A stretch of 64,000 nucleotides of DNA, from NCBI RefSeq assembly GCF_007097265.1, contig NZ_VJZP01000001.1:248001-312000 (forward strand), in the 5' to 3' direction. Shown one piece after another: positions 1 to 64,000 of this stretch (positions are counted from its first letter, which is position 1; every line of letters starts with the position of its first letter). The position numbers were made by a program, and so were the translations under genes. This stretch comes from Flavobacterium gawalongense. GTDB taxonomy: Bacteria > Bacteroidota > Bacteroidia > Flavobacteriales > Flavobacteriaceae. The notes below the pieces were generated by a model. It was not told the origin of the DNA. It did no database searches and saw only the letters and a list, made by a program, of their open reading frames with translations.

Positions 1-640
1 CTACACAGTAATCAATGTTAAATTTCCATTTTTTAAAATTATTGATTCCATAATACAAAATAAGTCCTAAGGCCCCTAGTATACATTCAACCAATCCTAA
101 AATCACAAAAGACAATAAAGAACATTCAAAATATACAAAAAACAATCTTAAGACCGATATAAGCACAAAAACAGAATTCTTAACAACGACCGTCTTTCTT
201 GACTGCAATAACGATTGATTTTTTAAATCAATCACATCAAAAGTTTGAAACCACAAATTTAATGCTGTGAAAATAGCCACCAACAATAATTGAATATCAT
301 TCTTGAAAAATAAAAAATAACCAAGAACTATTAGCGTACAAATAAAACAGCCTATTAACCTTAAATAAAAAGCCGTACCTAACAATACGTATTCCTCTTC
401 ATTTTTGTCTAAAAGATGCTTAACTACAATCTGATCTAGCCCTAATGTAGCAAGTGCACTTACCAAACTTATAAATGCTATTGCATAGTTCCATTTTCCA
501 AAAAGCACGGGACCTAAATATCTGGCAACTAAAACCCCAACAATTAAACCGACTCCAAGTCGAAGAATCTTATCAAGAATCAACCAAATTGCATTTTTAG
601 AAGACTCTTGTTTTAAGTAATACGAAATTTTTTCCTTCAT
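1..640 (-). CDS. Polysaccharide flippase (Wzx/RfbX-like), N-terminal part, cut by window edge
   Basis: The frame opens with ATG at 640 and stays open for 213 codons to the left edge, so the gene is partial only because the window ends. The visible part starts MKEKISYYLKQESSKNAIWL and contains repeated hydrophobic segments separated by short charged loops; the early stretch IGVLVARYLGPVLFGKWNYA-like (GPxxFGxWNYA) is typical of the oligosaccharide flippase family, which moves undecaprenyl-linked repeat units across the inner membrane. It lies 6 bp after the decarboxylase gene on the same strand, so it is probably in the same transcript. Family assignment is from hydropathy and the N-terminal motif; the substrate cannot be told. 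Confidence 0.8.
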   Translation of the reverse strand, partial: MKEKISYYLKQESSKNAIWLILDKILRLGVGLIVGVLVARYLGPVLFGKWNYAIAFISLVSALATLGLDQIVVKHLLDKNEEEYVLLGTAFYLRLIGCFICTLIVLGYFLFFKNDIQLLLVAIFTALNLWFQTFDVIDLKNQSLLQSRKTVVVKNSVFVLISVLRLFFVYFECSLLSFVILGLVECILGALGLILYYGINNFKKWKFNIDYCV

Positions 641-646
641 AAATAC

Positions 647-1621
647 TTAAAACTCCTTATTAAATTTTGTAGCCTCTAATTGTTCGTTGTTAAATTTTTT
701 AAAATAGTCATAAGTTATCTTTAATCCCTCTCTACGAGAAATTCTTGGTTCCCAATTTAAAAGAGCTTTAGCTTTTGTAATATCTGGCTGTCTTTGTTTC
801 GGATCATCTTGTGGTAGTGGATGATACACTATTTTTTGAGATGTTCCTGTTAGTTTTATAATTTCTTGTGCAAAATCATTCATTGTAATTTCATTTGGAT
901 TACCGATATTTACCGGATAGGCATAATCAGACATTAAAAGTCTATATATACCTTCAACTAAATCACCTACATAACAAAATGCTCTTGTTTGCGATCCGTC
1001 ACCAAAAATTGTCAAATTCTCTCCTCTTAATGCCTGCCCTATAAATGCAGGTAAAACCCTCCCGTCATTCAATCTCATCCTTGGCCCATAAGTATTAAAA
1101 ATCCTAACTATTCTTGTCTCTAGCCCGTGAAATCTATGATATGCCATAGTTATCGCTTCCTGGAATCTTTTAGCCTCATCATAAACACTTCTAGGACCAA
1201 CGGGATTTACATTACCCCAATACTCCTCTGGTTGTGGATGCACCGTAGGATCCCCGTAAACTTCAGAAGTTGATGCAATAAGAAATCTGGCTTTTTTTTC
1301 TTTAGCCAAACCCAATAAATTATGAGTACCTAAAGAACCAACTTTCAACGTTTGAATGGGAATTTTCAAATAATCTATAGGACTGGCTGGTGAAGCAAAA
1401 TGTAGAATATAGTCTAAATTTCCACTTACATGTACATAATTTGATACATCATGATTATAAAATTCAAATTTTTCTAATGGAAAAAGATGCTCTATATTTT
1501 TTAAATCTCCAGTAATTAAATTATCCATACCAACTACGTGGTATCCTTCCGCAATAAATCTGTCACACAAATGAGACCCTAAAAAACCTGCTGCTCCAGT
1601 TATTAATATTCTTTTACTCAT
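647..1621 (-). CDS. UDP-glucuronate decarboxylase (UDP-xylose synthase), extended SDR
   Basis: Extended short-chain dehydrogenase of 324 residues, a normal length. The Rossmann motif GAAGFLG is at residues 9-15, [10 protein letters not shown] near 116-125 and the catalytic YxxxK pair is Tyr147/Lys151. The segments [28 protein letters not shown] and [11 protein letters not shown]-like are characteristic of UDP-glucuronate decarboxylases, which oxidise and decarboxylate UDP-GlcA to UDP-xylose in the cytoplasm. It follows a decayed UDP-glucose dehydrogenase, the enzyme that would make its substrate; an intact dehydrogenase of a different subfamily lies at 11952-13343 and presumably supplies UDP-GlcA now. 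A 4-ketopentose or other SDR product cannot be fully excluded. Confidence 0.88.
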
Positions 1622-1627
1622 AAATAT

Positions 1628-2104
1628 TTAATTAGTTTCTATACCATAATGTTCAAATCCCAAACTATTCATTTCTTTGCTATCAAAAATATTTCTACCG
1701 TCTAAAACTACTAGATTCTTTATCAATTTTCTTATTTTATCCAAAGGACATCTGAAATCCGTCCTGTCAGTAATCAGTAATAAAGCATCAGAACCCTGTA
1801 AAGTTTGATGTTCAGTTTCACAGTAGGTTATAAAATCCGGGAAGACGGACCTAGTTCTGGTATAGCGACTGGATCAAATGCTTTTACAACCTCTCCTACA
1901 TTTAAGATGATATTTATAATTACTAGAGATGAAGTTTCACCAATATTGGGCATACCCCGTTCAAGAACGGGTATAATACTATTGTGTAAACTGCTTATTT
2001 TTTTTCCATCAATATCAGTACAAATAACATCAACACCAACTTCCGAAAAAAAAAATACTAGTCACCGGTCCCATATAACCTGCCCCAACTGCAACTTTTT
2101 TCAT
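1628..2104 (-). pseudogene. Decayed UDP-glucose 6-dehydrogenase (bacterial Ugd type), internally deleted
   Basis: Reading the minus strand, ATG at 2104 starts MKKVAVGAGYMGPVTS, a damaged NAD-binding motif (family: VVGAGYVGLVTG). A run of ten A/T bases near 2046-2055 shifts the frame; the next frame gives EVGVDVICTDIDGKKI and SIIPVLERG, the rest of the NAD domain. This joins directly to GETSSLVIINIIL and VKAFDPVAIPE, which belong to the C-terminal UDP-binding domain, so roughly 270 residues including the catalytic cysteine are missing. After a further stop, a third segment (SDALLLITDRTDF, LVVLDGRNIFD, GFEHYGIETN) ends at the natural C-terminus, stop at 1628-1630. It cannot encode an active enzyme. 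It is not a recent copy of the intact ugd gene at 11952-13343, which is of the longer animal-like type. Confidence 0.88.
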
Positions 2105-2170
2105 ATTTTACTAAAATGCTTTTTGATAATATCCCCTAAATGCTCTACTCAAGAGGATAACTTAAAACCT

Positions 2171-3232
2171 TTATTTAATTTCCTTTAAAATTCGTCGTAA
2201 AGTAAAAACTACTATCGTTACAAGAGCAGCTAAAAATCCTCCTAATACAATCCCCTTAGCTCTACTATATTTTTCTTTATGCAAAGGTAAAATTGGTCTG
2301 TCAATCACTTGAATTAACGGTGTCTCTTTACGTAAGGTTACTTTAGCCAATTCCGTTTGCTTTACCAGCTCGGTCAATATAACGGTATTAGCTTGCACAT
2401 CTACCTGTCGCCGTGCCGAAGGCGTACGACGCACATTGAGTGCTGGGTTCAAATTAAAAGTATTGTCATTAGCCACTGCCACGCCAATAATTGCACCATT
2501 GAGTTCTCTACGAATAGAGTCAGTTTGTCTTTCGAGTATATCCATGTTCATACGTGCTTTTTTACTTTTAGTATCAACATAAAAATCAGACACTTGTTTA
2601 GCCAAAGCTTCGGTAAAATATTTAGCAAATAATTCATTGGTTGAAGACGCATCAATATTAATTATGGAAATTTTTTTATCTTTTTGTGCAACTGATAATC
2701 CGTTTTTTGACAAATCTTCATATATCATACCCAAAATACTGTCATGCACTCGAGTGAAGTATTTTCTCTTCGTGCTGGGTAAAAATTGAATACCTTTCAG
2801 CTCCTTTTTATTTTCCCATTTTTTTCTCCATTCGTTATTTTGAATGTACATCTCTGCCAATGAAATCACTTTTCCGTTTGAAGTTATGGGTGTCAATAAA
2901 GTTTGTTCCACCATAGAACGGGACTTGAACAACTCTGTCAAATTGGAACCTGTAAACATTCCACCGCCGCCAGAACCTAAATCAAAACCAAACGAACTAG
3001 CCAAGCTACCTAAACCGCCACCTCCTGATTTTTCGTCTTCTAAAGCAAAAGATAAGGTAGCAGTATAAACTGGCTTTTTACTTAATGAATAAGTCAACCC
3101 TAAAGCGGCCCCTAGAATTCCTGCCAATACAATTATTTTCCATCGTGAGAGCAAATAAGCAGCCCAATCTTTGGCTTTATCTATTAACTCTTTTAAAGAT
3201 ATTTCGTCGTTGGGTATATTTTGTTCGTTCAT
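2171..3232 (-). CDS. Wzz-type chain-length determinant / polysaccharide co-polymerase without kinase domain
   Basis: 353 residues with the Wzz layout: a cytoplasmic N-terminus, a first membrane segment at about residues 34-52 (IIVLAGILGAALGLTYSL), a long periplasmic part with coiled-coil character, and a second membrane segment near the C-terminus (GIVLGGFLAALVTIVVFTL) preceded by the proline-rich VIDRPILPLHKEK that marks this family. A glycine-rich stretch (about 70-92) is unusual but in frame. There is no ATPase/kinase domain, unlike the Wzc protein of the same locus. It follows the multi-SLBB export protein by 112 bp on the same strand, suggesting the two form one export pair controlling polymer length. 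Confidence 0.85.
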   Translation of the reverse strand: MNEQNIPNDEISLKELIDKAKDWAAYLLSRWKIIVLAGILGAALGLTYSLSKKPVYTATLSFALEDEKSGGGGLGSLASSFGFDLGSGGGGMFTGSNLTELFKSRSMVEQTLLTPITSNGKVISLAEMYIQNNEWRKKWENKKELKGIQFLPSTKRKYFTRVHDSILGMIYEDLSKNGLSVAQKDKKISIINIDASSTNELFAKYFTEALAKQVSDFYVDTKSKKARMNMDILERQTDSIRRELNGAIIGVAVANDNTFNLNPALNVRRTPSARRQVDVQANTVILTELVKQTELAKVTLRKETPLIQVIDRPILPLHKEKYSRAKGIVLGGFLAALVTIVVFTLRRILKEIK

Positions 3233-3344
3233 TTCTTTTTAAGTTTTCCGTTAGCTGATATCAGTTTTCGGTTGGCATTATCTATTGATATTTAAATCAT
3301 CACGATTCGAAATCCTTCTCAATCACTATTTGCCTTTTACTATT

Positions 3345-5756
3345 TTATCTGATTAAAGCGATTACAATTCCCGCTAAACTTGCCAAGACACCCGCAATAC
3401 TAACAAACTCTCCTGTACTCATCTTTTTAGTTTCTGGTTTTTCTGGTACTATAATTTGGGATCCTGGGGTTACTTTAGGATACGTTCTTATAAATAAGAA
3501 AGAACCCGCTACATCCGCTTTACCATTTGGATAAATAATATAGGCTTTTTTCTTCCAGCCTTTGGCATCAACCCCACCAACAGCATCCAAATAATATTTA
3601 AATCCTTTACCTTTAGCGTAAGGAATCTCTGATGTTAACAATACATTACCCGCTACTTTTACGCCTTCATTATAAGTAGCCACTTCAATTTCATCTCCTG
3701 GAAATAAAGTAACATTGGTATTACTCTCCGGATTTTTAACAATGGCCTTCCAATCTACTGGTATCGTGGCAAATTTTAAATCCTCTTTTAATTTTTTAGT
3801 TAATTTGTTTTGAATACTGTCTTTTTTACCCAAATTCAAATTCACATTTTCCAATGCTTCAATTTGCTTCGCTTGAATAGGTCTCTTGATTTTCATTCCA
3901 TCGATATTGGCAACTGATGTTAAACCACCTGCTCTTTGAACAATATCATAGACTCTATCTTTCTTGTTAGCCAAAACATATTTTCCCACATAATGAACTG
4001 CTCCGCTTATTGCTACCATTTCAGGCTTATCATAGACAGCCATCTTACGGATATTAACTACATCAAAAGGCTGCAATTCAAAGTTTTTTAACTGCTCATT
4101 GTTATTTGCCGTAATTTCGATATTAAATAGTTGCGCTTTATTTGGATTTGCATCGTCTATTTCTTCCGATTTTATCATTCGGGCAACCTCCACTCGTTTG
4201 GAAGCCGAACCAGTTAATCCGCCTGCCTGAACCAATAAATCATTCAAAGTAAGATTCTCATGATACTCATAAACTCCAGGCTTTTTAATTTCCCCATCAA
4301 TGGTTATTTTATATTCTTCTACGAAATCTAAAATCGAGTACACCGTTACGACATCTTCTTTATGCAACGCAATATCAGCTTCTAGATCCCCTTCTAAGGC
4401 TTTAGCCAAATTCACATTGACGATTTCCGTAGTCAAATCAGGTTTCAATCGTATAATTCTCGCTCTATTGCTATACGCATCTTCTTTTAACCCATCCGCT
4501 TTTGCAATTAGATCTGAAATGCGCATGCCTTCATAAAAAGAATAAGTATCCGGTCTAAAAACGGCTCCGTCTATCTTAATACGGTTTTCAAATCGATTTA
4601 ATATTTTAGACACTCGAAACACATCCCCTGACAGCGGCTTATAACTATTGAATTCCGCTGCATTGATATCTTTTACTTTAAATTCTTTGTTTGTTTTTTG
4701 CAATACATTAACCGATGCAGTGTAAGCAAATTCATTGAACCCTGACGCAAAAGCTAATAAATCAGAAAATGTTTCCCCCTTCTTCATCTCAAAAATCCCT
4801 GGACGTTTTACCTGTCCTTCAAGAGTGACTCTTTGATTGTAAGCTGGAATTCGAATAACATCATTATCCTTTAAACCCACATTGTCAGATTGATCTCCAT
4901 TTACAAGGAAGTGATAAATATCAATTTTTCTGTATACTTTATTATCTCTCAACAATTCTATATTTCTATAACTACCATTCTTTCCTGGACCTCCACCTAA
5001 AAACAAGGCATTGTAAACCGTTGCCAAAGAAGATATCGAATAATTCCCCGGTTGCTTACTTCCTATTATAGTCACCCTAATGGTTCTGATACGGCTCAAA
5101 CTTACCGCAACTTGAGATTGCCCAGATCCCACCGTACTATATACCTTTGCAATAGCACCTTTTATTTTTTGGGTAGCGGCTTCAATCGTCATTCCGGAAA
5201 CCGGAATCTGACCTACATATTGAATGGTCACTTTACCTTCCGTCGATACCGGAATACTGGCATTAAATTCTTGCACCCCATACACACTAACTTGTAATTC
5301 ATCACCTGGTCCTAAGACATAATTTATGGGCGTAGCCAATTTTAAATTGGGTTCAAAATTTAACGTAGGATTATCGAATAGTTCTGATCCAAAAATCAAA
5401 GCATTTAAAGTATCTTTTACTTTAGTGTTGACAATTTTCTCTTGTCTTCTGACGCTCTCTTCACCTGTATCCGTATTATTTGAAGCTCCCGTGTTCACAG
5501 CCTGACTTCCTATTCGGGTTCGTAATTTAGCAAACTCTATTGCAGACATCCCTTTGGCTAAAACCATAGGCTCTGCTTGTTCAATCGTCATATTATTCGT
5601 TTGAAGCTGTGTTTTTATTTTTACGATATCACCATCAGTCAAATTATCTACTTTTAGTGTACTCAAATCATTGCTTTTTAACAAGTCCTGCGCCAATGTA
5701 TTGGAAGATTGAAAAAGAATAAACAACAATAAAAGAGTAGTAATTATTTTTCTCAT
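3345..5756 (-). CDS. Large multi-SLBB polysaccharide export protein (Wza superfamily)
   Basis: 803 residues, far longer than a classical Wza (about 260-380). A signal peptide is clear (MRKIITTLLLLFILFQSSNTLAQ). The poly-export domain begins near residue 142 (INYVLGPGDELQVSVYG). It is followed by at least six SLBB-like units recognisable by their G.V..PG.Y pattern (VTIIGSKQPGNY, VTLEGQVKRPGIF, IKIDGAVFRPDTY, ITIDGEIKKPGVY, VAISGAVHYVGKY, VKVAGNVLLTSEI). The end is a hydrophobic segment (EFVSIAGVLASLAGIVIALIR) that may insert in a membrane. No lipobox cysteine follows the signal peptide, in contrast to the small export lipoprotein at 16902-17693. Probably an outer-membrane/periplasmic channel working with the kinase-less Wzz next to it. 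Confidence 0.87.
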   Translation of the reverse strand: MRKIITTLLLLFILFQSSNTLAQDLLKSNDLSTLKVDNLTDGDIVKIKTQLQTNNMTIEQAEPMVLAKGMSAIEFAKLRTRIGSQAVNTGASNNTDTGEESVRRQEKIVNTKVKDTLNALIFGSELFDNPTLNFEPNLKLATPINYVLGPGDELQVSVYGVQEFNASIPVSTEGKVTIQYVGQIPVSGMTIEAATQKIKGAIAKVYSTVGSGQSQVAVSLSRIRTIRVTIIGSKQPGNYSISSLATVYNALFLGGGPGKNGSYRNIELLRDNKVYRKIDIYHFLVNGDQSDNVGLKDNDVIRIPAYNQRVTLEGQVKRPGIFEMKKGETFSDLLAFASGFNEFAYTASVNVLQKTNKEFKVKDINAAEFNSYKPLSGDVFRVSKILNRFENRIKIDGAVFRPDTYSFYEGMRISDLIAKADGLKEDAYSNRARIIRLKPDLTTEIVNVNLAKALEGDLEADIALHKEDVVTVYSILDFVEEYKITIDGEIKKPGVYEYHENLTLNDLLVQAGGLTGSASKRVEVARMIKSEEIDDANPNKAQLFNIEITANNNEQLKNFELQPFDVVNIRKMAVYDKPEMVAISGAVHYVGKYVLANKKDRVYDIVQRAGGLTSVANIDGMKIKRPIQAKQIEALENVNLNLGKKDSIQNKLTKKLKEDLKFATIPVDWKAIVKNPESNTNVTLFPGDEIEVATYNEGVKVAGNVLLTSEIPYAKGKGFKYYLDAVGGVDAKGWKKKAYIIYPNGKADVAGSFLFIRTYPKVTPGSQIIVPEKPETKKMSTGEFVSIAGVLASLAGIVIALIR

Positions 5757-5993
5757 AAGTAATTTATAATAATGTATATTGAATTTTATAATCTGAATGT
5801 CCTTTTAATTACTCTTTTTTCAAGAATATAATAGTTCTTTTTATTTAAAAAGACAAAAAAACAAAGAACTATCTTATGGTTTCGTCGTGGCAAATTCCGT
5901 TGACTTCTCGTATTTGATTATCGACCACAAAACTCTGTCAAAAGATTTGATTCTCAATCTATTATACTCTAAATCACGTGTGTTATTTTATTT

Positions 5994-7025
5994 TCAATTC
6001 AATAATTCTGAATTTTTTCTTTCCAACTCACTGTATATATTCTTAACGTCCTGAGATCTTTCTTTTTGTAAAATCAAATTAGCGGTATCTGTATAAACGA
6101 AAATAGTATTTTTTAATCCAACAAAAGCAGTATAATTGCTGGTTCCAATGACCATATTCCCATCTTTATCAACATGGTGGCCTTTAGAAACTAAATAATC
6201 ATAAACGGATTCAAAAGAACCTAAATCTGACCATGTAAATCTTGAAGATACAACCTTAATTTTTTTACTTCGTTCCATCACTGCATAATCAATGCTGATA
6301 GAAGGAATTTCAAGCGAAAGAGTTAAATCTAAAACACCATTAATATTATTTTTCCAAGCAATTTTAGATTTTTCATAAACCTCAGGTGTGAAAGATTTTA
6401 ACTCATCTAGAAACACTCCTGCTTTAAAACAAAACATGCCACTATTCCATAAAAAGTTGCCTCTCGAAATAAAATCCTTTGCCGTAACTTGGTTTGGTTT
6501 TTCCCGAAAAGAAAGTACATCATCTCCTTTTCGTTCAATATAACCATATCCGGTTTCTGGCTTGGTTGGGACAATTCCAAAAGTAACTATGTATCCTTTC
6601 GAAGCTTTATCGATTGCTTCCTTGATAGCTTCTTCATATTGCTCCATTGCATCAATAATATGATCCGATGGCGTAACGATTAAAATATCATTTGGATCTG
6701 AAGCAAAAGCAGCAAAAGCGATTGCAGCTGCTGTATTTCGTGGCGTTGATTCAATTATATCTATATATGTAGCACTTGATTTTTCCATCACTTGTCTACT
6801 GAGGTGGCAATTATCAATATTACCAACTACCATAATTTTATTCGCCACAGCACGATTGCGTTCCACCGTCATTTCAAATAATGACTTACCTTCAAATAAA
6901 TCAAGATACTGTTTAGGTTGGCTTTTTCGTGATAATGGCCATAATCGGCTACCCATTCCTCCCGTGAGAATGACATGTGTGATTGAATGTTCCTTTTCCA
7001 TCGTATTCTGTATTTTTTTATACAT
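5994..7025 (-). CDS. manC: Mannose-1-phosphate guanylyltransferase (GDP-mannose pyrophosphorylase)
   Basis: 343 residues. The nucleotidyltransferase signature GGMGSRLWPLSR is at about 22-33 with QPKQYL just after it; VTPSDHII, FREKP and the substrate motif GNFLWNSGMFCF follow in the family order. This matches enzymes joining GTP and mannose-1-phosphate to GDP-mannose. The protein ends after the transferase and short left-handed helix part, so it lacks the phosphomannose-isomerase cupin domain of bifunctional homologues. Two ATGs are possible (7025 and 7001); the second, giving MEKEHSITHVIL, fits the family better. About 210 bp of leader separates it from the cytidylyltransferase-like gene. 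Confidence 0.88.
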   Translation of the reverse strand: MYKKIQNTMEKEHSITHVILTGGMGSRLWPLSRKSQPKQYLDLFEGKSLFEMTVERNRAVANKIMVVGNIDNCHLSRQVMEKSSATYIDIIESTPRNTAAAIAFAAFASDPNDILIVTPSDHIIDAMEQYEEAIKEAIDKASKGYIVTFGIVPTKPETGYGYIERKGDDVLSFREKPNQVTAKDFISRGNFLWNSGMFCFKAGVFLDELKSFTPEVYEKSKIAWKNNINGVLDLTLSLEIPSISIDYAVMERSKKIKVVSSRFTWSDLGSFESVYDYLVSKGHHVDKDGNMVIGTSNYTAFVGLKNTIFVYTDTANLILQKERSQDVKNIYSELERKNSELLN

Positions 7026-7234
7026 AACTGTGAGTAGCCTTGGCGTATCAGCAAGTTGGTTTTTCGTTATTGGTTATCCGTAACCTCAAGTGCGGACAAT
7101 ATGAAGTTAAATTTTACAAATTATCGGCCAGTTCAAGGGATTTTTAAAGTTTTAAGATGCTTTTATTCAAGAAACAGCCCTAATAAGCTTTAAAAATTGC
7201 ACTTAGAAACAGTACCTGAAAAGAATCAAAAATG

Positions 7235-7669
7235 TTACAGAACTTTATTATCTTTCAGCAATTCCTTCTCCTTTACTTCCTTACGCAAACTGCTGCTGGA
7301 AAATCGGTGATCCCTAACATTAAAATAAAGTTCAATCCCTTTCTCTTCGCAATACGCCCGACCTGTAAAATTCTTGTCTTTGTATTCATCTCCAATAATA
7401 CGCACATCAATTTTGAACGAACGTAAAATATCTTCTAAATCTTGTTCTGTTGCATAAGGTACTATTTCATCAACAAATCTACATCCTTTGAGTTGTATAT
7501 AACGTTCTACTACAGACTGTGTAGGTCTATTCTTTTCAGGACGGTCGATAGTTGGGTCAGTTTGCAATGCTGTTATTAGATAGTCACATTGTCGCTTCGC
7601 TTCTTCCAACATCGTAATATGCCCAGCGTGAAGCAAATCGAAAGCACTAAAAGTTATTCCTACTTTCAT
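7235..7669 (-). CDS. Cytidylyltransferase-like nucleotidyltransferase (TagD family)
   Basis: 144 residues, the normal length for glycerol-3-phosphate cytidylyltransferase-like proteins. The HxGH nucleotide-binding motif is HAGH at residues 14-17, preceded by TFSAFDLL; VVERYIQLKGCRFVDEIVPY is the conserved RY..L..C..V segment, and the C-terminal SSSSLRKE corresponds to the phosphate-binding ISSTxIR motif. The enzyme should transfer a nucleotide onto a phosphorylated alcohol or sugar-alcohol, giving an activated precursor (for example a CDP-polyol), but the substrate is not readable. It sits between the HexNAc dehydrogenase and manC genes in the polysaccharide locus, so a role in modifying the polymer is likely. 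Confidence 0.75.
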   Translation of the reverse strand: MKVGITFSAFDLLHAGHITMLEEAKRQCDYLITALQTDPTIDRPEKNRPTQSVVERYIQLKGCRFVDEIVPYATEQDLEDILRSFKIDVRIIGDEYKDKNFTGRAYCEEKGIELYFNVRDHRFSSSSLRKEVKEKELLKDNKVL

Positions 7670-7709
7670 AAGTCTATAAATATAAGTTTATGCGAAAACA
7701 TTAATTATT

Positions 7710-8993
7710 TTATAATCTCCCATCAACTGCATCACCCAAAACTCCTTTAACATCGTACAGCAAACTGATTTCATTTTGCAATATCGCGATATCGATAGTC
7801 AGAAATTGATTGTGCGCTACTCCTAAAACTACCGCATCAAATTTTTGATAAGGTAATACATCGGTGGTTATTAAACCGTATTCTTGTTCCACCTCAGCTG
7901 GATTAGCCAAGGGATCGTATGTAGTTACTGTAATTCCATAATCCGTTAAGGCAGCAATGACATCCACAATTTTTGTATTCCGCACATCAGGACAATTCTC
8001 TTTGAAAGTGATTCCAAGCATTAGAAGCGTAGCTCCATTAACAGAAATGCCTTTTTTAATCATCCCCTTTACCACTTGGGATGCCACATAGTCACCCATG
8101 CTGTCGTTCAATCGTCTTCCTGCCAAAATAATTTCAGGATGATAACCAAATTCTTGGGCACGTTGGGCCAGATAATAAGGATCAACTCCGATGCAATGGC
8201 CTCCAACCAATCCGGGTTTAAAAGGCAAAAAATTCCATTTGGTTCGTGCTGCCTCCAAAACGGCGTGGGTATCAATATTCATCAAATTGAATATTTTAGC
8301 CAATTCGTTTACAAAAGCAATATTGATATCGCGTTGTGAGTTTTCAATTACTTTCGCCGCTTCTGCCACTTTTATAGAAGGAGCTAAATGTGTTCCTGCA
8401 GTAATGACTGATTGATACAACTCATTTACTTTTTGTCCAATTTCCGGTATAGAGCCTGAAGTCACTTTTAAAATCTTCTCTACGGTATGTTCCTTGTCTC
8501 CCGGATTAATTCTTTCAGGTGAATAACCTGCAAAAAAATCAACATTGAATTGTAAGCCGGAGACCTTTTCCAATACCGGCACGCATTCCTCTTCGGTTAC
8601 ACCGGGATAGACAGTAGATTCATAAATAACAATATCTCCTTTTTTCAAAACACTTCCTATCGTTTCGCTCGACTTGTATAAAGGAGTCAAATCAGGACGA
8701 TTATTTTTATCCACCGGAGTGGGAACGGTTACGATGTAATAGTTACAGTCCGCTATATCCGCTAAAACTGAAGTACAATACAACCCAATGGCATCACCGG
8801 GTTTCTCCAGCAATACGTTTTGTAATACTTCGTCGGTTACTTCAAATGTCGTGTCAATGCCTGATTGCAGGGAAGCAACTCTGGACTGATTGATATCAAA
8901 TCCTACAACAGCATATTTGGTTGCAAATAACCGCGCCAATGGTAAACCCACATAACCCAGACCAACAACCGCTATTTTTATAGTTGAACTCAT
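7710..8993 (-). CDS. UDP-HexNAc 6-dehydrogenase (TviB/WbpA-like nucleotide sugar dehydrogenase)
   Basis: 427 residues with all three parts of the UDP-sugar dehydrogenase family: NAD-binding GLGYVGLPLA at 11-20, the central domain with YESTVYPGVTEE and GYSPERINPGD, the catalytic cysteine in GGHCIGVDPYYL (Cys267), and a C-terminal UDP-binding domain. The SPERINPG and GVDPYYL forms separate the TviB/VipA/WbpA branch (UDP-GlcNAc or UDP-GalNAc to the uronic acid) from UDP-glucose dehydrogenases. It heads the 9-0 kb gene block, and a promoter-like TATATTTG box lies about 90 bp upstream. Together with the epimerase at 13409-14392 it would give UDP-GalNAcA or UDP-GlcNAcA. Confidence 0.87.
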   Translation of the reverse strand: MSSTIKIAVVGLGYVGLPLARLFATKYAVVGFDINQSRVASLQSGIDTTFEVTDEVLQNVLLEKPGDAIGLYCTSVLADIADCNYYIVTVPTPVDKNNRPDLTPLYKSSETIGSVLKKGDIVIYESTVYPGVTEEECVPVLEKVSGLQFNVDFFAGYSPERINPGDKEHTVEKILKVTSGSIPEIGQKVNELYQSVITAGTHLAPSIKVAEAAKVIENSQRDINIAFVNELAKIFNLMNIDTHAVLEAARTKWNFLPFKPGLVGGHCIGVDPYYLAQRAQEFGYHPEIILAGRRLNDSMGDYVASQVVKGMIKKGISVNGATLLMLGITFKENCPDVRNTKIVDVIAALTDYGITVTTYDPLANPAEVEQEYGLITTDVLPYQKFDAVVLGVAHNQFLTIDIAILQNEISLLYDVKGVLGDAVDGRL

Positions 8994-9091
8994 TTTTTAA
9001 ACCAATTTAAATTAACTATTGTTAATTTCAATCCACCGCTTCGCGATCCCCACTCACAGAAAGGAGTCGAAATCGGGATAATTTTTGTGTG

Positions 9092-9099
9092 CAAATATA
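9092..9099 (-). promoter_or_regulatory. Bacteroidetes -7 promoter box upstream of the UDP-HexNAc dehydrogenase gene
   Basis: TATATTTG on the minus strand matches the Bacteroidetes -7 consensus TAnnTTTG and stands about 98 bp before the ATG at 8993. No TTTG is visible 19-21 bp further upstream, so the -33 half is missing or weak. It would start the 9-0 kb transcript independently of upxY. Confidence 0.5.
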
Positions 9100-9284
9100 G
9101 TCACAATAAACTATTCTTTCTAAAATTTTAAGCCATCTGGAATCTCAAAATACGAATAACAAGAATAAAAAACAGGTAATCAACTAATAGTCAATTAAAA
9201 AAAGGAAATGAACGGCCTGTTTTCTTTAAAAAATCACCTAATTTAGTGATGCCAAAAATGCTAAAAAAGAGGTATTCTAAGCAA

Positions 9285-9736
9285 TAATACCATTTACGTT
9301 TAGAATTTACTGGAGTATATTTCTATAAATTTGTCATTGCTTCGTCGGACACGAGCGATCAATGTCATTAAGTTAAGGATTCGTCAGTTCGAGTTGAGTA
9401 ATAATTTGCGATAGAAAATTTTTACGAAGTATCGAGAACCCTTACGTTTTGAAGGCTTCTCGATACAATTTTAAACATTAAAGCTATCGCATTAATGTTC
9501 AAAATTACTACCATTGACGTTTTTGTTTAATGTATTGAAAATCAATAATTTAACAAAATTAACATGCAAGAATAATACGTCATTTTATATTGCTTTTTTT
9601 GTAAAAAAATTAAGCCTCGAAGTGACGGTTGAAACAGCTTAACTTAATGACATTGCACGAGCGATAGCGAACTGGCGAAGCAATGACAAACAGACGGCTT
9701 ATTTATTCCAGTAAAAACAAACTTAAAATGGTATTA
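9285..9736. repeat. 452-bp composite imperfect palindrome (element A)
   Basis: Outer arms of about 30 bp (9285-9314 and 9707-9736) are imperfect inverted repeats starting TAATACCATTT. Nested inside are two perfect inverted pairs, TTTGTCATTGCTTCG (9330-9344 / 9676-9690) and CAATGTCATTAAGTTAAG (9360-9377 / 9638-9655), and then a core with CGTCAGTTCGAG at one end and a hairpin GTATCGAGAA (9429-9438) / TTCTCGATAC (9457-9466). No protein-coding frame is supported. The layered symmetry suggests small mobile palindromes inserted within one another. Confidence 0.75.
9507..9620 (+). repeat. 114-bp perfect inverted repeat, copy 1 (pairs with 11670-11783)
   Basis: This segment of element A, from ACTACCATTGACG to AAGCCTCGA, is the exact reverse complement of 11670-11783 over 114 bp by eye. 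It contains no gene. The two copies bracket about 2.05 kb holding the DUF559 cassette and upxY. Confidence 0.85.
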
Positions 9737-9745
9737 CAGGAACGC

Positions 9746-9789
9746 ATTCCCCTCTTGAGAGTCCCGAGGCTTCGGGATAGAGCTGTGTT
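9746..9789 (+). repeat. Dispersed palindromic repeat, type II copy 1
   Basis: Reads ATTCCCCTCTTGAGAG, then the 16-bp palindrome TCCCGAGGCTTCGGGA (9762-9777), then TAGAGCTGTGTTTT. The type I form of the same repeat (for example 10155-10190) has GGGC in place of the palindrome. Confidence 0.75.
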
Positions 9790-10160
9790 TTATCATAACA
9801 CCTTTAGAACTTTAGAACATCCTATATAAAGACAAAATCATTCAATTTACCTATACGCATTCCCCTCTTGAGAGCTACCGTCTGGACACAAATATTCAGA
9901 CGAAATTTTAGCCACGAATTTCACTAATTTTCACGAATTAATTAGAGTAAATTAGTGAAATTCGTGGCTGTCTTTTTTATAATATCATAAAATCTCTGCA
10001 AATCTTTTTAATCTGTGTCCTATTTTAAACTTGTGTCCAGACGGTAGCTCTTGAGAGTCCCGAGGCTTCGGGATAGAGGTGTGTTTTATCATAACACCTT
10101 TAGAACTTTAGAACATCCTATATAAAGACAAAATCATTCAATTTACCTATACGCATTCCC
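9752..10160 (+). repeat. 113-bp tandem duplication split by a MITE-like insertion
   Basis: Unit 1 is 9752-9864 and unit 2 is 10048-10160; each begins CTCTTGAGAGTCCCGAGG and ends TACGCATTCCC. They differ at one base seen by eye (GATAGAGCTG versus GATAGAGGTG). A third CTCTTGAGAG starts at 10161. The 173-bp element at 9875-10047 sits at the unit junction. Confidence 0.8.
9875..10047. mobile_element. 173-bp MITE-like element with 17-bp perfect terminal inverted repeats
   Basis: The ends are CTACCGTCTGGACACAA (9875-9891) and its exact reverse complement (10031-10047). The 10 bp CTCTTGAGAG occurs directly on both sides (9865-9874 and 10048-10057), consistent with a target-site duplication. Inside is a 21-bp-arm hairpin beginning AGCCACGAATTTCACTAA (9910-9930 / 9949-9969). 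No coding frame fits in it, so a transposase would have to act in trans. Confidence 0.75.
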
Positions 10161-10190
10161 CTCTTGAGAGGGGCTAGGGGTGTGTTTTTA
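10155..10190 (+). repeat. Dispersed palindromic repeat, type I copy (left end of the DUF559 cassette)
   Basis: Contains the palindrome CCCCTCTTGAGAGGGG followed by CTAGGGGTGTGTTTTT. If translated from an upstream alternative start it would add 28 residues to the DUF559 protein, which is judged not real. Confidence 0.75.
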
Positions 10191-10247
10191 TATTCGTACA
10201 AAAAGATAGTATTAAAATGTTTTATCTTTATTAAAAAAAAGATTAGT

Positions 10248-10649
10248 ATGGCAAAAAGAAAAATCATACCCTACAATCCAAAGCTCACAGAATTGGCAAG
10301 GCGACTTAGAAACGATTCCACTGAAACAGAAATCTTTCTTTGGTTAAAATTGAAAGGAAAACAGCTATATGGCTATGATTTTCACCGCCAAAAACCGATT
10401 GATAATTATATTTTGGATTTTTTTTGTTATGAATTGATGTTAGCCATAGAAGTGGATGGGTATTCCCATGAGTTTCTGGAAGTGTATAATAAAGATATTT
10501 TGAAAGAAAATCGAATAAACGAATTAGGTATTACTATTTTGCGTTTCAGTGATGAACAGGTATTAAAAGATATGGAAAATGTGTTGCGTGCGATTGAATT
10601 TTATATTTGGGAGTATGAGAAAAAGACAGGGAATACAAACGAAGATTAA
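10248..10649 (+). CDS. DUF559 (PD-(D/E)xK, Vsr-like) endonuclease-domain protein
   Basis: 133 residues from the ATG at 10248 (MAKRKIIPYNPKLTELARRL); an upstream alternative start would read through the flanking repeat and is not used. The whole protein is one DUF559 domain: ETEIFLWLKLKGKQLYGYDF, then the nuclease-fold core QKPIDNYILDFFCYE with the acidic Asp of LDF, IEVDGYSHE with Glu-x-Asp, KENRINELGITILRFSDEQV and a C-terminal helix. The domain is related to Vsr mismatch endonucleases and very common in Bacteroidetes, but its function is not established. It is the only rightward gene between 9 and 17 kb of a leftward locus and is boxed in by inverted copies of a dispersed repeat, suggesting lateral or intragenomic movement. 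Confidence 0.85.
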   Translation: MAKRKIIPYNPKLTELARRLRNDSTETEIFLWLKLKGKQLYGYDFHRQKPIDNYILDFFCYELMLAIEVDGYSHEFLEVYNKDILKENRINELGITILRFSDEQVLKDMENVLRAIEFYIWEYEKKTGNTNED

Positions 10650-10651
10650 CC

Positions 10652-10690
10652 TCCTATCCGAAGCCTCGGGACTCTCAAGAGGGGAATGAG
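10652..10690 (-). repeat. Dispersed palindromic repeat, type II copy in inverse orientation (right end of the DUF559 cassette)
   Basis: On the minus strand it reads CATTCCCCTCTTGAGAG then TCCCGAGGCTTCGGA and TAGGAGG. The central palindrome (10657-10671) has lost one C compared with the other copies. Confidence 0.7.
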
Positions 10691-10695
10691 TATAG

Positions 10696-11011
10696 GTGGG
10701 AATCGTTCAAGGAAATTTATTGTATTATTTTTCAGTAGTTATTTTGAAAGTCTAAAAAGGAATTAAACTTTTAATTTCGCTTCTTATTTTTCTCAGGAGA
10801 TAGGGGAGTTCAGGAATTAAATTACATCGTTTTCTGTTTTTAAAAACTTTTCACAATACAAGATAACCCGTTTTGAAAGCTGAAACGAATAGTTTTTCCA
10901 GCACGATTCCCCTCTTGAGAGGGGCTAGGGGTGTGTTCTGATTTTATAAATTATAGTTTTTCAGTAACAGTTTTGAAAGCTAGAATATAAACCTATAATT
11001 CACCCTAATGT
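10696..11011. other. Gene-free spacer with degenerate short repeats
   Basis: No coding frame is supported. The motif TTTTGAAAG recurs near 10742, 10871 and 10971, twice together with TTTTTCAGTA, suggesting decayed duplications of repeat flanks. One dispersed repeat (10906-10936) lies inside. Confidence 0.5.
10906..10936 (+). repeat. Dispersed palindromic repeat, type I copy
   Basis: ATTCCCCTCTTGAGAG followed directly by GGGCTAGGGGTGTG; identical in this core to the copy at 10155-10190. Confidence 0.75.
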
Positions 11012-11053
11012 GTTCCTCTCTTGAGAGTCCCGAGGCTTCGGGATAGGGTGTGT
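11012..11053 (+). repeat. Dispersed palindromic repeat, type II copy next to the upxY stop
   Basis: GTTCCTCTCTTGAGAG, palindrome TCCCGAGGCTTCGGGA (11028-11043), TAGGGTGTG. It ends 2 bp from the stop codon of the upxY-like gene, so it lies at the 3' end of that message and may act as its terminator hairpin. Confidence 0.75.
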
Positions 11054-11055
11054 AT

Positions 11056-11520
11056 TTATTTGTATTTCATTTTCAAGACACATCCCAATGATTCCAAAAC
11101 AAGAACATAATGGGTGTTATTTACTTCTTGAACAATGGCCGTCTGCGTGGAAAACGGCCCTGAATCCAATGCTATCTTGTCACCAACCTGAAACGGAACT
11201 ACTGAAACTTCGCAACTATCGGGTCCATCCAGTCCTTTCTTAATGATATTAATTTCCTCATCCCTCACAATTGCAGGTTTCCCCAGCCAAAATAAATAAC
11301 GCACTACACCAACTGACTGAAACACTAAATTTCGGTCAGTGTCTGGTAATTGAACAAAAACATAAGAATTAAAAAGTGGCACTTCCACCTTTTTTTTTCG
11401 ATCAGACCATTGACGTACTACAGTAATCAAAGGACAGTAGCATTCTATTCCAAACTTTTTTAATTGTTCCGCTACTTTTTTCTCCCATTTAGGCTTTGTA
11501 TAAACGACATACCAATTCAT
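11056..11520 (-). CDS. UpxY/NusG-like transcription antiterminator of the polysaccharide locus
   Basis: 154 residues from the ATG at 11520 (MNWYVVYTKPKWEKKVAEQL); the longer frame to 11598 has no family similarity and is not used. It is a NusG N-terminal domain (WYVVYTKPKWE, CYCPLITVVRQW, PLFNSYVFVQL, VRYLFWLGKPAIV) followed by a short KOW-like part (FQVGDKIALDSGPF). In Bacteroides, UpxY proteins stop premature termination in the leader of their own capsule operon, so this gene probably controls part of the locus. Here it is separated from the downstream 9-0 kb block by the repeat patch and from the upstream ugd by a 296-bp palindromic element, and is bracketed by perfect 114-bp inverted repeats. 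Confidence 0.82.
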   Translation of the reverse strand: MNWYVVYTKPKWEKKVAEQLKKFGIECYCPLITVVRQWSDRKKKVEVPLFNSYVFVQLPDTDRNLVFQSVGVVRYLFWLGKPAIVRDEEINIIKKGLDGPDSCEVSVVPFQVGDKIALDSGPFSTQTAIVQEVNNTHYVLVLESLGCVLKMKYK

Positions 11521-11633
11521 CTTACGTGTTGTATTAAAATAAAAAGATGACCCTTTATTTATTTGTACTTTCTTTTGAGTATTGTTTATAAAAAACAATA
11601 ATGTACATGTAGATTCTTAAATCAATTATTATT

Positions 11634-11929
11634 ATAACCCGTTGAGGTGTAATTATTAAAAACGTCAATTCGAGGCTTAATTTTTTTACAAAAAAAGCAA
11701 TATAAAATGACGTATTATTCTTGCATGTTAATTTTGTTAAATTATTGATTTTCAATACATTAAACAAAAACGTCAATGGTAGTGTTTTTTGTGCAGTAAA
11801 ACGGAACAAAAAATGTATCGAGAATCGTTTTTAATGAAATTTTTCTTGTTCTCGATACGATTTTTTATCGAAAATCACTCGAACTGACGAAAAATTATCA
11901 TCAAAAACTAATTACACCCAACGGGTTAT
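11634..11929. mobile_element. 296-bp MITE-like palindromic element (element B)
   Basis: Ends ATAACCCGTTGAGGTGTAAT (11634-) and, inverted, ATAACCCGTTGGGTGTAAT (to 11929) are terminal inverted repeats of 21-22 bp with one indel. Inside are CGTCAnTTCGAG motifs near both ends, a hairpin GTATCGAGAA (11815-11824) / TTCTCGATAC (11849-11858) and the 114-bp segment shared in inverse orientation with element A. It fills the gap between ugd and upxY. No coding frame is supported. Confidence 0.72.
11670..11783 (-). repeat. 114-bp perfect inverted repeat, copy 2 (pairs with 9507-9620)
   Basis: Starts TCGAGGCTTAATTTTTTTAC and ends AACGTCAATGGTAGT; it is the exact reverse complement of 9507-9620. Confidence 0.85.
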
Positions 11930-11951
11930 TATACTATAAATGTATCCTTAC

Positions 11952-13343
11952 TTATGAACCTATCCCCTGATAAACAAACCCAATCGCTTCTAAAGTTGGT
12001 CCATCAAGTATGTTTCTTCCATCAAAGACAAAAGCTGGTTTTTGCATAGCGTCATAAATTTTTTGCCAGTCGTACTGAATAAATTCATCCCATTCCGTTA
12101 GAACTGCCACTGCATGGGCATTTGCACAGGCTTCATAAGGATCATCAAACGACACCACACTAGCTGCATTAGCTGAAACAGTTCTTGTTTCTAAACAATC
12201 CAAATCAGCGAGAACTTTCTTTCTGGACACTTTGGGATCGTATACCGCAATTTTAGCATGCTCGTTGATCAAATCATCGGCAACATAAATGGCTGCTGAT
12301 TCTCTGGTATCATTAGTATCTTTTTTAAAAGCCCAACCCAGAAAGCATATTTTTTTATCAGAAACGGTATTGTAAAGTGTTTGAACAATATTATTGGAGA
12401 AACGTCTCTTTTGATGATCATTCATTATAATGACCTGTTCCCAGTAATCGGCCACTTCGTTCAATCCATACGATTTTGCAATGTAAACCAAATTCAATAT
12501 GTCTTTTTGGAAACAAGAACCTCCAAATCCAACCGATGCTTTCAGGAACTTTGGCCCTATTCTGCTATCCATTCCTATGGCTTTGGCTACTTCATTTACG
12601 TCAGCCCCTGTTTTTTCACACAGCTCTGACATCGCATTTATCGAAGAAATCCGTTGCGCTAAAAAGGCATTGGCAGTCAATTTTGATAATTCTGATGACC
12701 ATACATTAGTAGTCAATATTTTATCTGCAGTAACCCAATTCGAATAAACGCCAACAAGTGCTTGTATCGCTTTTTGTCCTTCTTCCGAAGGATCCCCACC
12801 GATTAGTATTCGATCCGGATTTAATAAATCCTGAACTGCAGTTCCTTCTGCCAGAAACTCCGGGTTAGAAAGAATTTGAAATTGAACCCCATTACCGGTA
12901 TGGTCCAGAATACTTTTAATTGCTTCAGCAGTTCGTACCGGAAGTGTCGATTTCTCCACCACTATTTTATTATCTTTTGCCACACTGGCAATTTGTCTGG
13001 CACACAGTTCAATATACTTCAAATCAGCAGCCATCCCTTTTCCTTTACCATAGGTTTTTGTAGGTGTATTTACCGATATAAAAATGATTTGTGCTTCATC
13101 TATCGCTTTTTCCACATCGGTGGAAAAAAACAGGTTTCTTCCTCTGCCTTCTGCAACAATTTTGCCTAATCCCGGTTCATAGATGGGAATATTATCAATA
13201 TTCTCATCGTTCCAGGCTGCGATGCGTTCTTCATTCAGGTCGACTACAGTAACTTCTATTTGCGGACATTTTTGGGCAATAACTGCCATTGTAGGACCAC
13301 CAACATATCCAGCGCCTATACAACAAATTTTTGTGATTTTCAT
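11952..13343 (-). CDS. ugd: UDP-glucose 6-dehydrogenase (animal-like long type)
   Basis: 463 residues from the ATG at 13343 ([20 protein letters not shown]); a TTG 21 bp further upstream overlaps the promoter box and is rejected. The NAD motif GAGYVG is at 10-15, [11 protein letters not shown] and [12 protein letters not shown] follow, and the catalytic cysteine is in [12 protein letters not shown] (about Cys277). The C-terminal domain has [17 protein letters not shown] and VFDGRNIL. The enzyme oxidises UDP-glucose twice to UDP-glucuronate. Length and the [10 protein letters not shown] form are of the animal-like group, unlike the bacterial-type pseudogene at 1628-2104. Its product probably feeds the UDP-glucuronate decarboxylase at 647-1621. 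It has its own TATATTTG box. Confidence 0.92.
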
Positions 13344-13361
13344 TTTATAATTTTCAATTTT

Positions 13362-13369
13362 CAAATATA
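13362..13369 (-). promoter_or_regulatory. Bacteroidetes -7 promoter box of ugd
   Basis: TATATTTG on the minus strand, 18 nt before the ATG at 13343, leaving a leader of about 13 nt. No -33 TTTG is visible. The hairpin ACCTTTT-CCTTAA-AAAAGGT (13386-13405) lies just upstream. Confidence 0.5.
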
Positions 13370-13408
13370 CTTTATTTTATTATCCACCTTTTCCTTAAAA
13401 AAGGTTTT

Positions 13409-14392
13409 TTATTTAAGATTATCCCAATACCAATTCACGGCTTCTTTTAATCCTGCCTGCATGGAGTAGTGTGGATTATATCCTAATAATTCTTTGGCTT
13501 TATCAATACTGGCCAGAGAATGTGGAATATCTCCTGCCCTGTTGGGTCCATATTCGACTGCAACATTCGCGATCCTCGGATCATATTTCGACAAAAATTC
13601 TTTCAAATAATCAACCAGATTGTTTAACGTATTTCTATCGCCATAGGCGGTATTATAAACGGTGTTTACGGCGGTTGGATTTTTTGTCTGCATCGCCAGC
13701 TCGTTCATTTGAATCACATTATCAATATAGGTAAAATCACGGGAATAGTTTCCGTCACCATTTATTTTTGGACTTTCCAATTGCATTAACTGCATTACAA
13801 ATTTTGGAATAACTGCCGCATAGGCCCCATTGGGATCCTGCTTTCGTCCAAAAACATTAAAATAGCGCAGCCCGATGGTTTCCAGACCATAGGTTCTGCT
13901 AAAATTTTCTGCATACAATTCGTTTACATACTTTGTTATGGCATAAGGAGAGAGCGGTTTCCCAATAACTTCTTCTACTTTTGGCAAGCCAACGGAATCC
14001 CCATAAGTCGAGGAACTGGCTGCATAAATGAATCGTTTTACTTTGGCATCACGAGAAGCCACGAGCATATTTAAAAAACCGGAAACATTGACATCATTGG
14101 TAGTAACCGGATCTATTATAGAACGTGGTACGGAACCTAATGCTGCCTGATGCAGCACATAATCTACTCCCTTTACCGCATTTTGACAATCAGTGGCATT
14201 ACGAATGTCTCCTTCGATTACACGAAAATTCGGATTATTGACAATGTCTTTTAAATTATGTCTATATCCTGTTGCAAAATTATCCAAGCAAACCACTTCA
14301 TGTCCTTTGGACAAAAAATATTCACAAAGATTCGAACCTATGAATCCTGCACCTCCAGTAATTAATATAGTACTTTTTATTTCCTCTATCAT
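13409..14392 (-). CDS. UDP-N-acetylhexosamine (uronate) 4-epimerase, WbpP/TviC-like extended SDR
   Basis: 327 residues. The Rossmann motif GGAGFIG is at 13-19, ASSSTYGDS near 125-133 and the catalytic pair is Tyr150/Lys154 in SPYAITKYVNE. The segments DNFATGYRHNL, HQAALGSVPRSI and GLRYFNVFGRKQDPNG are characteristic of WbpP-type 4-epimerases, which interconvert UDP-GlcNAc and UDP-GalNAc or the matching uronic acids. With the TviB-like dehydrogenase at 7710-8993 it completes a UDP-GalNAcA route. The gene is 25 bp downstream of wzc on the same strand and presumably in its operon. Confidence 0.88.
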   Translation of the reverse strand: MIEEIKSTILITGGAGFIGSNLCEYFLSKGHEVVCLDNFATGYRHNLKDIVNNPNFRVIEGDIRNATDCQNAVKGVDYVLHQAALGSVPRSIIDPVTTNDVNVSGFLNMLVASRDAKVKRFIYAASSSTYGDSVGLPKVEEVIGKPLSPYAITKYVNELYAENFSRTYGLETIGLRYFNVFGRKQDPNGAYAAVIPKFVMQLMQLESPKINGDGNYSRDFTYIDNVIQMNELAMQTKNPTAVNTVYNTAYGDRNTLNNLVDYLKEFLSKYDPRIANVAVEYGPNRAGDIPHSLASIDKAKELLGYNPHYSMQAGLKEAVNWYWDNLK

Positions 14393-14417
14393 CTTTTTTT
14401 TAATTTAGAACAATCAA

Positions 14418-16886
14418 TTACTTCGCTTGTTTTTTGCGAAATTTATCCATTACTTTTTCAAAAATATTTTTGGGTCTATCCTCTTCATGATACCCACTGG
14501 AATAGGTTCCGTATCCGTAACCATAACCATATCCGTACCCGTAACCTGCACCGTATTTAGCTTTATTCTCAAACCCGTTCAAAATAATACTGGTGTTATT
14601 TAATTCTCCGCGCTTCACTCTATTGTTCAGCAGCGTAATCATTTCTTTTTTAGTAAAATTCTGTCTCACAATATATAAAGTAACATCACAATACTGGGCT
14701 AATTCCAATGCATCGGATACCAAACCAACTGGTGGTGTATCTAAGATAATGTAATCGTATTTCTTCTTTAATTCATCAATTAACTCTTTCATTCCCTCGC
14801 TCATAATCATCTCAGCCGGATTTGGCGGAACTGGCCCGGAGAGAATAACATCCAGAAAAGGAATGTGAGTGTGATTTATGATTTCATCAACTGTTTTATG
14901 CTTAATCAGATAATTTACAACTCCAACTTCATTGGACAAATTAAATTCAGTGAACAGCTTAGGTTTTCTTAAATCAAGACCAATTACTACTGTCTTTTTC
15001 TCGCTTAACGCAAATACTGTTGCAATATTTACAGAACAAAATGTTTTCCCTTCACCACTCACCGATGACGTTATCATTAGTGTCTTGGCTCCGCCCACAT
15101 TTTGCTGTTTATATAAAAACTGAAGTGAAGAGCGAATGGCTCTAAAGGATTCAGACAACGCAGATTTAGGTTTGTCATATACAGCTAAATTAGTATTCTC
15201 TTTACTCATCCCCACAACCCCTATCAAAGGGATTTGTGTCAGCTTACTGATATCCTCCGTATTTTGAATCGAATTATTGACAAAGAAAATGGCAAATACA
15301 AAAAGTAACGGAAACAATATCCCCAGAAACAATGCCAACACATAATTTACGGATGTTTTTGGTCCAATAAGCCCACCACCAACATCCTTTGCCGGGTCGA
15401 TAAAATGAATATCTGACAAATTTGCTGCTTTAACAATATCGGCTTCACTTCTTTTTTGAAGAAATGTGCTATAAATATTGTCGCTTAAATCATATTTTCT
15501 TTTAATTTTTATTAACTCTTGCTGGTCTTCCGGAAGTTGTTTTATAGTGCTTTCCGTTTCATTAATTTTACTGCTAACCATTGCTAAATCATACTGCAAA
15601 GAGGCTTTGGCCGTTGCTATGTTTTCTAACAGCACTTTTTTAACAGCTTCCATTTGATTGTCAAAATCCTTGAATATCTTGTCACTTTTTACCGCATAAG
15701 CCATTTCAGATCTTTGAGTAGACAAGGCAATCAGTTTCGAAACACTTACAACAATATTCGGATCTTCAATTCCCGCCACTGATGGCGCTGGAAGTTTAGA
15801 ATAGTCAACACTATTCTTTAAGTATGCTTTTAATGAATTATAATAGGCCAGTTTACGCGTAACTTCGTCTTTCTTGACATCAAACTCCAGAATCTTATCC
15901 GAAAACTTAGCTCCTCCCTCTTCTATATCATAGATGTTTTTATCTTTTCTAAATGATTTCAGTTCATTTCCTGTTTCCTTTAGTTGGGATTCCATTGTAA
16001 CCAATGTGCTGTCTATAAACGCAATGGTATTAGTTGCAAATTGATTCTTGCTGTCCAATTGTCTTTTTATAAGCATTTTAACAGTCGAATTTAAATATTC
16101 AACCATTCTCGCCTTATTGGTTCCTTGCATTCCCAAGGTAATTATAGAACCCCCTTTATCATCTGATTTAACATTTATCCCTTTGTATGAAGATACTGTC
16201 CCGTCAAAATCATTAAACCGTACAAAATATTCATTCCCTTTATAAAAACCAGGATTGTCTTTTATTTGTAATTTCCAATTTAAAAAAGGCAATGCTACTT
16301 GCTCTCCTACGGTATATCTTTTTACAAAATCACCCGTTTCAACAGCGGTGTTACTGTATGAATTATTAGAATACGTTATTAATGGCGCCTTTTGATTTTC
16401 AAAAGGAATTCTGATTTCATATACATTTTCACTCAAAAATTTAATCCTAATCAGGTTTCCTGCTAATTGACCTTTTGATTTATCAATAGTTACATAGAAA
16501 GGAACAGCACCATAGGCATCTTCAAGAGTGTATTTTCCCTGAACTAAATAGTTAATATAATATTGCAGCTTATCAACAACCAACTCATTATGAGATCTGG
16601 ATTGCAACGTAGTTGAAATGGTTTGAACCTGATCTGAAGTTCCACCCCAATTAAAAACCAAACTGGTATTAGAGGTAAAAAGAGGATTACTTTCTTCCTT
16701 TACAGAAATAAGCGTTTCCATACCGTAAATTTTTGCTTTACGAATATTTACTTGATAGGCAATCGTGAAAGTGATTAATAAGCTCAGCAAAAACCATTTC
16801 CAATAACTTCCGATTTTTATTAAAAATCCTTTAAAGTCAAAACTTACTTGGTTTTCAAAAATCGAAAAATCTTTTATATCTAACAT
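14418..16886 (-). CDS. wzc: Wzc-type polysaccharide co-polymerase with BY-kinase domain
   Basis: 822 residues. Membrane segments lie at about 29-48 and 514-536 and enclose a long periplasmic Wzz/coiled-coil part. The cytoplasmic C-terminus is a bacterial tyrosine kinase: Walker A SSVSGEGKT (Lys614), Walker A' IGLDLRKPK near 634-643 and Walker B YIILDTPPVG. The tail has a tyrosine cluster in alternating Gly-Tyr pairs (GYGYGYGYGYGYGTY) followed by SSGYHEEDRP, the expected autophosphorylation region. It follows the Wza-like lipoprotein by 15 bp. The pair should form the trans-envelope machine for assembling and exporting the polymer, with kinase cycling controlling chain length. Confidence 0.93.
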   Translation of the reverse strand: MLDIKDFSIFENQVSFDFKGFLIKIGSYWKWFLLSLLITFTIAYQVNIRKAKIYGMETLISVKEESNPLFTSNTSLVFNWGGTSDQVQTISTTLQSRSHNELVVDKLQYYINYLVQGKYTLEDAYGAVPFYVTIDKSKGQLAGNLIRIKFLSENVYEIRIPFENQKAPLITYSNNSYSNTAVETGDFVKRYTVGEQVALPFLNWKLQIKDNPGFYKGNEYFVRFNDFDGTVSSYKGINVKSDDKGGSIITLGMQGTNKARMVEYLNSTVKMLIKRQLDSKNQFATNTIAFIDSTLVTMESQLKETGNELKSFRKDKNIYDIEEGGAKFSDKILEFDVKKDEVTRKLAYYNSLKAYLKNSVDYSKLPAPSVAGIEDPNIVVSVSKLIALSTQRSEMAYAVKSDKIFKDFDNQMEAVKKVLLENIATAKASLQYDLAMVSSKINETESTIKQLPEDQQELIKIKRKYDLSDNIYSTFLQKRSEADIVKAANLSDIHFIDPAKDVGGGLIGPKTSVNYVLALFLGILFPLLFVFAIFFVNNSIQNTEDISKLTQIPLIGVVGMSKENTNLAVYDKPKSALSESFRAIRSSLQFLYKQQNVGGAKTLMITSSVSGEGKTFCSVNIATVFALSEKKTVVIGLDLRKPKLFTEFNLSNEVGVVNYLIKHKTVDEIINHTHIPFLDVILSGPVPPNPAEMIMSEGMKELIDELKKKYDYIILDTPPVGLVSDALELAQYCDVTLYIVRQNFTKKEMITLLNNRVKRGELNNTSIILNGFENKAKYGAGYGYGYGYGYGYGTYSSGYHEEDRPKNIFEKVMDKFRKKQAK

Positions 16887-16901
16887 TTTTTGAATTCTGT
16901 T

Positions 16902-17693
16902 TTAGTTTTTTAATAGTAAATAGGTAGTTGTTGCCAATGATAACAGTGTAATAATGGTTCCCAGCGATTCTATTCCTGTTTTTCCGGTTCCCCAAGTTTT
17001 TTGTTTGAGTGGTTTTACATAGATATAATCATTTGGTTGCAAATAATAATAAGGCGATTGCATCACATTTATGTCTGTAAGGTCTAAATCCTGCATTTGA
17101 ACTCCAGTTGGCGTTTTTCTCATGACAGTAACCGCTTTTCTGTTTCCGGTTATAGTAATATCTCCCGAATTTGCAACAGCTTCCATGATAGTTACATGTT
17201 CTTGAAATAAAGTTTTAGTTCCTGTACTCCCCACTTCTCCATTGATAGTATATCGGAAACCCGCTAATTTTACGGTCACAAAAATATTAGCTTCGGTATT
17301 GAAATATTCCGCTAATAATTGCTTCTCAATTCTGACTCTTATTTCATCCAGGGTGTAACCAATAACATTTAACTCTCCCAAAACCGGAACTCTGACATTC
17401 CCATGATCATCAACCGTAAAACCATCAAAATACAATCCTGACTCTGATTTACCCCCAGAAACACCTTCATTTGTAGGACTAAAAATAGCTGCTAATTTTG
17501 GATCTATTGCTTTTATGGTGATACTCAAAACATCATTAGTTTGCAATCTGTAAGGCTTTGATTCCACTGCAGAAATAGAAGTTCCTTCTTGTGAGTTATT
17601 CTTTTTCTGAAGATAAATTAAATCCTGGGTTGGAATACAAGAAGAAACCATCACACTAATAATTAGCAACAAATAGAGTACAGATTTGCTCAT
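16902..17693 (-). CDS. wza: Wza-like polysaccharide export lipoprotein
   Basis: 263 residues from the ATG at 17693 (MSKSVLYLLLIISVMVSSC); a TTG at 17714 would overlap the promoter box and is not used. A lipoprotein signal with Cys in VSSCIPTQ marks outer-membrane anchoring. The poly-export domain (YRLQTNDVLSITIKAIDP, VDDHGNVRVPVLGELNVIG) is followed by one SLBB-like unit (YTINGEVGSTGTKTLFQ) and a C-terminal hydrophobic segment after KPLKQKTWGTGKTG. It is the first gene of the Wza-Wzc-epimerase run and would form the outer-membrane exit channel. Confidence 0.9.
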   Translation of the reverse strand: MSKSVLYLLLIISVMVSSCIPTQDLIYLQKKNNSQEGTSISAVESKPYRLQTNDVLSITIKAIDPKLAAIFSPTNEGVSGGKSESGLYFDGFTVDDHGNVRVPVLGELNVIGYTLDEIRVRIEKQLLAEYFNTEANIFVTVKLAGFRYTINGEVGSTGTKTLFQEHVTIMEAVANSGDITITGNRKAVTVMRKTPTGVQMQDLDLTDINVMQSPYYYLQPNDYIYVKPLKQKTWGTGKTGIESLGTIITLLSLATTTYLLLKN

Positions 17694-17711
17694 TTTCAAT
17701 ATTTTTAAAGA

Positions 17712-17719
17712 CAAATATA
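17712..17719 (-). promoter_or_regulatory. Bacteroidetes -7 promoter box of the wza-wzc operon
   Basis: TATATTTG on the minus strand, 18 nt before the ATG at 17693, the same geometry as in front of ugd. No clear -33 TTTG at the usual distance. Confidence 0.5.
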
Positions 17720-17764
17720 GCTTTTCATTTACGATTTAAAAAGCATCGCTATTCATTAAATGGA

Positions 17765-18385
17765 TTAATTATTTTTAAAAGACTTTTCAAAAGGAACTCT
17801 TTGCAATATACTTCTTCCCAAGGTAACTTCATCAGCATATTCCAGTTCATCACCCACCGAAATTCCTCTCGCAATTGTCGATATAATTATTTCGCAATCG
17901 GCGATTTGTTTGTAGATATAAAAATTAGTGGTGTCGCCTTCCATGGTGGAGCTTAAAGCAAAAATGATTTCGTTTACGCTTCCTGATTTTACTTTTTCGA
18001 CCAATGTAGTAATATTTAACTGACTGGGTCCAACGCCGTCAATAGGCGAAATTTTACCTCCCAAAACATGATAAATTCCTCTAAATTGACCTGTATTTTC
18101 AATAGCCATTACGTCGCGAATATCTTCTACGATACAAATGATTTGGTGATTTCTGCTTTTGTTGGCACAAATTTCACACAGCACACTATCCGAAATATTA
18201 TGACAACTATTACAATACTTAATATCTTCCCGCATAGCGACCAAAGCCTGTGATAAAAAACCCGTTTGTTCTTTGGGCTGTTTCAATAAATGCAACACCA
18301 ATCGCAGCGCCGTTCGTTTACCAATTCCCGGCAACTGAGACATTTCGTTAACTGCTTTTTCTATTAATTTCGAAGAAAATTCCAT
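17765..18385 (-). CDS. recR: Recombination mediator RecR
   Basis: 206 residues, near the usual 200. The N-terminal helix-hairpin-helix has [15 protein letters not shown]; a four-cysteine zinc finger follows ([20 protein letters not shown]), then the Toprim domain beginning [17 protein letters not shown] and the Walker B-like C-terminus ([20 protein letters not shown]). RecR works with RecO/RecF to load RecA on gapped DNA. It is on the same strand as the polysaccharide locus but is a housekeeping gene marking its upstream border. A TACATTTG box stands only 5 nt before the ATG. Confidence 0.96.
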
Positions 18386-18390
18386 AAATG

Positions 18391-18398
18391 CAAATGTA
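18391..18398 (-). promoter_or_regulatory. -7 promoter box directly in front of recR (possible leaderless start)
   Basis: TACATTTG on the minus strand ends 5 nt before the recR ATG at 18385. If it is used, transcription would begin at or within a few bases of the start codon. Confidence 0.45.
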
Positions 18399-18506
18399 GT
18401 AATTTGTTTATTTGTTTATTCGGTTAAATGGTTAAACGAATAAAACAGTTAATCAAATAAAACGATTAAACAAAAAATCGTATTTTAGACACTTTAAACT
18501 CGAAAA

Positions 18507-20015
18507 ATGACTCCCAGCACCATTCTACTACTTATAATCTTTTATTTTGGAATTTTATTTTACATCTCTCATGCTGTAAGCAAAAAAGACAGTGGAAATG
18601 ATGCGTTTTTTAAAGCCAATAAAAACTCAAGATGGTATTTGGTAGCCTTTGGGATGATTGGAACGGCACTTTCCGGAGTGACTTTTATTTCGGTTCCGGG
18701 AGAAGTGGGCGCACCAAGCGGCGAACAATTTAAGTATTTCCAGTTTGTCTTAGGAAATGCTATTGGTTTTGTCATTATTGCAAAAGTGCTGTTGCCATTG
18801 TATTATCGAATGAATTTGACTTCGATTTATGGTTATATCGAACAGCGGTTGGGAATTTATTCCTACAAAACAGCAGCGACTATTTTTCTAATCAGCAGAA
18901 CGATTGGTTCTTCCTTTAGATTGTATCTGGTTGTGATCGTTTTGCAGCGTTATGTTTTTGATTTTTATGGAATCCCGTTTGCTTTTACGGTTTTGATTTC
19001 GCTGGCTTTAATATTTGCTTACACGTATCGAGGTGGATTAAAAACCATTATTATTACAGATACTTTACAAACCTTTTTCTTAGTTTCTTCTGTCTTTTTA
19101 ACGATTTTCTTTATTTGCAGCAGTTTAAATCTGAATATTTTTGAAGCTTTTGAGGAAGTAAAAAACAGCAATTATTCTAAAGTATTCTTCTTTGACGATT
19201 TTGTATCGAGTAAATTTCATTTTGTGAAACAGATTCTTGGAGGAATTTTTGTAACCATTGCCATGGTAGGTCTGGATCAGGATTTAATGCAGAAAAACCT
19301 GAGTTGTAAGAACATTGGCGAAGCCCAAAAAAACATGTTTACTTTCACTGGAATATTTGTACTTATCAATATCTTTTTCCTTAGCGTGGGTGCTTTACTT
19401 TATATTTATGCCAATAAAAACGGAATTGAAGTGCCAACCGATTTAGTTACCGGAAAACCCAGAACCGATTTACTTTTCCCAGAAATTGCTTTTCATCATT
19501 TGGCATTAATCCCTTCGGTTATTTTCTTGTTGGGATTGACAGCGGCTACCTTTGCCACAACAGATTCCGCCTTAACGGCACTTACGACTTCGTTTTGTGT
19601 TGATTTTTTAGGAATGGATAAAGCAGAAAATGTAAACAAACCAAATGTAGTACGAACCAGACATTTTGTTCACATTGCCTTTTCGTTTTTGATGTTTCTA
19701 GTAATTGTTTTCTTTAATGCGATCAATGACAGCTCCGTAGTAGGAATGATTTTTAGGGTTGCTTCCTATACGTATGGTCCGCTTTTAGGGTTGTATTGTT
19801 TTGGATTGTTTTTAAAGTCAAAGACTGTTAAAGACAAATTTGTTCCTATAATTTGTTTCTTATCTCCTGCTGTAACTTTCCTTATTAGCGAAAATTCAAA
19901 AGCATTGTTTTTTGGATATGTATTCGATAACGAACTGATTATCGTAAACGGACTGATTACTTTTCTTGGATTGCTATTGATTAGCAAGAACGCCACTTCA
20001 ACAACGCGGTTTTAG
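18507..20015 (+). CDS. Sodium:solute symporter (SSS family)
   Basis: 502 residues with about 13 hydrophobic segments. Family marks are the early loop NSRWYLVAFGMIGTALSG, GAPSGEQFKYFQFV, the helix FRLYLVVIVLQRYVF, and ATFATTDSALTALTTSFCVD, which corresponds to the conserved ATADSxL sodium-binding helix. It is an inner-membrane cotransporter; the substrate (sugar, amino acid, nucleoside or sialic-acid-like) cannot be read. It is transcribed away from recR, with 121 bp between them that include a TATTTTAG box (one base off TAnnTTTG). A structured repeat follows the stop codon. Confidence 0.87.
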   Translation: MTPSTILLLIIFYFGILFYISHAVSKKDSGNDAFFKANKNSRWYLVAFGMIGTALSGVTFISVPGEVGAPSGEQFKYFQFVLGNAIGFVIIAKVLLPLYYRMNLTSIYGYIEQRLGIYSYKTAATIFLISRTIGSSFRLYLVVIVLQRYVFDFYGIPFAFTVLISLALIFAYTYRGGLKTIIITDTLQTFFLVSSVFLTIFFICSSLNLNIFEAFEEVKNSNYSKVFFFDDFVSSKFHFVKQILGGIFVTIAMVGLDQDLMQKNLSCKNIGEAQKNMFTFTGIFVLINIFFLSVGALLYIYANKNGIEVPTDLVTGKPRTDLLFPEIAFHHLALIPSVIFLLGLTAATFATTDSALTALTTSFCVDFLGMDKAENVNKPNVVRTRHFVHIAFSFLMFLVIVFFNAINDSSVVGMIFRVASYTYGPLLGLYCFGLFLKSKTVKDKFVPIICFLSPAVTFLISENSKALFFGYVFDNELIIVNGLITFLGLLLISKNATSTTRF

Positions 20016-20020
20016 ATTTT

Positions 20021-20170
20021 TAGCCCATCCCGAAGTTTCGGGAGGCAGTGGCATCCTTTCCCGTCCTGAACTTGTTTCAGGATCCTGAAACAAGTTCAGG
20101 ACGGGAAAGATATAGCGAACAGCTGACACGAGCGAAGCGAACTGACGAAGTAAATAGCTCCAAAAAAAAC
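20021..20170 (+). ncRNA. Structured repeat (candidate RNA), copy 1
   Basis: Begins TAGCCCAT, has GGCATCC, then a hairpin that is a perfect 52-bp palindrome (20057-20108), then AAAGATATAGCGAACAGCTG and finally TAGCTCC with an A-run. The framework is shared with copies at 29451-29594 and 56561-56650. In this copy a 16-bp palindrome TCCCGAAGTTTCGGGA (20028-20043) and a segment ACACGAGCGAAGCGAACTG are inserted. Whether it is an RNA or a DNA element is not decided by the sequence. Confidence 0.5.
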
Positions 20171-20224
20171 TAATCGACTTATTTACTTAACAAACAACTA
20201 AAGGTTAAATGTTAGCAGAGGCGA

Positions 20225-20258
20225 ATTCCCCTCTTGAGAGGGGTTAGGGGTGTGTTTT
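20225..20258 (+). repeat. Dispersed palindromic repeat, type I copy outside the polysaccharide locus
   Basis: AATTCCCCTCTTGAGAGGGG then TTAGGGGTGTGTTTTT; same repeat as at 10155-10190 and 10906-10936, showing that the family is dispersed and not confined to the DUF559 neighbourhood. Confidence 0.75.
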
Positions 20259-20381
20259 TCTTTAAAATGCAAATATTTCATTTTGTTAATATGCTCTAAA
20301 GTATTTACAGTCGTTAAAAACAACAATAAAGTTTGAGTTCATTAGACTTAATATTAGTCTTTAAGTAAGTAACTCGAAAAA

Positions 20382-20750
20382 CTAATATTGATTGGTTGCC
20401 AACATAACCAGCGTACACCCTATCTCGACTTTGATATCATTTAATTTCAACAATTGAAAGAACTCCGGATTCTCAGTACCCGGATTAAAAATAACACGTT
20501 TTGGTTGTGCCTCAACGATATAATTGTAGTAATCACGCTGACGTAAAGGATTTAAATAAAGAGTAACTGTATCGATATTTTTTAATGGAATAGCTTTAGT
20601 TTGGATTTTTATTCCTGCCACTTCACCTGCATTTTGACCTATGGCAAGAACCGAATGCCCTTTATTAACCAATTTTTCAATTGCTAAAAAAGAATATCTG
20701 CTCGGTTTTGTTGAAGCTCCAAGAACCAGCGTTTTTTTATTTTTTATCAT
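20382..20750 (-). CDS. CoA-binding domain protein (YccU-like fold)
   Basis: 122 residues forming one CoA_binding_2/Rossmann domain: LVLGASTKPSRYSFLAIEKLV at the N-terminus carries the nucleotide-binding turn, followed by GHSVLAIGQNAGEVAGI, LYLNPLRQRDYYNYIVE, RVIFNPGTENPEFFQLL and GCTLVMLATNQY. Such small stand-alone proteins are widespread and their role is not known; CoA or a related nucleotide is the expected ligand. It is transcribed alone, with a TACTTTTG box 19 nt before the ATG. Confidence 0.82.
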   Translation of the reverse strand: MIKNKKTLVLGASTKPSRYSFLAIEKLVNKGHSVLAIGQNAGEVAGIKIQTKAIPLKNIDTVTLYLNPLRQRDYYNYIVEAQPKRVIFNPGTENPEFFQLLKLNDIKVEIGCTLVMLATNQY

Positions 20751-20769
20751 TTTATGTAATTATATTTTG

Positions 20770-20777
20770 CAAAAGTA
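20770..20777 (-). promoter_or_regulatory. -7 promoter box of the CoA-binding protein gene
   Basis: TACTTTTG on the minus strand, 19 nt before the ATG at 20750. Confidence 0.5.
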
Positions 20778-20878
20778 ATCAAAAAGGTTCATGAGTTTAG
20801 CAATTATTAGGTTTAGTTACAAAAGCAATCAAAACAATATCCTAACATTTGCACCTTTCATAGCGCAAAAAAAAAGAG

Positions 20879-20886
20879 TATTTTTG
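20879..20886 (+). promoter_or_regulatory. -7 promoter box of the MarC-family gene
   Basis: TATTTTTG, 20 nt before the ATG at 20907. A TTTG occurs at 20848-20851 but 27 bp upstream, longer than the usual 19-21. Confidence 0.45.
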
Positions 20887-20906
20887 CAGCATTAAATCAG
20901 AATAAC

Positions 20907-21536
20907 ATGGATCTTTTTATTTACCTGTTTGTTGCCCTTTTTTCAGTATTAAACCCTATTGGAACGGTTCCTATATTTGTTGGTCTCACGCAAGACGACA
21001 CTAAACTGGAGCGTTCCAGAATTTCTTTATGGACTGCGATAAATGTTTTTGCGATACTGATAATCTCCTTTTTTATAGGACAATATGTTTTGATATTTTT
21101 TGGCATCAGCATTGACGCACTTCGAATTGCAGGGGGAATAATCATTGTGAGTTCCGGATTTTCATTGCTTTCAGGGAAGTTCAATAAAAAAAGAGGCATT
21201 AATAAAAAAGTGGAAACCGATGCCCAAAAAAGAAATGATATTGCCTTGACACCTCTCGCGATTCCTATGCTTGCGGGTCCCGGGTCCATTTCTTTACTTA
21301 TCGCATTTTATCAGGAACACAACGCAACCAGCGATATTATCATATCTTCACTGGCCATTCTTGCTATCGCTATTGCTATTTTTATTATTCTTAGAAGCGC
21401 CCATTATTTAGCAAAAATACTTGGAGCATCCGGAATAGTTGCAATATCGAGAATCGTTGGTTTTATCGTAATTGCAATTGGAATTCAATATATTGTTAGT
21501 GCTATTATCAATATTATTAAAGGCAATTTAATATAA
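20907..21536 (+). CDS. MarC-family (UPF0056) integral membrane protein
   Basis: 209 residues with six hydrophobic segments. The first helix carries VALFSVLNPIGTVPIFVGLT, the hallmark NPxGxxPxF motif of the family; FGISIDALRIAGGIIIVSSGF and ALTPLAIPMLAGPGSISLLI are the conserved inner motifs. Family members sit in the inner membrane; the old link to multiple antibiotic resistance is not supported for most and the function is unknown. It has its own promoter box and shares a strong bidirectional terminator with the convergent ctlX gene. Confidence 0.9.
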   Translation: MDLFIYLFVALFSVLNPIGTVPIFVGLTQDDTKLERSRISLWTAINVFAILIISFFIGQYVLIFFGISIDALRIAGGIIIVSSGFSLLSGKFNKKRGINKKVETDAQKRNDIALTPLAIPMLAGPGSISLLIAFYQEHNATSDIIISSLAILAIAIAIFIILRSAHYLAKILGASGIVAISRIVGFIVIAIGIQYIVSAIINIIKGNLI

Positions 21537-21544
21537 ATACAACA

Positions 21545-21590
21545 TTTTTTTAACTCTGACAAGGCTGAGAACCTTGTCAGAGTTAAAAAA
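21545..21590. terminator. Bidirectional intrinsic terminator between the MarC-family gene and ctlX
   Basis: Perfect 14-bp stem TAACTCTGACAAGG (21551-21564) / CCTTGTCAGAGTTA (21572-21585), loop CTGAGAA, with T-runs on both strands. It lies between two converging genes. Confidence 0.88.
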
Positions 21591-22526
21591 TTAATTTTTA
21601 GGCAAGAAAATTTCTGCCATCATACATCTGGCACTTCCACCGCCACAAGCCTCGATAGTATCCAAACTGGAGCTTAAAATTTCAGCGTGTTTTTCCAGTT
21701 GTTCAATCTGTTTTGGCGTTAGACTTTGATGTGCAGCTGCACTCATAACCAAATATCTTTTATCATTGGCACCACGAACTTCAAGCATATTTCCTGCAAA
21801 ATTGTTCATTTGGGCTTCGGTAATCAAAATGATTTCTTTTCCGTTTTCTTTTAGATTCTCCAAAACCATTTTGCGTTCTTTTTTATCATCGATGCAATCC
21901 GCACAAATCACCGCAAAAGTTTCTCCCACGCACATCATTACATTCGTGTGATAAATCAGTTTTCGCTCCGAATCGACTGTTTGAAAAGCTTCAAAAATTA
22001 CGGGTGCATAATCAAAATCTTCACAGAATTCGATAAACAATTCTTCATCAGCTCTGGGAGATAAAGCACAATACGCTTTCGCATTGGCTCTGTCCAGAAC
22101 TAAACTTCCTGTTCCTTCCAAGAAAAAACCATCTTCCTCAGCCGATGTGTAATCCATTATATTATTGATTACAAAACGGTTGTCTTCCAGAATATCCAAA
22201 ATATCTTCACGACGTTCCTGACGACGGTTTTCGGCAAACATAGGATACAATGCTACATCCCCGTTTTCGTGAAAAGAAACCCAATTGTTTGGAAAAATGC
22301 TATCCGGTGTATCTGGATTTGAAGTGTCGTCAACAACTGTAACGTCAACACCAACTGCTCTTAATTTTTCAACAAAAGCATCAAATTCTTGTTGCGCTTT
22401 GGCATTTACGGTTGCCGGCAAAAGCCCGTCTAATACTTTTTGGTAATAATTGTTTACTGCCGTTTGTTCGTTCATTCGAAACGCCACCGGGCGAATCATC
22501 AATATGGAATTTGTTGTCTGTTTCAT
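21591..22526 (-). CDS. ctlX: Citrulline/arginine-deiminase-superfamily hydrolase CtlX
   Basis: 311 residues with the pentein (amidinotransferase/hydrolase) fold. The N-terminus ILMIRPVAFRMNEQTAVNNY and DSIFPNNWVSFHENGDVALYPM are typical of CtlX. Conserved catalytic parts are FLEGTGSLVLDR (acidic residue), YHTNVMMCVG (His) and the C-terminal CGGGSARCMMAEIF (Cys). Family members act on guanidino or ureido groups of arginine or citrulline; the exact substrate is inferred from the family name only. A second pentein-fold enzyme lies directly upstream on the same strand, so the pair may act in one arginine-degrading route. Confidence 0.85.
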   Translation of the reverse strand: MKQTTNSILMIRPVAFRMNEQTAVNNYYQKVLDGLLPATVNAKAQQEFDAFVEKLRAVGVDVTVVDDTSNPDTPDSIFPNNWVSFHENGDVALYPMFAENRRQERREDILDILEDNRFVINNIMDYTSAEEDGFFLEGTGSLVLDRANAKAYCALSPRADEELFIEFCEDFDYAPVIFEAFQTVDSERKLIYHTNVMMCVGETFAVICADCIDDKKERKMVLENLKENGKEIILITEAQMNNFAGNMLEVRGANDKRYLVMSAAAHQSLTPKQIEQLEKHAEILSSSLDTIEACGGGSARCMMAEIFLPKN

Positions 22527-22544
22527 TTTTTATTTATTTTTTTG

Positions 22545-22570
22545 TAGAGACGCATAGCAGTGCGTCTCTA
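22545..22570 (-). terminator. Intrinsic terminator downstream of the DDAH-like gene
   Basis: 10-bp stem TAGAGACGCA (22545-22554) / TGCGTCTCTA (22561-22570); on the minus strand it is followed by CAAAAAAATAAAT rather than a T-run, so termination may be partial and ctlX may be reached by read-through. Confidence 0.5.
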
Positions 22571-22578
22571 AAGTAAAT

Positions 22579-23493
22579 TTAATCTCTAATTAAAGGTAAG
22601 GTAGAACATCGCAATAATCCTTCTTGTTTTGCAATTTCCGCATAGGGTATTTCTTCCACTACAAAATCATTGGCTCGCAACCAATTGTTTAATCTGGTAA
22701 AGTTTTTTTCGGAAACAACAACATTCGTATCTATGGAAAAAACATTAGAATTCATATGATACATTTCGTTTCTTGTAATGTGAAACAAGTTTTCTTTTCC
22801 AAAAAGATTCACAAGAAACATGTAATCTGCTTCTTCGCGGAATCCACTTTTGTAAATAATTCCTTTATCATTACCAACAGGCTGAAAACAACAATCCAAA
22901 TGCAAAGCATTGTCACGGGCTTCAATTTTTGATTTCACTAAATCGAATTCTTTAACAATTTTATTTGGAAATAAATCTTTGATGTATTGAACTCCTTGCA
23001 CATTCGTTCTTGCCGTAATATAATCTTTGTAATCGCTCCCTTTGTAAGTTCCAAGAAATATGTAGTCATTCCACAAAATCACGTCTCCGCCTTCAATATG
23101 CACTTCTTCTGGAGGGCGAACGACTTTTTTGGGATCAACTTGATCAATAATATATTGTATCGCATCTAACTCCCGTTCTCTGTCGGGCAATATATTGGAT
23201 TTAATAAAAATATCATCTATAACAAAACCAATGTCCCTTGTAAATATCTGATTGTAATTGGCAATCATTTCCGGACGAAAAACAGTCACATTGTATCTCT
23301 TCAGCACTTTATTAAAGGCGTCCATCTCAGCAACCATATCCGCTTCTTTGGGATAAGTACCCGCTAAAATATGCTCTAAGGATTTTGGATCATACGCTTC
23401 ATCAGCCTTTGGTGTTGGCCCATTATTGATTGCCGAACCTAAAACTACGACCCTTAATCTTGAAGTTTCATTCTTTATATGTAACGCTAGCAT
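22579..23493 (-). CDS. Dimethylarginine dimethylaminohydrolase / arginine-deiminase-like protein
   Basis: 304 residues, pentein fold. Readable active-site elements in order: IFTRDIGFVIDD (substrate Asp), VHIEGGDVILWNDYIFLGT (Glu-Gly-Gly-Asp), LHLDCCFQPVG (catalytic His) and the C-terminal GLLRCSTLPLIRD with the nucleophilic Cys. This pattern fits DDAH and bacterial arginine deiminases; the two are hard to separate by eye. The product would be citrulline from arginine or a methylated arginine. It has its own TATATTTG box, which overlaps the downstream arm region of the gltA terminator. The ctlX gene follows after a hairpin. Confidence 0.82.
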   Translation of the reverse strand: MLALHIKNETSRLRVVVLGSAINNGPTPKADEAYDPKSLEHILAGTYPKEADMVAEMDAFNKVLKRYNVTVFRPEMIANYNQIFTRDIGFVIDDIFIKSNILPDRERELDAIQYIIDQVDPKKVVRPPEEVHIEGGDVILWNDYIFLGTYKGSDYKDYITARTNVQGVQYIKDLFPNKIVKEFDLVKSKIEARDNALHLDCCFQPVGNDKGIIYKSGFREEADYMFLVNLFGKENLFHITRNEMYHMNSNVFSIDTNVVVSEKNFTRLNNWLRANDFVVEEIPYAEIAKQEGLLRCSTLPLIRD

Positions 23494-23509
23494 GTATTTT
23501 CACTTTTGG

Positions 23510-23517
23510 CAAATATA
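23510..23517 (-). promoter_or_regulatory. -7 promoter box of the DDAH-like gene
   Basis: TATATTTG on the minus strand, 16 nt before the ATG at 23493 and directly abutting the T-run of the gltA terminator, so terminator and promoter share sequence. Confidence 0.5.
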
Positions 23518-23548
23518 AAAAAAGCTTCACAGATTAGTGAAGCTTTTT
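23518..23548 (-). terminator. Intrinsic terminator of gltA
   Basis: 12-bp stem AAAAAGCTTCAC (23519-23530) / GTGAAGCTTTTT (23537-23548) with a 6-nt loop and a T-run on the minus strand, 10 bp after the gltA stop. Confidence 0.85.
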
Positions 23549-23558
23549 GAATTGAAAT

Positions 23559-24842
23559 TTATCTTTTGTCAGAGGAGACAAAGTCTCTCAAAGGACTACC
23601 AGTATAGATCTGTCTTGGTCTTCCGATAGGTTCTTTATTTTCTCGCATTTCTTTCCACTGTGCAATCCAGCCAGGCAAACGACCAATGGCGAACATTACG
23701 GTAAACATATCTGTAGGAATTCCTAATGCTCTGTAAATAATTCCAGAATAGAAATCTACATTTGGATATAAGTTTCTTGATTTGAAATATTCATCTTCTA
23801 AAGCTGATTCTTCCAGTTTCTTAGCGATAGCAAGAATTGGATCTTCCACTCCTAAAGTTGCCAAAACTTCGTTAGCCGCTTTTTTAATGATTTTCGCTCT
23901 TGGATCGAAATTTTTATAAACTCTGTGACCAAATCCCATCAATCGGAAAGGATCATTTTTATCTTTTGCTTTAGCTATATATTTCTCAGCGTCACCACCA
24001 TTTTTGTGGATTTCTTCCAGCATTTCAAGTACTGCTTGATTAGCACCGCCATGTAAAGGCCCCCAAAGTGCAGAAACTCCTGCAGATATTGAAGCAAATA
24101 ATCCAGCATGAGAAGAACCCACCATTCTAACTGTCGAAGTGGAACAATTTTGCTCATGATCCGCATGAAGAATAAACAATCTATCTAATGCATCAATTAC
24201 AACAGGACTTGCTTTATAAGGCTCCGTTGGCAATTCAAACATTAAACGCATGAAATTCTCTACATATCCCTTTGTATTATCATAATAATTTAAAGGATAA
24301 CCCATACTTTTTCTGTACGTCCAAGTTGCAATTACCAAGAATTTACCCATGGTTTTGCAAACTGCTTCATACATCTCTTTATCATTTTCAACATTCACCG
24401 ACTTTGGATTAAATGCTGTCAAAGCACTTGTCAAAGCAGCTAAAACACCCATTGGATGAGCTGTTTTTGGAAAACCGTCAATGATGTTTTTCATTTCCTC
24501 GTTGACCAAAGTATATTTTCTAATATCATTTTCAAATTGCTCTAACTGAACTTTAGTTGGCAATTCTCCAAAAATTAAAAGATAAGAAACTTCTAAAAAA
24601 TCTGCCTTTTCAGCTAAATCTTCTATTGAATACCCTCTATAACGCAAAATCCCAAGTTCTCCATCAAGGAAAGTAATTTCGCTTTTACAAGAACCTGAAT
24701 TTTTGTAGCCCGGATCAATAGTAATTGCACCCGACAAATCACGTAATTTGTTAATATCGATAGCAACTTCATTTTCAGTTCCTACAATGATAGGAAGTTC
24801 AAATTTTTCGCCATCTATTTCTAATGTTGCTGTTTTTGACAT
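23559..24842 (-). CDS. gltA: Citrate synthase
   Basis: 427 residues from the ATG at 24842 (MSKTATLEIDGEKFEL); the longer frame to 24884 starts in promoter-like sequence and is not used. It has the N-terminal extension of type II (hexameric) enzymes and the active-site histidines and aspartate in HADHEQNCSTSTVRMVGSSH, LWGPLHGGANQAV and MGFGHRVYKNFDPRA. It condenses acetyl-CoA and oxaloacetate to citrate at the entry of the TCA cycle. It is transcribed alone between its own promoter box and a strong terminator. Confidence 0.96.
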   Translation of the reverse strand: MSKTATLEIDGEKFELPIIVGTENEVAIDINKLRDLSGAITIDPGYKNSGSCKSEITFLDGELGILRYRGYSIEDLAEKADFLEVSYLLIFGELPTKVQLEQFENDIRKYTLVNEEMKNIIDGFPKTAHPMGVLAALTSALTAFNPKSVNVENDKEMYEAVCKTMGKFLVIATWTYRKSMGYPLNYYDNTKGYVENFMRLMFELPTEPYKASPVVIDALDRLFILHADHEQNCSTSTVRMVGSSHAGLFASISAGVSALWGPLHGGANQAVLEMLEEIHKNGGDAEKYIAKAKDKNDPFRLMGFGHRVYKNFDPRAKIIKKAANEVLATLGVEDPILAIAKKLEESALEDEYFKSRNLYPNVDFYSGIIYRALGIPTDMFTVMFAIGRLPGWIAQWKEMRENKEPIGRPRQIYTGSPLRDFVSSDKR

Positions 24843-24881
24843 AATATAATTGGAAATAAAACTTTTAAAATAATAATTTAC

Positions 24882-24889
24882 CAAATCTA
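24882..24889 (-). promoter_or_regulatory. -7 promoter box of gltA
   Basis: TAGATTTG on the minus strand, 39 nt before the chosen ATG at 24842; it supports that start over the upstream one at 24884, which would lie next to the box. Confidence 0.5.
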
Positions 24890-24943
24890 GGGAATTTCAA
24901 ATTAATTAAAAAATGAATAACACAATGAAATTGTTAAAACTCA

Positions 24944-24982
24944 CAAAAAAAGCCACTCACTTTACGTGAATGGCTTTTTTTT
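24944..24982 (-). terminator. Intrinsic terminator of eno
   Basis: 10-bp stem AGCCACTCAC (24951-24960) / GTGAATGGCT (24966-24975) with one G-T pair, flanked by A- and T-runs on both sides, 17 bp after the eno stop. Confidence 0.85.
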
Positions 24983-24998
24983 AAAAATTATTATGAAA

Positions 24999-26309
<1,311 letters not shown>

Positions 26310-26317
26310 TTAAAATA

Positions 26318-26325
26318 CAAATATA
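26318..26325 (-). promoter_or_regulatory. -7 promoter box of eno
   Basis: TATATTTG on the minus strand, 26 nt before the ATG at 26291; no TTTG at the -33 position. Confidence 0.5.
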
Positions 26326-26691
26326 TTCTATCTTTTGTAATCATTTAATGAAAATAATGAATGTTATTAACGAAAACGTTATAATTTTTTCACAAACAAA
26401 ACATTTAAGCTATTTTAAGAATTTATTTTTACATTATTTGTTATTTTTTACGATTCCCTTACCATCAAAACAAACCAATTGGCAGCATTTTATCCTAAAC
26501 TTAATCCTGCTAATTTTAAACTAAAACCAATTAATTAAGACTAACAAATCAATCAAAAACAACCTCATTATCAATAATATAAAGTAACTTTATATTCATT
26601 TTTTTAATCATAAAAACACCCTTTATTTCGTATCTTTCTTAATTGAAAATTTTTACTATTCAAGCTATAAATAAAAAAAAATAAAAACGCG
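26326..26691. other. AT-rich divergent spacer between eno and the esterase-like gene
   Basis: No coding frame and no strong hairpin or repeat is seen. TATCTTTC at about 26629-26636 is one base off the -7 consensus and is the best, weak, candidate promoter for the rightward gene. Confidence 0.4.
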
Positions 26692-28029
26692 ATGGACCCT
26701 TTAAAAAACCGTAACAATTTAAATAATTCTAGTGAAATTGTAGCATTATTGAACAAAACGTCTTCTCCATTGGAAAATACAGCAGATTTAGATCCATTAA
26801 TCGATTATATCGGAGACGCAAAATATGTCCTTTTGGGCGAAGCCTCACATGGAACACATGAATATTATACTTGGAGAGCTAAAATTACACAACGACTGAT
26901 AAAGGAAAAAGGCTTCTCTTTTGTAGGAGTCGAAGGCGACTGGCCAGATTGCTACCGTTTGAATCGGTATGCAAAAGGATATTTAAATTCCGGAAAAGAC
27001 ATCTTTAGTGTCATGAATGAATTTAAAAGATGGCCAACGTGGATGTGGGCTAATTGGGAAACTGCAGCATTCATCGATTGGCTGAAGGTTTATAACGAAG
27101 ATTTATCCCCTGATAAGAGAATAGGATTTTATGGTTTAGATGTATACAGCTTCAGAGAATCAATGAATTCCATTATTCAATATTTAGAAAAAAATGATCC
27201 CAAAGCACTGGCAGTTGCAAAAACAGCCATGAAATGCTTCGAGCCTTACGGCAAAGACGAAGGCCAAACGTACGCCAGAGCCTCTTCATACGTACCGGAA
27301 CTATGTGAAAAAGAAATCCTGCACATGCTGACGGAAATAATAAAAAATATTCCCAACTACAATCATGATCCAGAAAATGTTTTGAGTACCGAACAAAATG
27401 CATTCATTGCCAGAAATGCTGAAAAATATTATCGCGCCATGATAAAAAGAGGTTCAGCCTCCTGGAATATTCGGGACGAGCACATGGTTTCCACTATAGA
27501 GCGGCTTATGAAATTCCACGGAAAGGAAGCGAAAATAATAGTCTGGGAACACAATACGCACATTGGCGACGCACGTGCTACAGAAATGGCGTCCGAGGGT
27601 ATGGTAAATGTGGGGCAGTTAGTAAGAGAGCAACATTTGAGTGATGGAGTAGTTGCGGTAGGATTTGGTTCATACAAAGGAAGTGTGGTTGCCGGAAGAG
27701 AATGGGGCGATTCCATGCGAAAAATAAAAGTTCCGGAAGCAGTCGTGGGAAGTTGGGAACATGCTTTTCATCTTGCAGGTAACGGAAAAAATAAATTAGT
27801 ATTAATGAATAAAATAAAGGACGAAAAATGTCTTTCTACCTATATAGGACATCGGGCCATTGGGGTAGTTTATAATCCAGAGCATGAAAGATTCGGAAAT
27901 TACGTTCCTACACTACTACCAAAAAGATATGATGCTTTCATATTTCTTGACGAAACAAACGCATTACATCCCATACACATCCAACCGGATGGGAACCAAA
28001 TCCCTGAAACTTATCCTTTTGGTATGTAA
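26692..28029 (+). CDS. Erythromycin-esterase-family protein
   Basis: 445 residues, one erythromycin-esterase/succinoglycan-biosynthesis-like domain. Recognisable parts are LLGEASHGTHEYYTWRAKIT (the conserved GExxHG with catalytic His), VGVEGDWPDCYRLNRY, FYGLDVYSFRESM, EHNTHIGDARATEM and VAVGFGSYKGSVVAGREWG. The family includes macrolide esterases but most chromosomal members have no proven link to resistance; they are hydrolases of unknown substrate. No signal peptide is visible, so it is probably cytoplasmic. It is the only rightward gene between 21.5 and 47 kb. Confidence 0.85.
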   Translation: MDPLKNRNNLNNSSEIVALLNKTSSPLENTADLDPLIDYIGDAKYVLLGEASHGTHEYYTWRAKITQRLIKEKGFSFVGVEGDWPDCYRLNRYAKGYLNSGKDIFSVMNEFKRWPTWMWANWETAAFIDWLKVYNEDLSPDKRIGFYGLDVYSFRESMNSIIQYLEKNDPKALAVAKTAMKCFEPYGKDEGQTYARASSYVPELCEKEILHMLTEIIKNIPNYNHDPENVLSTEQNAFIARNAEKYYRAMIKRGSASWNIRDEHMVSTIERLMKFHGKEAKIIVWEHNTHIGDARATEMASEGMVNVGQLVREQHLSDGVVAVGFGSYKGSVVAGREWGDSMRKIKVPEAVVGSWEHAFHLAGNGKNKLVLMNKIKDEKCLSTYIGHRAIGVVYNPEHERFGNYVPTLLPKRYDAFIFLDETNALHPIHIQPDGNQIPETYPFGM

Positions 28030-28045
28030 GTTTGTATTGCTTTAT

Positions 28046-28080
28046 AAAAAAAGGGCTTGACTTAATTAAAAGTCAAACCC
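28046..28080. terminator. Intrinsic terminator between the esterase-like gene and carA
   Basis: Stem GGGCTTGAC (28053-28061) / GTCAAACCC (28072-28080), one G-T pair, with a T-run on the minus strand. It serves carA; for the rightward esterase gene it has no T-run but may still pause. Confidence 0.75.
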
Positions 28081-28128
28081 TACTATTTTAAATTTTCGTG
28101 CCATATTAGATGATATCTAGCAGCATTC

Positions 28129-29229
28129 TTAACTTTTTATATTTTCTATAAACTGATCAAATAAATAGGAAGCATCATGTGGTCCCGGACTTGCCTCAGG
28201 ATGGTATTGCACTGAGAAACAATTTTTGTTTTTCATTCGCATTCCTGCAACAGTACCATCATTAAGATGAAGATGTGTAATTTCTAAATCAGGATGATTT
28301 TCCAACTCTTCTTTATTTACAGCAAAACCGTGATTTTGAGAAGTGATTTCTCCTTTTCCAGTAATGATGTTTTTTACAGGATGGTTTATTCCTCTGTGAC
28401 CGTTAAACATTTTATAAGTCGAAATTCCGTTAGCCAAACCAATTACTTGGTGTCCAAGACAGATTCCGAATAATGGATTGTTGTTTTCAAGAATTTCTTT
28501 TGCTACTTGAATAGCACCGGAAAGAGGCTCAGGATCACCAGGTCCATTAGATAAAAAATACCCATCTGGATTAAATGCCGCTAAATCTTGGTAAGAAGAA
28601 TCAAAAGGAAACACTTTGATATAGCAATCTCTTTTGGCAAGGTTACGAAGAATATTCATTTTAATTCCTAAGTCAAGAGCGGAAATCTTATACGTTGCAT
28701 TCTCATCACCAAAAAAGTAAGGTTCAGCAGTAGAAACCTTAGAAGCTAACTCTAGTCCTTTCATATCCGGCACTTTTTCCAGTAAAGCTTTCAGTTCTTC
28801 AATTGGTGTTTCATCTGTACAAATTACAGCATTCATAGCACCGTTGTCACGTATATAGCTCACCAAAGCACGCGTATCTACATCTGAAATGCAGATAAGA
28901 TTTTGTTTAATAAAATAGTCTTCCAAACTTTCTGAAGCATCTTCGCGAGAGTAATTGAAGCTAAAGTTTTTACAAACCAAACCTGAAATTTTAATGCTAT
29001 CCGATTCAATTTCTTTCTCATTTACCCCATAATTTCCAATATGAGCATTGGTGGCTACCATTAACTGTCCAAAATAAGATGGATCCGTGAATATTTCCTG
29101 ATACCCTGTCATTCCTGTGTTAAAACAAACTTCCCCAAAAGTGGTTCCACTGATTCCAATAGATTTACCATGGAATATAGTTCCGTCACTTAATAGAAGA
29201 ATTGCTTTTTGTCGTGTTGTATATTTCAT
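28129..29229 (-). CDS. carA: Carbamoyl-phosphate synthase small (glutaminase) subunit
   Basis: 366 residues. The N-terminal CPSase small domain starts AILLLSDGTIFHGKSIG with GEVCFNTGMTGYQEIFTDPSY; the C-terminal class I glutamine amidotransferase has the nucleophile in FGICLGHQVIGLA and the His-Glu pair in FSVQYHPEASPGPHD. It releases ammonia from glutamine for the large subunit, which is not in the window. The product feeds arginine and pyrimidine synthesis. It follows the ribosomal cluster but behind a terminator and with its own promoter box. Confidence 0.96.
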   Translation of the reverse strand: MKYTTRQKAILLLSDGTIFHGKSIGISGTTFGEVCFNTGMTGYQEIFTDPSYFGQLMVATNAHIGNYGVNEKEIESDSIKISGLVCKNFSFNYSREDASESLEDYFIKQNLICISDVDTRALVSYIRDNGAMNAVICTDETPIEELKALLEKVPDMKGLELASKVSTAEPYFFGDENATYKISALDLGIKMNILRNLAKRDCYIKVFPFDSSYQDLAAFNPDGYFLSNGPGDPEPLSGAIQVAKEILENNNPLFGICLGHQVIGLANGISTYKMFNGHRGINHPVKNIITGKGEITSQNHGFAVNKEELENHPDLEITHLHLNDGTVAGMRMKNKNCFSVQYHPEASPGPHDASYLFDQFIENIKS

Positions 29230-29305
29230 TCGTTGATTTCTATTATTTTTTTAATGGTCTCATGTAACTCGAATAAACTCGTTTCATGTGTAGTTAAATA
29301 TTGTG

Positions 29306-29313
29306 CAAATTTA
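29306..29313 (-). promoter_or_regulatory. Promoter of carA
   Basis: TAAATTTG on the minus strand with ATTG 20 bp upstream (29334-29337), close to the Bacteroidetes TTTG-N19-21-TAnnTTTG pattern. The leader to the ATG at 29229 would be about 70 nt. Confidence 0.55.
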
Positions 29314-29450
29314 ATTCTTTAAAGTAATGGATGCAATCTTTTTAAAATTTATATTTTAAAACAATCCTCCTACAAATATCAAAAGAAATAGGAGTCTAAA
29401 TCCTGGATTCTATTTTCGAAAGACTTCTTATGAAAAACAATCGTTCTAAG

Positions 29451-29594
29451 TAGCCCTGATTACTTCACTTAGCCTCTATTTTTCATAGGAGTTCAGTGAA
29501 CTTCGTTTGAAGCGGTATCCTTTTCTTGTCCTTCTGACGAAGGAAGAATGGCATGAAAAGATATAGCGAAAAGCAGGTGAAAAGTTCCTTTAAA
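29451..29594 (+). ncRNA. Structured repeat (candidate RNA), copy 3
   Basis: Begins TAGCCCTGAT, then after an insertion of about 50 bp containing GTTCAGTGAAC continues AGCGGTATCCTTTT, a hairpin region with CCTTC-TGAC-GAAGG, AAAAGATATAGCG, AAAAGCAGG and AGTTCC. The framework equals copies 1 and 2; the variable part is the hairpin and the insertion. It lies between carA and rplQ, on the strand opposite to both. Confidence 0.5.
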
Positions 29595-29632
29595 TGTATA
29601 ATGTTGTGCTCCTCAAATTAAAAAAAATCAAA

Positions 29633-29664
29633 AAAAAAGGATAAACTAGTACTAGCTTATCCTT
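29633..29664 (-). terminator. Intrinsic terminator of the ribosomal supercluster
   Basis: 13-bp stem AAGGATAAACTAG (29637-29649) / CTAGCTTATCCTT (29652-29664), nearly perfect, followed by eight T on the minus strand, shortly after the rplQ stop. Confidence 0.85.
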
Positions 29665-29691
29665 GATTTTATTGAATGATTATTTTCATAA

Positions 29692-30204
29692 CTATTCAGC
29701 AGTCTCTGTAGTTGTTTCAGTTTGCTTCGCCTGTTCGCTAGCGCTCGAGTCAGCAGCTGGAGCTTCAGTAGCTTCATCTTTCTTAGCTTTACCACCACGA
29801 CGGCTTTTTGCTTTTTTAACTTCTTTTTTACCACCATTGTAAAGTTCATTGAAATCTACTAATTCGATCATTGCCATATCAGCATTATCTCCTAAACGAT
29901 TTCCAACTTTAATGATACGAGTGTATCCACCTGGACGGTCTCCTACTTTAGCAGCTACGTCTCTGAACAAGTCAGTTACCGCATATTTGCTACGTAAGTA
30001 TCCAAAAACGATACGACGATTGTGAGTTGTATCAGCTTTAGATTTTGTTATTAAAGGCTCAACGAATTGTTTAAGCGCTTTTGCTTTAGCAACAGTAGTG
30101 TTAATACGTTTGTGCTCAATAAGAGAACAAGCCATATTAGCTAACATAGATTTTCTATGTGCAGTCTGTCTGCTTAAGTGATTGAATTTTTTTCCGTGTC
30201 TCAT
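29692..30204 (-). CDS. rplQ: Ribosomal protein L17
   Basis: 170 residues. The L17 core is readable from [20 protein letters not shown] to the conserved [21 protein letters not shown] and AMIELVDFN. It continues into a lysine-rich then acidic, low-complexity tail ([13 protein letters not shown], then a Glu/Thr/Ala-rich end), about 50 residues longer than in E. coli; such tails are common in Bacteroidetes L17. Last gene of the alpha unit, separated from rpoA by a GC-rich hairpin. Confidence 0.96.
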
Positions 30205-30218
30205 TGCTTTATGAAATG

Positions 30219-30238
30219 TAATCCGCCAAGGCGGATTA
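30219..30238. repeat. GC-rich 20-bp palindrome between rpoA and rplQ
   Basis: TAATCCGCC / GGCGGATTA (30219-30227 / 30230-30238) is a perfect 9-bp stem around AA, in an AT-rich spacer of 36 bp. It could be a small inserted palindrome or a partial attenuator between rpoA and rplQ. Confidence 0.6.
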
Positions 30239-30240
30239 GA

Positions 30241-31233
30241 TTATTCTTTATCTAGTTTGTATTTTGCTAAATCCATACCGAAGTTTAAATTTTTAACTGC
30301 AACAAGCTCATCAAGTTCAGTTAAAGATTTTTTACCAAAATTACGGAATTTCATTAGGTCATTTTTATTGAACGATACTAAGTCACCAAGTGTATCAACT
30401 TCAGCCGCTTTCAAACAATTTAATGCTCTTACAGAAAGATCCATATCAACAAGCTTAGTTTTAAGCAATTGTCTCATATGTAATGACTCTTCATCATACG
30501 ATTCTGTTTGTGCAATTTCGTCAGCCTCGAGTGTAATTCTTTCGTCAGAGAATAACATGAAATGGTGAATTAAAACTTTTGCAGCTTCAGTAAGGGCATC
30601 TTTTGGATTGATAGAACCATCAGTTTTTATTTCAAAAACTAATTTTTCATAATCTGTTTTTTGCTCTACACGGAAGTTTTCAATCGCATATTTTACATTT
30701 TTTACCGGAGTAAAAATTGAATCTGTAAAAATAGTTCCAATTGCAGCATTCTGTTTTTTGTTCTCTTCAGCAGGAACATATCCTCTACCTTTTTCGATTG
30801 TTAAATCGAAATTAAGTTTGATCTTACTGTCTAAATTACAAATAACCAGTTCTGGATTCAAAACTTGGAAACCTGAAATAAATTTTTGAAAATCACCAGC
30901 TGTTAATTGATCTTTACCTGAAACAGAAATAGTAACTGATTCATTATCTATATCTTCAATTTGACGTTTGAAACGTACTTGTTTAAGATTAAGAATAATT
31001 TCGGTAACGTCTTCAACAACTCCTGAAATAGTAGAAAACTCATGATCTACACCTTCAATGCGAACAGATGTAATTGCATAACCTTCTAATGCTGAAAGCA
31101 AAACTCTTCTAAGTGCATTACCAACGGTCAATCCGTATCCTGGTTCTAAAGGTCTAAATTCAAATTTACCTTCAAAATCGGTTGAATCGATCATGATAAC
31201 TTTATCGGGCTTCTGAAAATTAAATATTGCCAT
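30241..31233 (-). CDS. rpoA: RNA polymerase alpha subunit
   Basis: 330 residues. The N-terminal assembly domain has [20 protein letters not shown] and [15 protein letters not shown]; the C-terminal DNA-binding domain has [20 protein letters not shown] and [16 protein letters not shown] with its helix-hairpin-helix. Both domains are complete. Located between rpsD and rplQ as in most bacterial alpha operons. Confidence 0.97.
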
Positions 31234-31254
31234 AAATTTCGACTAAGTCAATTA

Positions 31255-31860
31255 TTATTTGTTGTACAACTCTACGATTAATTGTTCTTTAATGTTTTCT
31301 GGAATTTGAAGTCTAGCTGGTACAGAAACGAAAGTACCTTCTTTGATATCATTATTCCAAGTAATCCATTCATAAACATGACTTGAATTAGATAAAGAAC
31401 GTTCGATAGCTTCTAAAGATTTAGATTTTTCACGAACAGCAACTTTATCACCAGGTTTAAGGTGGTAAGAAGGAATATTAACCACTTCACCGTTTACGGT
31501 TACATGTCTGTGAGAAACGATTTGACGCGCACCTCTTCTAGAAGGAGCAATACCCATTCTAAAAACAACGTTATCTAATCTTGCTTCACACAATTGTAAT
31601 AATACTTCACCAGTAACTCCTTTAGTAGCTGATGCTTTTTCGAATAAATTTCTGAATTGTTTTTCTAATATTCCGTAAGAATATTTAGCTTTTTGCTTTT
31701 CCATTAACTGGACAGCATATTCAGATTTTTTTCCTCTTTTTTTAGCCATCCCGTGTTGTCCAGGTGGGTAATTTCTTTTTTCGAAAGCTTTATCGTCTCC
31801 GAAAATTGCTTCGCCAAATTTACGAGCGATTTTGGTTTTTGGACCAGTATATCTTGCCAT
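31255..31860 (-). CDS. rpsD: Ribosomal protein S4
   Basis: 201 residues. [20 protein letters not shown] at the start and the S4 RNA-binding domain [20 protein letters not shown] with [18 protein letters not shown] mark it clearly. The N-terminal zinc-binding cysteines of some S4 proteins are absent, as in the C-minus form. S4 nucleates the 30S body and in several bacteria represses its own operon; here a strong hairpin sits in the 92-bp gap directly upstream (31861-31952). Confidence 0.97.
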
Positions 31861-31952
31861 TTTAAAAAATTTAAGGTAGAGATTATGAATTCAGGTCGTA
31901 TCCTCCGATAATCTATATTCTACCTATGTTATACTATATAATATTTTGAGTA
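31861..31952 (-). promoter_or_regulatory. Structured leader in front of rpsD (candidate autoregulatory site)
   Basis: On the minus strand GGTAGA-ATATA-GATTAT pairs with ATAATC-TCTACC (31919-31924 with 31875-31880, and 31908-31913 with 31881-31886): 12 bp with a one-sided 5-nt bulge and a 21-nt loop containing GGAGGATACGACC. The gap is larger than the 7-13 bp typical around it. An S4-binding repressor site is an inference from its position only. Confidence 0.5.
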
Positions 31953-32336
31953 TTAAACTCTACGTCTTTTAGGAGGACGACATCCATTGTGAGGCATTGG
32001 AGTAACATCGATAATCTCAGTCACTTCAATTCCACCGTTATGCAAAGAACGGATCGCAGACTCACGTCCGTTTCCTGGTCCTTTAACATAAACCTTTACT
32101 TTTTTAAGTCCAGCTTCAAGAGCTACTTTACTACAATCTTCTGCTGCCATTTGGGCTGCGTATGGAGTGTTCTTTTTAGAACCTCTAAAACCCATTTTAC
32201 CAGCTGAAGACCAAGAAATAACTTCACCTTTTTTGTTTGTCAAAGAAATGATGATATTGTTAAAAGTAGCAGAAATATGAGCTTCTCCCGTTGATTCAAC
32301 GATAACTTTACGTTTTTTTGCAGTTGCTTTAGCCAT
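31953..32336 (-). CDS. rpsK: Ribosomal protein S11
   Basis: 127 residues; [55 protein letters not shown] and the C-terminal [15 protein letters not shown] are the conserved parts. It forms the 30S platform next to the mRNA exit. Follows rpsM by 8 bp, as in the usual alpha operon order. Confidence 0.97.
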
Positions 32337-32344
32337 ATTACTTA

Positions 32345-32719
32345 TTATTTAGTTGCTTTTTTCTTGTTGGCAACAGTTTTTCTCTTACCTTTTCTTGTTC
32401 TAGAGTTGTTTTTAGTTCTTTGTCCTCTTAATGGAAGACCAGATCTATGACGGATACCTCTATAACATCCAATATCCATTAAACGTTTGATGTTTAAAGA
32501 AACTTCAGAACGCAATTCTCCTTCAATTTTGAAAGTTGATACTGCTTCACGAATTGCTCCGATCTCATCATCATTCCAGTCTTGAACTTTTTTATCTTGG
32601 CTAACTTGAGCTTTTTCTAAAATCTCAATAGCTCTACTTCTTCCTAATCCGAAGATATAGGTAAGTGCTATAACACCTCTCTTATTTTTTGGGATATCTA
32701 CCCCTGCTATTCTTGCCAT
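32345..32719 (-). CDS. rpsM: Ribosomal protein S13
   Basis: 124 residues; [20 protein letters not shown], the helix-hairpin-helix [34 protein letters not shown] and the basic tail are diagnostic. It contacts the P-site tRNA and the B1 intersubunit bridges. The rpmJ stop lies 2 bp upstream of its ATG, so the two genes are surely cotranscribed. Confidence 0.97.
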
Positions 32720-32721
32720 AA

Positions 32722-32838
32722 CTATCCTTGTCTTTGTTTAAATCTAGGATTCTTTTTGTTTATTACGTACAATCTCCCTTTTCTTCGCACAATTTTGCAC
32801 TCGGGACTTCTCTTTTTTACTGAAGCTCTAACTTTCAT
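32722..32838 (-). CDS. rpmJ: Ribosomal protein L36, cysteine-poor (zinc-independent) form
   Basis: A 38-residue frame from ATG at 32838 to TAG at 32722-32724, short enough to be missed by length filters. It reads [20 protein letters not shown] and ends [12 protein letters not shown]. Zinc-binding L36 has CxxC, a third Cys and a His; here only one Cys (residue 14) remains and the positions of the third Cys and the His are Asn and Phe, so it is the zinc-free form. It lies between infA and rpsM, the conserved place. Confidence 0.95.
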
Positions 32839-32850
32839 TTTGAATATCCT

Positions 32851-33066
32851 TTAATATCTATAAGTAATTCTTGCTTTTGACAAATCGTAAGGGCTCATTT
32901 CTAGTTTCACTTTATCACCAGGTAATAATTTGATGTAATGCATACGCATTTTTCCAGATATATGTGCGATTACAATATGTCCATTTTCTAACTCTACACG
33001 AAACATTGCATTTGATAATGCTTCAATGATCGAACCGTCTTGTTCTATTGCTGATTGTTTTGCCAT
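32851..33066 (-). CDS. infA: Translation initiation factor IF-1
   Basis: 71 residues, a single OB fold: [65 protein letters not shown]-1 binds the 30S A site during initiation. It lies 3 bp after secY and 12 bp before rpmJ, as in many spc operons. Confidence 0.97.
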
Positions 33067-33069
33067 AAA

Positions 33070-34416
33070 TTAAGCTACTGCTTTTCTATTTTTACCAGTC
33101 TTCATTAAACCATCATAATGTCTGTTTAACAAATATGAATTGATTTGCTGCATCGTGTCTATGGCAACTCCAACCATAATAATTAATGAGGTACCTCCAA
33201 AAAACATTGCCCAAGATTGTTGAACATCCATAACGCTTACAACAATTGCTGGGAACACAGCGATTAAAGCAAGAAATAAAGATCCTGGGAAAGTTATCAA
33301 AGACATCACTTTGTCAAGATAATCAGAAGTTTCAACTCCAGGTCTAACACCAGGAATAAAACCACCGCTTCTTTTTAAATCATCAGACATTTTGTTTGTA
33401 GGAACGGTAATGGCGGTATAAAAGAAAGTAAACACAATTATTAAAGTTGCGAAAACTAAATTATACCAAAAACCGAACATATTACTAAAAGCGCCAACAA
33501 TTGATTGTGATGCATCTGATTTTGACAACCCTGCCACAGCAGCAGGTATAAACATAATTGCCTGAGCAAATATAATAGGCATAACCCCTGAAGCGTTAAG
33601 CTTTAATGGAATCCATTGTCTATTACCACCCATAACATCTTGTTCATAATCACCTGAAGATGTACGACGAGCATACTGAACAGGTATTTTGCGGACTGCC
33701 ATTACTAATAATACACAAGCTATAATAACCAATAACCAGATAATAACTTCGATAACCAATAACATCGGCCCACCATTATTATTAGTCACACGGGTAGTAA
33801 ATTCTTGAATAAAAGCTTGTGGAAATCGAGCTAAAATACCAACCATAATCAACAATGAAATACCGTTTCCGATTCCTTTGTCAGTGATTTTTTCTCCTAA
33901 CCACATGGCAAAAATTGTACCTGTAACCAAAATAATTACTGAAGAAAATAAGAATTCAAAAGAATTAAATCCCAATAAAAACGCATTACTAGGTAATGTT
34001 CTATAAAGATTATAGATATAAGTTGGTCCTTGAACTAAAGTAATACCTATTGTTAACCAACGAGTAATTTGATTAATCTTTTTTCTACCACTTTCTCCAT
34101 CACTTTGAAGTTTCTGCAAATAAGGTATTGCAATTCCCATTAACTGAACAACGATTGATGCAGAAATGTAAGGCATAATACCCAAAGCAAAAACTGAAGC
34201 TTGAGAAAATGCACCTCCGGTAAACATGTCAAGAATAGAACCGATTCCATCCTTAGTCTGGCCGGCTAAATTCCCTAATTGTGTTGCATCAATACCAGGA
34301 AGAGTTACTTGAGCTCCAAAACGATATACTAAAAGCAACCCTAAAGTGATTAGAATTCTATTTTTCAGTTCCTCAATTTTCCAAACATTACTTAATGATT
34401 CAATAAATTTCTTCAT
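33070..34416 (-). CDS. secY: Preprotein translocase subunit SecY
   Basis: 448 residues with ten membrane segments. LPGIDATQLGNL, the plug region GGAFSQASVFALGIMPYISASIV, YARRTSSGDYEQDVMGGNRQ-like cytoplasmic loop and SGGFIPGVRPGVETSDYLD are SecY hallmarks. It forms the protein-conducting channel in the inner membrane. It follows rplO by 13 bp and is the only membrane protein of the ribosomal cluster. Confidence 0.97.
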   Translation of the reverse strand: MKKFIESLSNVWKIEELKNRILITLGLLLVYRFGAQVTLPGIDATQLGNLAGQTKDGIGSILDMFTGGAFSQASVFALGIMPYISASIVVQLMGIAIPYLQKLQSDGESGRKKINQITRWLTIGITLVQGPTYIYNLYRTLPSNAFLLGFNSFEFLFSSVIILVTGTIFAMWLGEKITDKGIGNGISLLIMVGILARFPQAFIQEFTTRVTNNNGGPMLLVIEVIIWLLVIIACVLLVMAVRKIPVQYARRTSSGDYEQDVMGGNRQWIPLKLNASGVMPIIFAQAIMFIPAAVAGLSKSDASQSIVGAFSNMFGFWYNLVFATLIIVFTFFYTAITVPTNKMSDDLKRSGGFIPGVRPGVETSDYLDKVMSLITFPGSLFLALIAVFPAIVVSVMDVQQSWAMFFGGTSLIIMVGVAIDTMQQINSYLLNRHYDGLMKTGKNRKAVA

Positions 34417-34429
34417 CTTAATAGAAAAA

Positions 34430-34882
34430 TTATATTGTTACAGCTTCTCCACCAGCAGCTTCAATAGCAGCTTTTGCAGTAGCAGTAAATTTGTGAGCGG
34501 TTACCTTTAATTTTGCTGTCAACTCTCCTCTTCCTAAAATCTTAACGATTTCGTTTTTAGTAGCCAAACGGTTAGCAACGTATACTGTCATATCAACAGC
34601 ATCAGTTACCACACCATTGTCTACCAACAATTGAAGCGTATCAAGGTTTACACCTTCGTATTCTTTACGATTGATGTTTGTAAAACCAAACTTAGGCACA
34701 CGTCTTTGAAGTGGCATTTGACCACCTTCAAAACCAATCTTTTTAGAATAACCAGAACGAGATTTTGCTCCTTTGTGACCTCTTGCAGAAGTACCACCTT
34801 TTCCAGAACCTTCTCCTCTACCTAATCTTTTATTTTGATTGTGTGTAGAACCTTCAGCAGGTTGTAAGTTACTTAAATTCAT
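34430..34882 (-). CDS. rplO: Ribosomal protein L15
   Basis: 150 residues; the glycine-rich N-terminus NKRLGRGEGSGKGGTSARGH with KSRSGYSKKIGFEGGQMPLQ and RRVPKFGFTNINRKEYEGVN is diagnostic, and the globular C-terminus has KILGRGELTAKLKVTAHKFT. A late-assembly 50S protein. Lies between rpmD and secY. Confidence 0.97.
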   Translation of the reverse strand: MNLSNLQPAEGSTHNQNKRLGRGEGSGKGGTSARGHKGAKSRSGYSKKIGFEGGQMPLQRRVPKFGFTNINRKEYEGVNLDTLQLLVDNGVVTDAVDMTVYVANRLATKNEIVKILGRGELTAKLKVTAHKFTATAKAAIEAAGGEAVTI

Positions 34883-34893
34883 AACAGTATTTG

Positions 34894-35076
34894 TTATTTA
34901 GTTTCTTCAACAGAAACTAAGTGTTTAACTTTATTTATCATCCCAAGGATTGTAGGGTTTGAATCATGCTCTACAACTTGTCCCATTTTACGTAGACCTA
35001 AAGCTTCTAATCCTCTCTTTTGAGTAAGAGGACAGTTGATTTTGCTTCTAACTTGTTTTACTAATAATTTAGCCAT
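34894..35076 (-). CDS. rpmD: Ribosomal protein L30
   Basis: 60 residues; [40 protein letters not shown] and [16 protein letters not shown] cover the whole L30 fold. Many bacteria have lost L30; here it is present between rpsE and rplO in the normal place. Confidence 0.96.
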
Positions 35077-35088
35077 AATTTCCTTGAA

Positions 35089-35616
35089 TTAACCTTTAAA
35101 AACTTTTTCTAAAGAAACGCCTCTTTGTTTCGCAACAGTATAAGCACTTCTCATTTGCAATAAAGCATCAAAAGTTGCCTTAACTACGTTGTGAGGATTT
35201 GATGATCCTTGTGATTTAGATAATACATCATGAATTCCTACTGATTCAAGAACTGAACGAACAGCTCCACCAGCAATAACTCCTGTACCATGAGACGCAG
35301 GAATTAAGAAAACACGTGCACCACCAAATTTACCTTTTTGTTCGTGAGGAACCGATTGACCATTCAAAGGAATTTTTACTAAATTTTTCTTAGCATCTTC
35401 TACTGCTTTCGCAATTGCTTCAGAAACGTCTTTAGATTTTCCTAATCCGTGTCCAACCACTCCATTTTCATCACCTACAACTACAATAGCAGAAAAACCA
35501 AAAGCTCTACCACCCTTTGTAACCTTAGTAACACGATTCACACTTACCAAACGATCTTTTAATTCAAGACCACTTGGTTTTACTAACTCTACATTCTTGT
35601 ATTTACTATTAGACAT
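35089..35616 (-). CDS. rpsE: Ribosomal protein S5
   Basis: 175 residues; the N-terminal double-stranded RNA-binding domain [20 protein letters not shown] with [20 protein letters not shown] and the C-terminal [20 protein letters not shown] are conserved. S5 takes part in decoding accuracy; the loop VTKGGRAF is wild-type-like as far as can be read. Follows rplR by 6 bp. Confidence 0.97.
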
Positions 35617-35622
35617 ACTATA

Positions 35623-35973
35623 TTAGAATTTAAGTCCAGCCGCTCTTGCGCCTTCCGCTAATGATTTAATACGACCGTGATATAAATAACCTCCTCTATC
35701 GAAAGTTACCACGTCTATCCCAGCTTTTAAAGCTTTTTCAGCAACTAGTTTTCCAACTGCTGTAGCCACTTCAATGTTCGTACCGTTACCTATTTCTTTT
35801 TCTCTTGAAGAAGCCGCCAATATAGTAACTCCGTTTACGTCATCAATAAGTTGAGCGTAAATTTCTTTGTTACTTCTAAATACAGATAGTCTTGGATTAG
35901 TAGCAGTACCACTAATTGTTTTTCTAATTCTGAATCTAATTCGTTGTCTTCTTTCAGGTTTTGTTAATGACAT
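35623..35973 (-). CDS. rplR: Ribosomal protein L18
   Basis: 116 residues; [39 protein letters not shown] and the C-terminal [20 protein letters not shown] are diagnostic. L18 binds 5S rRNA with L5 and L25. In the normal order between rplF and rpsE. Confidence 0.97.
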
Positions 35974-35984
35974 AATCTTATTTT

Positions 35985-36527
35985 TTAAGCTGATTTACCT
36001 GCTTTTCTTCTTAATACTTCACCTACAAATTTAACACCTTTTCCTTTATACGGCTCAGGCTTACGAAAACCTCTGATTTTCGCAGCTACCTGTCCTAAAA
36101 GTTGTTTGTCAAATGATGTTAATTTCACGATAGGGTTTTTACCTTTTTCAGATATCGTCTCCAAAGCTACTTCTGGAGCAATTTCTAAAACTATATTGTG
36201 AGAATATCCAAGAGCTAAATCTAATTTTTGTCCTTGATTTGAAGCTCTATAACCAACTCCTACCAATTCTAATGATTTAGTAAAACCTTCATTTACACCA
36301 ATAATCATGTTATTGATTAAAGATCTATATAAACCGTGTTTTGCTCTTTGGTCTTTGTGATCAGACGATCTGTCTACTTGAACCTGACCGTCTTCAACTG
36401 TAACAGTAACGTCCGAAAACTCCTGAGTTAGTTGACCATTTTTTCCTTTTACTGTAATAATACCATTTGCAACTTCAACAGTTACACCAGCAGGGATTAC
36501 AACCGGATTTTTACCTATTCTTGACAT
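35985..36527 (-). CDS. rplF: Ribosomal protein L6
   Basis: 180 residues with two L6 repeats; [19 protein letters not shown] starts the first and the second ends with [20 protein letters not shown] and [12 protein letters not shown], the conserved signature. It lies at the base of the GTPase-associated region of the 50S subunit. Confidence 0.97.
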
Positions 36528-36545
36528 CTTCTACTATTTTAATGA

Positions 36546-36944
36546 TTAGTAAACGTAACAAATTACTTCACCACCAACATTTAACTGTCTGGCTTTCTTT
36601 CCTGTCATCAAACCTTTTGATGTAGAAACAATAGCAATTCCTAATCCGTTAAGGATTCTTGGAATAGATGAAGAACCTGAATACTTACGTAAACCTGGTT
36701 TACTAATTCTTTGGATATCTTTAATTACTGACTCTTTAGTATCTTTATCATACTTCAAAGCGATTTTGATTGAACCCTGAACAGCGTTGTCTTCAAATTT
36801 GTAACTCAAGATATAACCTTGATCAAATAAGATCTTAGTTATTTCTTTTTTTAGATTAGATGCAGGAATTTCAACAACTTTGTGGTTTGCAGCCACAGCG
36901 TTACGAACTCTTGTCAAATAATCTGCAATAGGATCTGTATACAT
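36546..36944 (-). CDS. rpsH: Ribosomal protein S8
   Basis: 132 residues; [20 protein letters not shown] at the start and [20 protein letters not shown] with [20 protein letters not shown] at the end are conserved. S8 binds helix 21 of 16S rRNA and in E. coli represses the spc operon by binding a mimic in its mRNA. Here an unusually long gap with two hairpins lies directly upstream of this gene. Confidence 0.97.
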
Positions 36945-37067
36945 GTGTATTAATTTGCGGTTTTGGTTTTCAGCAAACTATTTGCCGAACCTGAAACCAA
37001 TTTATAAATGTTTATGATACAGACGAAACTTATGTTAAGTCTGTATCAGGACGCAATAAATTACGTC
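36945..37067 (-). promoter_or_regulatory. Structured 123-bp gap between rpsN and rpsH (candidate S8-type control element)
   Basis: Two stems are readable on the minus strand: a perfect 10-bp TGATACAGAC / GTCTGTATCA (37039-37048 with 37015-37024) and a second around TTGGTTT / AAACCAA (36991-37000 with 36963-36973) with an inner GCAAA / TTTGC and CAG / CTG. No coding frame. The neighbouring gaps in the spc unit are 2-19 bp. Confidence 0.5.
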
Positions 37068-37337
37068 TTACCAAGATGCCTTTTTAACACCAGGTATCAA
37101 TCCATTATTAGCCATTTCACGAAATGTAACACGTGAAAGACCGAATTGACGCATATACCCTCTTGGTCTACCTGTTAATTTACAACGATTGTGCAAACGA
37201 ACTGGCGAAGCATTTTTTGGTAACTTTTGCAAACCTACGAAATCTCCAGCTTCTAACAAAGCTTTTCTTTTCTCAGCATACTTAGCTACTGTTTTTTCTC
37301 TCTTAACCTCGCGGGCTTTCATTGATTCTTTAGCCAT
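37068..37337 (-). CDS. rpsN: Ribosomal protein S14 (long, zinc-independent form)
   Basis: 89 residues: [71 protein letters not shown]. The CxxC zinc pairs of the short S14 form are absent, so this is the C-minus type. It directly follows rplE (3 bp). Confidence 0.97.
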
Positions 37338-37340
37338 GTC

Positions 37341-37892
37341 TTAATTCTTTTTAAAAGGTAATCCTAATTCTGTCAATAGAGACTTTGCTTCTTTATCTGT
37401 TTTTGCACTAGTTACAAAAGAGATATCCATTCCTGAAATTTTGTTTACTTTATCAATATCAATTTCTGGGAAAATGATTTGTTCCAAAACTCCAAGGTTG
37501 TAATTTCCTCTTCCGTCAAATCCAGTAGCTTTAATACCACTGAAATCTCTTACACGTGGCAAAGCTGAAGTAATAAGTCTATCTAAAAACTCATACATTC
37601 TTTCTCCACGCAAAGTAACTTTTGCTCCAATCGGCATCCCTTTTCTCAATTTGAATGACGCAACGTCTTTCTTTGAAATTGTAGATACTGCTTTCTGTCC
37701 AGTGATCTTTGTCAACTCATCAACCGCATAGTCGATTAGTTTTTTATCAGATACAGCTGCACCAACTCCTTTACTTAAAACGATTTTTTCCAATTTTGGA
37801 ACTTGCATTACGTTTACGTATCCGAATTCCTCTTTAAGAGCAGCAATTACTCTGCTCTTATATTCTTCTTTTAGTCTAGGTATATACGCCAT
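37341..37892 (-). CDS. rplE: Ribosomal protein L5
   Basis: 183 residues; [20 protein letters not shown], the conserved [40 protein letters not shown] and [20 protein letters not shown] are diagnostic. L5 binds 5S rRNA and touches the P-site tRNA. It begins 2 bp after rplX. Confidence 0.97.
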
Positions 37893-37894
37893 TA

Positions 37895-38209
37895 CTATAG
37901 TACTTGATTAGATTTTTTTGAAAATCTTACTTTCTTATCTCCTTCTACTCTAATACCAACTCTAGTTGTTTCCTTAGTTTTAGGATCAATTAAAGAAATA
38001 TTAGATATTTGTATAGAAGCTTCTTTCTTTACGATACCACCTTGAGGGCTTTTTGCACTAGGTTTCGTATGTTTTGAAACCATGTTTACACCTTCAACAA
38101 TCGCTTTGTTTTTCTCACGGTACACACGTAAAACTTTACCTTCAGCACCTTTATGGTCTCCAGCAATTACTCTTACGATGTCACCTGATTTTATTTTTAG
38201 CTTTATCAT
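37895..38209 (-). CDS. rplX: Ribosomal protein L24
   Basis: 104 residues with an N-terminal KOW motif ([20 protein letters not shown]), then [20 protein letters not shown] and the short C-terminal strand segment [18 protein letters not shown]. An early 50S assembly protein, between rplN and rplE. Confidence 0.97.
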
Positions 38210-38221
38210 CTTAAAAACGAA

Positions 38222-38590
38222 TTAAAGCACTTCTGGTGCTAATGATACAATTTTCATGAATTGTTTTTCACGAAGTTCTCTTGCTACCGGACCAAAAACA
38301 CGAGTTCCTCTCATTTCACCAGCAGCATTCAATAACACACATGCGTTGTCATCAAATCTAATGTATGAACCATCGGCTCTTCTTACTTCTTTTTTGGTAC
38401 GTACAACAACTGCAGTTGAAACAGCTCCTTTTTTAACGCTTCCGTTAGGAGCAGTATCTTTGATAGAAACTACAATCTTGTCACCAACAGAGGCATACCT
38501 TCTTTTGGTACCTCCTAAAACACGGATAGTTAAAACTTCCTTTGCTCCAGTGTTATCTGCTACTTTTAGTCTTGATTCTTGTTGTACCAT
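38222..38590 (-). CDS. rplN: Ribosomal protein L14
   Basis: 122 residues; [60 protein letters not shown] and [20 protein letters not shown] cover the conserved fold. First gene of the classical spc operon, here 2 bp after rpsQ and without a visible promoter of its own. Confidence 0.97.
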
Positions 38591-38592
38591 AA

Positions 38593-38853
38593 TTATTTAG
38601 CTCTTTCTAGGATTTCAACTAACCTCCAACATTTTGTTTTACTCATAGGACGCGTTTCGCTAATCCTTACAGTATCTCCAATGTTGCAGTCGTTCTTTTC
38701 GTCGTGTGCGTGATACTTTTTAGTTTTCAACACGAACTTACCGTATAACGGGTGTTTAACTTTACGCACTTCAGCAACAACAATAGATTTATCCATTTTG
38801 TCTGAAGTAACAACACCAACTCTTTCTTTTCTTAAATTTCTTTTTTCTTCCAT
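38593..38853 (-). CDS. rpsQ: Ribosomal protein S17
   Basis: 86 residues, one OB fold: [60 protein letters not shown] and [14 protein letters not shown]. It binds the 5' domain of 16S rRNA. Between rpmC and rplN. Confidence 0.97.
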
Positions 38854-38870
38854 CTTTCAGCAGAATACAG

Positions 38871-39062
38871 TTATTGTAACTCTCTTTTAGTAAGTTCTGT
38901 AGCTAATCTTGCAACTGTTCTTCTTACACTTCTAATTTGAAGTGGGTTCTCAATTGGAGAAATAGCGTGAGCCATTTTTAGGTCGGCATATGCCTTCTTA
39001 GTCTGGCTAAGTTTTTCTTGCAACTCCGCTGCAGAAAGATCTTTTATTTCTGATTGTTTCAT
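38871..39062 (-). CDS. rpmC: Ribosomal protein L29
   Basis: 63 residues, two helices: KQSEIKDLSAAELQEKLSQT and HAISPIENPLQIRSVRRTVA. It lies near the peptide exit tunnel and helps dock trigger factor and SRP. 13 bp after rplP. Confidence 0.95.
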   Translation of the reverse strand: MKQSEIKDLSAAELQEKLSQTKKAYADLKMAHAISPIENPLQIRSVRRTVARLATELTKRELQ

Positions 39063-39075
39063 AATATATAATTAA

Positions 39076-39501
39076 TTATGCTTCGAAATCTCTAGCAACA
39101 ACGAATTTAGTTTTTACTGGAAGCTTTTGAGCTGCAAGACGTAACGCCTCTTTTGCAACTGACAAAGGTACTCCTCCAACTTCAAACATAATTCTTCCGG
39201 GTTTAACAACGGCAGCCCAATACTCAACTGCACCTTTACCTTTACCCATACGTACCTCAAGAGGTTTCTTAGTAATTGGTTTGTCTGGAAATATTTTGAT
39301 CCATAATTGTCCTTCTCTCTTCATAAAACGAGTTGCAGCAATACGCGCAGCTTCAATTTGACGAGAAGTTAAGAACATTCCATCTTCATGTACAGATTTA
39401 ATACCAAACATTCCATTAGAAAGTTCATGTCCTCTTTGAGAATTTCCTTTCATTTTACCCTTTTGTACCTTACGGTATTTTGTTCTTTTAGGCTGTAACA
39501 T
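39076..39501 (-). CDS. rplP: Ribosomal protein L16
   Basis: 141 residues; [60 protein letters not shown] and [20 protein letters not shown] are the L16 signature. It positions the A-site tRNA and is assembled late. 19 bp after rpsC. Confidence 0.97.
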
Positions 39502-39520
39502 TTTTCTTTAGTTTAAAAAT

Positions 39521-40282
39521 TTACTTTCTTTTACGAGCGTCTGGTTTTCCACCTTTATTAAAAGGCTTTCTATCTCCTCTAGGAGAATCGCCACCTTTAC
39601 CACCACCAGTTCCGGATTGTTTTTTATCCATTCCTGCAAGCGGGGAAAGATCTCTCTTTCCATAAACTTCACCTTTCATGATCCATACTTTGATTCCCAT
39701 TCTACCATAAGTAGTATGAGCTTCAGCCAAAGCATAATCAATGTCAGCTCTGAAAGTTGATAGAGGAATTCTACCTTCTTTGAAACCTTCTGAACGTGCC
39801 ATTTCAGCACCATTCAAACGACCAGAAATCAGAACTTTAATTCCTTCAGCGTTCATACGCATAGAGGCTGCGATTGCCATTTTAATAGCACGTCTGTAAG
39901 AAATTCTGCTTTCGATTTGACGACAGATGCTAGTCGCAACTAGATAAGCGTCAAGCTCAGGTCTTTTGATTTCAAAGATGTTAATTTGAACCTCTTTGTC
40001 AGTAATTTTCTTAAGTTCTTCTTTCAACTTGTCTACCTCTTGTCCACCTTTTCCGATAATGATACCAGGTCTGGCAGTAGTGATAGTAACGGTTACAAGT
40101 TTCAAAGTTCTCTCGATGATTACTTTCGATACACTAGCTTTTGATAAACGAGCATGGATATACTTTCTGATTTTGTGATCTTCGGCAAGTTTATCACCGT
40201 AATCATTTCCACCATACCAGTTCGAGTCCCATCCTCTGATGATACCAAGTCTATTTCCAATTGGATTTGTCTTTTGTCCCAT
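39521..40282 (-). CDS. rpsC: Ribosomal protein S3
   Basis: 253 residues; [20 protein letters not shown], the KH domain [20 protein letters not shown] and the C-terminal [20 protein letters not shown]-like segment are conserved. A glycine/lysine-rich tail ([18 protein letters not shown]) extends it by about 25 residues over E. coli S3. It forms part of the mRNA entry pore. Confidence 0.97.
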
Positions 40283-40287
40283 GCTGC

Positions 40288-40701
40288 TTAAGAATTGCTT
40301 TGTGTGTTATTGATAGCTCCAAGCACGATTGTTACGTGGTTAGAACGTTTTCTAATTCTGTGTGCTCTTCCTTGTGGAGCTGGACGAAGTCTTTTCAACA
40401 TCATTCCACCATCAACTCGGATTTCCTTAACAAATAAACCAGCTTCTTCCATATTAGCTTCAGGGTTTTTAGCTTGCCAGTTGGCAATTACTGATAAAAC
40501 CAATTTTTCTAATTTTCTTGAAGCTTCTTTAGAACTGAATCTTAAGATGTTAAGTGCTCTTTCTACCTTCTGACCTCTTACTAGATCTGCTACTAAGCGC
40601 ATTTTTCTAGGTGAAGTAGGGCAGTTATTTAACTTTGCAAAAGCCAATGACTTGTTAGCCTCTTTTCTTGCATCTGCTGTTTCTCTTTTACGAACTCCCA
40701 T
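40288..40701 (-). CDS. rplV: Ribosomal protein L22
   Basis: 137 residues; [60 protein letters not shown] and [10 protein letters not shown] include the hairpin that lines the exit tunnel. Between rpsS and rpsC with 5-6 bp gaps. Confidence 0.97.
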
Positions 40702-40707
40702 TGCTTC

Positions 40708-40986
40708 TTATTTTTTACCTTTATTTTTTGCTCCAGCATGACCTCTAAAAGATCTAGTTGGTGAAAATTCTCCTAATTTGTGACCTACCATGTTTTCTGT
40801 TACGTAAACTGGTACAAATTGACGACCGTTATGAACTGCGATAGTTTGCCCAACAAAGTCCGGAGTAATCATAGAAGCTCTAGACCATGTCTTAACCACT
40901 CCTTTATTTCCACCTGCAATGTTTTCCTGAACTTTCTTGTCTAACTTATAATGAACGAAAGGTCCTTTTTTTAATGAACGTGCCAT
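40708..40986 (-). CDS. rpsS: Ribosomal protein S19
   Basis: 92 residues; [60 protein letters not shown] and [14 protein letters not shown] are diagnostic. Forms the 30S head with S13. Six bp after rplB. Confidence 0.97.
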
Positions 40987-40992
40987 ATCTTA

Positions 40993-41817
40993 TTATTTCT
41001 TTCTACGTTCTACGATATACTTGTTACTCGGGTTTTTCTTAGAACGAGTTCTATAACCTTTAGCTGGTATTCCATTTCTTGAACGTGGATGTCCACCAGA
41101 AGAACGTCCTTCACCACCACCCATTGGGTGATCGACAGGGTTCATTGCAACAGGTCTTGTTCTAGGTCTTCTTCCTAACCATCTTGTTCTACCTGCTTTT
41201 CCAGATACAACTAATTGGTGGTCTGAATTAGAAACCGCTCCAATTGTAGCCGAACAAGTCAACAAGATTAATCTTGTTTCACCAGAAGGCATTTTAATTG
41301 TAGCATATTTTCCATCTCTTGCCATTAATTGAGCAAATGTTCCAGCAGAACGAGCGATTACCGCTCCTTGACCTGGTCTCAATTCAATACAAGAAATAAC
41401 AGTTCCTAATGGAATTCTGCTTAAAGGTAATGTATTACCAATTTCAGGCTGAGATTCAGGACCAGAAACTAATTTCTGACCAACTTTCAATCCGTTTTGA
41501 GCAATAACATATGTTTTCTCTCCATCAGCATACGCTAATAAAGCGATGAATGCAGTACGATTTGGATCATATTCAATTGATTTTACCGTCGCAGGAATCC
41601 CTTCTTTTGTACGCTTAAAATCAATGATACGATATCTCTGCTTGTGACCACCACCCGTATAACGCATGGTCATCTTTCCTTGACTATTTCTACCACCAGA
41701 GTTTTTTATCGGCGCTATCAAAGAGCGTTCCGGCTTATCAGTTGTAATGGCGTCATAACCATTCACAACTCTAAATCGCTGACCTGGGGTAATAGGTTTT
41801 AATTTTCTTACTGACAT
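40993..41817 (-). CDS. rplB: Ribosomal protein L2
   Basis: 274 residues; [50 protein letters not shown]-like VHNIE-replacing segment and the C-terminal [20 protein letters not shown] that lies at the peptidyl-transferase centre (His of DHPMGGGEG). A primary 23S rRNA binding protein. Order rplW-rplB-rpsS as usual. Confidence 0.97.
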
Positions 41818-41823
41818 TTTATC

Positions 41824-42114
41824 TTAGATATTGTTGTAAAAATCAATTGTTTCTCCTTCTTGTACTTGAACAATTGCTTTTTTAATTGCATTAGTCTTTC
41901 CACTGATTAAACCACTTTTAGTGTATTTAGTAGTTCTATCCGGTCTTACGTTCATTGTGTTAACACTCAAAACAGTTACTCCATAAGCAGCTTCAACAGC
42001 TTTCTTAATTTGTACTTTATTTGCTTTTTTGTCAACAACAAATCCGAAGCGGTTTAAAACTTCACTTTCTTTGGTTACTTTTTCCGTTACTATAGGCTTA
42101 ATTATGATGCTCAT
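41824..42114 (-). CDS. rplW: Ribosomal protein L23
   Basis: 96 residues; IIKPIVTEKVTKESEVLNRF, VDKKANKVQIKKAVEAAYGV and VLSVNTMNVRPDRTTKYTKS are conserved. Docking site for trigger factor and SRP at the tunnel exit. Six bp after rplD. Confidence 0.96.
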   Translation of the reverse strand: MSIIIKPIVTEKVTKESEVLNRFGFVVDKKANKVQIKKAVEAAYGVTVLSVNTMNVRPDRTTKYTKSGLISGKTNAIKKAIVQVQEGETIDFYNNI

Positions 42115-42120
42115 ATCCTA

Positions 42121-42750
42121 TTATTTACTTAAATTTTCTTCAATTATCTCCAAAGAACTCTCTAAAAGCACTAAATTATTAGCGTTTAATATAGCGTAAG
42201 TACTTAATTCTAAGCTACTTACCACGCTAGAGCCCTTTAAATTGCGTGACGACAAATATACATTTTTATTTGTATCACCCAACACAAACAGGGATTTTTT
42301 ATCCTGTAACTCTAAAGCTTTCAAAACGTTGATGAAATTTTTAGTGTTTGGTGTTTCAAAATTAAAGTCTTCAAGAACGATAATGTTCGACTCTTTTGCT
42401 TTAATTGAGAAAGCAGATTTTCTAGCCAAACGTTTCAAGCTTTTATTCAATTTGAATGAATAACTTCTTGGTCTTGGTCCGAAAACTGTTCCACCACCTT
42501 TAAACAATGGATTCTTTGCACTACCCGCACGAGCAGTACCAGTTCCTTTTTGTTTTTTAATCTTACGTGTACTTCCCGCAACTTCAGCTCTTTCTTTAGC
42601 TTTGTGCGTTCCTTGTCTTTGATTAGCAAGATATTGCTTTACATCAAGGTATACTGCGTGATTGTTTGGTTCTATACCAAATACTGAATCAGAAAGTTGA
42701 ACTTTTCTTCCAGTATCTTTTCCGTTGAAATCTAATACTTTTGCTTCCAT
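42121..42750 (-). CDS. rplD: Ribosomal protein L4
   Basis: 209 residues; the basic loop KQKGTGTARAGSAKNPLFKG with GGTVFGPRPRSYSFKLNKS is the part that reaches into the exit tunnel. In E. coli L4 also represses the S10 operon. Its ATG shares one base with the rplC stop codon (TAATG), so the two are translationally coupled. Confidence 0.97.
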   Translation of the reverse strand: MEAKVLDFNGKDTGRKVQLSDSVFGIEPNNHAVYLDVKQYLANQRQGTHKAKERAEVAGSTRKIKKQKGTGTARAGSAKNPLFKGGGTVFGPRPRSYSFKLNKSLKRLARKSAFSIKAKESNIIVLEDFNFETPNTKNFINVLKALELQDKKSLFVLGDTNKNVYLSSRNLKGSSVVSSLELSTYAILNANNLVLLESSLEIIEENLSK

Positions 42751-43367
42751 TACTTCTGAATGATTACATAAGAGTTGTTACATCCAGGAACACATCCTTT
42801 TATAACAAGTAGGTTCTTTTCAGCAACTACTTTTAAAACTCTAAGGTTTTGAACTTTTACATTGTCTCCTCCCATACGTCCAGCCATACGCATTCCTTTG
42901 AATACTCTAGATGGATAAGAAGAAGCTCCCACAGAACCCGGCGCTCTTAAACGGTTGTGTTGACCGTGAGTTGCTTGACCAACACCACCAAAACCGTGAC
43001 GTTTTACAACCCCTTGAAAACCTTTACCTTTAGATACACCTTGTACATCTACAAATTCTCCTTCAGAAAAAATAGAAACATCTATAAGATCTCCTAAATT
43101 TTGTTCAGTTGCGAAATCTCGGAATTCAACGACTTTTTTCTTAGCTACAGTTCCCGCTTTTTTAAAGTGACCTAAAGCCGCTTTTGTGGAATGTTTCTCG
43201 TTTTTGTCATCGAAACCAAGTTGCAACGCTTCGTACCCGTCAACACCTTTGGTTCTGACTTGGGTAACAACACATGGTCCAGCTTCGATTACTGTACAAG
43301 GAATATTCTTCCCGTTCTCGTCGAAAATGCTAGTCATGCCGATTTTTTTACCAATTAACCCAGACAT
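42750..43367 (-). CDS. rplC: Ribosomal protein L3
   Basis: 205 residues; [40 protein letters not shown] and the conserved [20 protein letters not shown] with [20 protein letters not shown] are diagnostic. First gene behind a consensus promoter, so it starts the S10-spc-alpha transcript here. The leader ends in a triple AATAATT repeat just before the ATG. Confidence 0.97.
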
Positions 43368-43442
43368 AATTATTAATTATTAATTATTAAATATAAATAT
43401 AGAACGCAGCTTTTAACCCAATCCTATTTTTTTAAAGTGGTG

Positions 43443-43474
43443 CAAAAGTATAACTTATTTACACACAATCCAAA
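43443..43474 (-). promoter_or_regulatory. Full Bacteroidetes promoter between rpsJ and rplC
   Basis: On the minus strand TTTG (43471-43474), 20 bp, then TACTTTTG (43443-43450): a perfect match in sequence and spacing to the Bacteroidetes sigma-factor promoter. Transcription would start about 70 nt before rplC, leaving rpsJ in the upstream str unit. Confidence 0.78.
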
Positions 43475-43522
43475 AAAATATTTTTCGGTTAAAAACAGCG
43501 TTCCTTTTTACTCTTAAACTAC

Positions 43523-43828
43523 TTAAACTTTGATTTCAACTTCAACTCCACTTGGCAATTCAAGTTTCATTAAAGCATCAATAGTTTTAGATGAAGATGA
43601 ATAAATGTCAATTAATCTCTTGTATGACATTACTTCAAATTGCTCTCTCGCTTTTTTGTTAACGTGCGGAGAACGTAGTACAGTGAAAAGTTTTTTGTGA
43701 GTTGGCAATGGAATTGGTCCTGTTACTACTGCACCTGTACTTTTTACAGTTTTTACAATCTTTTCAGCAGACTTGTCTACCAACATGTGATCGTAAGATT
43801 TTAATTTTATTCTGATTTTTTGACTCAT
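43523..43828 (-). CDS. rpsJ: Ribosomal protein S10
   Basis: 101 residues; [60 protein letters not shown] and [13 protein letters not shown] are the S10 (NusE) signature. It is both a 30S protein and a transcription antitermination factor. It follows fusA by 11 bp and is followed by a 155-bp gap with a promoter, so it is the end of the str unit rather than the head of the S10 unit. Confidence 0.97.
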
Positions 43829-43839
43829 TTTCTTAAAGA

Positions 43840-45996
43840 TTAAGCGTTTCCTTTTGCTTTTTTGATAACTGCTTCCGAAATATTCGAAGGAGTTTCAGCG
43901 TAATGTGAAAATTCCATTGTTGATGTTGCACGACCTGAAGACAAAGTTCTTAAAGTAGTAACATAACCAAACATTTCTGATAATGGTACATCAGCTTTAA
44001 TAGTTTTAGCACCATTTCTGTCACCCATGTCATTCACCTGACCTCTACGACGGTTGATATCACCTACGATATCTCCCATGTTTTCTTCTGGTGTAATCAC
44101 TTCCATTTTCATGATAGGCTCAAGAATAACAGCACCTGCAGCACGACCTGACTCTCTGTAACCCATTCTTGCAGCTAACTCAAAAGAAAGCGCATCTGAA
44201 TCTACAGGGTGAAAAGATCCGTCTAATAAAGTCACTTTCAAACTATCTACTTGGTATCCTGCTAAAGGACCTGTTTTCATAGCTTCTCTGAAACCTTTTT
44301 CAACTGAAGGGATATATTCTTTAGGAACGTTACCACCTTTTACCGCATTAATAAACTGCAATCCAACTGGAGTTTTACCGTCCACAACATCTGCTGGTTC
44401 GATTCTAAATACGATATCACCGAATTTACCACGACCACCTGATTGTTTCTTGTACGTTTCTCTGTGTTGAGCAGATTTAGTAAATGCTTCTTTGTATTCC
44501 ACTTGAGGCTCACCTTGGTTCACTTCAACTTTGAATTCACGTTTCATTCTATCAACAAGGATATCTAAGTGAAGCTCACCCATACCTGATATAATAGTTT
44601 GCCCTGAAGCCTCATCTGTTCTAACAGTAAATGTAGGATCTTCTTCAGCCAATTTAGCCAAAGCCATACCCATTTTATCTACGTCAGCTTTAGTTTTAGG
44701 CTCAATTGCAATACCAATTACCGGTGCTGGAAATTTCATAGACTCAAGAATAATTGGGTGTTTTTCATCACACAATGTATCTCCTGTTTTAATATCCTTA
44801 AATCCTACTGCTGCACCAATATCACCAGCCTCGATGTACTCGATTGGGTTTTGTTTGTTCGCATGCATTTGATAGATACGTGAGATTCTTTCTTTATTTC
44901 CTGAACGTGTGTTCAAAACATAAGAACCCGCATCTAAACGTCCTGAATAAGCACGGAAGAAAGCCAAACGACCTACGAATGGGTCAGTAGCAATTTTAAA
45001 TGCTAAAGCAGCGAATGGCTCTTTAACATCTGGCTTACGCAAAATTTTAGTTTGATCTTCTTCTAATAAATCAGCATCATCAGGATGAATCCCTTCGATA
45101 CCTTCTTTATCCATTGGAGATGGTAAATATTTACATACTGCATCTAACATGAATTGAACTCCTTTGTTTTTGAAAGAAGAACCAGCAATCATCGGAATGA
45201 TAGCCATATCCATAGTAGCAGCTCTTAAAGCAATGTTGATTTCTTCCTCTGTAATAGAGTCTTCATCTTCCATGAATTTTTCCAACAAATTCTCATCATA
45301 ATCAGCAACTGCCTCAATAAGAATCGATCTGTATTCTTTCACTTCCGCAACCATATCCTCAGGAATAGGCACGATATCATATGTCGCACCAAGTCCTTCT
45401 TCATGCCATACAATAGCTTGATTTTTCACTAAATCAACCACACCTTTGAAGTCGTTTTCTTCACCAATTGGCAAAGTAATAGCAACCGCATTAGATTTCA
45501 ACATGTCTCTAACTTGCTGACAAACCATCAAAAAGTTAGAACCTTGACGGTCCATTTTGTTTACAAATCCAATACGTGGCACTCTGTATTGATCAGCAAG
45601 TCTCCAGTTAGTTTCTGATTGTGGCTCGACACCATCAACAGCACTAAACAAGAAAACCAACCCATCAAGTACACGTAAAGAACGATTTACTTCAACAGTA
45701 AAATCAACGTGTCCCGGGGTATCAATAATATTAAAGTGATAAGGCAATGTCTCTGACAAAACTTTACCTTGTTCAGTTGGAAAATTCCATTCACAAGTTG
45801 TAGCTGCAGACGTAATTGTAATACCTCTTTCTTGCTCTTGTGCCATCCAGTCCATAGTTGCAGCACCATCGTGCACTTCACCTATCTTATGTGACTTTCC
45901 AGTATAGAATAATATACGCTCCGTTGTTGTTGTTTTACCAGCATCAATGTGAGCAGCAATTCCTATATTTCTTGTATATTTTAAATCTCTAGCCAT
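43840..45996 (-). CDS. fusA: Elongation factor G
   Basis: 718 residues, full length. The G domain has the P-loop [48 protein letters not shown] and [10 protein letters not shown]; domains II-V follow, with [20 protein letters not shown] in domain III and [20 protein letters not shown] at the end. It is the translocase of translation. A single EF-G is seen in the window, in the classical str order rpsL-rpsG-fusA; tuf is not downstream. Confidence 0.97.
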
Positions 45997-46006
45997 TTCT
46001 TACGAA

Positions 46007-46483
46007 TTAAAATCTAAAGTGAGAGAACGCTTTATTAGCTTCTGCCATTTTGTGAGTATCCATTCTCTTTTTAACAGCAGCACCTTCTTCTTTAGCCGCA
46101 GCTAAACATTCAGAAGCTAACCTTTGAGCCATAGATTTTTCATTTCTTCTTCTAGAATAAAGTATTAACCACTTCATCGCCATAGAAATTTTTCTGTCTG
46201 GACGAATTTGCATTGGAATCTGAAATGTAGCTCCACCTACTCTACGACTACGTACTTCTACGTGAGGCATAACATTGGTTAACGCATCTTTCCAGATTTC
46301 TAATGATGGTTTTTCTGCATCTTGTTTTTTAGACTCAATGATGTCAATTGCATCATAAAATACTTTAAACGCTGTCGATTTTTTTCCATCCCACATTAAG
46401 TTGTTCACAAAACGTGTTACCAGTTGGTCATTAAACCTTGGATCTGGTAAAAGTGGTCTTTTCTTTGCCGCTCTTTTTCTCAT
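46007..46483 (-). CDS. rpsG: Ribosomal protein S7
   Basis: 158 residues; MRKRAAKKRPLLPDPRFNDQ, LVTRFVNNLMWDGKKSTAFK, VEVRSRRVGGATFQIPMQIR and RRNEKSMAQRLASECLAAAK are conserved. Nucleates the 30S head. 73 bp after rpsL and 10 bp before fusA. Confidence 0.97.
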   Translation of the reverse strand: MRKRAAKKRPLLPDPRFNDQLVTRFVNNLMWDGKKSTAFKVFYDAIDIIESKKQDAEKPSLEIWKDALTNVMPHVEVRSRRVGGATFQIPMQIRPDRKISMAMKWLILYSRRRNEKSMAQRLASECLAAAKEEGAAVKKRMDTHKMAEANKAFSHFRF

Positions 46484-46556
46484 GTCTTTTTTTTAATAAA
46501 ATGTCATACCCATACAATTGCGATTAACCACATTCCTATGAGAACAACTTTTTAAA

Positions 46557-46940
46557 TTACTTTTTTGCTTCTTTTGGGCGTTTAGCACCATACTTAGATC
46601 TTCTTTGCGTTCTTCCTGCTACTCCTGACGTATCAAGCGCACCACGAACGATGTGATATCTAACTCCTGGTAAATCTTTTACCCTTCCACCCCTAACTAA
46701 TACTATCGAGTGCTCTTGTAAATTGTGTCCTTCACCAGGGATATAGGCATTTACTTCATTACCATTTGTCAAACGTACACGCGCTACTTTACGCATTGCA
46801 GAGTTTGGTTTTTTTGGCGTTGTAGTGTAAACACGCGTACAAACCCCCCTTCTTTGAGGACAAGAATCTAAAGCAACCGATTTACTCTTCTTAGTTATCT
46901 GAGTTCTTCCTGTTCTTACTAATTGTTGAATTGTTGGCAT
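46557..46940 (-). CDS. rpsL: Ribosomal protein S12
   Basis: 127 residues; [50 protein letters not shown]-like and [20 protein letters not shown] are diagnostic. The lysines in TPKKPNSA and GGRVKDLPG, where substitutions give streptomycin resistance, are wild type. First gene of the str unit with its own promoter. Confidence 0.97.
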
Positions 46941-46993
46941 AATTAATACTAAAAATTTCTTATTATATTAAATTCCCGCTTTTTACGGGGTTG

Positions 46994-47024
46994 CAAATGT
47001 AGAAAATATTTTTCACTCTACAAA
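46994..47024 (-). promoter_or_regulatory. Promoter of the str unit (rpsL)
   Basis: On the minus strand TTTG (47021-47024), 19 bp, then TACATTTG (46994-47001), a full Bacteroidetes promoter. The leader of about 50 nt holds a small hairpin CCCG-TAAAAAG-CGGG. Confidence 0.75.
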
Positions 47025-47120
47025 CGTTAAACTATTAATTTTCAATAAGATTATTTTGCCGTTTGATTTTTATCCCAAACCACAGATATTTGCATTACAT
47101 TTATTAAAACCTATATTGAT

Positions 47121-48830
47121 TTGAAAGCTTTGCTATTTTTATTTTTATTTTTAAATTTTGGATGGTGTTGTTCTGCTCAAAATTTTCAATTGCAAATAAT
47201 CGGAAACACTGAATCAGAAACGAAAACTATTGATTCGTTGCAGTATAATTCCAATCACAAAAACACAAAATCCATCCATGACGAAACTATTCGAATGTCC
47301 GATAAACTATCTAAAATAGGATTTATTGAAAACAATGTAACTGACAATATCAAAATAAACGATTCCAGCTATATCGCAAAATTAACGCTCGGAAACAGAA
47401 TCAAATCGATACATATATATATAGGTAGAAATATCGAATTAAAAAACACGATTGCTCTTAACAAAACAAAAGACACCATCGTTATCCGATATGAAGAAAC
47501 AGAAGCATTCTTAAACAAGGCTTTACAAAAGTTAGAACAAAAAGGATTTGCATTAGCCAAATTAAAACTGATTCACATCCAAAATAATAATCAAACACTT
47601 TACGCTGATTTAGAATTCACAGCTGACAAAAAAAGAGAAATAAACGCAATAGTAATTAAATATGCCGAAAAGGAAAACAAAACAAACTTTCCGAAAGGAC
47701 ATATAGCCCAAATCAATCGAAAATACTACAACAAAACTTTCAACCAGAACATTGTTGAACAAGTGCATAATGAATTCGAAAAATTCAGATTCGTAAGTCA
47801 GGTAAAATATCCAGAAATTTTACTCACAACAGACACTACAAAAATATATGTCTACCTAGAAAAAAGAAAATCAAATACTTTTGACGGCTTTATAGGCTTT
47901 TCTAACAATGAGAACAAAAAAATAGTATTTAATGGTTATTTAGATATAAACCTCGAAAACACTTTACGAGTCGGAGAACAATTTTCATTGTATTGGAAAA
48001 GCGACGGAAACAAACAAAAAACGTTTAGAACCAGCATAGAATTACCGTATTTATTCAAAAGCCCAATCGCACTCAAAGCCAACCTTACCATTTTCAAACA
48101 AGACAGCACCTATCAAAACACAAAAACCGGAATCGACTTAGGTTATTTCATCAATTACAACACCCGAATTTATCTGGGCTACCTGTCAACCGAATCCAGC
48201 GACATTCAGAATACCAACAGCGAACAACTGAGTGATTATAAAAATTCGTTTTTGACTTCAGCTTTCGAATACACGAAAAACGACAACAACAATTCTAAAT
48301 TTCCAAAAAAAACAACAATCTCCCTTGCCATTGGACTTGGAAAAAGAGATTCCAACAATGCGTCCGAAGCAACAACCGCGAACCAACAATTTTACGTCAA
48401 TCTCGAAGCTATGCATAATTTTTATCTGAATGACAAAAACAGCATCAATATCAGAAGTCAAAATTATTATTTACAAAGCGACACCTACATTATAAATGAG
48501 CTATTTCGTTTTGGAGGAGTCAGTTCCATACGAGGATTCGAAGAAAACAGTCTGCAAGCACATTTTTTAACATCAATTTTAACAGAATATCGCTATGCAC
48601 TTTCTCCAAGTTTATACCTTCACTCCATCTTAGATTATGGCTTATACAAAGAAAAAACAATTCAAGAAGAAAACAATCAAAAAACAAACTTAATAGGCGT
48701 GGGACTAGGACTGGGGCTGCAAACAAAAAACGGAACACTAAAACTAGCCTTAACAAAAGGAAGCACGAAAAACCAAAAATTAAATTTTTATAACACTATT
48801 ATTCATATATGTTATAATGTTAAATTTTGA
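47121..48830 (+). CDS. Outer-membrane beta-barrel protein with POTRA-like N-terminus (BamA/D15 superfamily)
   Basis: 569 residues from a TTG start at 47121; this start is chosen because it gives a signal peptide (MKALLFLFLFLNFGWCCSAQ) and no in-frame ATG lies close. The first 200 residues are alpha/beta with a POTRA-like pattern (FLNKALQKLEQKGFALAKLKL, NQNIVEQVHNEFEKFRFVSQ). The rest is a barrel with the family motif FGGVSSIRGFEENS (about 463-476) and a C-terminal LNFYNTIIHICYNVKF ending in an aromatic residue. Related proteins insert or export outer-membrane proteins; the client is unknown. It lies divergent from rpsL and 84 bp before susC. Codon use is lysine- and asparagine-rich like the rest. 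Confidence 0.72.
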   Translation: MKALLFLFLFLNFGWCCSAQNFQLQIIGNTESETKTIDSLQYNSNHKNTKSIHDETIRMSDKLSKIGFIENNVTDNIKINDSSYIAKLTLGNRIKSIHIYIGRNIELKNTIALNKTKDTIVIRYEETEAFLNKALQKLEQKGFALAKLKLIHIQNNNQTLYADLEFTADKKREINAIVIKYAEKENKTNFPKGHIAQINRKYYNKTFNQNIVEQVHNEFEKFRFVSQVKYPEILLTTDTTKIYVYLEKRKSNTFDGFIGFSNNENKKIVFNGYLDINLENTLRVGEQFSLYWKSDGNKQKTFRTSIELPYLFKSPIALKANLTIFKQDSTYQNTKTGIDLGYFINYNTRIYLGYLSTESSDIQNTNSEQLSDYKNSFLTSAFEYTKNDNNNSKFPKKTTISLAIGLGKRDSNNASEATTANQQFYVNLEAMHNFYLNDKNSINIRSQNYYLQSDTYIINELFRFGGVSSIRGFEENSLQAHFLTSILTEYRYALSPSLYLHSILDYGLYKEKTIQEENNQKTNLIGVGLGLGLQTKNGTLKLALTKGSTKNQKLNFYNTIIHICYNVKF

Positions 48831-48914
48831 ATGCGTGCATAAAAAATCATTCAAACGTTAGGAAAGTTAACAAATTATTAAGATTTTTGTCTCACTAATT
48901 CAAAATATTTAAAA

Positions 48915-51900
48915 ATGAAACTAAAGTTCAATGGATTCTTAGTACTATTAGTAGTACTTGTGGCGCAACTAACTTTTGCGCAAGAAAGAGCTGTTTCAGG
49001 AGTCGTTTCTGACAATGCAGGATTGCCTTTACCAGGCGTGAGTGTATTAGTGAAAGGAACTAAATCTGGAACACAAACTGATTTTGACGGAAAATTTTCT
49101 ATCAAAGCAACATCAAGCCAAGTCTTGATTTTTAGCTACATTGGGATGAAAACCCAAGAAGTAATGGCTAGTTCATCAACTGTAAATGTAAAGTTGAAAG
49201 ATGATTCAGTACAATTAGAAGGTGTAGTGGTTACAGCTCTAGGGATTAAAAAACAAAAAAGATCTTTGGGTTATGCCACTGCAAACGTAGGTGCAAAAGA
49301 ACTTACTGAAGTCCCTAACGTGAATGTATTTGAATCTTTATCTGGAAAAGTTGCCGGTGTAGACATTACTGCTCCTGCACAAGTTGGAGCTTCTTCAAAG
49401 GTGATCATTAGAGGATACAATTCATTATCAAACAGTAGTCCTTTGTACGTTGTTGATGGCACACCTATCAATAATAGCAGTAATGGCTCAAGCAGCAACA
49501 CTAGAAGTTTTGACGCAGGAAATGGAGTTAGTGATTTAGATCCTAATAACATTGAGAGTATGTCGATCTTAAAAGGAGCTGCGGCATCTGCTTTATACGG
49601 ATCAAGAGCTGCGAATGGTGTAATTTTAATTACCACAAAATCAGCTAAAAACAAATCAAAAATTTCAGTAGAATTCCTAACTTCATCAGATTTTTCTGAA
49701 GTAGCCAGAGTTCCTCATTTACAAAACGATTTTGGTCAAGGTTGGAATGGAAAATCTTGGTCTAGTTGGGCCGGTAGTCCAAACAATGCCAGTAACGAAA
49801 ATGGTTCATGGGGACCTGCTTTCAATGGAGAAGTTCGACCATGGGGTGCAATTTTAAATAATGCACAACAAATCAAACCTTACATAGCCCTTGAAAATAA
49901 CATCCAAGATTTTTATGAAATCGGGAACACCTTTACAAATAGTGTGAGATTAAGCGGTGGTGGTGAAAACTCAAATTTCTCATTGAACTTTTCAGATGTA
50001 AATTCAGACGGAATCATTCCTTCAGGTGCTGACTCATATAACAGACAAACACTTGGAATTAATTCAGGTATAACTAGTGAAAAACTTAGTGCTAAAATTA
50101 GTTTTAACTACATCAAAAAAGATCAAAATGCTGTTAATACTGGTCAAGGTGCAGATGCCGGAGAAGGTAATACATTAACTCAGGAAATGTTACAAATCCC
50201 AAGAGATGTTAGTGTTGTGGATTTAGAAGATTATAAAAATAATCCATACAACAACAACAGTAACTATTTCTCTCCATACACAAACAATCCATATTGGTCG
50301 ATTTACGAGAATGCAACAAAAATTGACGGAAATCGTTTTTTTGGAAACGTTAATTTAGGTTACAAAATAAACGAGAAATTCTCTCTAAACTACCAAGCTG
50401 GTGGTGATTATAGAACAGAAAAAATCAAATCTTACGGTGCTGTTGTATCTTTTGAACCGGGATCGGCTCAAGCGAATGCAGGTGCTAATGCAGTAGTTGG
50501 AGGAGTTACAGAACAAACAAATGAAAATACAGAATTTGACACTAATTTAAACTTAAATTATAACACTGCCCTTTCTGAAGATTTTAACTTAAATGCCCTT
50601 TTAGGTTTCAATTCAAATGAAAGAAAAGGTTCTTCATTAACTGGTCAAATTACTAATTTAGACATTCCTAATTTTTACGAACTATCCAATTCATCTATTA
50701 AACCTGCCGTTCTTCAAAATGACTTTATGAGAAAATCTTTTGGAGCCTATGCTTCGCTTGAAACCTCTTATAAAAATCAATTATTTTTGACTTTAACAGG
50801 AAGAAATGACTGGACTTCTACTTTACCTAAAGGAGCTAATTCTTATTTTTATCCTTCAGTAAGTGTAAGTGGAATCGTATTTGACACTCCCGAGTATTTC
50901 TTAAAACTAAGAGCTGGTTACGCAGAAATAGGAAATGACACAGGATCGTATCAAACAGAATCTGCTTTAACTCAGGGCTTTGGCGCATTAGGGAATCAAG
51001 TTGCGGGTTCAGCGGCAATCTTACTGCCTATTGGAGGGGTAAATGGATATGAGTATGCCTCAAATCTAGGAAATTCAGCTTTAAAGCCTGAAAGAACAAG
51101 CGAATTAGAGTTTGGTTTTGAATCTAATTTATTTAGCAAACGAGTAAATATTGACGCTTCTATTTATAACAAGACTACCACCGATTTATTATTTAGAAGA
51201 CCAGTAGCAACTTCTACAGGATTTACTACTCAAACAACAAATCTTCTAGATGTAACAAACAAAGGTATTGAACTTGTATTAAATGTAATTCCTGTAAAAA
51301 CAAATAATTTTCAATGGGATTTTACAACTACTTTTACAAAAAATAATTCTGAGGTAACTGACGTTGTAGGTAATGTTGATAAAATACAACTTGCTTCTAA
51401 TTATGGTGTTAGTTTTAATGCACAAGTTGGACAACCTTTGGGTGTATTTAGTACTTTTGTGCCTAAAACGAATGATTTAGGACAATATATTATTGATGGT
51501 GCAACTGGATATTATAAAGTTACAGATGATGAACAAATCGTAGGAGATTCTCAAAGGGATTTCATTATGGGTTTCAAAAACAAACTATCATATAAAAATT
51601 TAGCGCTTTCATTTGGTATCGATTGGAAACAAGGTGGCGAAATGTATTCTTATACTAAAAGGCTTTCACACTTTACAGGAAACGGTATCGAGACAACTTA
51701 TAACGACAGAAACCCATTCATCATACCTAATTCTGTAGTAGAAGTTGTAGATGCTGGCGGTAATGTAACTGGTTATGCTGAAAACACGACTTCAGTTAGT
51801 TTAGAAAACGTAACAGATTTTTACAATACAGGAAATAATCCTGGAGTAGAACAATTTCATGTTATTGACAAAACATTTGTTAGGTTGAGAGACATTTCTT

Positions 51901-52121
51901 TGACTTACAATGTTCCTTCGTCTATTATTAAAAAAATGGGATTAACTAATGCGGCATTTAGTGTATTTGGTAAAAATTTAGCTTTATGGACACCAGATGA
52001 AAACCCGTATATTGATCCAGAATTGTCAACATTTGGTGATGGTTTACTAAGTGAACAAGGAGAGTTTGGTGCGAATCCATCACAAAGATCGTATGGAGCT
52101 AGCCTAAAATTAACATTCTAA
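48915..52121 (+). CDS. SusC/RagA-family TonB-dependent outer-membrane transporter
   Basis: 1068 residues. A signal peptide (MKLKFNGFLVLLVVLVAQLTFAQ) is followed by a carboxypeptidase-regulatory-like domain (VSGVVSDNAGLPLPGVSVLV, TDFDGKFSIKA, FSYIGMKTQEV), the plug (VVVTALGIKKQKRSLGYAT, VIIRGYNSLSNSSPLYVVDG, SILKGAAASALYGSRAANGV) and a 22-strand-type barrel ending SYGASLKLTF. It takes up a nutrient across the outer membrane with energy from TonB. It is followed by a SusD and two small lipoproteins, but no glycoside hydrolase, lyase or sigma/anti-sigma pair is near, so the ligand (glycan, peptide or other) cannot be told. Confidence 0.93.
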   Translation: MKLKFNGFLVLLVVLVAQLTFAQERAVSGVVSDNAGLPLPGVSVLVKGTKSGTQTDFDGKFSIKATSSQVLIFSYIGMKTQEVMASSSTVNVKLKDDSVQLEGVVVTALGIKKQKRSLGYATANVGAKELTEVPNVNVFESLSGKVAGVDITAPAQVGASSKVIIRGYNSLSNSSPLYVVDGTPINNSSNGSSSNTRSFDAGNGVSDLDPNNIESMSILKGAAASALYGSRAANGVILITTKSAKNKSKISVEFLTSSDFSEVARVPHLQNDFGQGWNGKSWSSWAGSPNNASNENGSWGPAFNGEVRPWGAILNNAQQIKPYIALENNIQDFYEIGNTFTNSVRLSGGGENSNFSLNFSDVNSDGIIPSGADSYNRQTLGINSGITSEKLSAKISFNYIKKDQNAVNTGQGADAGEGNTLTQEMLQIPRDVSVVDLEDYKNNPYNNNSNYFSPYTNNPYWSIYENATKIDGNRFFGNVNLGYKINEKFSLNYQAGGDYRTEKIKSYGAVVSFEPGSAQANAGANAVVGGVTEQTNENTEFDTNLNLNYNTALSEDFNLNALLGFNSNERKGSSLTGQITNLDIPNFYELSNSSIKPAVLQNDFMRKSFGAYASLETSYKNQLFLTLTGRNDWTSTLPKGANSYFYPSVSVSGIVFDTPEYFLKLRAGYAEIGNDTGSYQTESALTQGFGALGNQVAGSAAILLPIGGVNGYEYASNLGNSALKPERTSELEFGFESNLFSKRVNIDASIYNKTTTDLLFRRPVATSTGFTTQTTNLLDVTNKGIELVLNVIPVKTNNFQWDFTTTFTKNNSEVTDVVGNVDKIQLASNYGVSFNAQVGQPLGVFSTFVPKTNDLGQYIIDGATGYYKVTDDEQIVGDSQRDFIMGFKNKLSYKNLALSFGIDWKQGGEMYSYTKRLSHFTGNGIETTYNDRNPFIIPNSVVEVVDAGGNVTGYAENTTSVSLENVTDFYNTGNNPGVEQFHVIDKTFVRLRDISLTYNVPSSIIKKMGLTNAAFSVFGKNLALWTPDENPYIDPELSTFGDGLLSEQGEFGANPSQRSYGASLKLTF

Positions 52122-52131
52122 AAAAACAAAA

Positions 52132-53565
52132 ATGAAAAAGTTTTTAATAAGTATATTAGTATTATCAACTACATTTATAGGATGTAGCACTGATTTAGAC
52201 ATCAATAGGGATCCGGATTTGCTAGACCCAAACAGCGCTCCACTTTCAGCACAATTACCTTCTGGCATTGTAGGATTAATAGGATCTGAAGGAGCTTCAT
52301 TAGCAATCATAGGCGGTATGTGGTCACAATACTGGACACAAAGTAATGCGGCAAATCAATACAAAGACATTGATAATTATTCTATTGGAACTGCAGACTA
52401 CAATTTTGCTTGGGACGGTATGTTTGATGCTTTAGGAGACATTAGAAATGTCAAGAAAAGAGCCTTGACAGAAGGAAACTGGAAATACTATTTAATAGCG
52501 ACTACCTTAGAAGTACAAGCTTCTCAGATATTAACGGATTTCTACGGAAACATTCCATATAAAGAAGCCAATAATAATTCAATCTTAGAGCCAAAATTCA
52601 ATACTGGTCAAGAAGTATATGATTTCATGATTCAAGATTTGAATGATGCCCTTTCAAAAGATTTGTCAGCTTCAACAGGATCCAATCCTGCAAGTGATGA
52701 CTTTATATTTGCTGGTGACATGACCAAATGGACAAAATTAGCAAATACTTTAAAGTTGAAAATCTACATGAGACAAACAGAAAAAAATAAAGCTGTTGCA
52801 GATGCAGGTATTACTAAAATGCTAGCTGATGGAGTAACGTTTTTGGATGTTGATGCTGGAATGACTCAATTTACAGATGCTATCAATCAAAGTAACCCTT
52901 TGTTTGAATACAATAACAGAAGATTAAATGTTGCTACCAATTTAAGAATGAGTACTACGCTAGCTTCTTTCTTTGATGACAATGCGGACACAAGAAAAGC
53001 AGCATATTATTTGCCAGGAAATTCTCTAAATCAAGGAGATTTCACGAATCCGGTAGGTGCTGGTACCATCGCAATTGTAAAACTAAGTGCTACTACCCCT
53101 GCTTATTTGATGACCAAAGAAGAAAGCTTCTTATTACAAGCCGAAGCATTAGAAAGATACAAATCAGGAACTGGCGCAAAAGCTTTATATGACGCAGCTA
53201 TAAGTGCTAATTTCAGCAGATATAGTTTAAATGGTGCTGCATTTGTTTCTGGTGCTTATGCCTATCCAACGGCTGGTACTTTTGATCAAAAATTGGAAGC
53301 AATAATTACACAGAAATGGGTAGCTAGTTTTCCTGGTAATGGTTTTGAAGCATTTTTCGAAAAAAACAGAACAGGCTATCCTAAAACTTCTGCAGTTGCT
53401 CAATCTAATACATCTTATGTGTCAGGACAATTTGCTTATGCAGTAAATGGTACAACTGCAGGTTTATTCCCTAAAAGAATTGCTTACCCTCTTTCTGAAA
53501 GAAATGCTAATCCGAACGCACCAACTTTGATACCAATAACAACCCCAGTTTGGTGGAATAAATAA
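52132..53565 (+). CDS. SusD/RagB-family surface lipoprotein
   Basis: 477 residues. Lipoprotein signal MKKFLISILVLSTTFIGCST with the modified Cys near 18. The tetratricopeptide-like helical body of the SusD_like_2 group is recognisable from LIATTLEVQASQILTDFYGN, NIPYKEA, FAGDMTKWTKLANTLKLKIY and ESFLLQAEALERY, and the end has PKRIAYPLSERNANP. It forms the lid of the SusC channel and binds the ligand. It begins 10 bp after susC. Confidence 0.9.
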   Translation: MKKFLISILVLSTTFIGCSTDLDINRDPDLLDPNSAPLSAQLPSGIVGLIGSEGASLAIIGGMWSQYWTQSNAANQYKDIDNYSIGTADYNFAWDGMFDALGDIRNVKKRALTEGNWKYYLIATTLEVQASQILTDFYGNIPYKEANNNSILEPKFNTGQEVYDFMIQDLNDALSKDLSASTGSNPASDDFIFAGDMTKWTKLANTLKLKIYMRQTEKNKAVADAGITKMLADGVTFLDVDAGMTQFTDAINQSNPLFEYNNRRLNVATNLRMSTTLASFFDDNADTRKAAYYLPGNSLNQGDFTNPVGAGTIAIVKLSATTPAYLMTKEESFLLQAEALERYKSGTGAKALYDAAISANFSRYSLNGAAFVSGAYAYPTAGTFDQKLEAIITQKWVASFPGNGFEAFFEKNRTGYPKTSAVAQSNTSYVSGQFAYAVNGTTAGLFPKRIAYPLSERNANPNAPTLIPITTPVWWNK

Positions 53566-53573
53566 TCAAAATC

Positions 53574-54311
53574 ATGAAAAAAATAATAGCTCTTTTAATA
53601 GTTGCAAGCACTTTTTTTGTGGCTTGTGATGATGTCGATACTGCAAATGTATCTTCAATAACAAACTATCCTTTAATTACAGTTCTAGGAAGTGACCCGA
53701 TTTTTGTTGCCTTAGGCAGCACTTACACTGATCCAGGCGCAATAGCAACTGAAAATGACGCACCAATACCATTCACCAGTGTTGGATCTGGTAATTATAG
53801 AGGAGGTACTTCTATTGACACTAATATTGCTGATGAATATTCTCAAACCTATACCGCAACCAATAAAGATGGTTTCAAAGCGAGTGCCACAAGAAGGGTA
53901 ATTGTGTATAAAACAGGCGATTTGGTAAATAGCATCGAAGGTGTATACACTTGTAATGTAAGCAGAAATGGGTCATCACCTAGCACTGCAAAAAACATCA
54001 AATATATTTACATCTGGAAAAACGCTAACGGCACTTATGAAGTTTCAGACGCTTTTGGAGGCTGGTATCAATACCATAGAGGGTTCGGTATAGATTACAT
54101 TACGCCTGGAGGAACAATCAATGCCGTTAATATTGCAACCAACACCTTTACTTTCCCAGGAAATCCTCTAACCAACAGTGGTTTTGGAGGAACAGCCAAT
54201 ATAACAGGTTTGAATGTTGATCCGGTTGCAAAGAAAATTGTCCTAACCTGTTCTTGGCTTGCCCCAACTGCATACACATTTGTATCCACATTAACTCAAG
54301 TTCAACTTTAA
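53574..54311 (+). CDS. Lipoprotein with Ig-like (DUF5011-type) domain, SusCD-associated
   Basis: 245 residues. Lipoprotein signal MKKIIALLIVASTFFVACDD with Cys18. Residues of about 32-110 form an Ig-like domain of the DUF5011 kind (PLITVLGSDPIFVALGSTYT, DPGAIATEND, YTATNKDGFKASATRRVIVY). The second half is beta-rich with WYQYHRGFGIDYITPGGTIN and ends in VSTLTQVQL, similar in layout to DUF5012-type proteins of SusCD loci. Probably anchored at the cell surface and helping ligand capture; no catalytic motif is seen. It starts 8 bp after susD. Confidence 0.72.
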   Translation: MKKIIALLIVASTFFVACDDVDTANVSSITNYPLITVLGSDPIFVALGSTYTDPGAIATENDAPIPFTSVGSGNYRGGTSIDTNIADEYSQTYTATNKDGFKASATRRVIVYKTGDLVNSIEGVYTCNVSRNGSSPSTAKNIKYIYIWKNANGTYEVSDAFGGWYQYHRGFGIDYITPGGTINAVNIATNTFTFPGNPLTNSGFGGTANITGLNVDPVAKKIVLTCSWLAPTAYTFVSTLTQVQL

Positions 54312-54321
54312 TATATTAAAA

Positions 54322-54819
54322 ATGAGAAACATAAAAAATAATATTATAAAAATACTTTTCGGTATTCTTATATTTACTTCATTCGCTTCTTGTGATGAGG
54401 GTGGTGATCCAAATCCAGGCGGAACAACTACGGAAAAATTTGCTGGAGATTGGTATATTGACCTTTCGGACAGCGATGGTGCTTCTTTAGGCACACATGC
54501 TTTACATCATACCTATAACACTTCTGCTAACGATAATACCATGTGGATTGACGATGCAAAAAGTGGCTATTGGATTAAATGTAAAATAACCATGGATGTT
54601 GCCAATGGAACATTTACAGCAGTAGCACAACCTAATCTTATTGATGATAGTGTTGTAACTATAACTGACGGTAAAATTGAAAAAGGAGCAGGATTATCTA
54701 AAGCAGGTCATGTTGTAGATAAAATTTCTTTCAGAGCTCATTTTGATTATGATGCTGACGGATATGATATTCTTTATGAAGGTCACAAAAGAACTGGTTT
54801 CAAAGAAGATGAATACTAG
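54322..54819 (+). CDS. Small lipoprotein, lipid-binding-hydrolase-like family, SusCD-associated
   Basis: 165 residues with a lipoprotein signal (IKILFGILIFTSFASCDEGG). After a short linker the body KFAGDWYIDLSDSDGASLGT, NDNTMWIDDAKSGYWIKCKI, AKAGHVVDKISFRAHFDYDA-like and YDILYEGHKRTGFKEDEY matches the family often annotated as lipid-binding putative hydrolase, whose members follow SusCD genes. No catalytic residues can be pointed to. Last gene of the operon; a terminator hairpin follows. Confidence 0.68.
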   Translation: MRNIKNNIIKILFGILIFTSFASCDEGGDPNPGGTTTEKFAGDWYIDLSDSDGASLGTHALHHTYNTSANDNTMWIDDAKSGYWIKCKITMDVANGTFTAVAQPNLIDDSVVTITDGKIEKGAGLSKAGHVVDKISFRAHFDYDADGYDILYEGHKRTGFKEDEY

Positions 54820-54838
54820 AAATTAAATAATAAATTTG

Positions 54839-54872
54839 AAAAACCATCCCACTATTCGGGATGGTTTTTTTT
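54839..54872 (+). terminator. Intrinsic terminator of the SusCD operon
   Basis: Stem AAACCATCCC (54841-54850) / GGGATGGTTT (54858-54867) followed by T-run. The T-run overlaps the promoter box of rlmB. Confidence 0.85.
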
Positions 54873-54873
54873 A

Positions 54874-54881
54874 TATATTTG
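54874..54881 (+). promoter_or_regulatory. -7 promoter box directly in front of rlmB (possible leaderless start)
   Basis: TATATTTG ends 4 nt before the ATG at 54886. A second box, TAAATTTG at 54831-54838, precedes the terminator hairpin and would instead give a leader that contains the hairpin. Confidence 0.45.
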
Positions 54882-54885
54882 CACC

Positions 54886-55638
54886 ATGGAAAAAGAACAC
54901 CAAATATTCGGGATTAGAGCAATAATTGAAGCCATACAAGCGGGCGCAACAGTAGACAAAGTCTATATTCAAAAGGAAGCTAGCAGCGAACTGATGAAAG
55001 ACTTGATGAAAGTGATGAAGCGTGGTAATATTAATTTTTCTTATGTTCCTGTTGAAAAACTAAACAGATTGACACCAAATAACCATCAAGGTGCAGTGGC
55101 GACAATTTCTCCAATTTCCTTTTTTGATTTAGAATCATTGATAGAATCAGTAATAGAAAATGGAAAGAAACCGTTATTTTTAATTTTGGACCAAATATCG
55201 GATGCACGTAATTTTGGTGCTATCATCAGAACAGCCGAATGTACCGGAGTAAACGGAATCATTGTTCAAAAAGCAGGTTCTGCTCCTGTCAACGGTGACA
55301 CTGTAAAAACATCCGCCGGAGCCGTTTTTAACATTCCTATTTGTAAAGTGGAACACATTAAAGACGCTATTTTTCTTTTACAGGCCAGTGGCATTAAAAC
55401 TGTTGCTGCAACTGAAAAAACAGATCAAAATATTTATGACATTTCGCTAAATGAACCTGTCGCCATTATTATGGGATCAGAAGATCGCGGGGTAAATCCT
55501 TCGGTTTTAAAAATAGTTGATGAAAAGGCAAAACTACCTATGTTTGGAACTATTGGTTCTTTAAATGTTTCGGTAGCTTGCGGTGCTTTTTTATATGAAG
55601 CGGTAAGACAAAGAATCCCATCCCCAACCCTTCCCTAA
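54886..55638 (+). CDS. rlmB: 23S rRNA (guanosine-2'-O-)-methyltransferase, RlmB-like SpoU/TrmH family
   Basis: 250 residues. The N-terminal substrate-binding domain starts HQIFGIRAIIEAIQAG; the SPOUT domain has motif 1 LDQISDARNFGAIIRTAECT (catalytic Arg and Asn-Phe-Gly), motif 2 VAIIMGSEDRGV and motif 3 LPMFGTIGSLNVSVACGAFL. It should methylate a 23S rRNA guanosine using SAM. The last residues PSPTLP are encoded by a CCCAACCCTTCCC repeat and the stop codon TAA is the loop of the hairpin CCCTTCCC-TAA-GGGAAGGG, so the natural C-terminus has probably been overwritten by a repeat. Confidence 0.9.
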   Translation: MEKEHQIFGIRAIIEAIQAGATVDKVYIQKEASSELMKDLMKVMKRGNINFSYVPVEKLNRLTPNNHQGAVATISPISFFDLESLIESVIENGKKPLFLILDQISDARNFGAIIRTAECTGVNGIIVQKAGSAPVNGDTVKTSAGAVFNIPICKVEHIKDAIFLLQASGIKTVAATEKTDQNIYDISLNEPVAIIMGSEDRGVNPSVLKIVDEKAKLPMFGTIGSLNVSVACGAFLYEAVRQRIPSPTLP

Positions 55639-55646
55639 GGGAAGGG
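55628..55646. repeat. Palindrome containing the rlmB stop codon
   Basis: CCCTTCCC (55628-55635) and GGGAAGGG (55639-55646) enclose the stop codon TAA. It may serve as terminator for rlmB and for the convergent rhomboid gene, though no T-run follows. Confidence 0.65.
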
Positions 55647-55671
55647 AGCCTAGATAAACAAATAAAACGAA

Positions 55672-56451
55672 TCAAGACTGCGGTTTTGATTCGTTTTTTT
55701 CGTTTAAGACGATTGTATAATCTACAGGAAAATCTGAGGAATAATAAGAAACTAATTCCTCAATTGTTTCTTCTTTTGGAAGATTCATAAAGTTTCCATT
55801 GGCATCAAAACGTTGCATGAATGGATCTTCCTCAGGATTATAATCTGGTTTTTCCCAATCGTATTTAATTAACTTTTTATACTCTGGTGTTTTATAAATC
55901 AAAGAAAGAGCAAAACCCGTTATCAATCCGGCCAAGTGACCTTCCCAAGAAATTTTTTTGTCTCCCGAGGTCTCGGGACTAGGAAAAGCATACCAAACTA
56001 AACCACCATAAATAACAATAACAGCAAGCGACAAAGCGACCAAGCGATAATATTTTGTTTGTATTCCTTTGAAAAAAATAAAGCTCACCAAGACATAAAC
56101 CAATCCGCTAGCTCCAATATGGTAATTATCCCTTCCAATAACCCAAGTAATAATTCCCGAAAGTAAAATTCCAAATCCAATGACTCTTATAGACTGATTC
56201 GCATAAAAAAATTGCAAAGCTGCCAATAAAATTAATAATGGAATTGAATTATTATACAAATGCTCAATATCACCATGAATGAAAGGGCTGAATAAGACGC
56301 CTTGTAAACCGGAAAGTTCTCTTGGATAAATACCATTTTCAACAAAATCAAAATCAAATCGGATTTCAAGCCAAAAAACAAACCACAGGAACACTACAAA
56401 AAAAAGTGGAAGTCCAACAACCGAATTAGTAAATTTGAAATGATTATCCAT
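55672..56451 (-). CDS. Rhomboid-family intramembrane serine protease
   Basis: 259 residues with about six membrane segments. The family's Asn is in EHLYNNSIPLLILLA, the catalytic serine in HIGASGLVYVLVSFIFF (GxSG) and the catalytic His in WEGHLAGLITGFALS. These form the Ser-His dyad. The loop before the His segment contains SPETSG, encoded by the perfect palindrome core TCCCGAGGTCTCGGGA (55963-55978), which looks like an in-frame insertion. The soluble C-terminal tail of about 60 residues is acidic. Substrates are unknown. Convergent with rlmB. Confidence 0.88.
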   Translation of the reverse strand: MDNHFKFTNSVVGLPLFFVVFLWFVFWLEIRFDFDFVENGIYPRELSGLQGVLFSPFIHGDIEHLYNNSIPLLILLAALQFFYANQSIRVIGFGILLSGIITWVIGRDNYHIGASGLVYVLVSFIFFKGIQTKYYRLVALSLAVIVIYGGLVWYAFPSPETSGDKKISWEGHLAGLITGFALSLIYKTPEYKKLIKYDWEKPDYNPEEDPFMQRFDANGNFMNLPKEETIEELVSYYSSDFPVDYTIVLNEKNESKPQS

Positions 56452-56697
56452 TAGTTTTAGTTTCGTGTTCTTTTTAAATTAAAATCAAAAATTTATCCAA
56501 AAGCAATTTAATGCTATTTTGTCATACTAAAACTAAAAAGACATTTTAAATTGTGATGCCTAGCCCAGATGGAAACGGCATCCTTTTTATCTCGTTTTTT
56601 TAACGAGATAAAAAGATATAGTGGACAGCTGGAATTAGCTCCTAAAAAAAATTAGAAACTGAAACAAGTTCAGTTTGAAAAATAGTAATTTTACAAA
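56452..56697. other. Divergent spacer between the rhomboid gene and rarA
   Basis: Carries structured repeat copy 2; otherwise no gene or strong promoter is seen. Confidence 0.5.
56561..56650 (+). ncRNA. Structured repeat (candidate RNA), copy 2
   Basis: The cleanest copy: TAGCCCAGATGGAAACGGCA, TCC, a 13-bp stem TTTTTATCTCGTT / AACGAGATAAAAA (56584-56596 / 56602-56614) with loop TTTTT, then AGATATAGTGGACAGCTGG, AATTAGCTCC and an A-run. Compared with copies 1 and 3, the flanks are conserved while the hairpin sequence is completely different, which points to selection on structure. Confidence 0.55.
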
Positions 56698-57975
56698 ATG
56701 GAAGCACCACTTGCAGAACGCATTCGACCACAAAAATTAGAAGACTATATCAGTCAGTCCCATTTGGTAGGACCAAGCGGATCATTGACACAACAAATTA
56801 CAAAAGGAATAATTCCTTCTCTGATTTTTTGGGGACCGCCAGGAACGGGAAAAACGACTTTGGCACAAATTATTGCGCAAGAATCTAAGCGACCGTTTTA
56901 TATTTTAAGTGCTATCAATTCAGGCGTGAAGGATATTCGTGATGTTATTGAAAAAGCAAAACAAAGCGGCGGATTATTTACTGCAAAAAACCCTATTCTG
57001 TTTATAGACGAGATTCATCGTTTTAGTAAATCCCAACAAGATTCATTATTAGCTGCCGTAGAAAAAGGCTGGATTACATTAATAGGCGCCACTACTGAAA
57101 ATCCGAGTTTTGAGGTTATTCCCGCATTGCTTTCGCGTTGCCAAGTTTATGTTTTGAATGCTTTTACTAAAGCTGATTTGGAAACCTTATTGGAACGCGC
57201 CATGAAAACGGATGAATTTCTAGCAACAAAAAACATTGTTTTGAAAGAAACAGAGGCACTTTTGCGACTTTCCGGAGGTGATGGACGCAAGCTATTAAAT
57301 ATTTTTGAACTTGTCGTAAACGCTTCGAATGAAGCTGAGATTATAATCACCAACGATCGGGTTTTTGAATTGGTGCAACAAAATACCGTTTTATATGACA
57401 AAAGTGGTGAACAGCATTATGATATTGTTTCGGCTTTTATAAAATCAATTCGCGGAAGTGATCCAAACGGAGCTGTATATTGGCTAGCTCGAATGATTGA
57501 AGGCGGGGAGGATGTAAAATTTATAGCCAGACGAATGCTCATTCTATCCAGTGAAGACATAGGAAATGCCAATCCTACAGCTTTTATTATGGCCAATAAT
57601 GCATTTCAGGCAGTTTCAACTATTGGTTATCCTGAAAGCAGGATTATATTAAGCCAATGTGCCATTTACTTAGCAACATCCCCAAAAAGCAATGCTTCTT
57701 ATCTTGCGATAGGAACGGCACAACAACTGGTGAAACAAACAGGCGATTTGCCAGTTCCGATTCATTTGCGCAATGCTCCTACCAAATTAATGAAAGAATT
57801 GGGTTATGGTGAGGAATATAAATATTCGCATGATTTTGCCAATAATTTCGCAGAACAAGAATTTTTACCCAATGAGATAAGCAATAAGGCTATTTATGTC
57901 CCAGGAACTAATTCTAGAGAAAACACGATCCGTGAATTCCTAAAAAACCGTTGGAAAGATAAATATGGGTATTAA
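56698..57975 (+). CDS. rarA: Replication-associated recombination protein A (AAA ATPase, RarA/MgsA)
   Basis: 425 residues. [20 protein letters not shown] at the start, Walker [18 protein letters not shown] (about 44-60), Walker [17 protein letters not shown], sensor 1 [13 protein letters not shown], and the C-terminal MgsA domain with [20 protein letters not shown] and [16 protein letters not shown]. RarA acts at stalled replication forks together with SSB. It is a single gene divergent from the rhomboid gene. Confidence 0.95.
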
Positions 57976-57982
57976 AATTAGA

Positions 57983-58006
57983 AGAGATGCACTGATGTGC
58001 ATCTCT
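57983..58006. terminator. Hairpin between the convergent rarA and secreted-protein genes
   Basis: 10-bp stem AGAGATGCAC (57983-57992) / GTGCATCTCT (57997-58006), loop TGAT. No T-run follows, so terminator function is uncertain; the sequence resembles the 22545-22570 hairpin (GAGACGCA / TGCGTCTC). Confidence 0.45.
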
Positions 58007-58035
58007 ACGGCAAACTGATTCATTTTATAAAAGAT

Positions 58036-58797
58036 TTAAAATTTAACTTCTATTTTTTCTGAAATTAATTTGTCATTAAGATAATATTCAAAAAACCACT
58101 GATTGTCTTTTGCAATTAAAACACCTTGGATATTTCCCTTTGCTGCAATGAAACAATCTTTTCCAGAAGTATTAAATACTTTCATAATAACTTTTGGTGC
58201 ACTATCGATTAGTTGAAAACCAGTAGCTGTAGGCTGTGCGTAAAGCATTTTCGAATTATCAACAATTACATTCTGTGAATTATCAGCTTCATCTATAGGT
58301 AAAGCCACTGGCGCCACTTGGGAAACTGGTGATGGACTTGGTTTAGAAACTGCAATTGGATTACTATTACCAGCGTCATTATATTTATATTGTAAAGCAT
58401 AAACAGATATAAAAGCCTTGTTTAATGCTTCGGTATAAGCCAATTGAAAGTCTTTTTCTTTGCTTATACCAATATCAGATTTGAAAATGATTTTCCCATT
58501 ACAATCCTTGAAAGTGATATACAGTTTCGTTGTTAAAAATGATTTTTCTTTCACAACATCAAAATACAACAAACTACACCTATCATTATTTTCTTTTGGC
58601 AATGGCTCATTATCATAAAACCCTTGAAAACCAGCCTTGCTTAAATTAAACTTAGACAAAGTGGCAAGTCGATATTGATTATCACTTTTTACAAAATCAA
58701 ATTTTAAAGGTATAAGTACGACTTTATAATCATTCACAGATTGCGAGAAACAGTAACTCGAAATTAATACTACTAGAAATAGGAATCTTGTTTTCAT
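58036..58797 (-). CDS. Secreted or periplasmic protein of unknown function
   Basis: 253 residues from the ATG at 58797, which gives a signal peptide (MKTRFLFLVVLISSYCFSQS); the longer frame to 58872 would bury it. The first 130 residues are alpha/beta (YKVVLIPLKFDFVKSDNQYR, FNLSKAGFQGFYDNEPLPKE, KLYITFKDCNGKIIFKSDIG), then a Pro/Ser-rich linker (SKPSPSPVSQVAPVALP) and a small beta-rich end (MKVFNTSGKDCFIAAKGNIQ, WFFEYYLNDKLI). No family is recognised. The layout of a domain probing a dissolved component plus a C-terminal sandwich suggests an envelope protein. It ends the radC-yjjG-like gene run. Confidence 0.72.
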   Translation of the reverse strand: MKTRFLFLVVLISSYCFSQSVNDYKVVLIPLKFDFVKSDNQYRLATLSKFNLSKAGFQGFYDNEPLPKENNDRCSLLYFDVVKEKSFLTTKLYITFKDCNGKIIFKSDIGISKEKDFQLAYTEALNKAFISVYALQYKYNDAGNSNPIAVSKPSPSPVSQVAPVALPIDEADNSQNVIVDNSKMLYAQPTATGFQLIDSAPKVIMKVFNTSGKDCFIAAKGNIQGVLIAKDNQWFFEYYLNDKLISEKIEVKF

Positions 58798-58886
58798 ATG
58801 TATATAATATTTGTTTTTTAATGGAATATGGTATCGCCATTCTTCATTTATGATTGTGTTTTTTTGAATCATGGCGATTTCATAAT

Positions 58887-59576
58887 TTATAAATATTTTT
58901 TTAATTCTAACAAATGATTGACTTGTTTAATATTCTGTTCTATAGGAACGTTACTTTCGTTAAAAAAAATCGCATCTAATCCTGCATCAAGAGCTCCTTG
59001 AACATCCGCTTCAATACAATCCCCAACCATAATACTGTTTTCTTTTTTGGCTTTGGCCAAATCAAGAGCATATTCAAAAATAATAGGATTTGGTTTTTTC
59101 ACTCCTGCCATTTCCGAATTGGTAATCGTTTGAAAGTAACTCCCAATATTTGAATTATTTAATTTTTTAAATTGCACTTCAGCAAAACCATTAGTAATGA
59201 TATGAAGTTTATATTTTTGATTTAAATAATCCAAAACCTCAAAAGTCCCGTCAAAAAGATGGTTGTTTTCAGGCAATAACTGAATGTATTCTTGAGCAAT
59301 ACTTTCTATCTCTTCATCGGAAATAGCGTAGTTTAATGCATCGAAAGAATGTTTCAATCTATTGTAACGCAATTCATCATGGGAAATTTTGTCGTATTGA
59401 TATAATTTCCAACACGCTTGATTTATGGGAACATATTTTTCAATGAATTCTTTGGTTTCAATTGTTGGGTGATTTCTATTAAAAATAGTCTCAAATGTCA
59501 ACTCCGAATTTTTATCAAAATCCCAAAGCGTATGATCTAAATCAAAGAAAACGTCTTTTATAATGGTATGTTTCAT
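58887..59576 (-). CDS. YjjG-family HAD nucleotidase
   Basis: 229 residues. HAD motif I is FFDLDHTLWDFDKN (Asp-x-Asp), motif II LHIITNGFAEVQFKK, motif III Lys in VKKPNPIIF and motif IV MVGDCIEADVQGALDAGLDA. The LWDFDKNS form is typical of YjjG-like pyrimidine 5'-nucleotidases that clean up non-canonical dNMPs. The cap is of the helical C1 type. It lies 9 bp after radC, so they are likely cotranscribed. Confidence 0.88.
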   Translation of the reverse strand: MKHTIIKDVFFDLDHTLWDFDKNSELTFETIFNRNHPTIETKEFIEKYVPINQACWKLYQYDKISHDELRYNRLKHSFDALNYAISDEEIESIAQEYIQLLPENNHLFDGTFEVLDYLNQKYKLHIITNGFAEVQFKKLNNSNIGSYFQTITNSEMAGVKKPNPIIFEYALDLAKAKKENSIMVGDCIEADVQGALDAGLDAIFFNESNVPIEQNIKQVNHLLELKKYL

Positions 59577-59585
59577 TTTTAATTT

Positions 59586-60281
59586 CTAAAATATTCCCTC
59601 ATCAACAAAGCTAAAATAATTAGTTTCAGTCACAATAAGATGGTCCAATACTTTTATCTCCAAACTATCTCCGGCTAGTTTTAGCTTCCGGGTGATTTGT
59701 TTGTCGGCGTCACTTGGTATCAATGTTCCCGAAGGATGATTATGGCATAATATCAATCCCGTTGCACCCGTTTCAAGCGCCGTTTTGAAAACTAATCGTA
59801 CATCAACCAGAGTTCCTGTAATACCACCTTTACTCAATTGTGATTTTGAAATGACTTTGTTTGAATTATTCAAATATACAATCCAAAATTCCTCGTGTGG
59901 CAATTCACCAATAATAGGCTGCATGATTTCGAAAATTGTCTTGCTGGAAGTAATTTTTGTTAATTCAACTGCATCCTCTGCCCTTCTTCGTCTTCCTAAT
60001 TCTAAAGCTGCAATAATCGAAATGGCTTTAGCCTCTCCTATTCCTTTAAAATTCATTAACTGTGAAATAGACAACTTTCCTAATGCATTCAGATTATTAT
60101 TGACACTCGCTAAAATCCGTTTACTCAAATCAACCGCAGATTCATTTCGACTTCCTGAACCAATCAAAATAGCAATCAGTTCCGCATCACTCAAAACACT
60201 TTTGCCTTTTAGCATCAATTTTTCACGTGGTTTGTCGTCTTCGGACCAATTGGTTATTGGAAAAAAAGAATTTTCGGACAT
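59586..60281 (-). CDS. radC: RadC-family JAB1/MPN domain protein
   Basis: 231 residues from the ATG at 60281 (MSENSFFPITNWSEDDKPRE), which avoids overlapping the upstream gene; the longer frame to 60314 is not used. The N-terminal helix-hairpin-helix (KLSISQLMNFKGIGEAKAIS) precedes the JAMM metal motif LILCHNHPSGTLIPSDADKQ. Despite its name, a DNA-repair role of RadC has not held up; its function is unknown. Full length with intact metal ligands. Confidence 0.93.
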   Translation of the reverse strand: MSENSFFPITNWSEDDKPREKLMLKGKSVLSDAELIAILIGSGSRNESAVDLSKRILASVNNNLNALGKLSISQLMNFKGIGEAKAISIIAALELGRRRRAEDAVELTKITSSKTIFEIMQPIIGELPHEEFWIVYLNNSNKVISKSQLSKGGITGTLVDVRLVFKTALETGATGLILCHNHPSGTLIPSDADKQITRKLKLAGDSLEIKVLDHLIVTETNYFSFVDEGIF

Positions 60282-60292
60282 AGGCTTTTCTC

Positions 60293-60751
60293 TTAAATTT
60301 GTTTTCTCATACAAATACTATTTTCTAAACCCACGTACGGTTCGTAATTATCTACAATAACATAGCCCACTTTTTGATACAAACTAATGGCTTCTTTTTG
60401 TCTATATAACGTTTCTAAAACAGATGCGGCATAACCTAAATCATGAGCCCAAAATTCCAGTTCTTGTAATATTTTTTGAGCTAAACCCAAACCCCGTGCT
60501 TCGGGAGAAACAAACATACGTTTTATTTCAATCGTATTTTTATCATATTTCTTAAAACAACCGCAGGCAACAGGTTTATTTTCGAGATAAATAATTATAA
60601 CATTAGGATTTAATTCAATTACATTATTCCCCCAATAATTTGTTTTTAATTCTGGATAACGCTCCCACAAACTCTTGTCTAATGCCGCAATGAGAGTTAC
60701 AAAATCTGGATTCTCACTGGTAGTTTTAATAATTTCTATTTTGTTATTCAT
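60293..60751 (-). CDS. GNAT-family N-acetyltransferase
   Basis: 152 residues, one GNAT fold. The acetyl-CoA loop is MFVSPEARGLGLAQKILQEL (R-G-x-G-x-A), preceded by strand beta4 NTIEIKRM and followed by AASVLETLYRQKEAISLYQK, the C-terminal substrate part (VGYVIVDNYEPYVG). The acceptor is unknown. It lies 11 bp upstream of radC. Confidence 0.87.
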   Translation of the reverse strand: MNNKIEIIKTTSENPDFVTLIAALDKSLWERYPELKTNYWGNNVIELNPNVIIIYLENKPVACGCFKKYDKNTIEIKRMFVSPEARGLGLAQKILQELEFWAHDLGYAASVLETLYRQKEAISLYQKVGYVIVDNYEPYVGLENSICMRKQI

Positions 60752-60892
60752 ATCTTTATTAAGCTAAAATTCCTTTACATCATTACAATTCAATTTTAAT
60801 AAATAACCTCAAACCTTCTTGGTCTTTAACCATTTGCCTATAAGACATGAAAAAGATATTTTGCAGCGACTTTTATTAGCAATTTACTAAAA
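60752..60892. other. Spacer without recognised features
   Basis: AT-rich, 141 bp between the SWIM protein and GNAT genes; nothing stands out. Confidence 0.4.
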
Positions 60893-62569
60893 TCAATAAT
60901 TTATTTTTTTAACCATTTCTTTATAGAAAACAGTATTACCATAATTATACTTGTTTTTTAAAAATGTTGTGAGAATTATTTCATCGTATTTAGTTAAAAC
61001 CCAATCCATAAGTTTTTCTCTATATTCAAAATTTATATTGATTCCTTTTTGAGAAAACCATTTACTTTCAATAGTGGTTAATTTATCCAAGAAACCCAAT
61101 TTATCAGTCAAATATAATTCTTCTTTATATAGATAGACCAACTCATAATCTGTATAGCAACAAATATTTTCAATCATTTTATTAAAACTTTTTTCAGAAA
61201 ATAAAACTTTAAAATAAAACACAACCGCTTGTTTATTTTTGTCAAAACCCCTTTTAGCTTTACCCAATAAATTCGACCTAAATTTTTTAAATTCTAATAC
61301 TGGAATAGAGTCTTTTATCTTCAGATAGTCCTCAAAGTTAAAATCGATATTTATGGTACTCATTAATATAGCTACTAGCTTTTTTTCATTCTCTTGTAGA
61401 GTATAAATAGTTTTTAAACGTTTCCAGTATTCAAAATTAAATTCTACATAATAATTATTAGCTACTTGCTGAGTGGCATAATTTTCAGCTAAGGAAATTT
61501 GATTTATTGCAATCAAACTGTCTATTAAAGTTAGATTAAAATCATTTTCATATCTAACAGGCTTAAAATACTGGAATAATTCTTCGAAAAGATTATTTTC
61601 TGTAATAACCTCTATTACGAAATTAGAAATAGCAATACCTAATCTTATTTCATTTTTATTTACGTACAAGAAAAATTCCTTTAGTTTTTTAGCATAATAT
61701 TTTTTCCGTTCTATATTAGATTCTTCTTTTCTATAAAGCGAAACCATATAATCAAAAATCATATTACTTATAGATTGTTTAGAATCATAAAAAATAATTT
61801 TAAAATTCAAATCAATAACATCTTCCCATTTATTTTCATCAGTAATCGAGGTAATTTCAGCAATTATTTCATTAGGAATTTTCTCTATATAGCGAATCAA
61901 TCGCACACTAGTAGTAAAAATTCGATTATTAAAATCTATAAGCTCCTCAATAACAAACAGTATCATCTCTAATCTTTCTTTATTAGAAAGATCTGCTTTG
62001 CAATATTCTATTACAGGTTTTAAAGTGATCTCTAATAATTCAATTATTTTTTTTAGTTCATTAATTTCAACATTTTTCTTGTTCTTTATAACAGATTTTA
62101 TAGAATTTTCAATCAATAATTTAACATCAGATTTGCTATATTCTACTTTTGAAATTGAAAATTCATTGACAAAAAGCAACTCTAAATCTTTATTCTTTTT
62201 TAATAATTGAATTACCCAATTTCTCAAAGCATTTTGGTCTAACTCTTCGATAAGTTCTTCTGATTGAGTACGTTTCTTCTTTCTGGGAGATTTGACTTTT
62301 TTTGCATTTTTTTTGGATAAATAATTTAAAAATGCGATTTTATGAATGCAAAAACCTTTACTATTACATTCACAACTTGAATTTATTATTTCATTTTTAT
62401 CAGAAACTTCAATTGCAACATCATAACTATCCTTATCTTGATCGACATAGGCAACAAATGAATTTGGTTTTTCTTCATCTATATCCCTAACTATAAGTTT
62501 TTCGCTTTTTTTTAATAAAGCAGAACTAATTTTTTTTGAAAAATTTAGAAATGTTAATCTTTCTTCCAT
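60893..62569 (-). CDS. SWIM zinc-finger protein of unknown function
   Basis: 558 residues. Near residues 65-85 the segment SSCECNSKGFCIHKIAFLNY is a SWIM finger (Cys-x-Cys-x5-Cys-x-His). A basic stretch KKVKSPRKKKRTQ follows, then more than 400 residues of mostly helical, lysine- and asparagine-rich sequence with a TPR-like look (for example SLIAINQISLAENYATQQVA). SWIM domains are found next to SNF2 helicases or as nucleic-acid or protein binding parts, but no helicase motif is seen here. The function is unknown. It is located 10 bp downstream of mpl, and its AT-richness is higher than that of its neighbours. Confidence 0.75.
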   Translation of the reverse strand: MEERLTFLNFSKKISSALLKKSEKLIVRDIDEEKPNSFVAYVDQDKDSYDVAIEVSDKNEIINSSCECNSKGFCIHKIAFLNYLSKKNAKKVKSPRKKKRTQSEELIEELDQNALRNWVIQLLKKNKDLELLFVNEFSISKVEYSKSDVKLLIENSIKSVIKNKKNVEINELKKIIELLEITLKPVIEYCKADLSNKERLEMILFVIEELIDFNNRIFTTSVRLIRYIEKIPNEIIAEITSITDENKWEDVIDLNFKIIFYDSKQSISNMIFDYMVSLYRKEESNIERKKYYAKKLKEFFLYVNKNEIRLGIAISNFVIEVITENNLFEELFQYFKPVRYENDFNLTLIDSLIAINQISLAENYATQQVANNYYVEFNFEYWKRLKTIYTLQENEKKLVAILMSTINIDFNFEDYLKIKDSIPVLEFKKFRSNLLGKAKRGFDKNKQAVVFYFKVLFSEKSFNKMIENICCYTDYELVYLYKEELYLTDKLGFLDKLTTIESKWFSQKGININFEYREKLMDWVLTKYDEIILTTFLKNKYNYGNTVFYKEMVKKINY

Positions 62570-62579
62570 AACAAAAATT

Positions 62580-63935
62580 TTACTCTATCAAATCCTTCAC
62601 TTCATCAAAATTCAAACCACCGTAATTACCAGAACTCATCAACAGCAAAGCAGAATTATCAAGATCTAAATTAAACAGATACTCTTTAAAATCTTTTGGA
62701 TTCGTATAAATGATTAAATCTTCTCTATTGAAAGCCTGAGCAATTTGTTCGTAAGTCACTTCTTCGAGTTGCTTAATTTTGACAGCATCTGGTGAATAAA
62801 AAACAACGGCTTTATCCGCATATTCTAATGCGCCTTCGTATTCTTTTAAAAATTCAGCATTCAGGCTACTGTACGTATGCAATTCTAAACAAGCGACCAA
62901 AGTTCGGTTTGGATATTGTTCTTTCACCGCTTTTGTAGTTGCAGCCACTTTACTTGGAGAATGGGCAAAATCTTTATAGGCAACTTTAGTTTTGCTTTCG
63001 GCAATTTTCTCCAAACGTTTTGAAGCGCCTTTGAAACTGGCAATAGCTTCATAAAAATCAGCCTCATCGACACCCATATTTTGGCAAATCCATTTGGCTC
63101 CAGCCAAATTATTAAGATTATGCGCTCCAAAAACTTCAATTGGCATGTCGCCTTCAGGAGTTTCAAGAAGCGTCACTCCATCGCTTACTGTGTATTTTGG
63201 AGTATGATACGCTAGTTTTCGGATTGGGTTCGTAGCGGCTTCGGCGACACGTTTCACTTCAGGATCCTCTTCATTGTAAACTAAAATTCCACCATTGGTA
63301 ATTTTACCAATAAAAATTTCAAACTGTTCCACATAATTCTCATACGTTGGAAAAACATTAATATGATCCCAAGCTATACCACTAATCAAAGCGATATTAG
63401 GCTGATACAAATGAAACTTTGGTCTTCTGTCTATTGGTGAAGACAAATATTCATCCCCTTCTAATACGATAAAATCATTTCCTTCAGTAAGATGCACCAT
63501 CGTATCAAATCCTTCCAGTTGTGCACCAACCATATAGTCTACCGCTATATCATGGTAATGCATCACATGAAGAATCATTGAAGTAATGGTCGTTTTCCCG
63601 TGAGAACCACCAATTACTACACGTGTTTTATTTTTGGATTGTTCGTAAAGGAATTCGGGATAAGAATATATTTTCAAACCTAATTCCTGTGCTTTCAACA
63701 ATTCTGGGTTATCCGCTTTGGCATGCATTCCCAGAATTACTGCTTCAATATCCTTAGTTATTTTTTCAGGAAACCAACCCAATTCCGGCGGCAAAATTCC
63801 TTTTTTATCTAATCTTGATTTTGATGGTTCAAAAATAGCATCGTCACTTCCTGTAACTTGATATCCTTTGTTGTGTAATGCTAAAGCGAGATTGTGCATG
63901 GCACTGCCACCGATAGCTATAAAATGTGTACGCAT
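62580..63935 (-). CDS. mpl: UDP-N-acetylmuramate tripeptide (murein recycling) ligase, Mpl type
   Basis: 451 residues. MRTHFIAIGGSAMHNLALAL is the N-terminal nucleotide-binding start of Mpl, distinct from MurC; the ATP loop is VVIGGSHGKTTITSMILHVM, then EGDEYLSSPIDRRPKFHLYQ, ISGIAWDHINVFP, GAHNLNNLAGAKWIC and the C-terminal YKDFAHSPSKVAATTKAVKE and ALLLMSSGNYGGLNF. Mpl attaches recycled tripeptide to UDP-MurNAc. The KDFAHSPSK form supports Mpl over MurC. Confidence 0.9.
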   Translation of the reverse strand: MRTHFIAIGGSAMHNLALALHNKGYQVTGSDDAIFEPSKSRLDKKGILPPELGWFPEKITKDIEAVILGMHAKADNPELLKAQELGLKIYSYPEFLYEQSKNKTRVVIGGSHGKTTITSMILHVMHYHDIAVDYMVGAQLEGFDTMVHLTEGNDFIVLEGDEYLSSPIDRRPKFHLYQPNIALISGIAWDHINVFPTYENYVEQFEIFIGKITNGGILVYNEEDPEVKRVAEAATNPIRKLAYHTPKYTVSDGVTLLETPEGDMPIEVFGAHNLNNLAGAKWICQNMGVDEADFYEAIASFKGASKRLEKIAESKTKVAYKDFAHSPSKVAATTKAVKEQYPNRTLVACLELHTYSSLNAEFLKEYEGALEYADKAVVFYSPDAVKIKQLEEVTYEQIAQAFNREDLIIYTNPKDFKEYLFNLDLDNSALLLMSSGNYGGLNFDEVKDLIE

Positions 63936-64000
63936 TTTAGTTTATGGTTTATAGTTGTTGTATTCGAAATAAGTCAAAATCAATTATTTATTAACTCATT
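63936..64000. other. Right window edge, no feature seen
   Basis: 65 bp upstream of mpl; no TAnnTTTG box is visible, so the mpl promoter may lie beyond the window. Confidence 0.4.

Follow-up and report, generated by a model that had tools for sequence, protein, structure and literature searches.

The text of PMC3733652 available to us groups REPs into a GTAG class, which is linked to RAYT enzymes, and a CGTC class without a dedicated transposase, and reports REPs inside repair genes. It also covers the Rickettsia palindromic elements, which resemble the repeats described here in standing in frame within protein genes, but for which this text names no enzyme, whereas the DUF559 repeats sit with a nuclease gene. 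For DUF559 itself, the accessible parts of three papers are relevant: a Caulobacter DUF559 protein, predicted to be a Vsr-like endonuclease, has been tied to DNA damage (PMC12907096), a DUF559 gene has been placed in the EDxHD homing endonuclease family (PMC9403480), and DUF559-transposase segments occur among recombination hotspots of Legionella (PMC12308824). The accessible text of the literature searched holds no description of DUF559 with REP ends; an earlier one in subscription papers or preprints is possible. From sequence comparison we consider it probable, at roughly 0.7, that the DUF559 gene, together with the inverted REP-like end on either side, constitutes one small mobile element whose enzyme is a PD-(D/E)XK nuclease similar to Vsr and I-Bth0305I. 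By analogy, the best reading of its mode of action is that it would work like RAYT/REPIN pairs and homing endonucleases, without necessarily belonging to either.

The window, i.e. the whole stretch of 64,000 nucleotides from Flavobacterium gawalongense analysed here, contains at 10248..10649 (+ strand) a gene for a DUF559 nuclease of 133 amino acids (PF04480, E 2.9e-28), starting with the ATG at 10248 and ending with the stop codon at 10647-10649. Below the Pfam cut-off, the protein also matches MTES_1575 and DUF2726. The left arm CCTATACGCATTCCCCTCTTGAGAG (10146-10170) and the right arm, which reads CCTATACTCATTCCCCTCTTGAGAG in reverse (10672-10696), form an inverted repeat of 25 bp with one mismatch; the original prediction had the mismatch right and the length as 24 bp. 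It also spoke of a single DUF559 gene, which is true near this locus and not for the genome, where three DUF559 places each adjoin C/G-rich inverted hairpins with sequences differing among the places. The left REP-like end ATTCCCCTCTTGAGAGGGGCTAGGGGTGTGTT (10155..10186, + strand), overlapping the arm at 10146-10170, consists of a hairpin and a G-rich tail directed toward the gene. The right end (10650..10687, - strand) is inverted and degenerate and overlaps the arm at 10672-10696; its inner GGGG half is swapped for another small palindrome, TCCCGAGGCTTCGG, and it therefore does not fold as a CCCCTC hairpin. Folding of three single window hairpins was weakly better or no better than that of shuffled sequences (z -2.0, -0.7 and 0.1), too weak to serve as thermodynamic proof. 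Left and right arms differ mostly by C/T changes, which is uninformative on nicking at T-G mismatches because C/T-restricted arms can differ in no other way.

Solo copies of the repeat are present in the window and beyond. With up to 3 mismatches, ATTCCCCTCTTGAGAG occurs 7 times in the window, compared with a mean of 0.54 and a maximum of 2 in 100 shuffles, and a 15-base core with at most 1 mismatch has 14 copies in the genome, the reversed-pattern control none. All five solo copies of the original prediction (9746, 9858, 10906, 11012 and 20225) were recovered on the + strand, one of them shifted by one base to 9859. The copies at 9746..9789 and 11012..11054 are variants with an inner palindrome, the latter with 2 mismatches and adjoining the stop of a NusG-family gene (11056-11598, - strand, PF02357). 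The copy at 10906..10937 matches the left end exactly over 32 bp, while that at 9859..10080 is split by a foreign insert (9875-10047) and resumes at 10048. This insert of 173 bp has inverted ends CTACCGTCTGGACACAA and a 10-bp duplication CTCTTGAGAG. The copy at 20225..20256 lies within a MITE of about 200 bp (20174..20377, no strand assigned) with inverted ends TCGACTTATTTAC.../...GTAAGTAACTCGA and an 8-bp duplication AAAACTAA, which is missing at the corresponding place of the relative G290. Hence the predicted dispersal of solo copies holds, with the qualification that some, including 20225, sit in a MITE; the solo copies have mixed origins.

The MITEs raise the possibility that the hairpin is just a part of MITEs moved by other transposases, with DUF559 as one cargo among others. 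A context of about 200 bp is common to six solo copies of the window's genome (L001 in part, L002, L003, L009, which is the window copy at 20225, L011 and L012); inverted ends and a target duplication were established for the window copy among these six MITE-like contexts. Genome G033, with 153 CCCCTC hairpins genome-wide, also has some copies (among loci L170-L186) that lie at the centre of a context with inverted ends, TTATCACGTTTGA...TTAAACGTGATAA. However, this carrier is a different one from that in the window's genome, many G033 copies lie in unrelated sequence, the 31 copies examined have only a core of about 31 bp in common while their surroundings vary, and the DUF559 elements inspected had no visible MITE ends around them. 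We regard this explanation as very improbable.

To what extent DUF559 genes and such hairpins belong together was examined with hairpins of this class, beyond the window's own 24-bp end. Around DUF559 domains, pyrimidine-5′-arm hairpins reached a density of 4.30 per kb within 200 bp and 0.48 per kb at 200-400 bp (112 loci), and fell to 0.00-0.14 per kb in ten bins more than 1 kb away (112 loci, two sources); purine-arm control hairpins stayed at or below 0.04 per kb (112 loci). In a family survey of 100 genomes, one per genus, a hairpin was found within 300 bp on either side of 40 of the 56 DUF559 matches and on both sides of 25, leaving 16 without a hairpin by the definition used. In a second set of genome contigs, comprising the best 80 of 534 confirmed loci as picked by likeness to three family queries, the corresponding values were 72/81 and 44/81. 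The 56 survey, 81 genome-contig and 139 unique matches are domain matches, L031 and L205 each being doubled as fragments. Sham windows had a hairpin within 300 bp in 6 of 276 cases. Even within 600 bp, none was found at 20 hand-picked Y1-transposase loci, 19 of which came from genomes with at least 5 hairpins, nor at any of the 22 Vsr loci, i.e. every Vsr from the family search. The unit is thus absent from both control gene families, and DUF559 genes are flanked beyond chance, so that the first of the two outcomes named in the original prediction as refuting the link did not occur. That the association reflects chance or the base composition of C-rich hairpins is contradicted by the shuffle, reversed-pattern, purine-arm, sham-window, Y1 and Vsr controls, with no observation in its favour, and can practically be dismissed.

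The genome-contig loci (best 80 of 534) span many phyla, and since they were picked by similarity to the family queries, phylum frequencies are no estimates. In this set together with the survey, hairpins on both sides were seen in Bacteroidota, Pseudomonadota, Cyanobacteriota, Melainabacteria, Nitrospirota, Thermodesulfobacteriota, Bacillota, Sumerlaeota and Nomurabacteria. Among the best 80 of 534, loci from Ignavibacteriota, Spirochaetota and Moranbacteria had hairpins on one side at most, Chloroflexota on one side in 3 of 6 loci and on both sides in none, and the one Planctomycetota locus on neither side.

Genome-wide counts gave a similar picture. The pattern CCCCTC-N2-14-GAGGGG, in a count that takes in the element's own ends, occurred 377 times in the 35 family genomes with a strong DUF559 match (E below 1e-20) and 45 times in the 65 without (Mann-Whitney U test, p 1.8e-8; reversed pattern, p 0.42). 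At least 5 hairpins were present in 13 of the 35 genomes with DUF559 and in 0 of the 65 without, and all 13 genomes with at least 5 CCCCTC hairpins among the 100 have a full DUF559 gene, so that the second refuting outcome of the original prediction, repeat-rich genomes lacking DUF559 altogether, did not occur either. The per-genome tables for the hairpin, DUF559 and Y1 statistics were transcribed by hand. Y1 transposases were detected in 40 of the 100 family genomes and co-occur with DUF559 by genome (odds ratio 6.7, p 3e-5).

The hairpins might also be conventional REPs whose movement depends on a RAYT or some other Y1 transposase, with DUF559 merely hitch-hiking between them. The co-occurrence of both genes would fit, as would the Y1 match in 11 of the 13 hairpin-rich genomes, which makes a helper role for Y1 possible. 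On the other hand, the hand-picked Y1 loci had no hairpin nearby, and the Y1 effect on the hairpin count was insignificant both without (p 0.79) and with DUF559 (p 0.20), whereas the DUF559 effect was significant with Y1 (p 9e-5) as well as without (p 3e-4, partly explained by the element's own ends). We consider such hitch-hiking improbable.

Within the genus Flavobacterium, DUF559 matches with an E value of 1e-20 or better were present in 33 of 198 genomes, the window's own included. Thirteen other genomes of the genus possess DUF559 genes that are 73-85% identical to that of the window, and the window's repeat type, with small loop changes, was found on both sides of 10 of them, on one side of 2 and at none of the sides of 1. 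By their flanking proteins, the 14 loci of this subtype, window included, fall into 9 clusters, one of which links L274 to L280/L282 by a 29% match alone. L276 and L277 have the same NusG context as the window, while L279 lies between the porphobilinogen deaminase and HemD genes and L281 has the same flanks. Other DUF559 subtypes of the genus have repeat types of their own, and four of the 34 genus loci (L275, L296, L298 and L299) have no repeat. For 29 of these loci (the four without repeat and one with a short domain were left out), nuclease identity was correlated with repeat similarity (Mantel r 0.889, 0 of 5000 permutations). Loci that share their descent at a single site, uvrA, contribute to this correlation, and covariation of repeat and nuclease could arise merely from travelling together. 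Taken together, gene and inverted hairpins behave in these comparisons as a recurring unit at different places, patchy among relatives and with a repeat type that follows the nuclease type. This bears out the guess that a small mobile element is involved. The expectation of empty sites in relatives was confirmed at leuS and uvrA (see below) but not at the window locus, where G290, lacking the element, has a 507-bp spacer that fails to align.

DUF559 domains also stand in long open frames, and Pfam confirmed fusions in 10 proteins: a UvrD-like helicase of the window's genome (L015), methionine synthase (metH, L029), RecG (L044), leucyl-tRNA synthetase (leuS, L027), histidinol dehydrogenase (C-terminal, L020), HemD (N-terminal, L022), HydF (L077), HsdR (L094), a radical SAM protein (N-terminal, L112) and an M14 peptidase (L102). 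In these frames the hairpins are translated linkers, e.g. SPLTPKGG and PSPLGRVGEG, peptides that are explained by the element ends. An intron or intein host was rejected for the loci tested: Pfam detected no intein domain in the 10 fusion proteins, and at Rfam gathering scores no intron family was found in the window, L015, L027, L029, L044, L127, L129 and L235. A tree was calculated from 133 of the 139 matches, selected by length and stops; it has few columns and many open forks. By motif, 17 of its rows belong to leuS, 4 to metH, 3 to hemD and 2 to recG, with one each of LeuS, MetH and RecG confirmed by Pfam. In this tree the insert in the UvrD-like helicase of the window's genome branches among the leuS inserts, at starred support, suggesting that an element moved between unrelated genes.

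For leuS, occupied and empty alleles could be compared within the genus of G050, where the locus was obtained from 12 of 14 genomes; for recG, the genus of G061 offered a single genome for such a comparison. Nine of them have no DUF559 and 31-50 residues between NWIGRSxGA and VFTTRPDT; the three with DUF559 have 164, 202 and 223 residues there, stop-free and of two insert types. Two of the DUF559-free loops (L128 and L132) hold short inserts, SSNVTLSAVEG and LDPERSRSD, which look like translations of other repeats. The leuS loop may be a general landing place.

A second mode of insertion was observed at gene ends. The second element of the window's genome (L235) comes after the uvrA stop codon (NCBIfam UvrA model, E 3e-219 over 419 residues). 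Of 10 genomes compared at this site, four (G000, G119, G141 and G262) have the element, G229 has the repeat alone, and five (G290, G222, G182, G122 and G115) have neither. Past the element, a displaced uvrA tail running into native-like downstream sequence was present in G000, G119 and G262, while G141 retained only a short remnant of the tail. In G000 and G119, the uvrA end before the element differs from the displaced tail. G262 carries two units in series at uvrA, the first without a gene, and elsewhere five more inverted repeat pairs spaced too tightly for a gene between them. In our reading of these arrangements, the element supplies or leaves behind a functional end of the gene and shoves the old one aside, repeatedly at uvrA. 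Next to the window element, a displaced nusG tail was considered and rejected, as no candidate scored above the shuffle range. Flavo-1 RNA (RF01705) matches were found at 29495-29584 and 56558-56639 of the window and at 3174-3251 of L235, the last directly downstream of the uvrA element.

In 53 loci, DUF559 lies between direct repeats, compared with 2 of 136 mismatched pairs; the comparison passed over loci with short flanks, and the denominator of the Fisher test was 139. Mostly these are repeat units, but some are host sequence: the uvrA tail at L235, the C-terminus of an ABC-2 permease at L061 and the first part of DUF6090 genes (Pfam) at L192. Thus long host duplications flank DUF559 elements at uvrA and other loci, while a short target duplication was not noticed in an unsystematic look at the DUF559 elements. 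An integron-like cassette array at L192 was rejected, because its evenly spaced units proved to be the beginnings of DUF6090 paralogues arranged in tandem (Pfam). By sequence likeness, DUF559 at L229, L231 and L195 likewise lies beside a duplicated DUF6090-like gene start, which together with L192 makes four genera.

The ends also show a defined arrangement. The arms were inverted in 36 of the 46 loci with tails readable on both sides (p 8e-5; stems of at least 6, 61 of 139 matches having no readable tail on either side). Tails mostly pointed inward at stand-alone genes (17 vs 6) and outward in long-frame cases (10 vs 3; p 0.005), where a frame of at least 190 amino acids was counted as in frame, a group that also takes in a few small extensions other than host fusions. 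REPIN-like pairs of the order tail-hairpin-spacer-hairpin-tail occur alone at L190 and beside the gene at L030, L032, L045 and L092, the last with the layout repeat-gene-repeat-gene-repeat.

The recurrence of sites such as the leuS loop, metH, recG, hemD and the uvrA end, together with a homing endonuclease among the relatives of the protein (I-Bth0305I, see below), would also fit a site-specific selfish nuclease and nothing else, the hairpins being terminators or linkers without a role in movement. This account overlaps with the preferred one, so that the odds of the two are non-exclusive. In its narrow form we regard it as unlikely, as the hairpins persist inside open frames, which would be senseless for a terminator, make solo copies and pairs and track the nuclease type.

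A structure model of the window protein (pLDDT 92) had nucleases of the PD-(D/E)XK type as its best fold matches, namely the Neisseria endonuclease-like protein 3hrl and the homing endonuclease I-Bth0305I (3r3p, E 9e-4); Vsr was a weak match (E 0.44). Profile comparisons of DUF559 agreed (3hrl, 3.9e-35; 3r3p, 1.7e-6). Residues E28, Q48, D57, E68 and R99 are among those common to all 38 of 38 aligned rows. Mitochondrial ribosome chains of Toxoplasma and Tetrahymena were among the weaker fold matches.

Compared with REPtrons (RAYT plus GTAG REPs/REPINs) as described in the accessible text of PMC3733652, the DUF559 loci are similar in having hairpins of 20-40 bp, inverted pairs, a repeat-flanked enzyme gene, solo copies and copies within genes. 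The inverted REP flanks, solo copies and pairs expected of a RAYT locus were found, though some loci lack them, and the original comparison with REPs and RAYTs thus stands. The differences lie in the enzyme, a putative PD-(D/E)XK nuclease in place of an IS200/IS605-like HUH tyrosine transposase (no Y1/HUH transposase match was obtained for the window protein), in the pyrimidine-arm stems, which replace the GTAG tag (ATTCCCCTCTTGAGAGGGGCTAGGGGTGTGTT, the window unit and the only one checked, has no GTAG), and in the presence of the DUF559 gene itself in frame within proteins. Most DUF559 hairpins, that of the window included, also differ from CGTC REPs in lacking CGTC. However, 8 loci of one DUF559 clade carry CGTC-stem-CCA ends, 15 of them no more than 400 bp from DUF559 and 0 in the 392 kb beyond, with 0, 0 and 1 nearby occurrences for three control tags; the search used stems of at least 7 and loops of 3-11, the published REP criterion being a stem of 8-9 bp. 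DUF559 may therefore serve part of the CGTC class, identity of these ends with the CGTC REPs of PMC3733652, as far as its accessible text describes them, being a lead only.

I-Bth0305I is the closest characterised relative found in fold and sequence, and it shares with the DUF559 elements the insertion at conserved gene sites; the latter differ by their hairpin ends, and those DUF559 inserts that were tested had neither an intein domain nor an Rfam intron around them. As for homing endonucleases, a nuclease of homing fold was thus found (3r3p), and occupied and empty alleles coexist (leuS, 3 with and 9 without; uvrA, 4 with and 5 without element or repeat), while the in-gene copies tested have no intron or intein host. 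Free-standing homing genes need no such host. With Vsr and the Caulobacter VsrA, which has a DUF559 domain according to the accessible text of PMC12907096, the protein shares the nuclease superfamily, but the canonical Vsr genes of the family survey (0/22) are without such hairpins.

Based on these comparisons, we propose that the nuclease would cut or nick chosen conserved sites, or hairpins, and that repair would copy the element into the break in the manner of a homing endonuclease. The hairpin ends are predicted to be what the nuclease recognises, and when copied alone they would yield solo REPs and REPIN-like pairs as by-products. The unit occupies in-frame positions within conserved genes or the ends of genes. 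Such elements might last in essential genes since any copy that neither keeps the reading frame open nor leaves the gene with a functional end would be lost. We infer that the nuclease itself drives movement and spreads the repeats. The in-frame insertions, the gene-end insertions and the spread over phyla are additions to the original prediction. On a broader view, to which we would give an even chance, DUF559 proteins would supply the dedicated enzymes that a large orphan class of REP-like repeats in many phyla has been missing: a nuclease-only element without transposase, integrase or splicing, which can live as an extra in-frame domain in essential enzymes (LeuS, MetH and RecG, for example) and gives rise to REPs and REPINs from its hairpin ends.

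The DUF559 nuclease thus becomes a candidate for the enzyme that scattered bacterial repeats have so far lacked, and the spread of REP-like repeats becomes a directly testable question. A nuclease gene that settles within essential proteins, where no intein or intron was found, would represent a little-noticed kind of mobile DNA, which may explain the origin of many of the repeats scattered through bacterial genomes.
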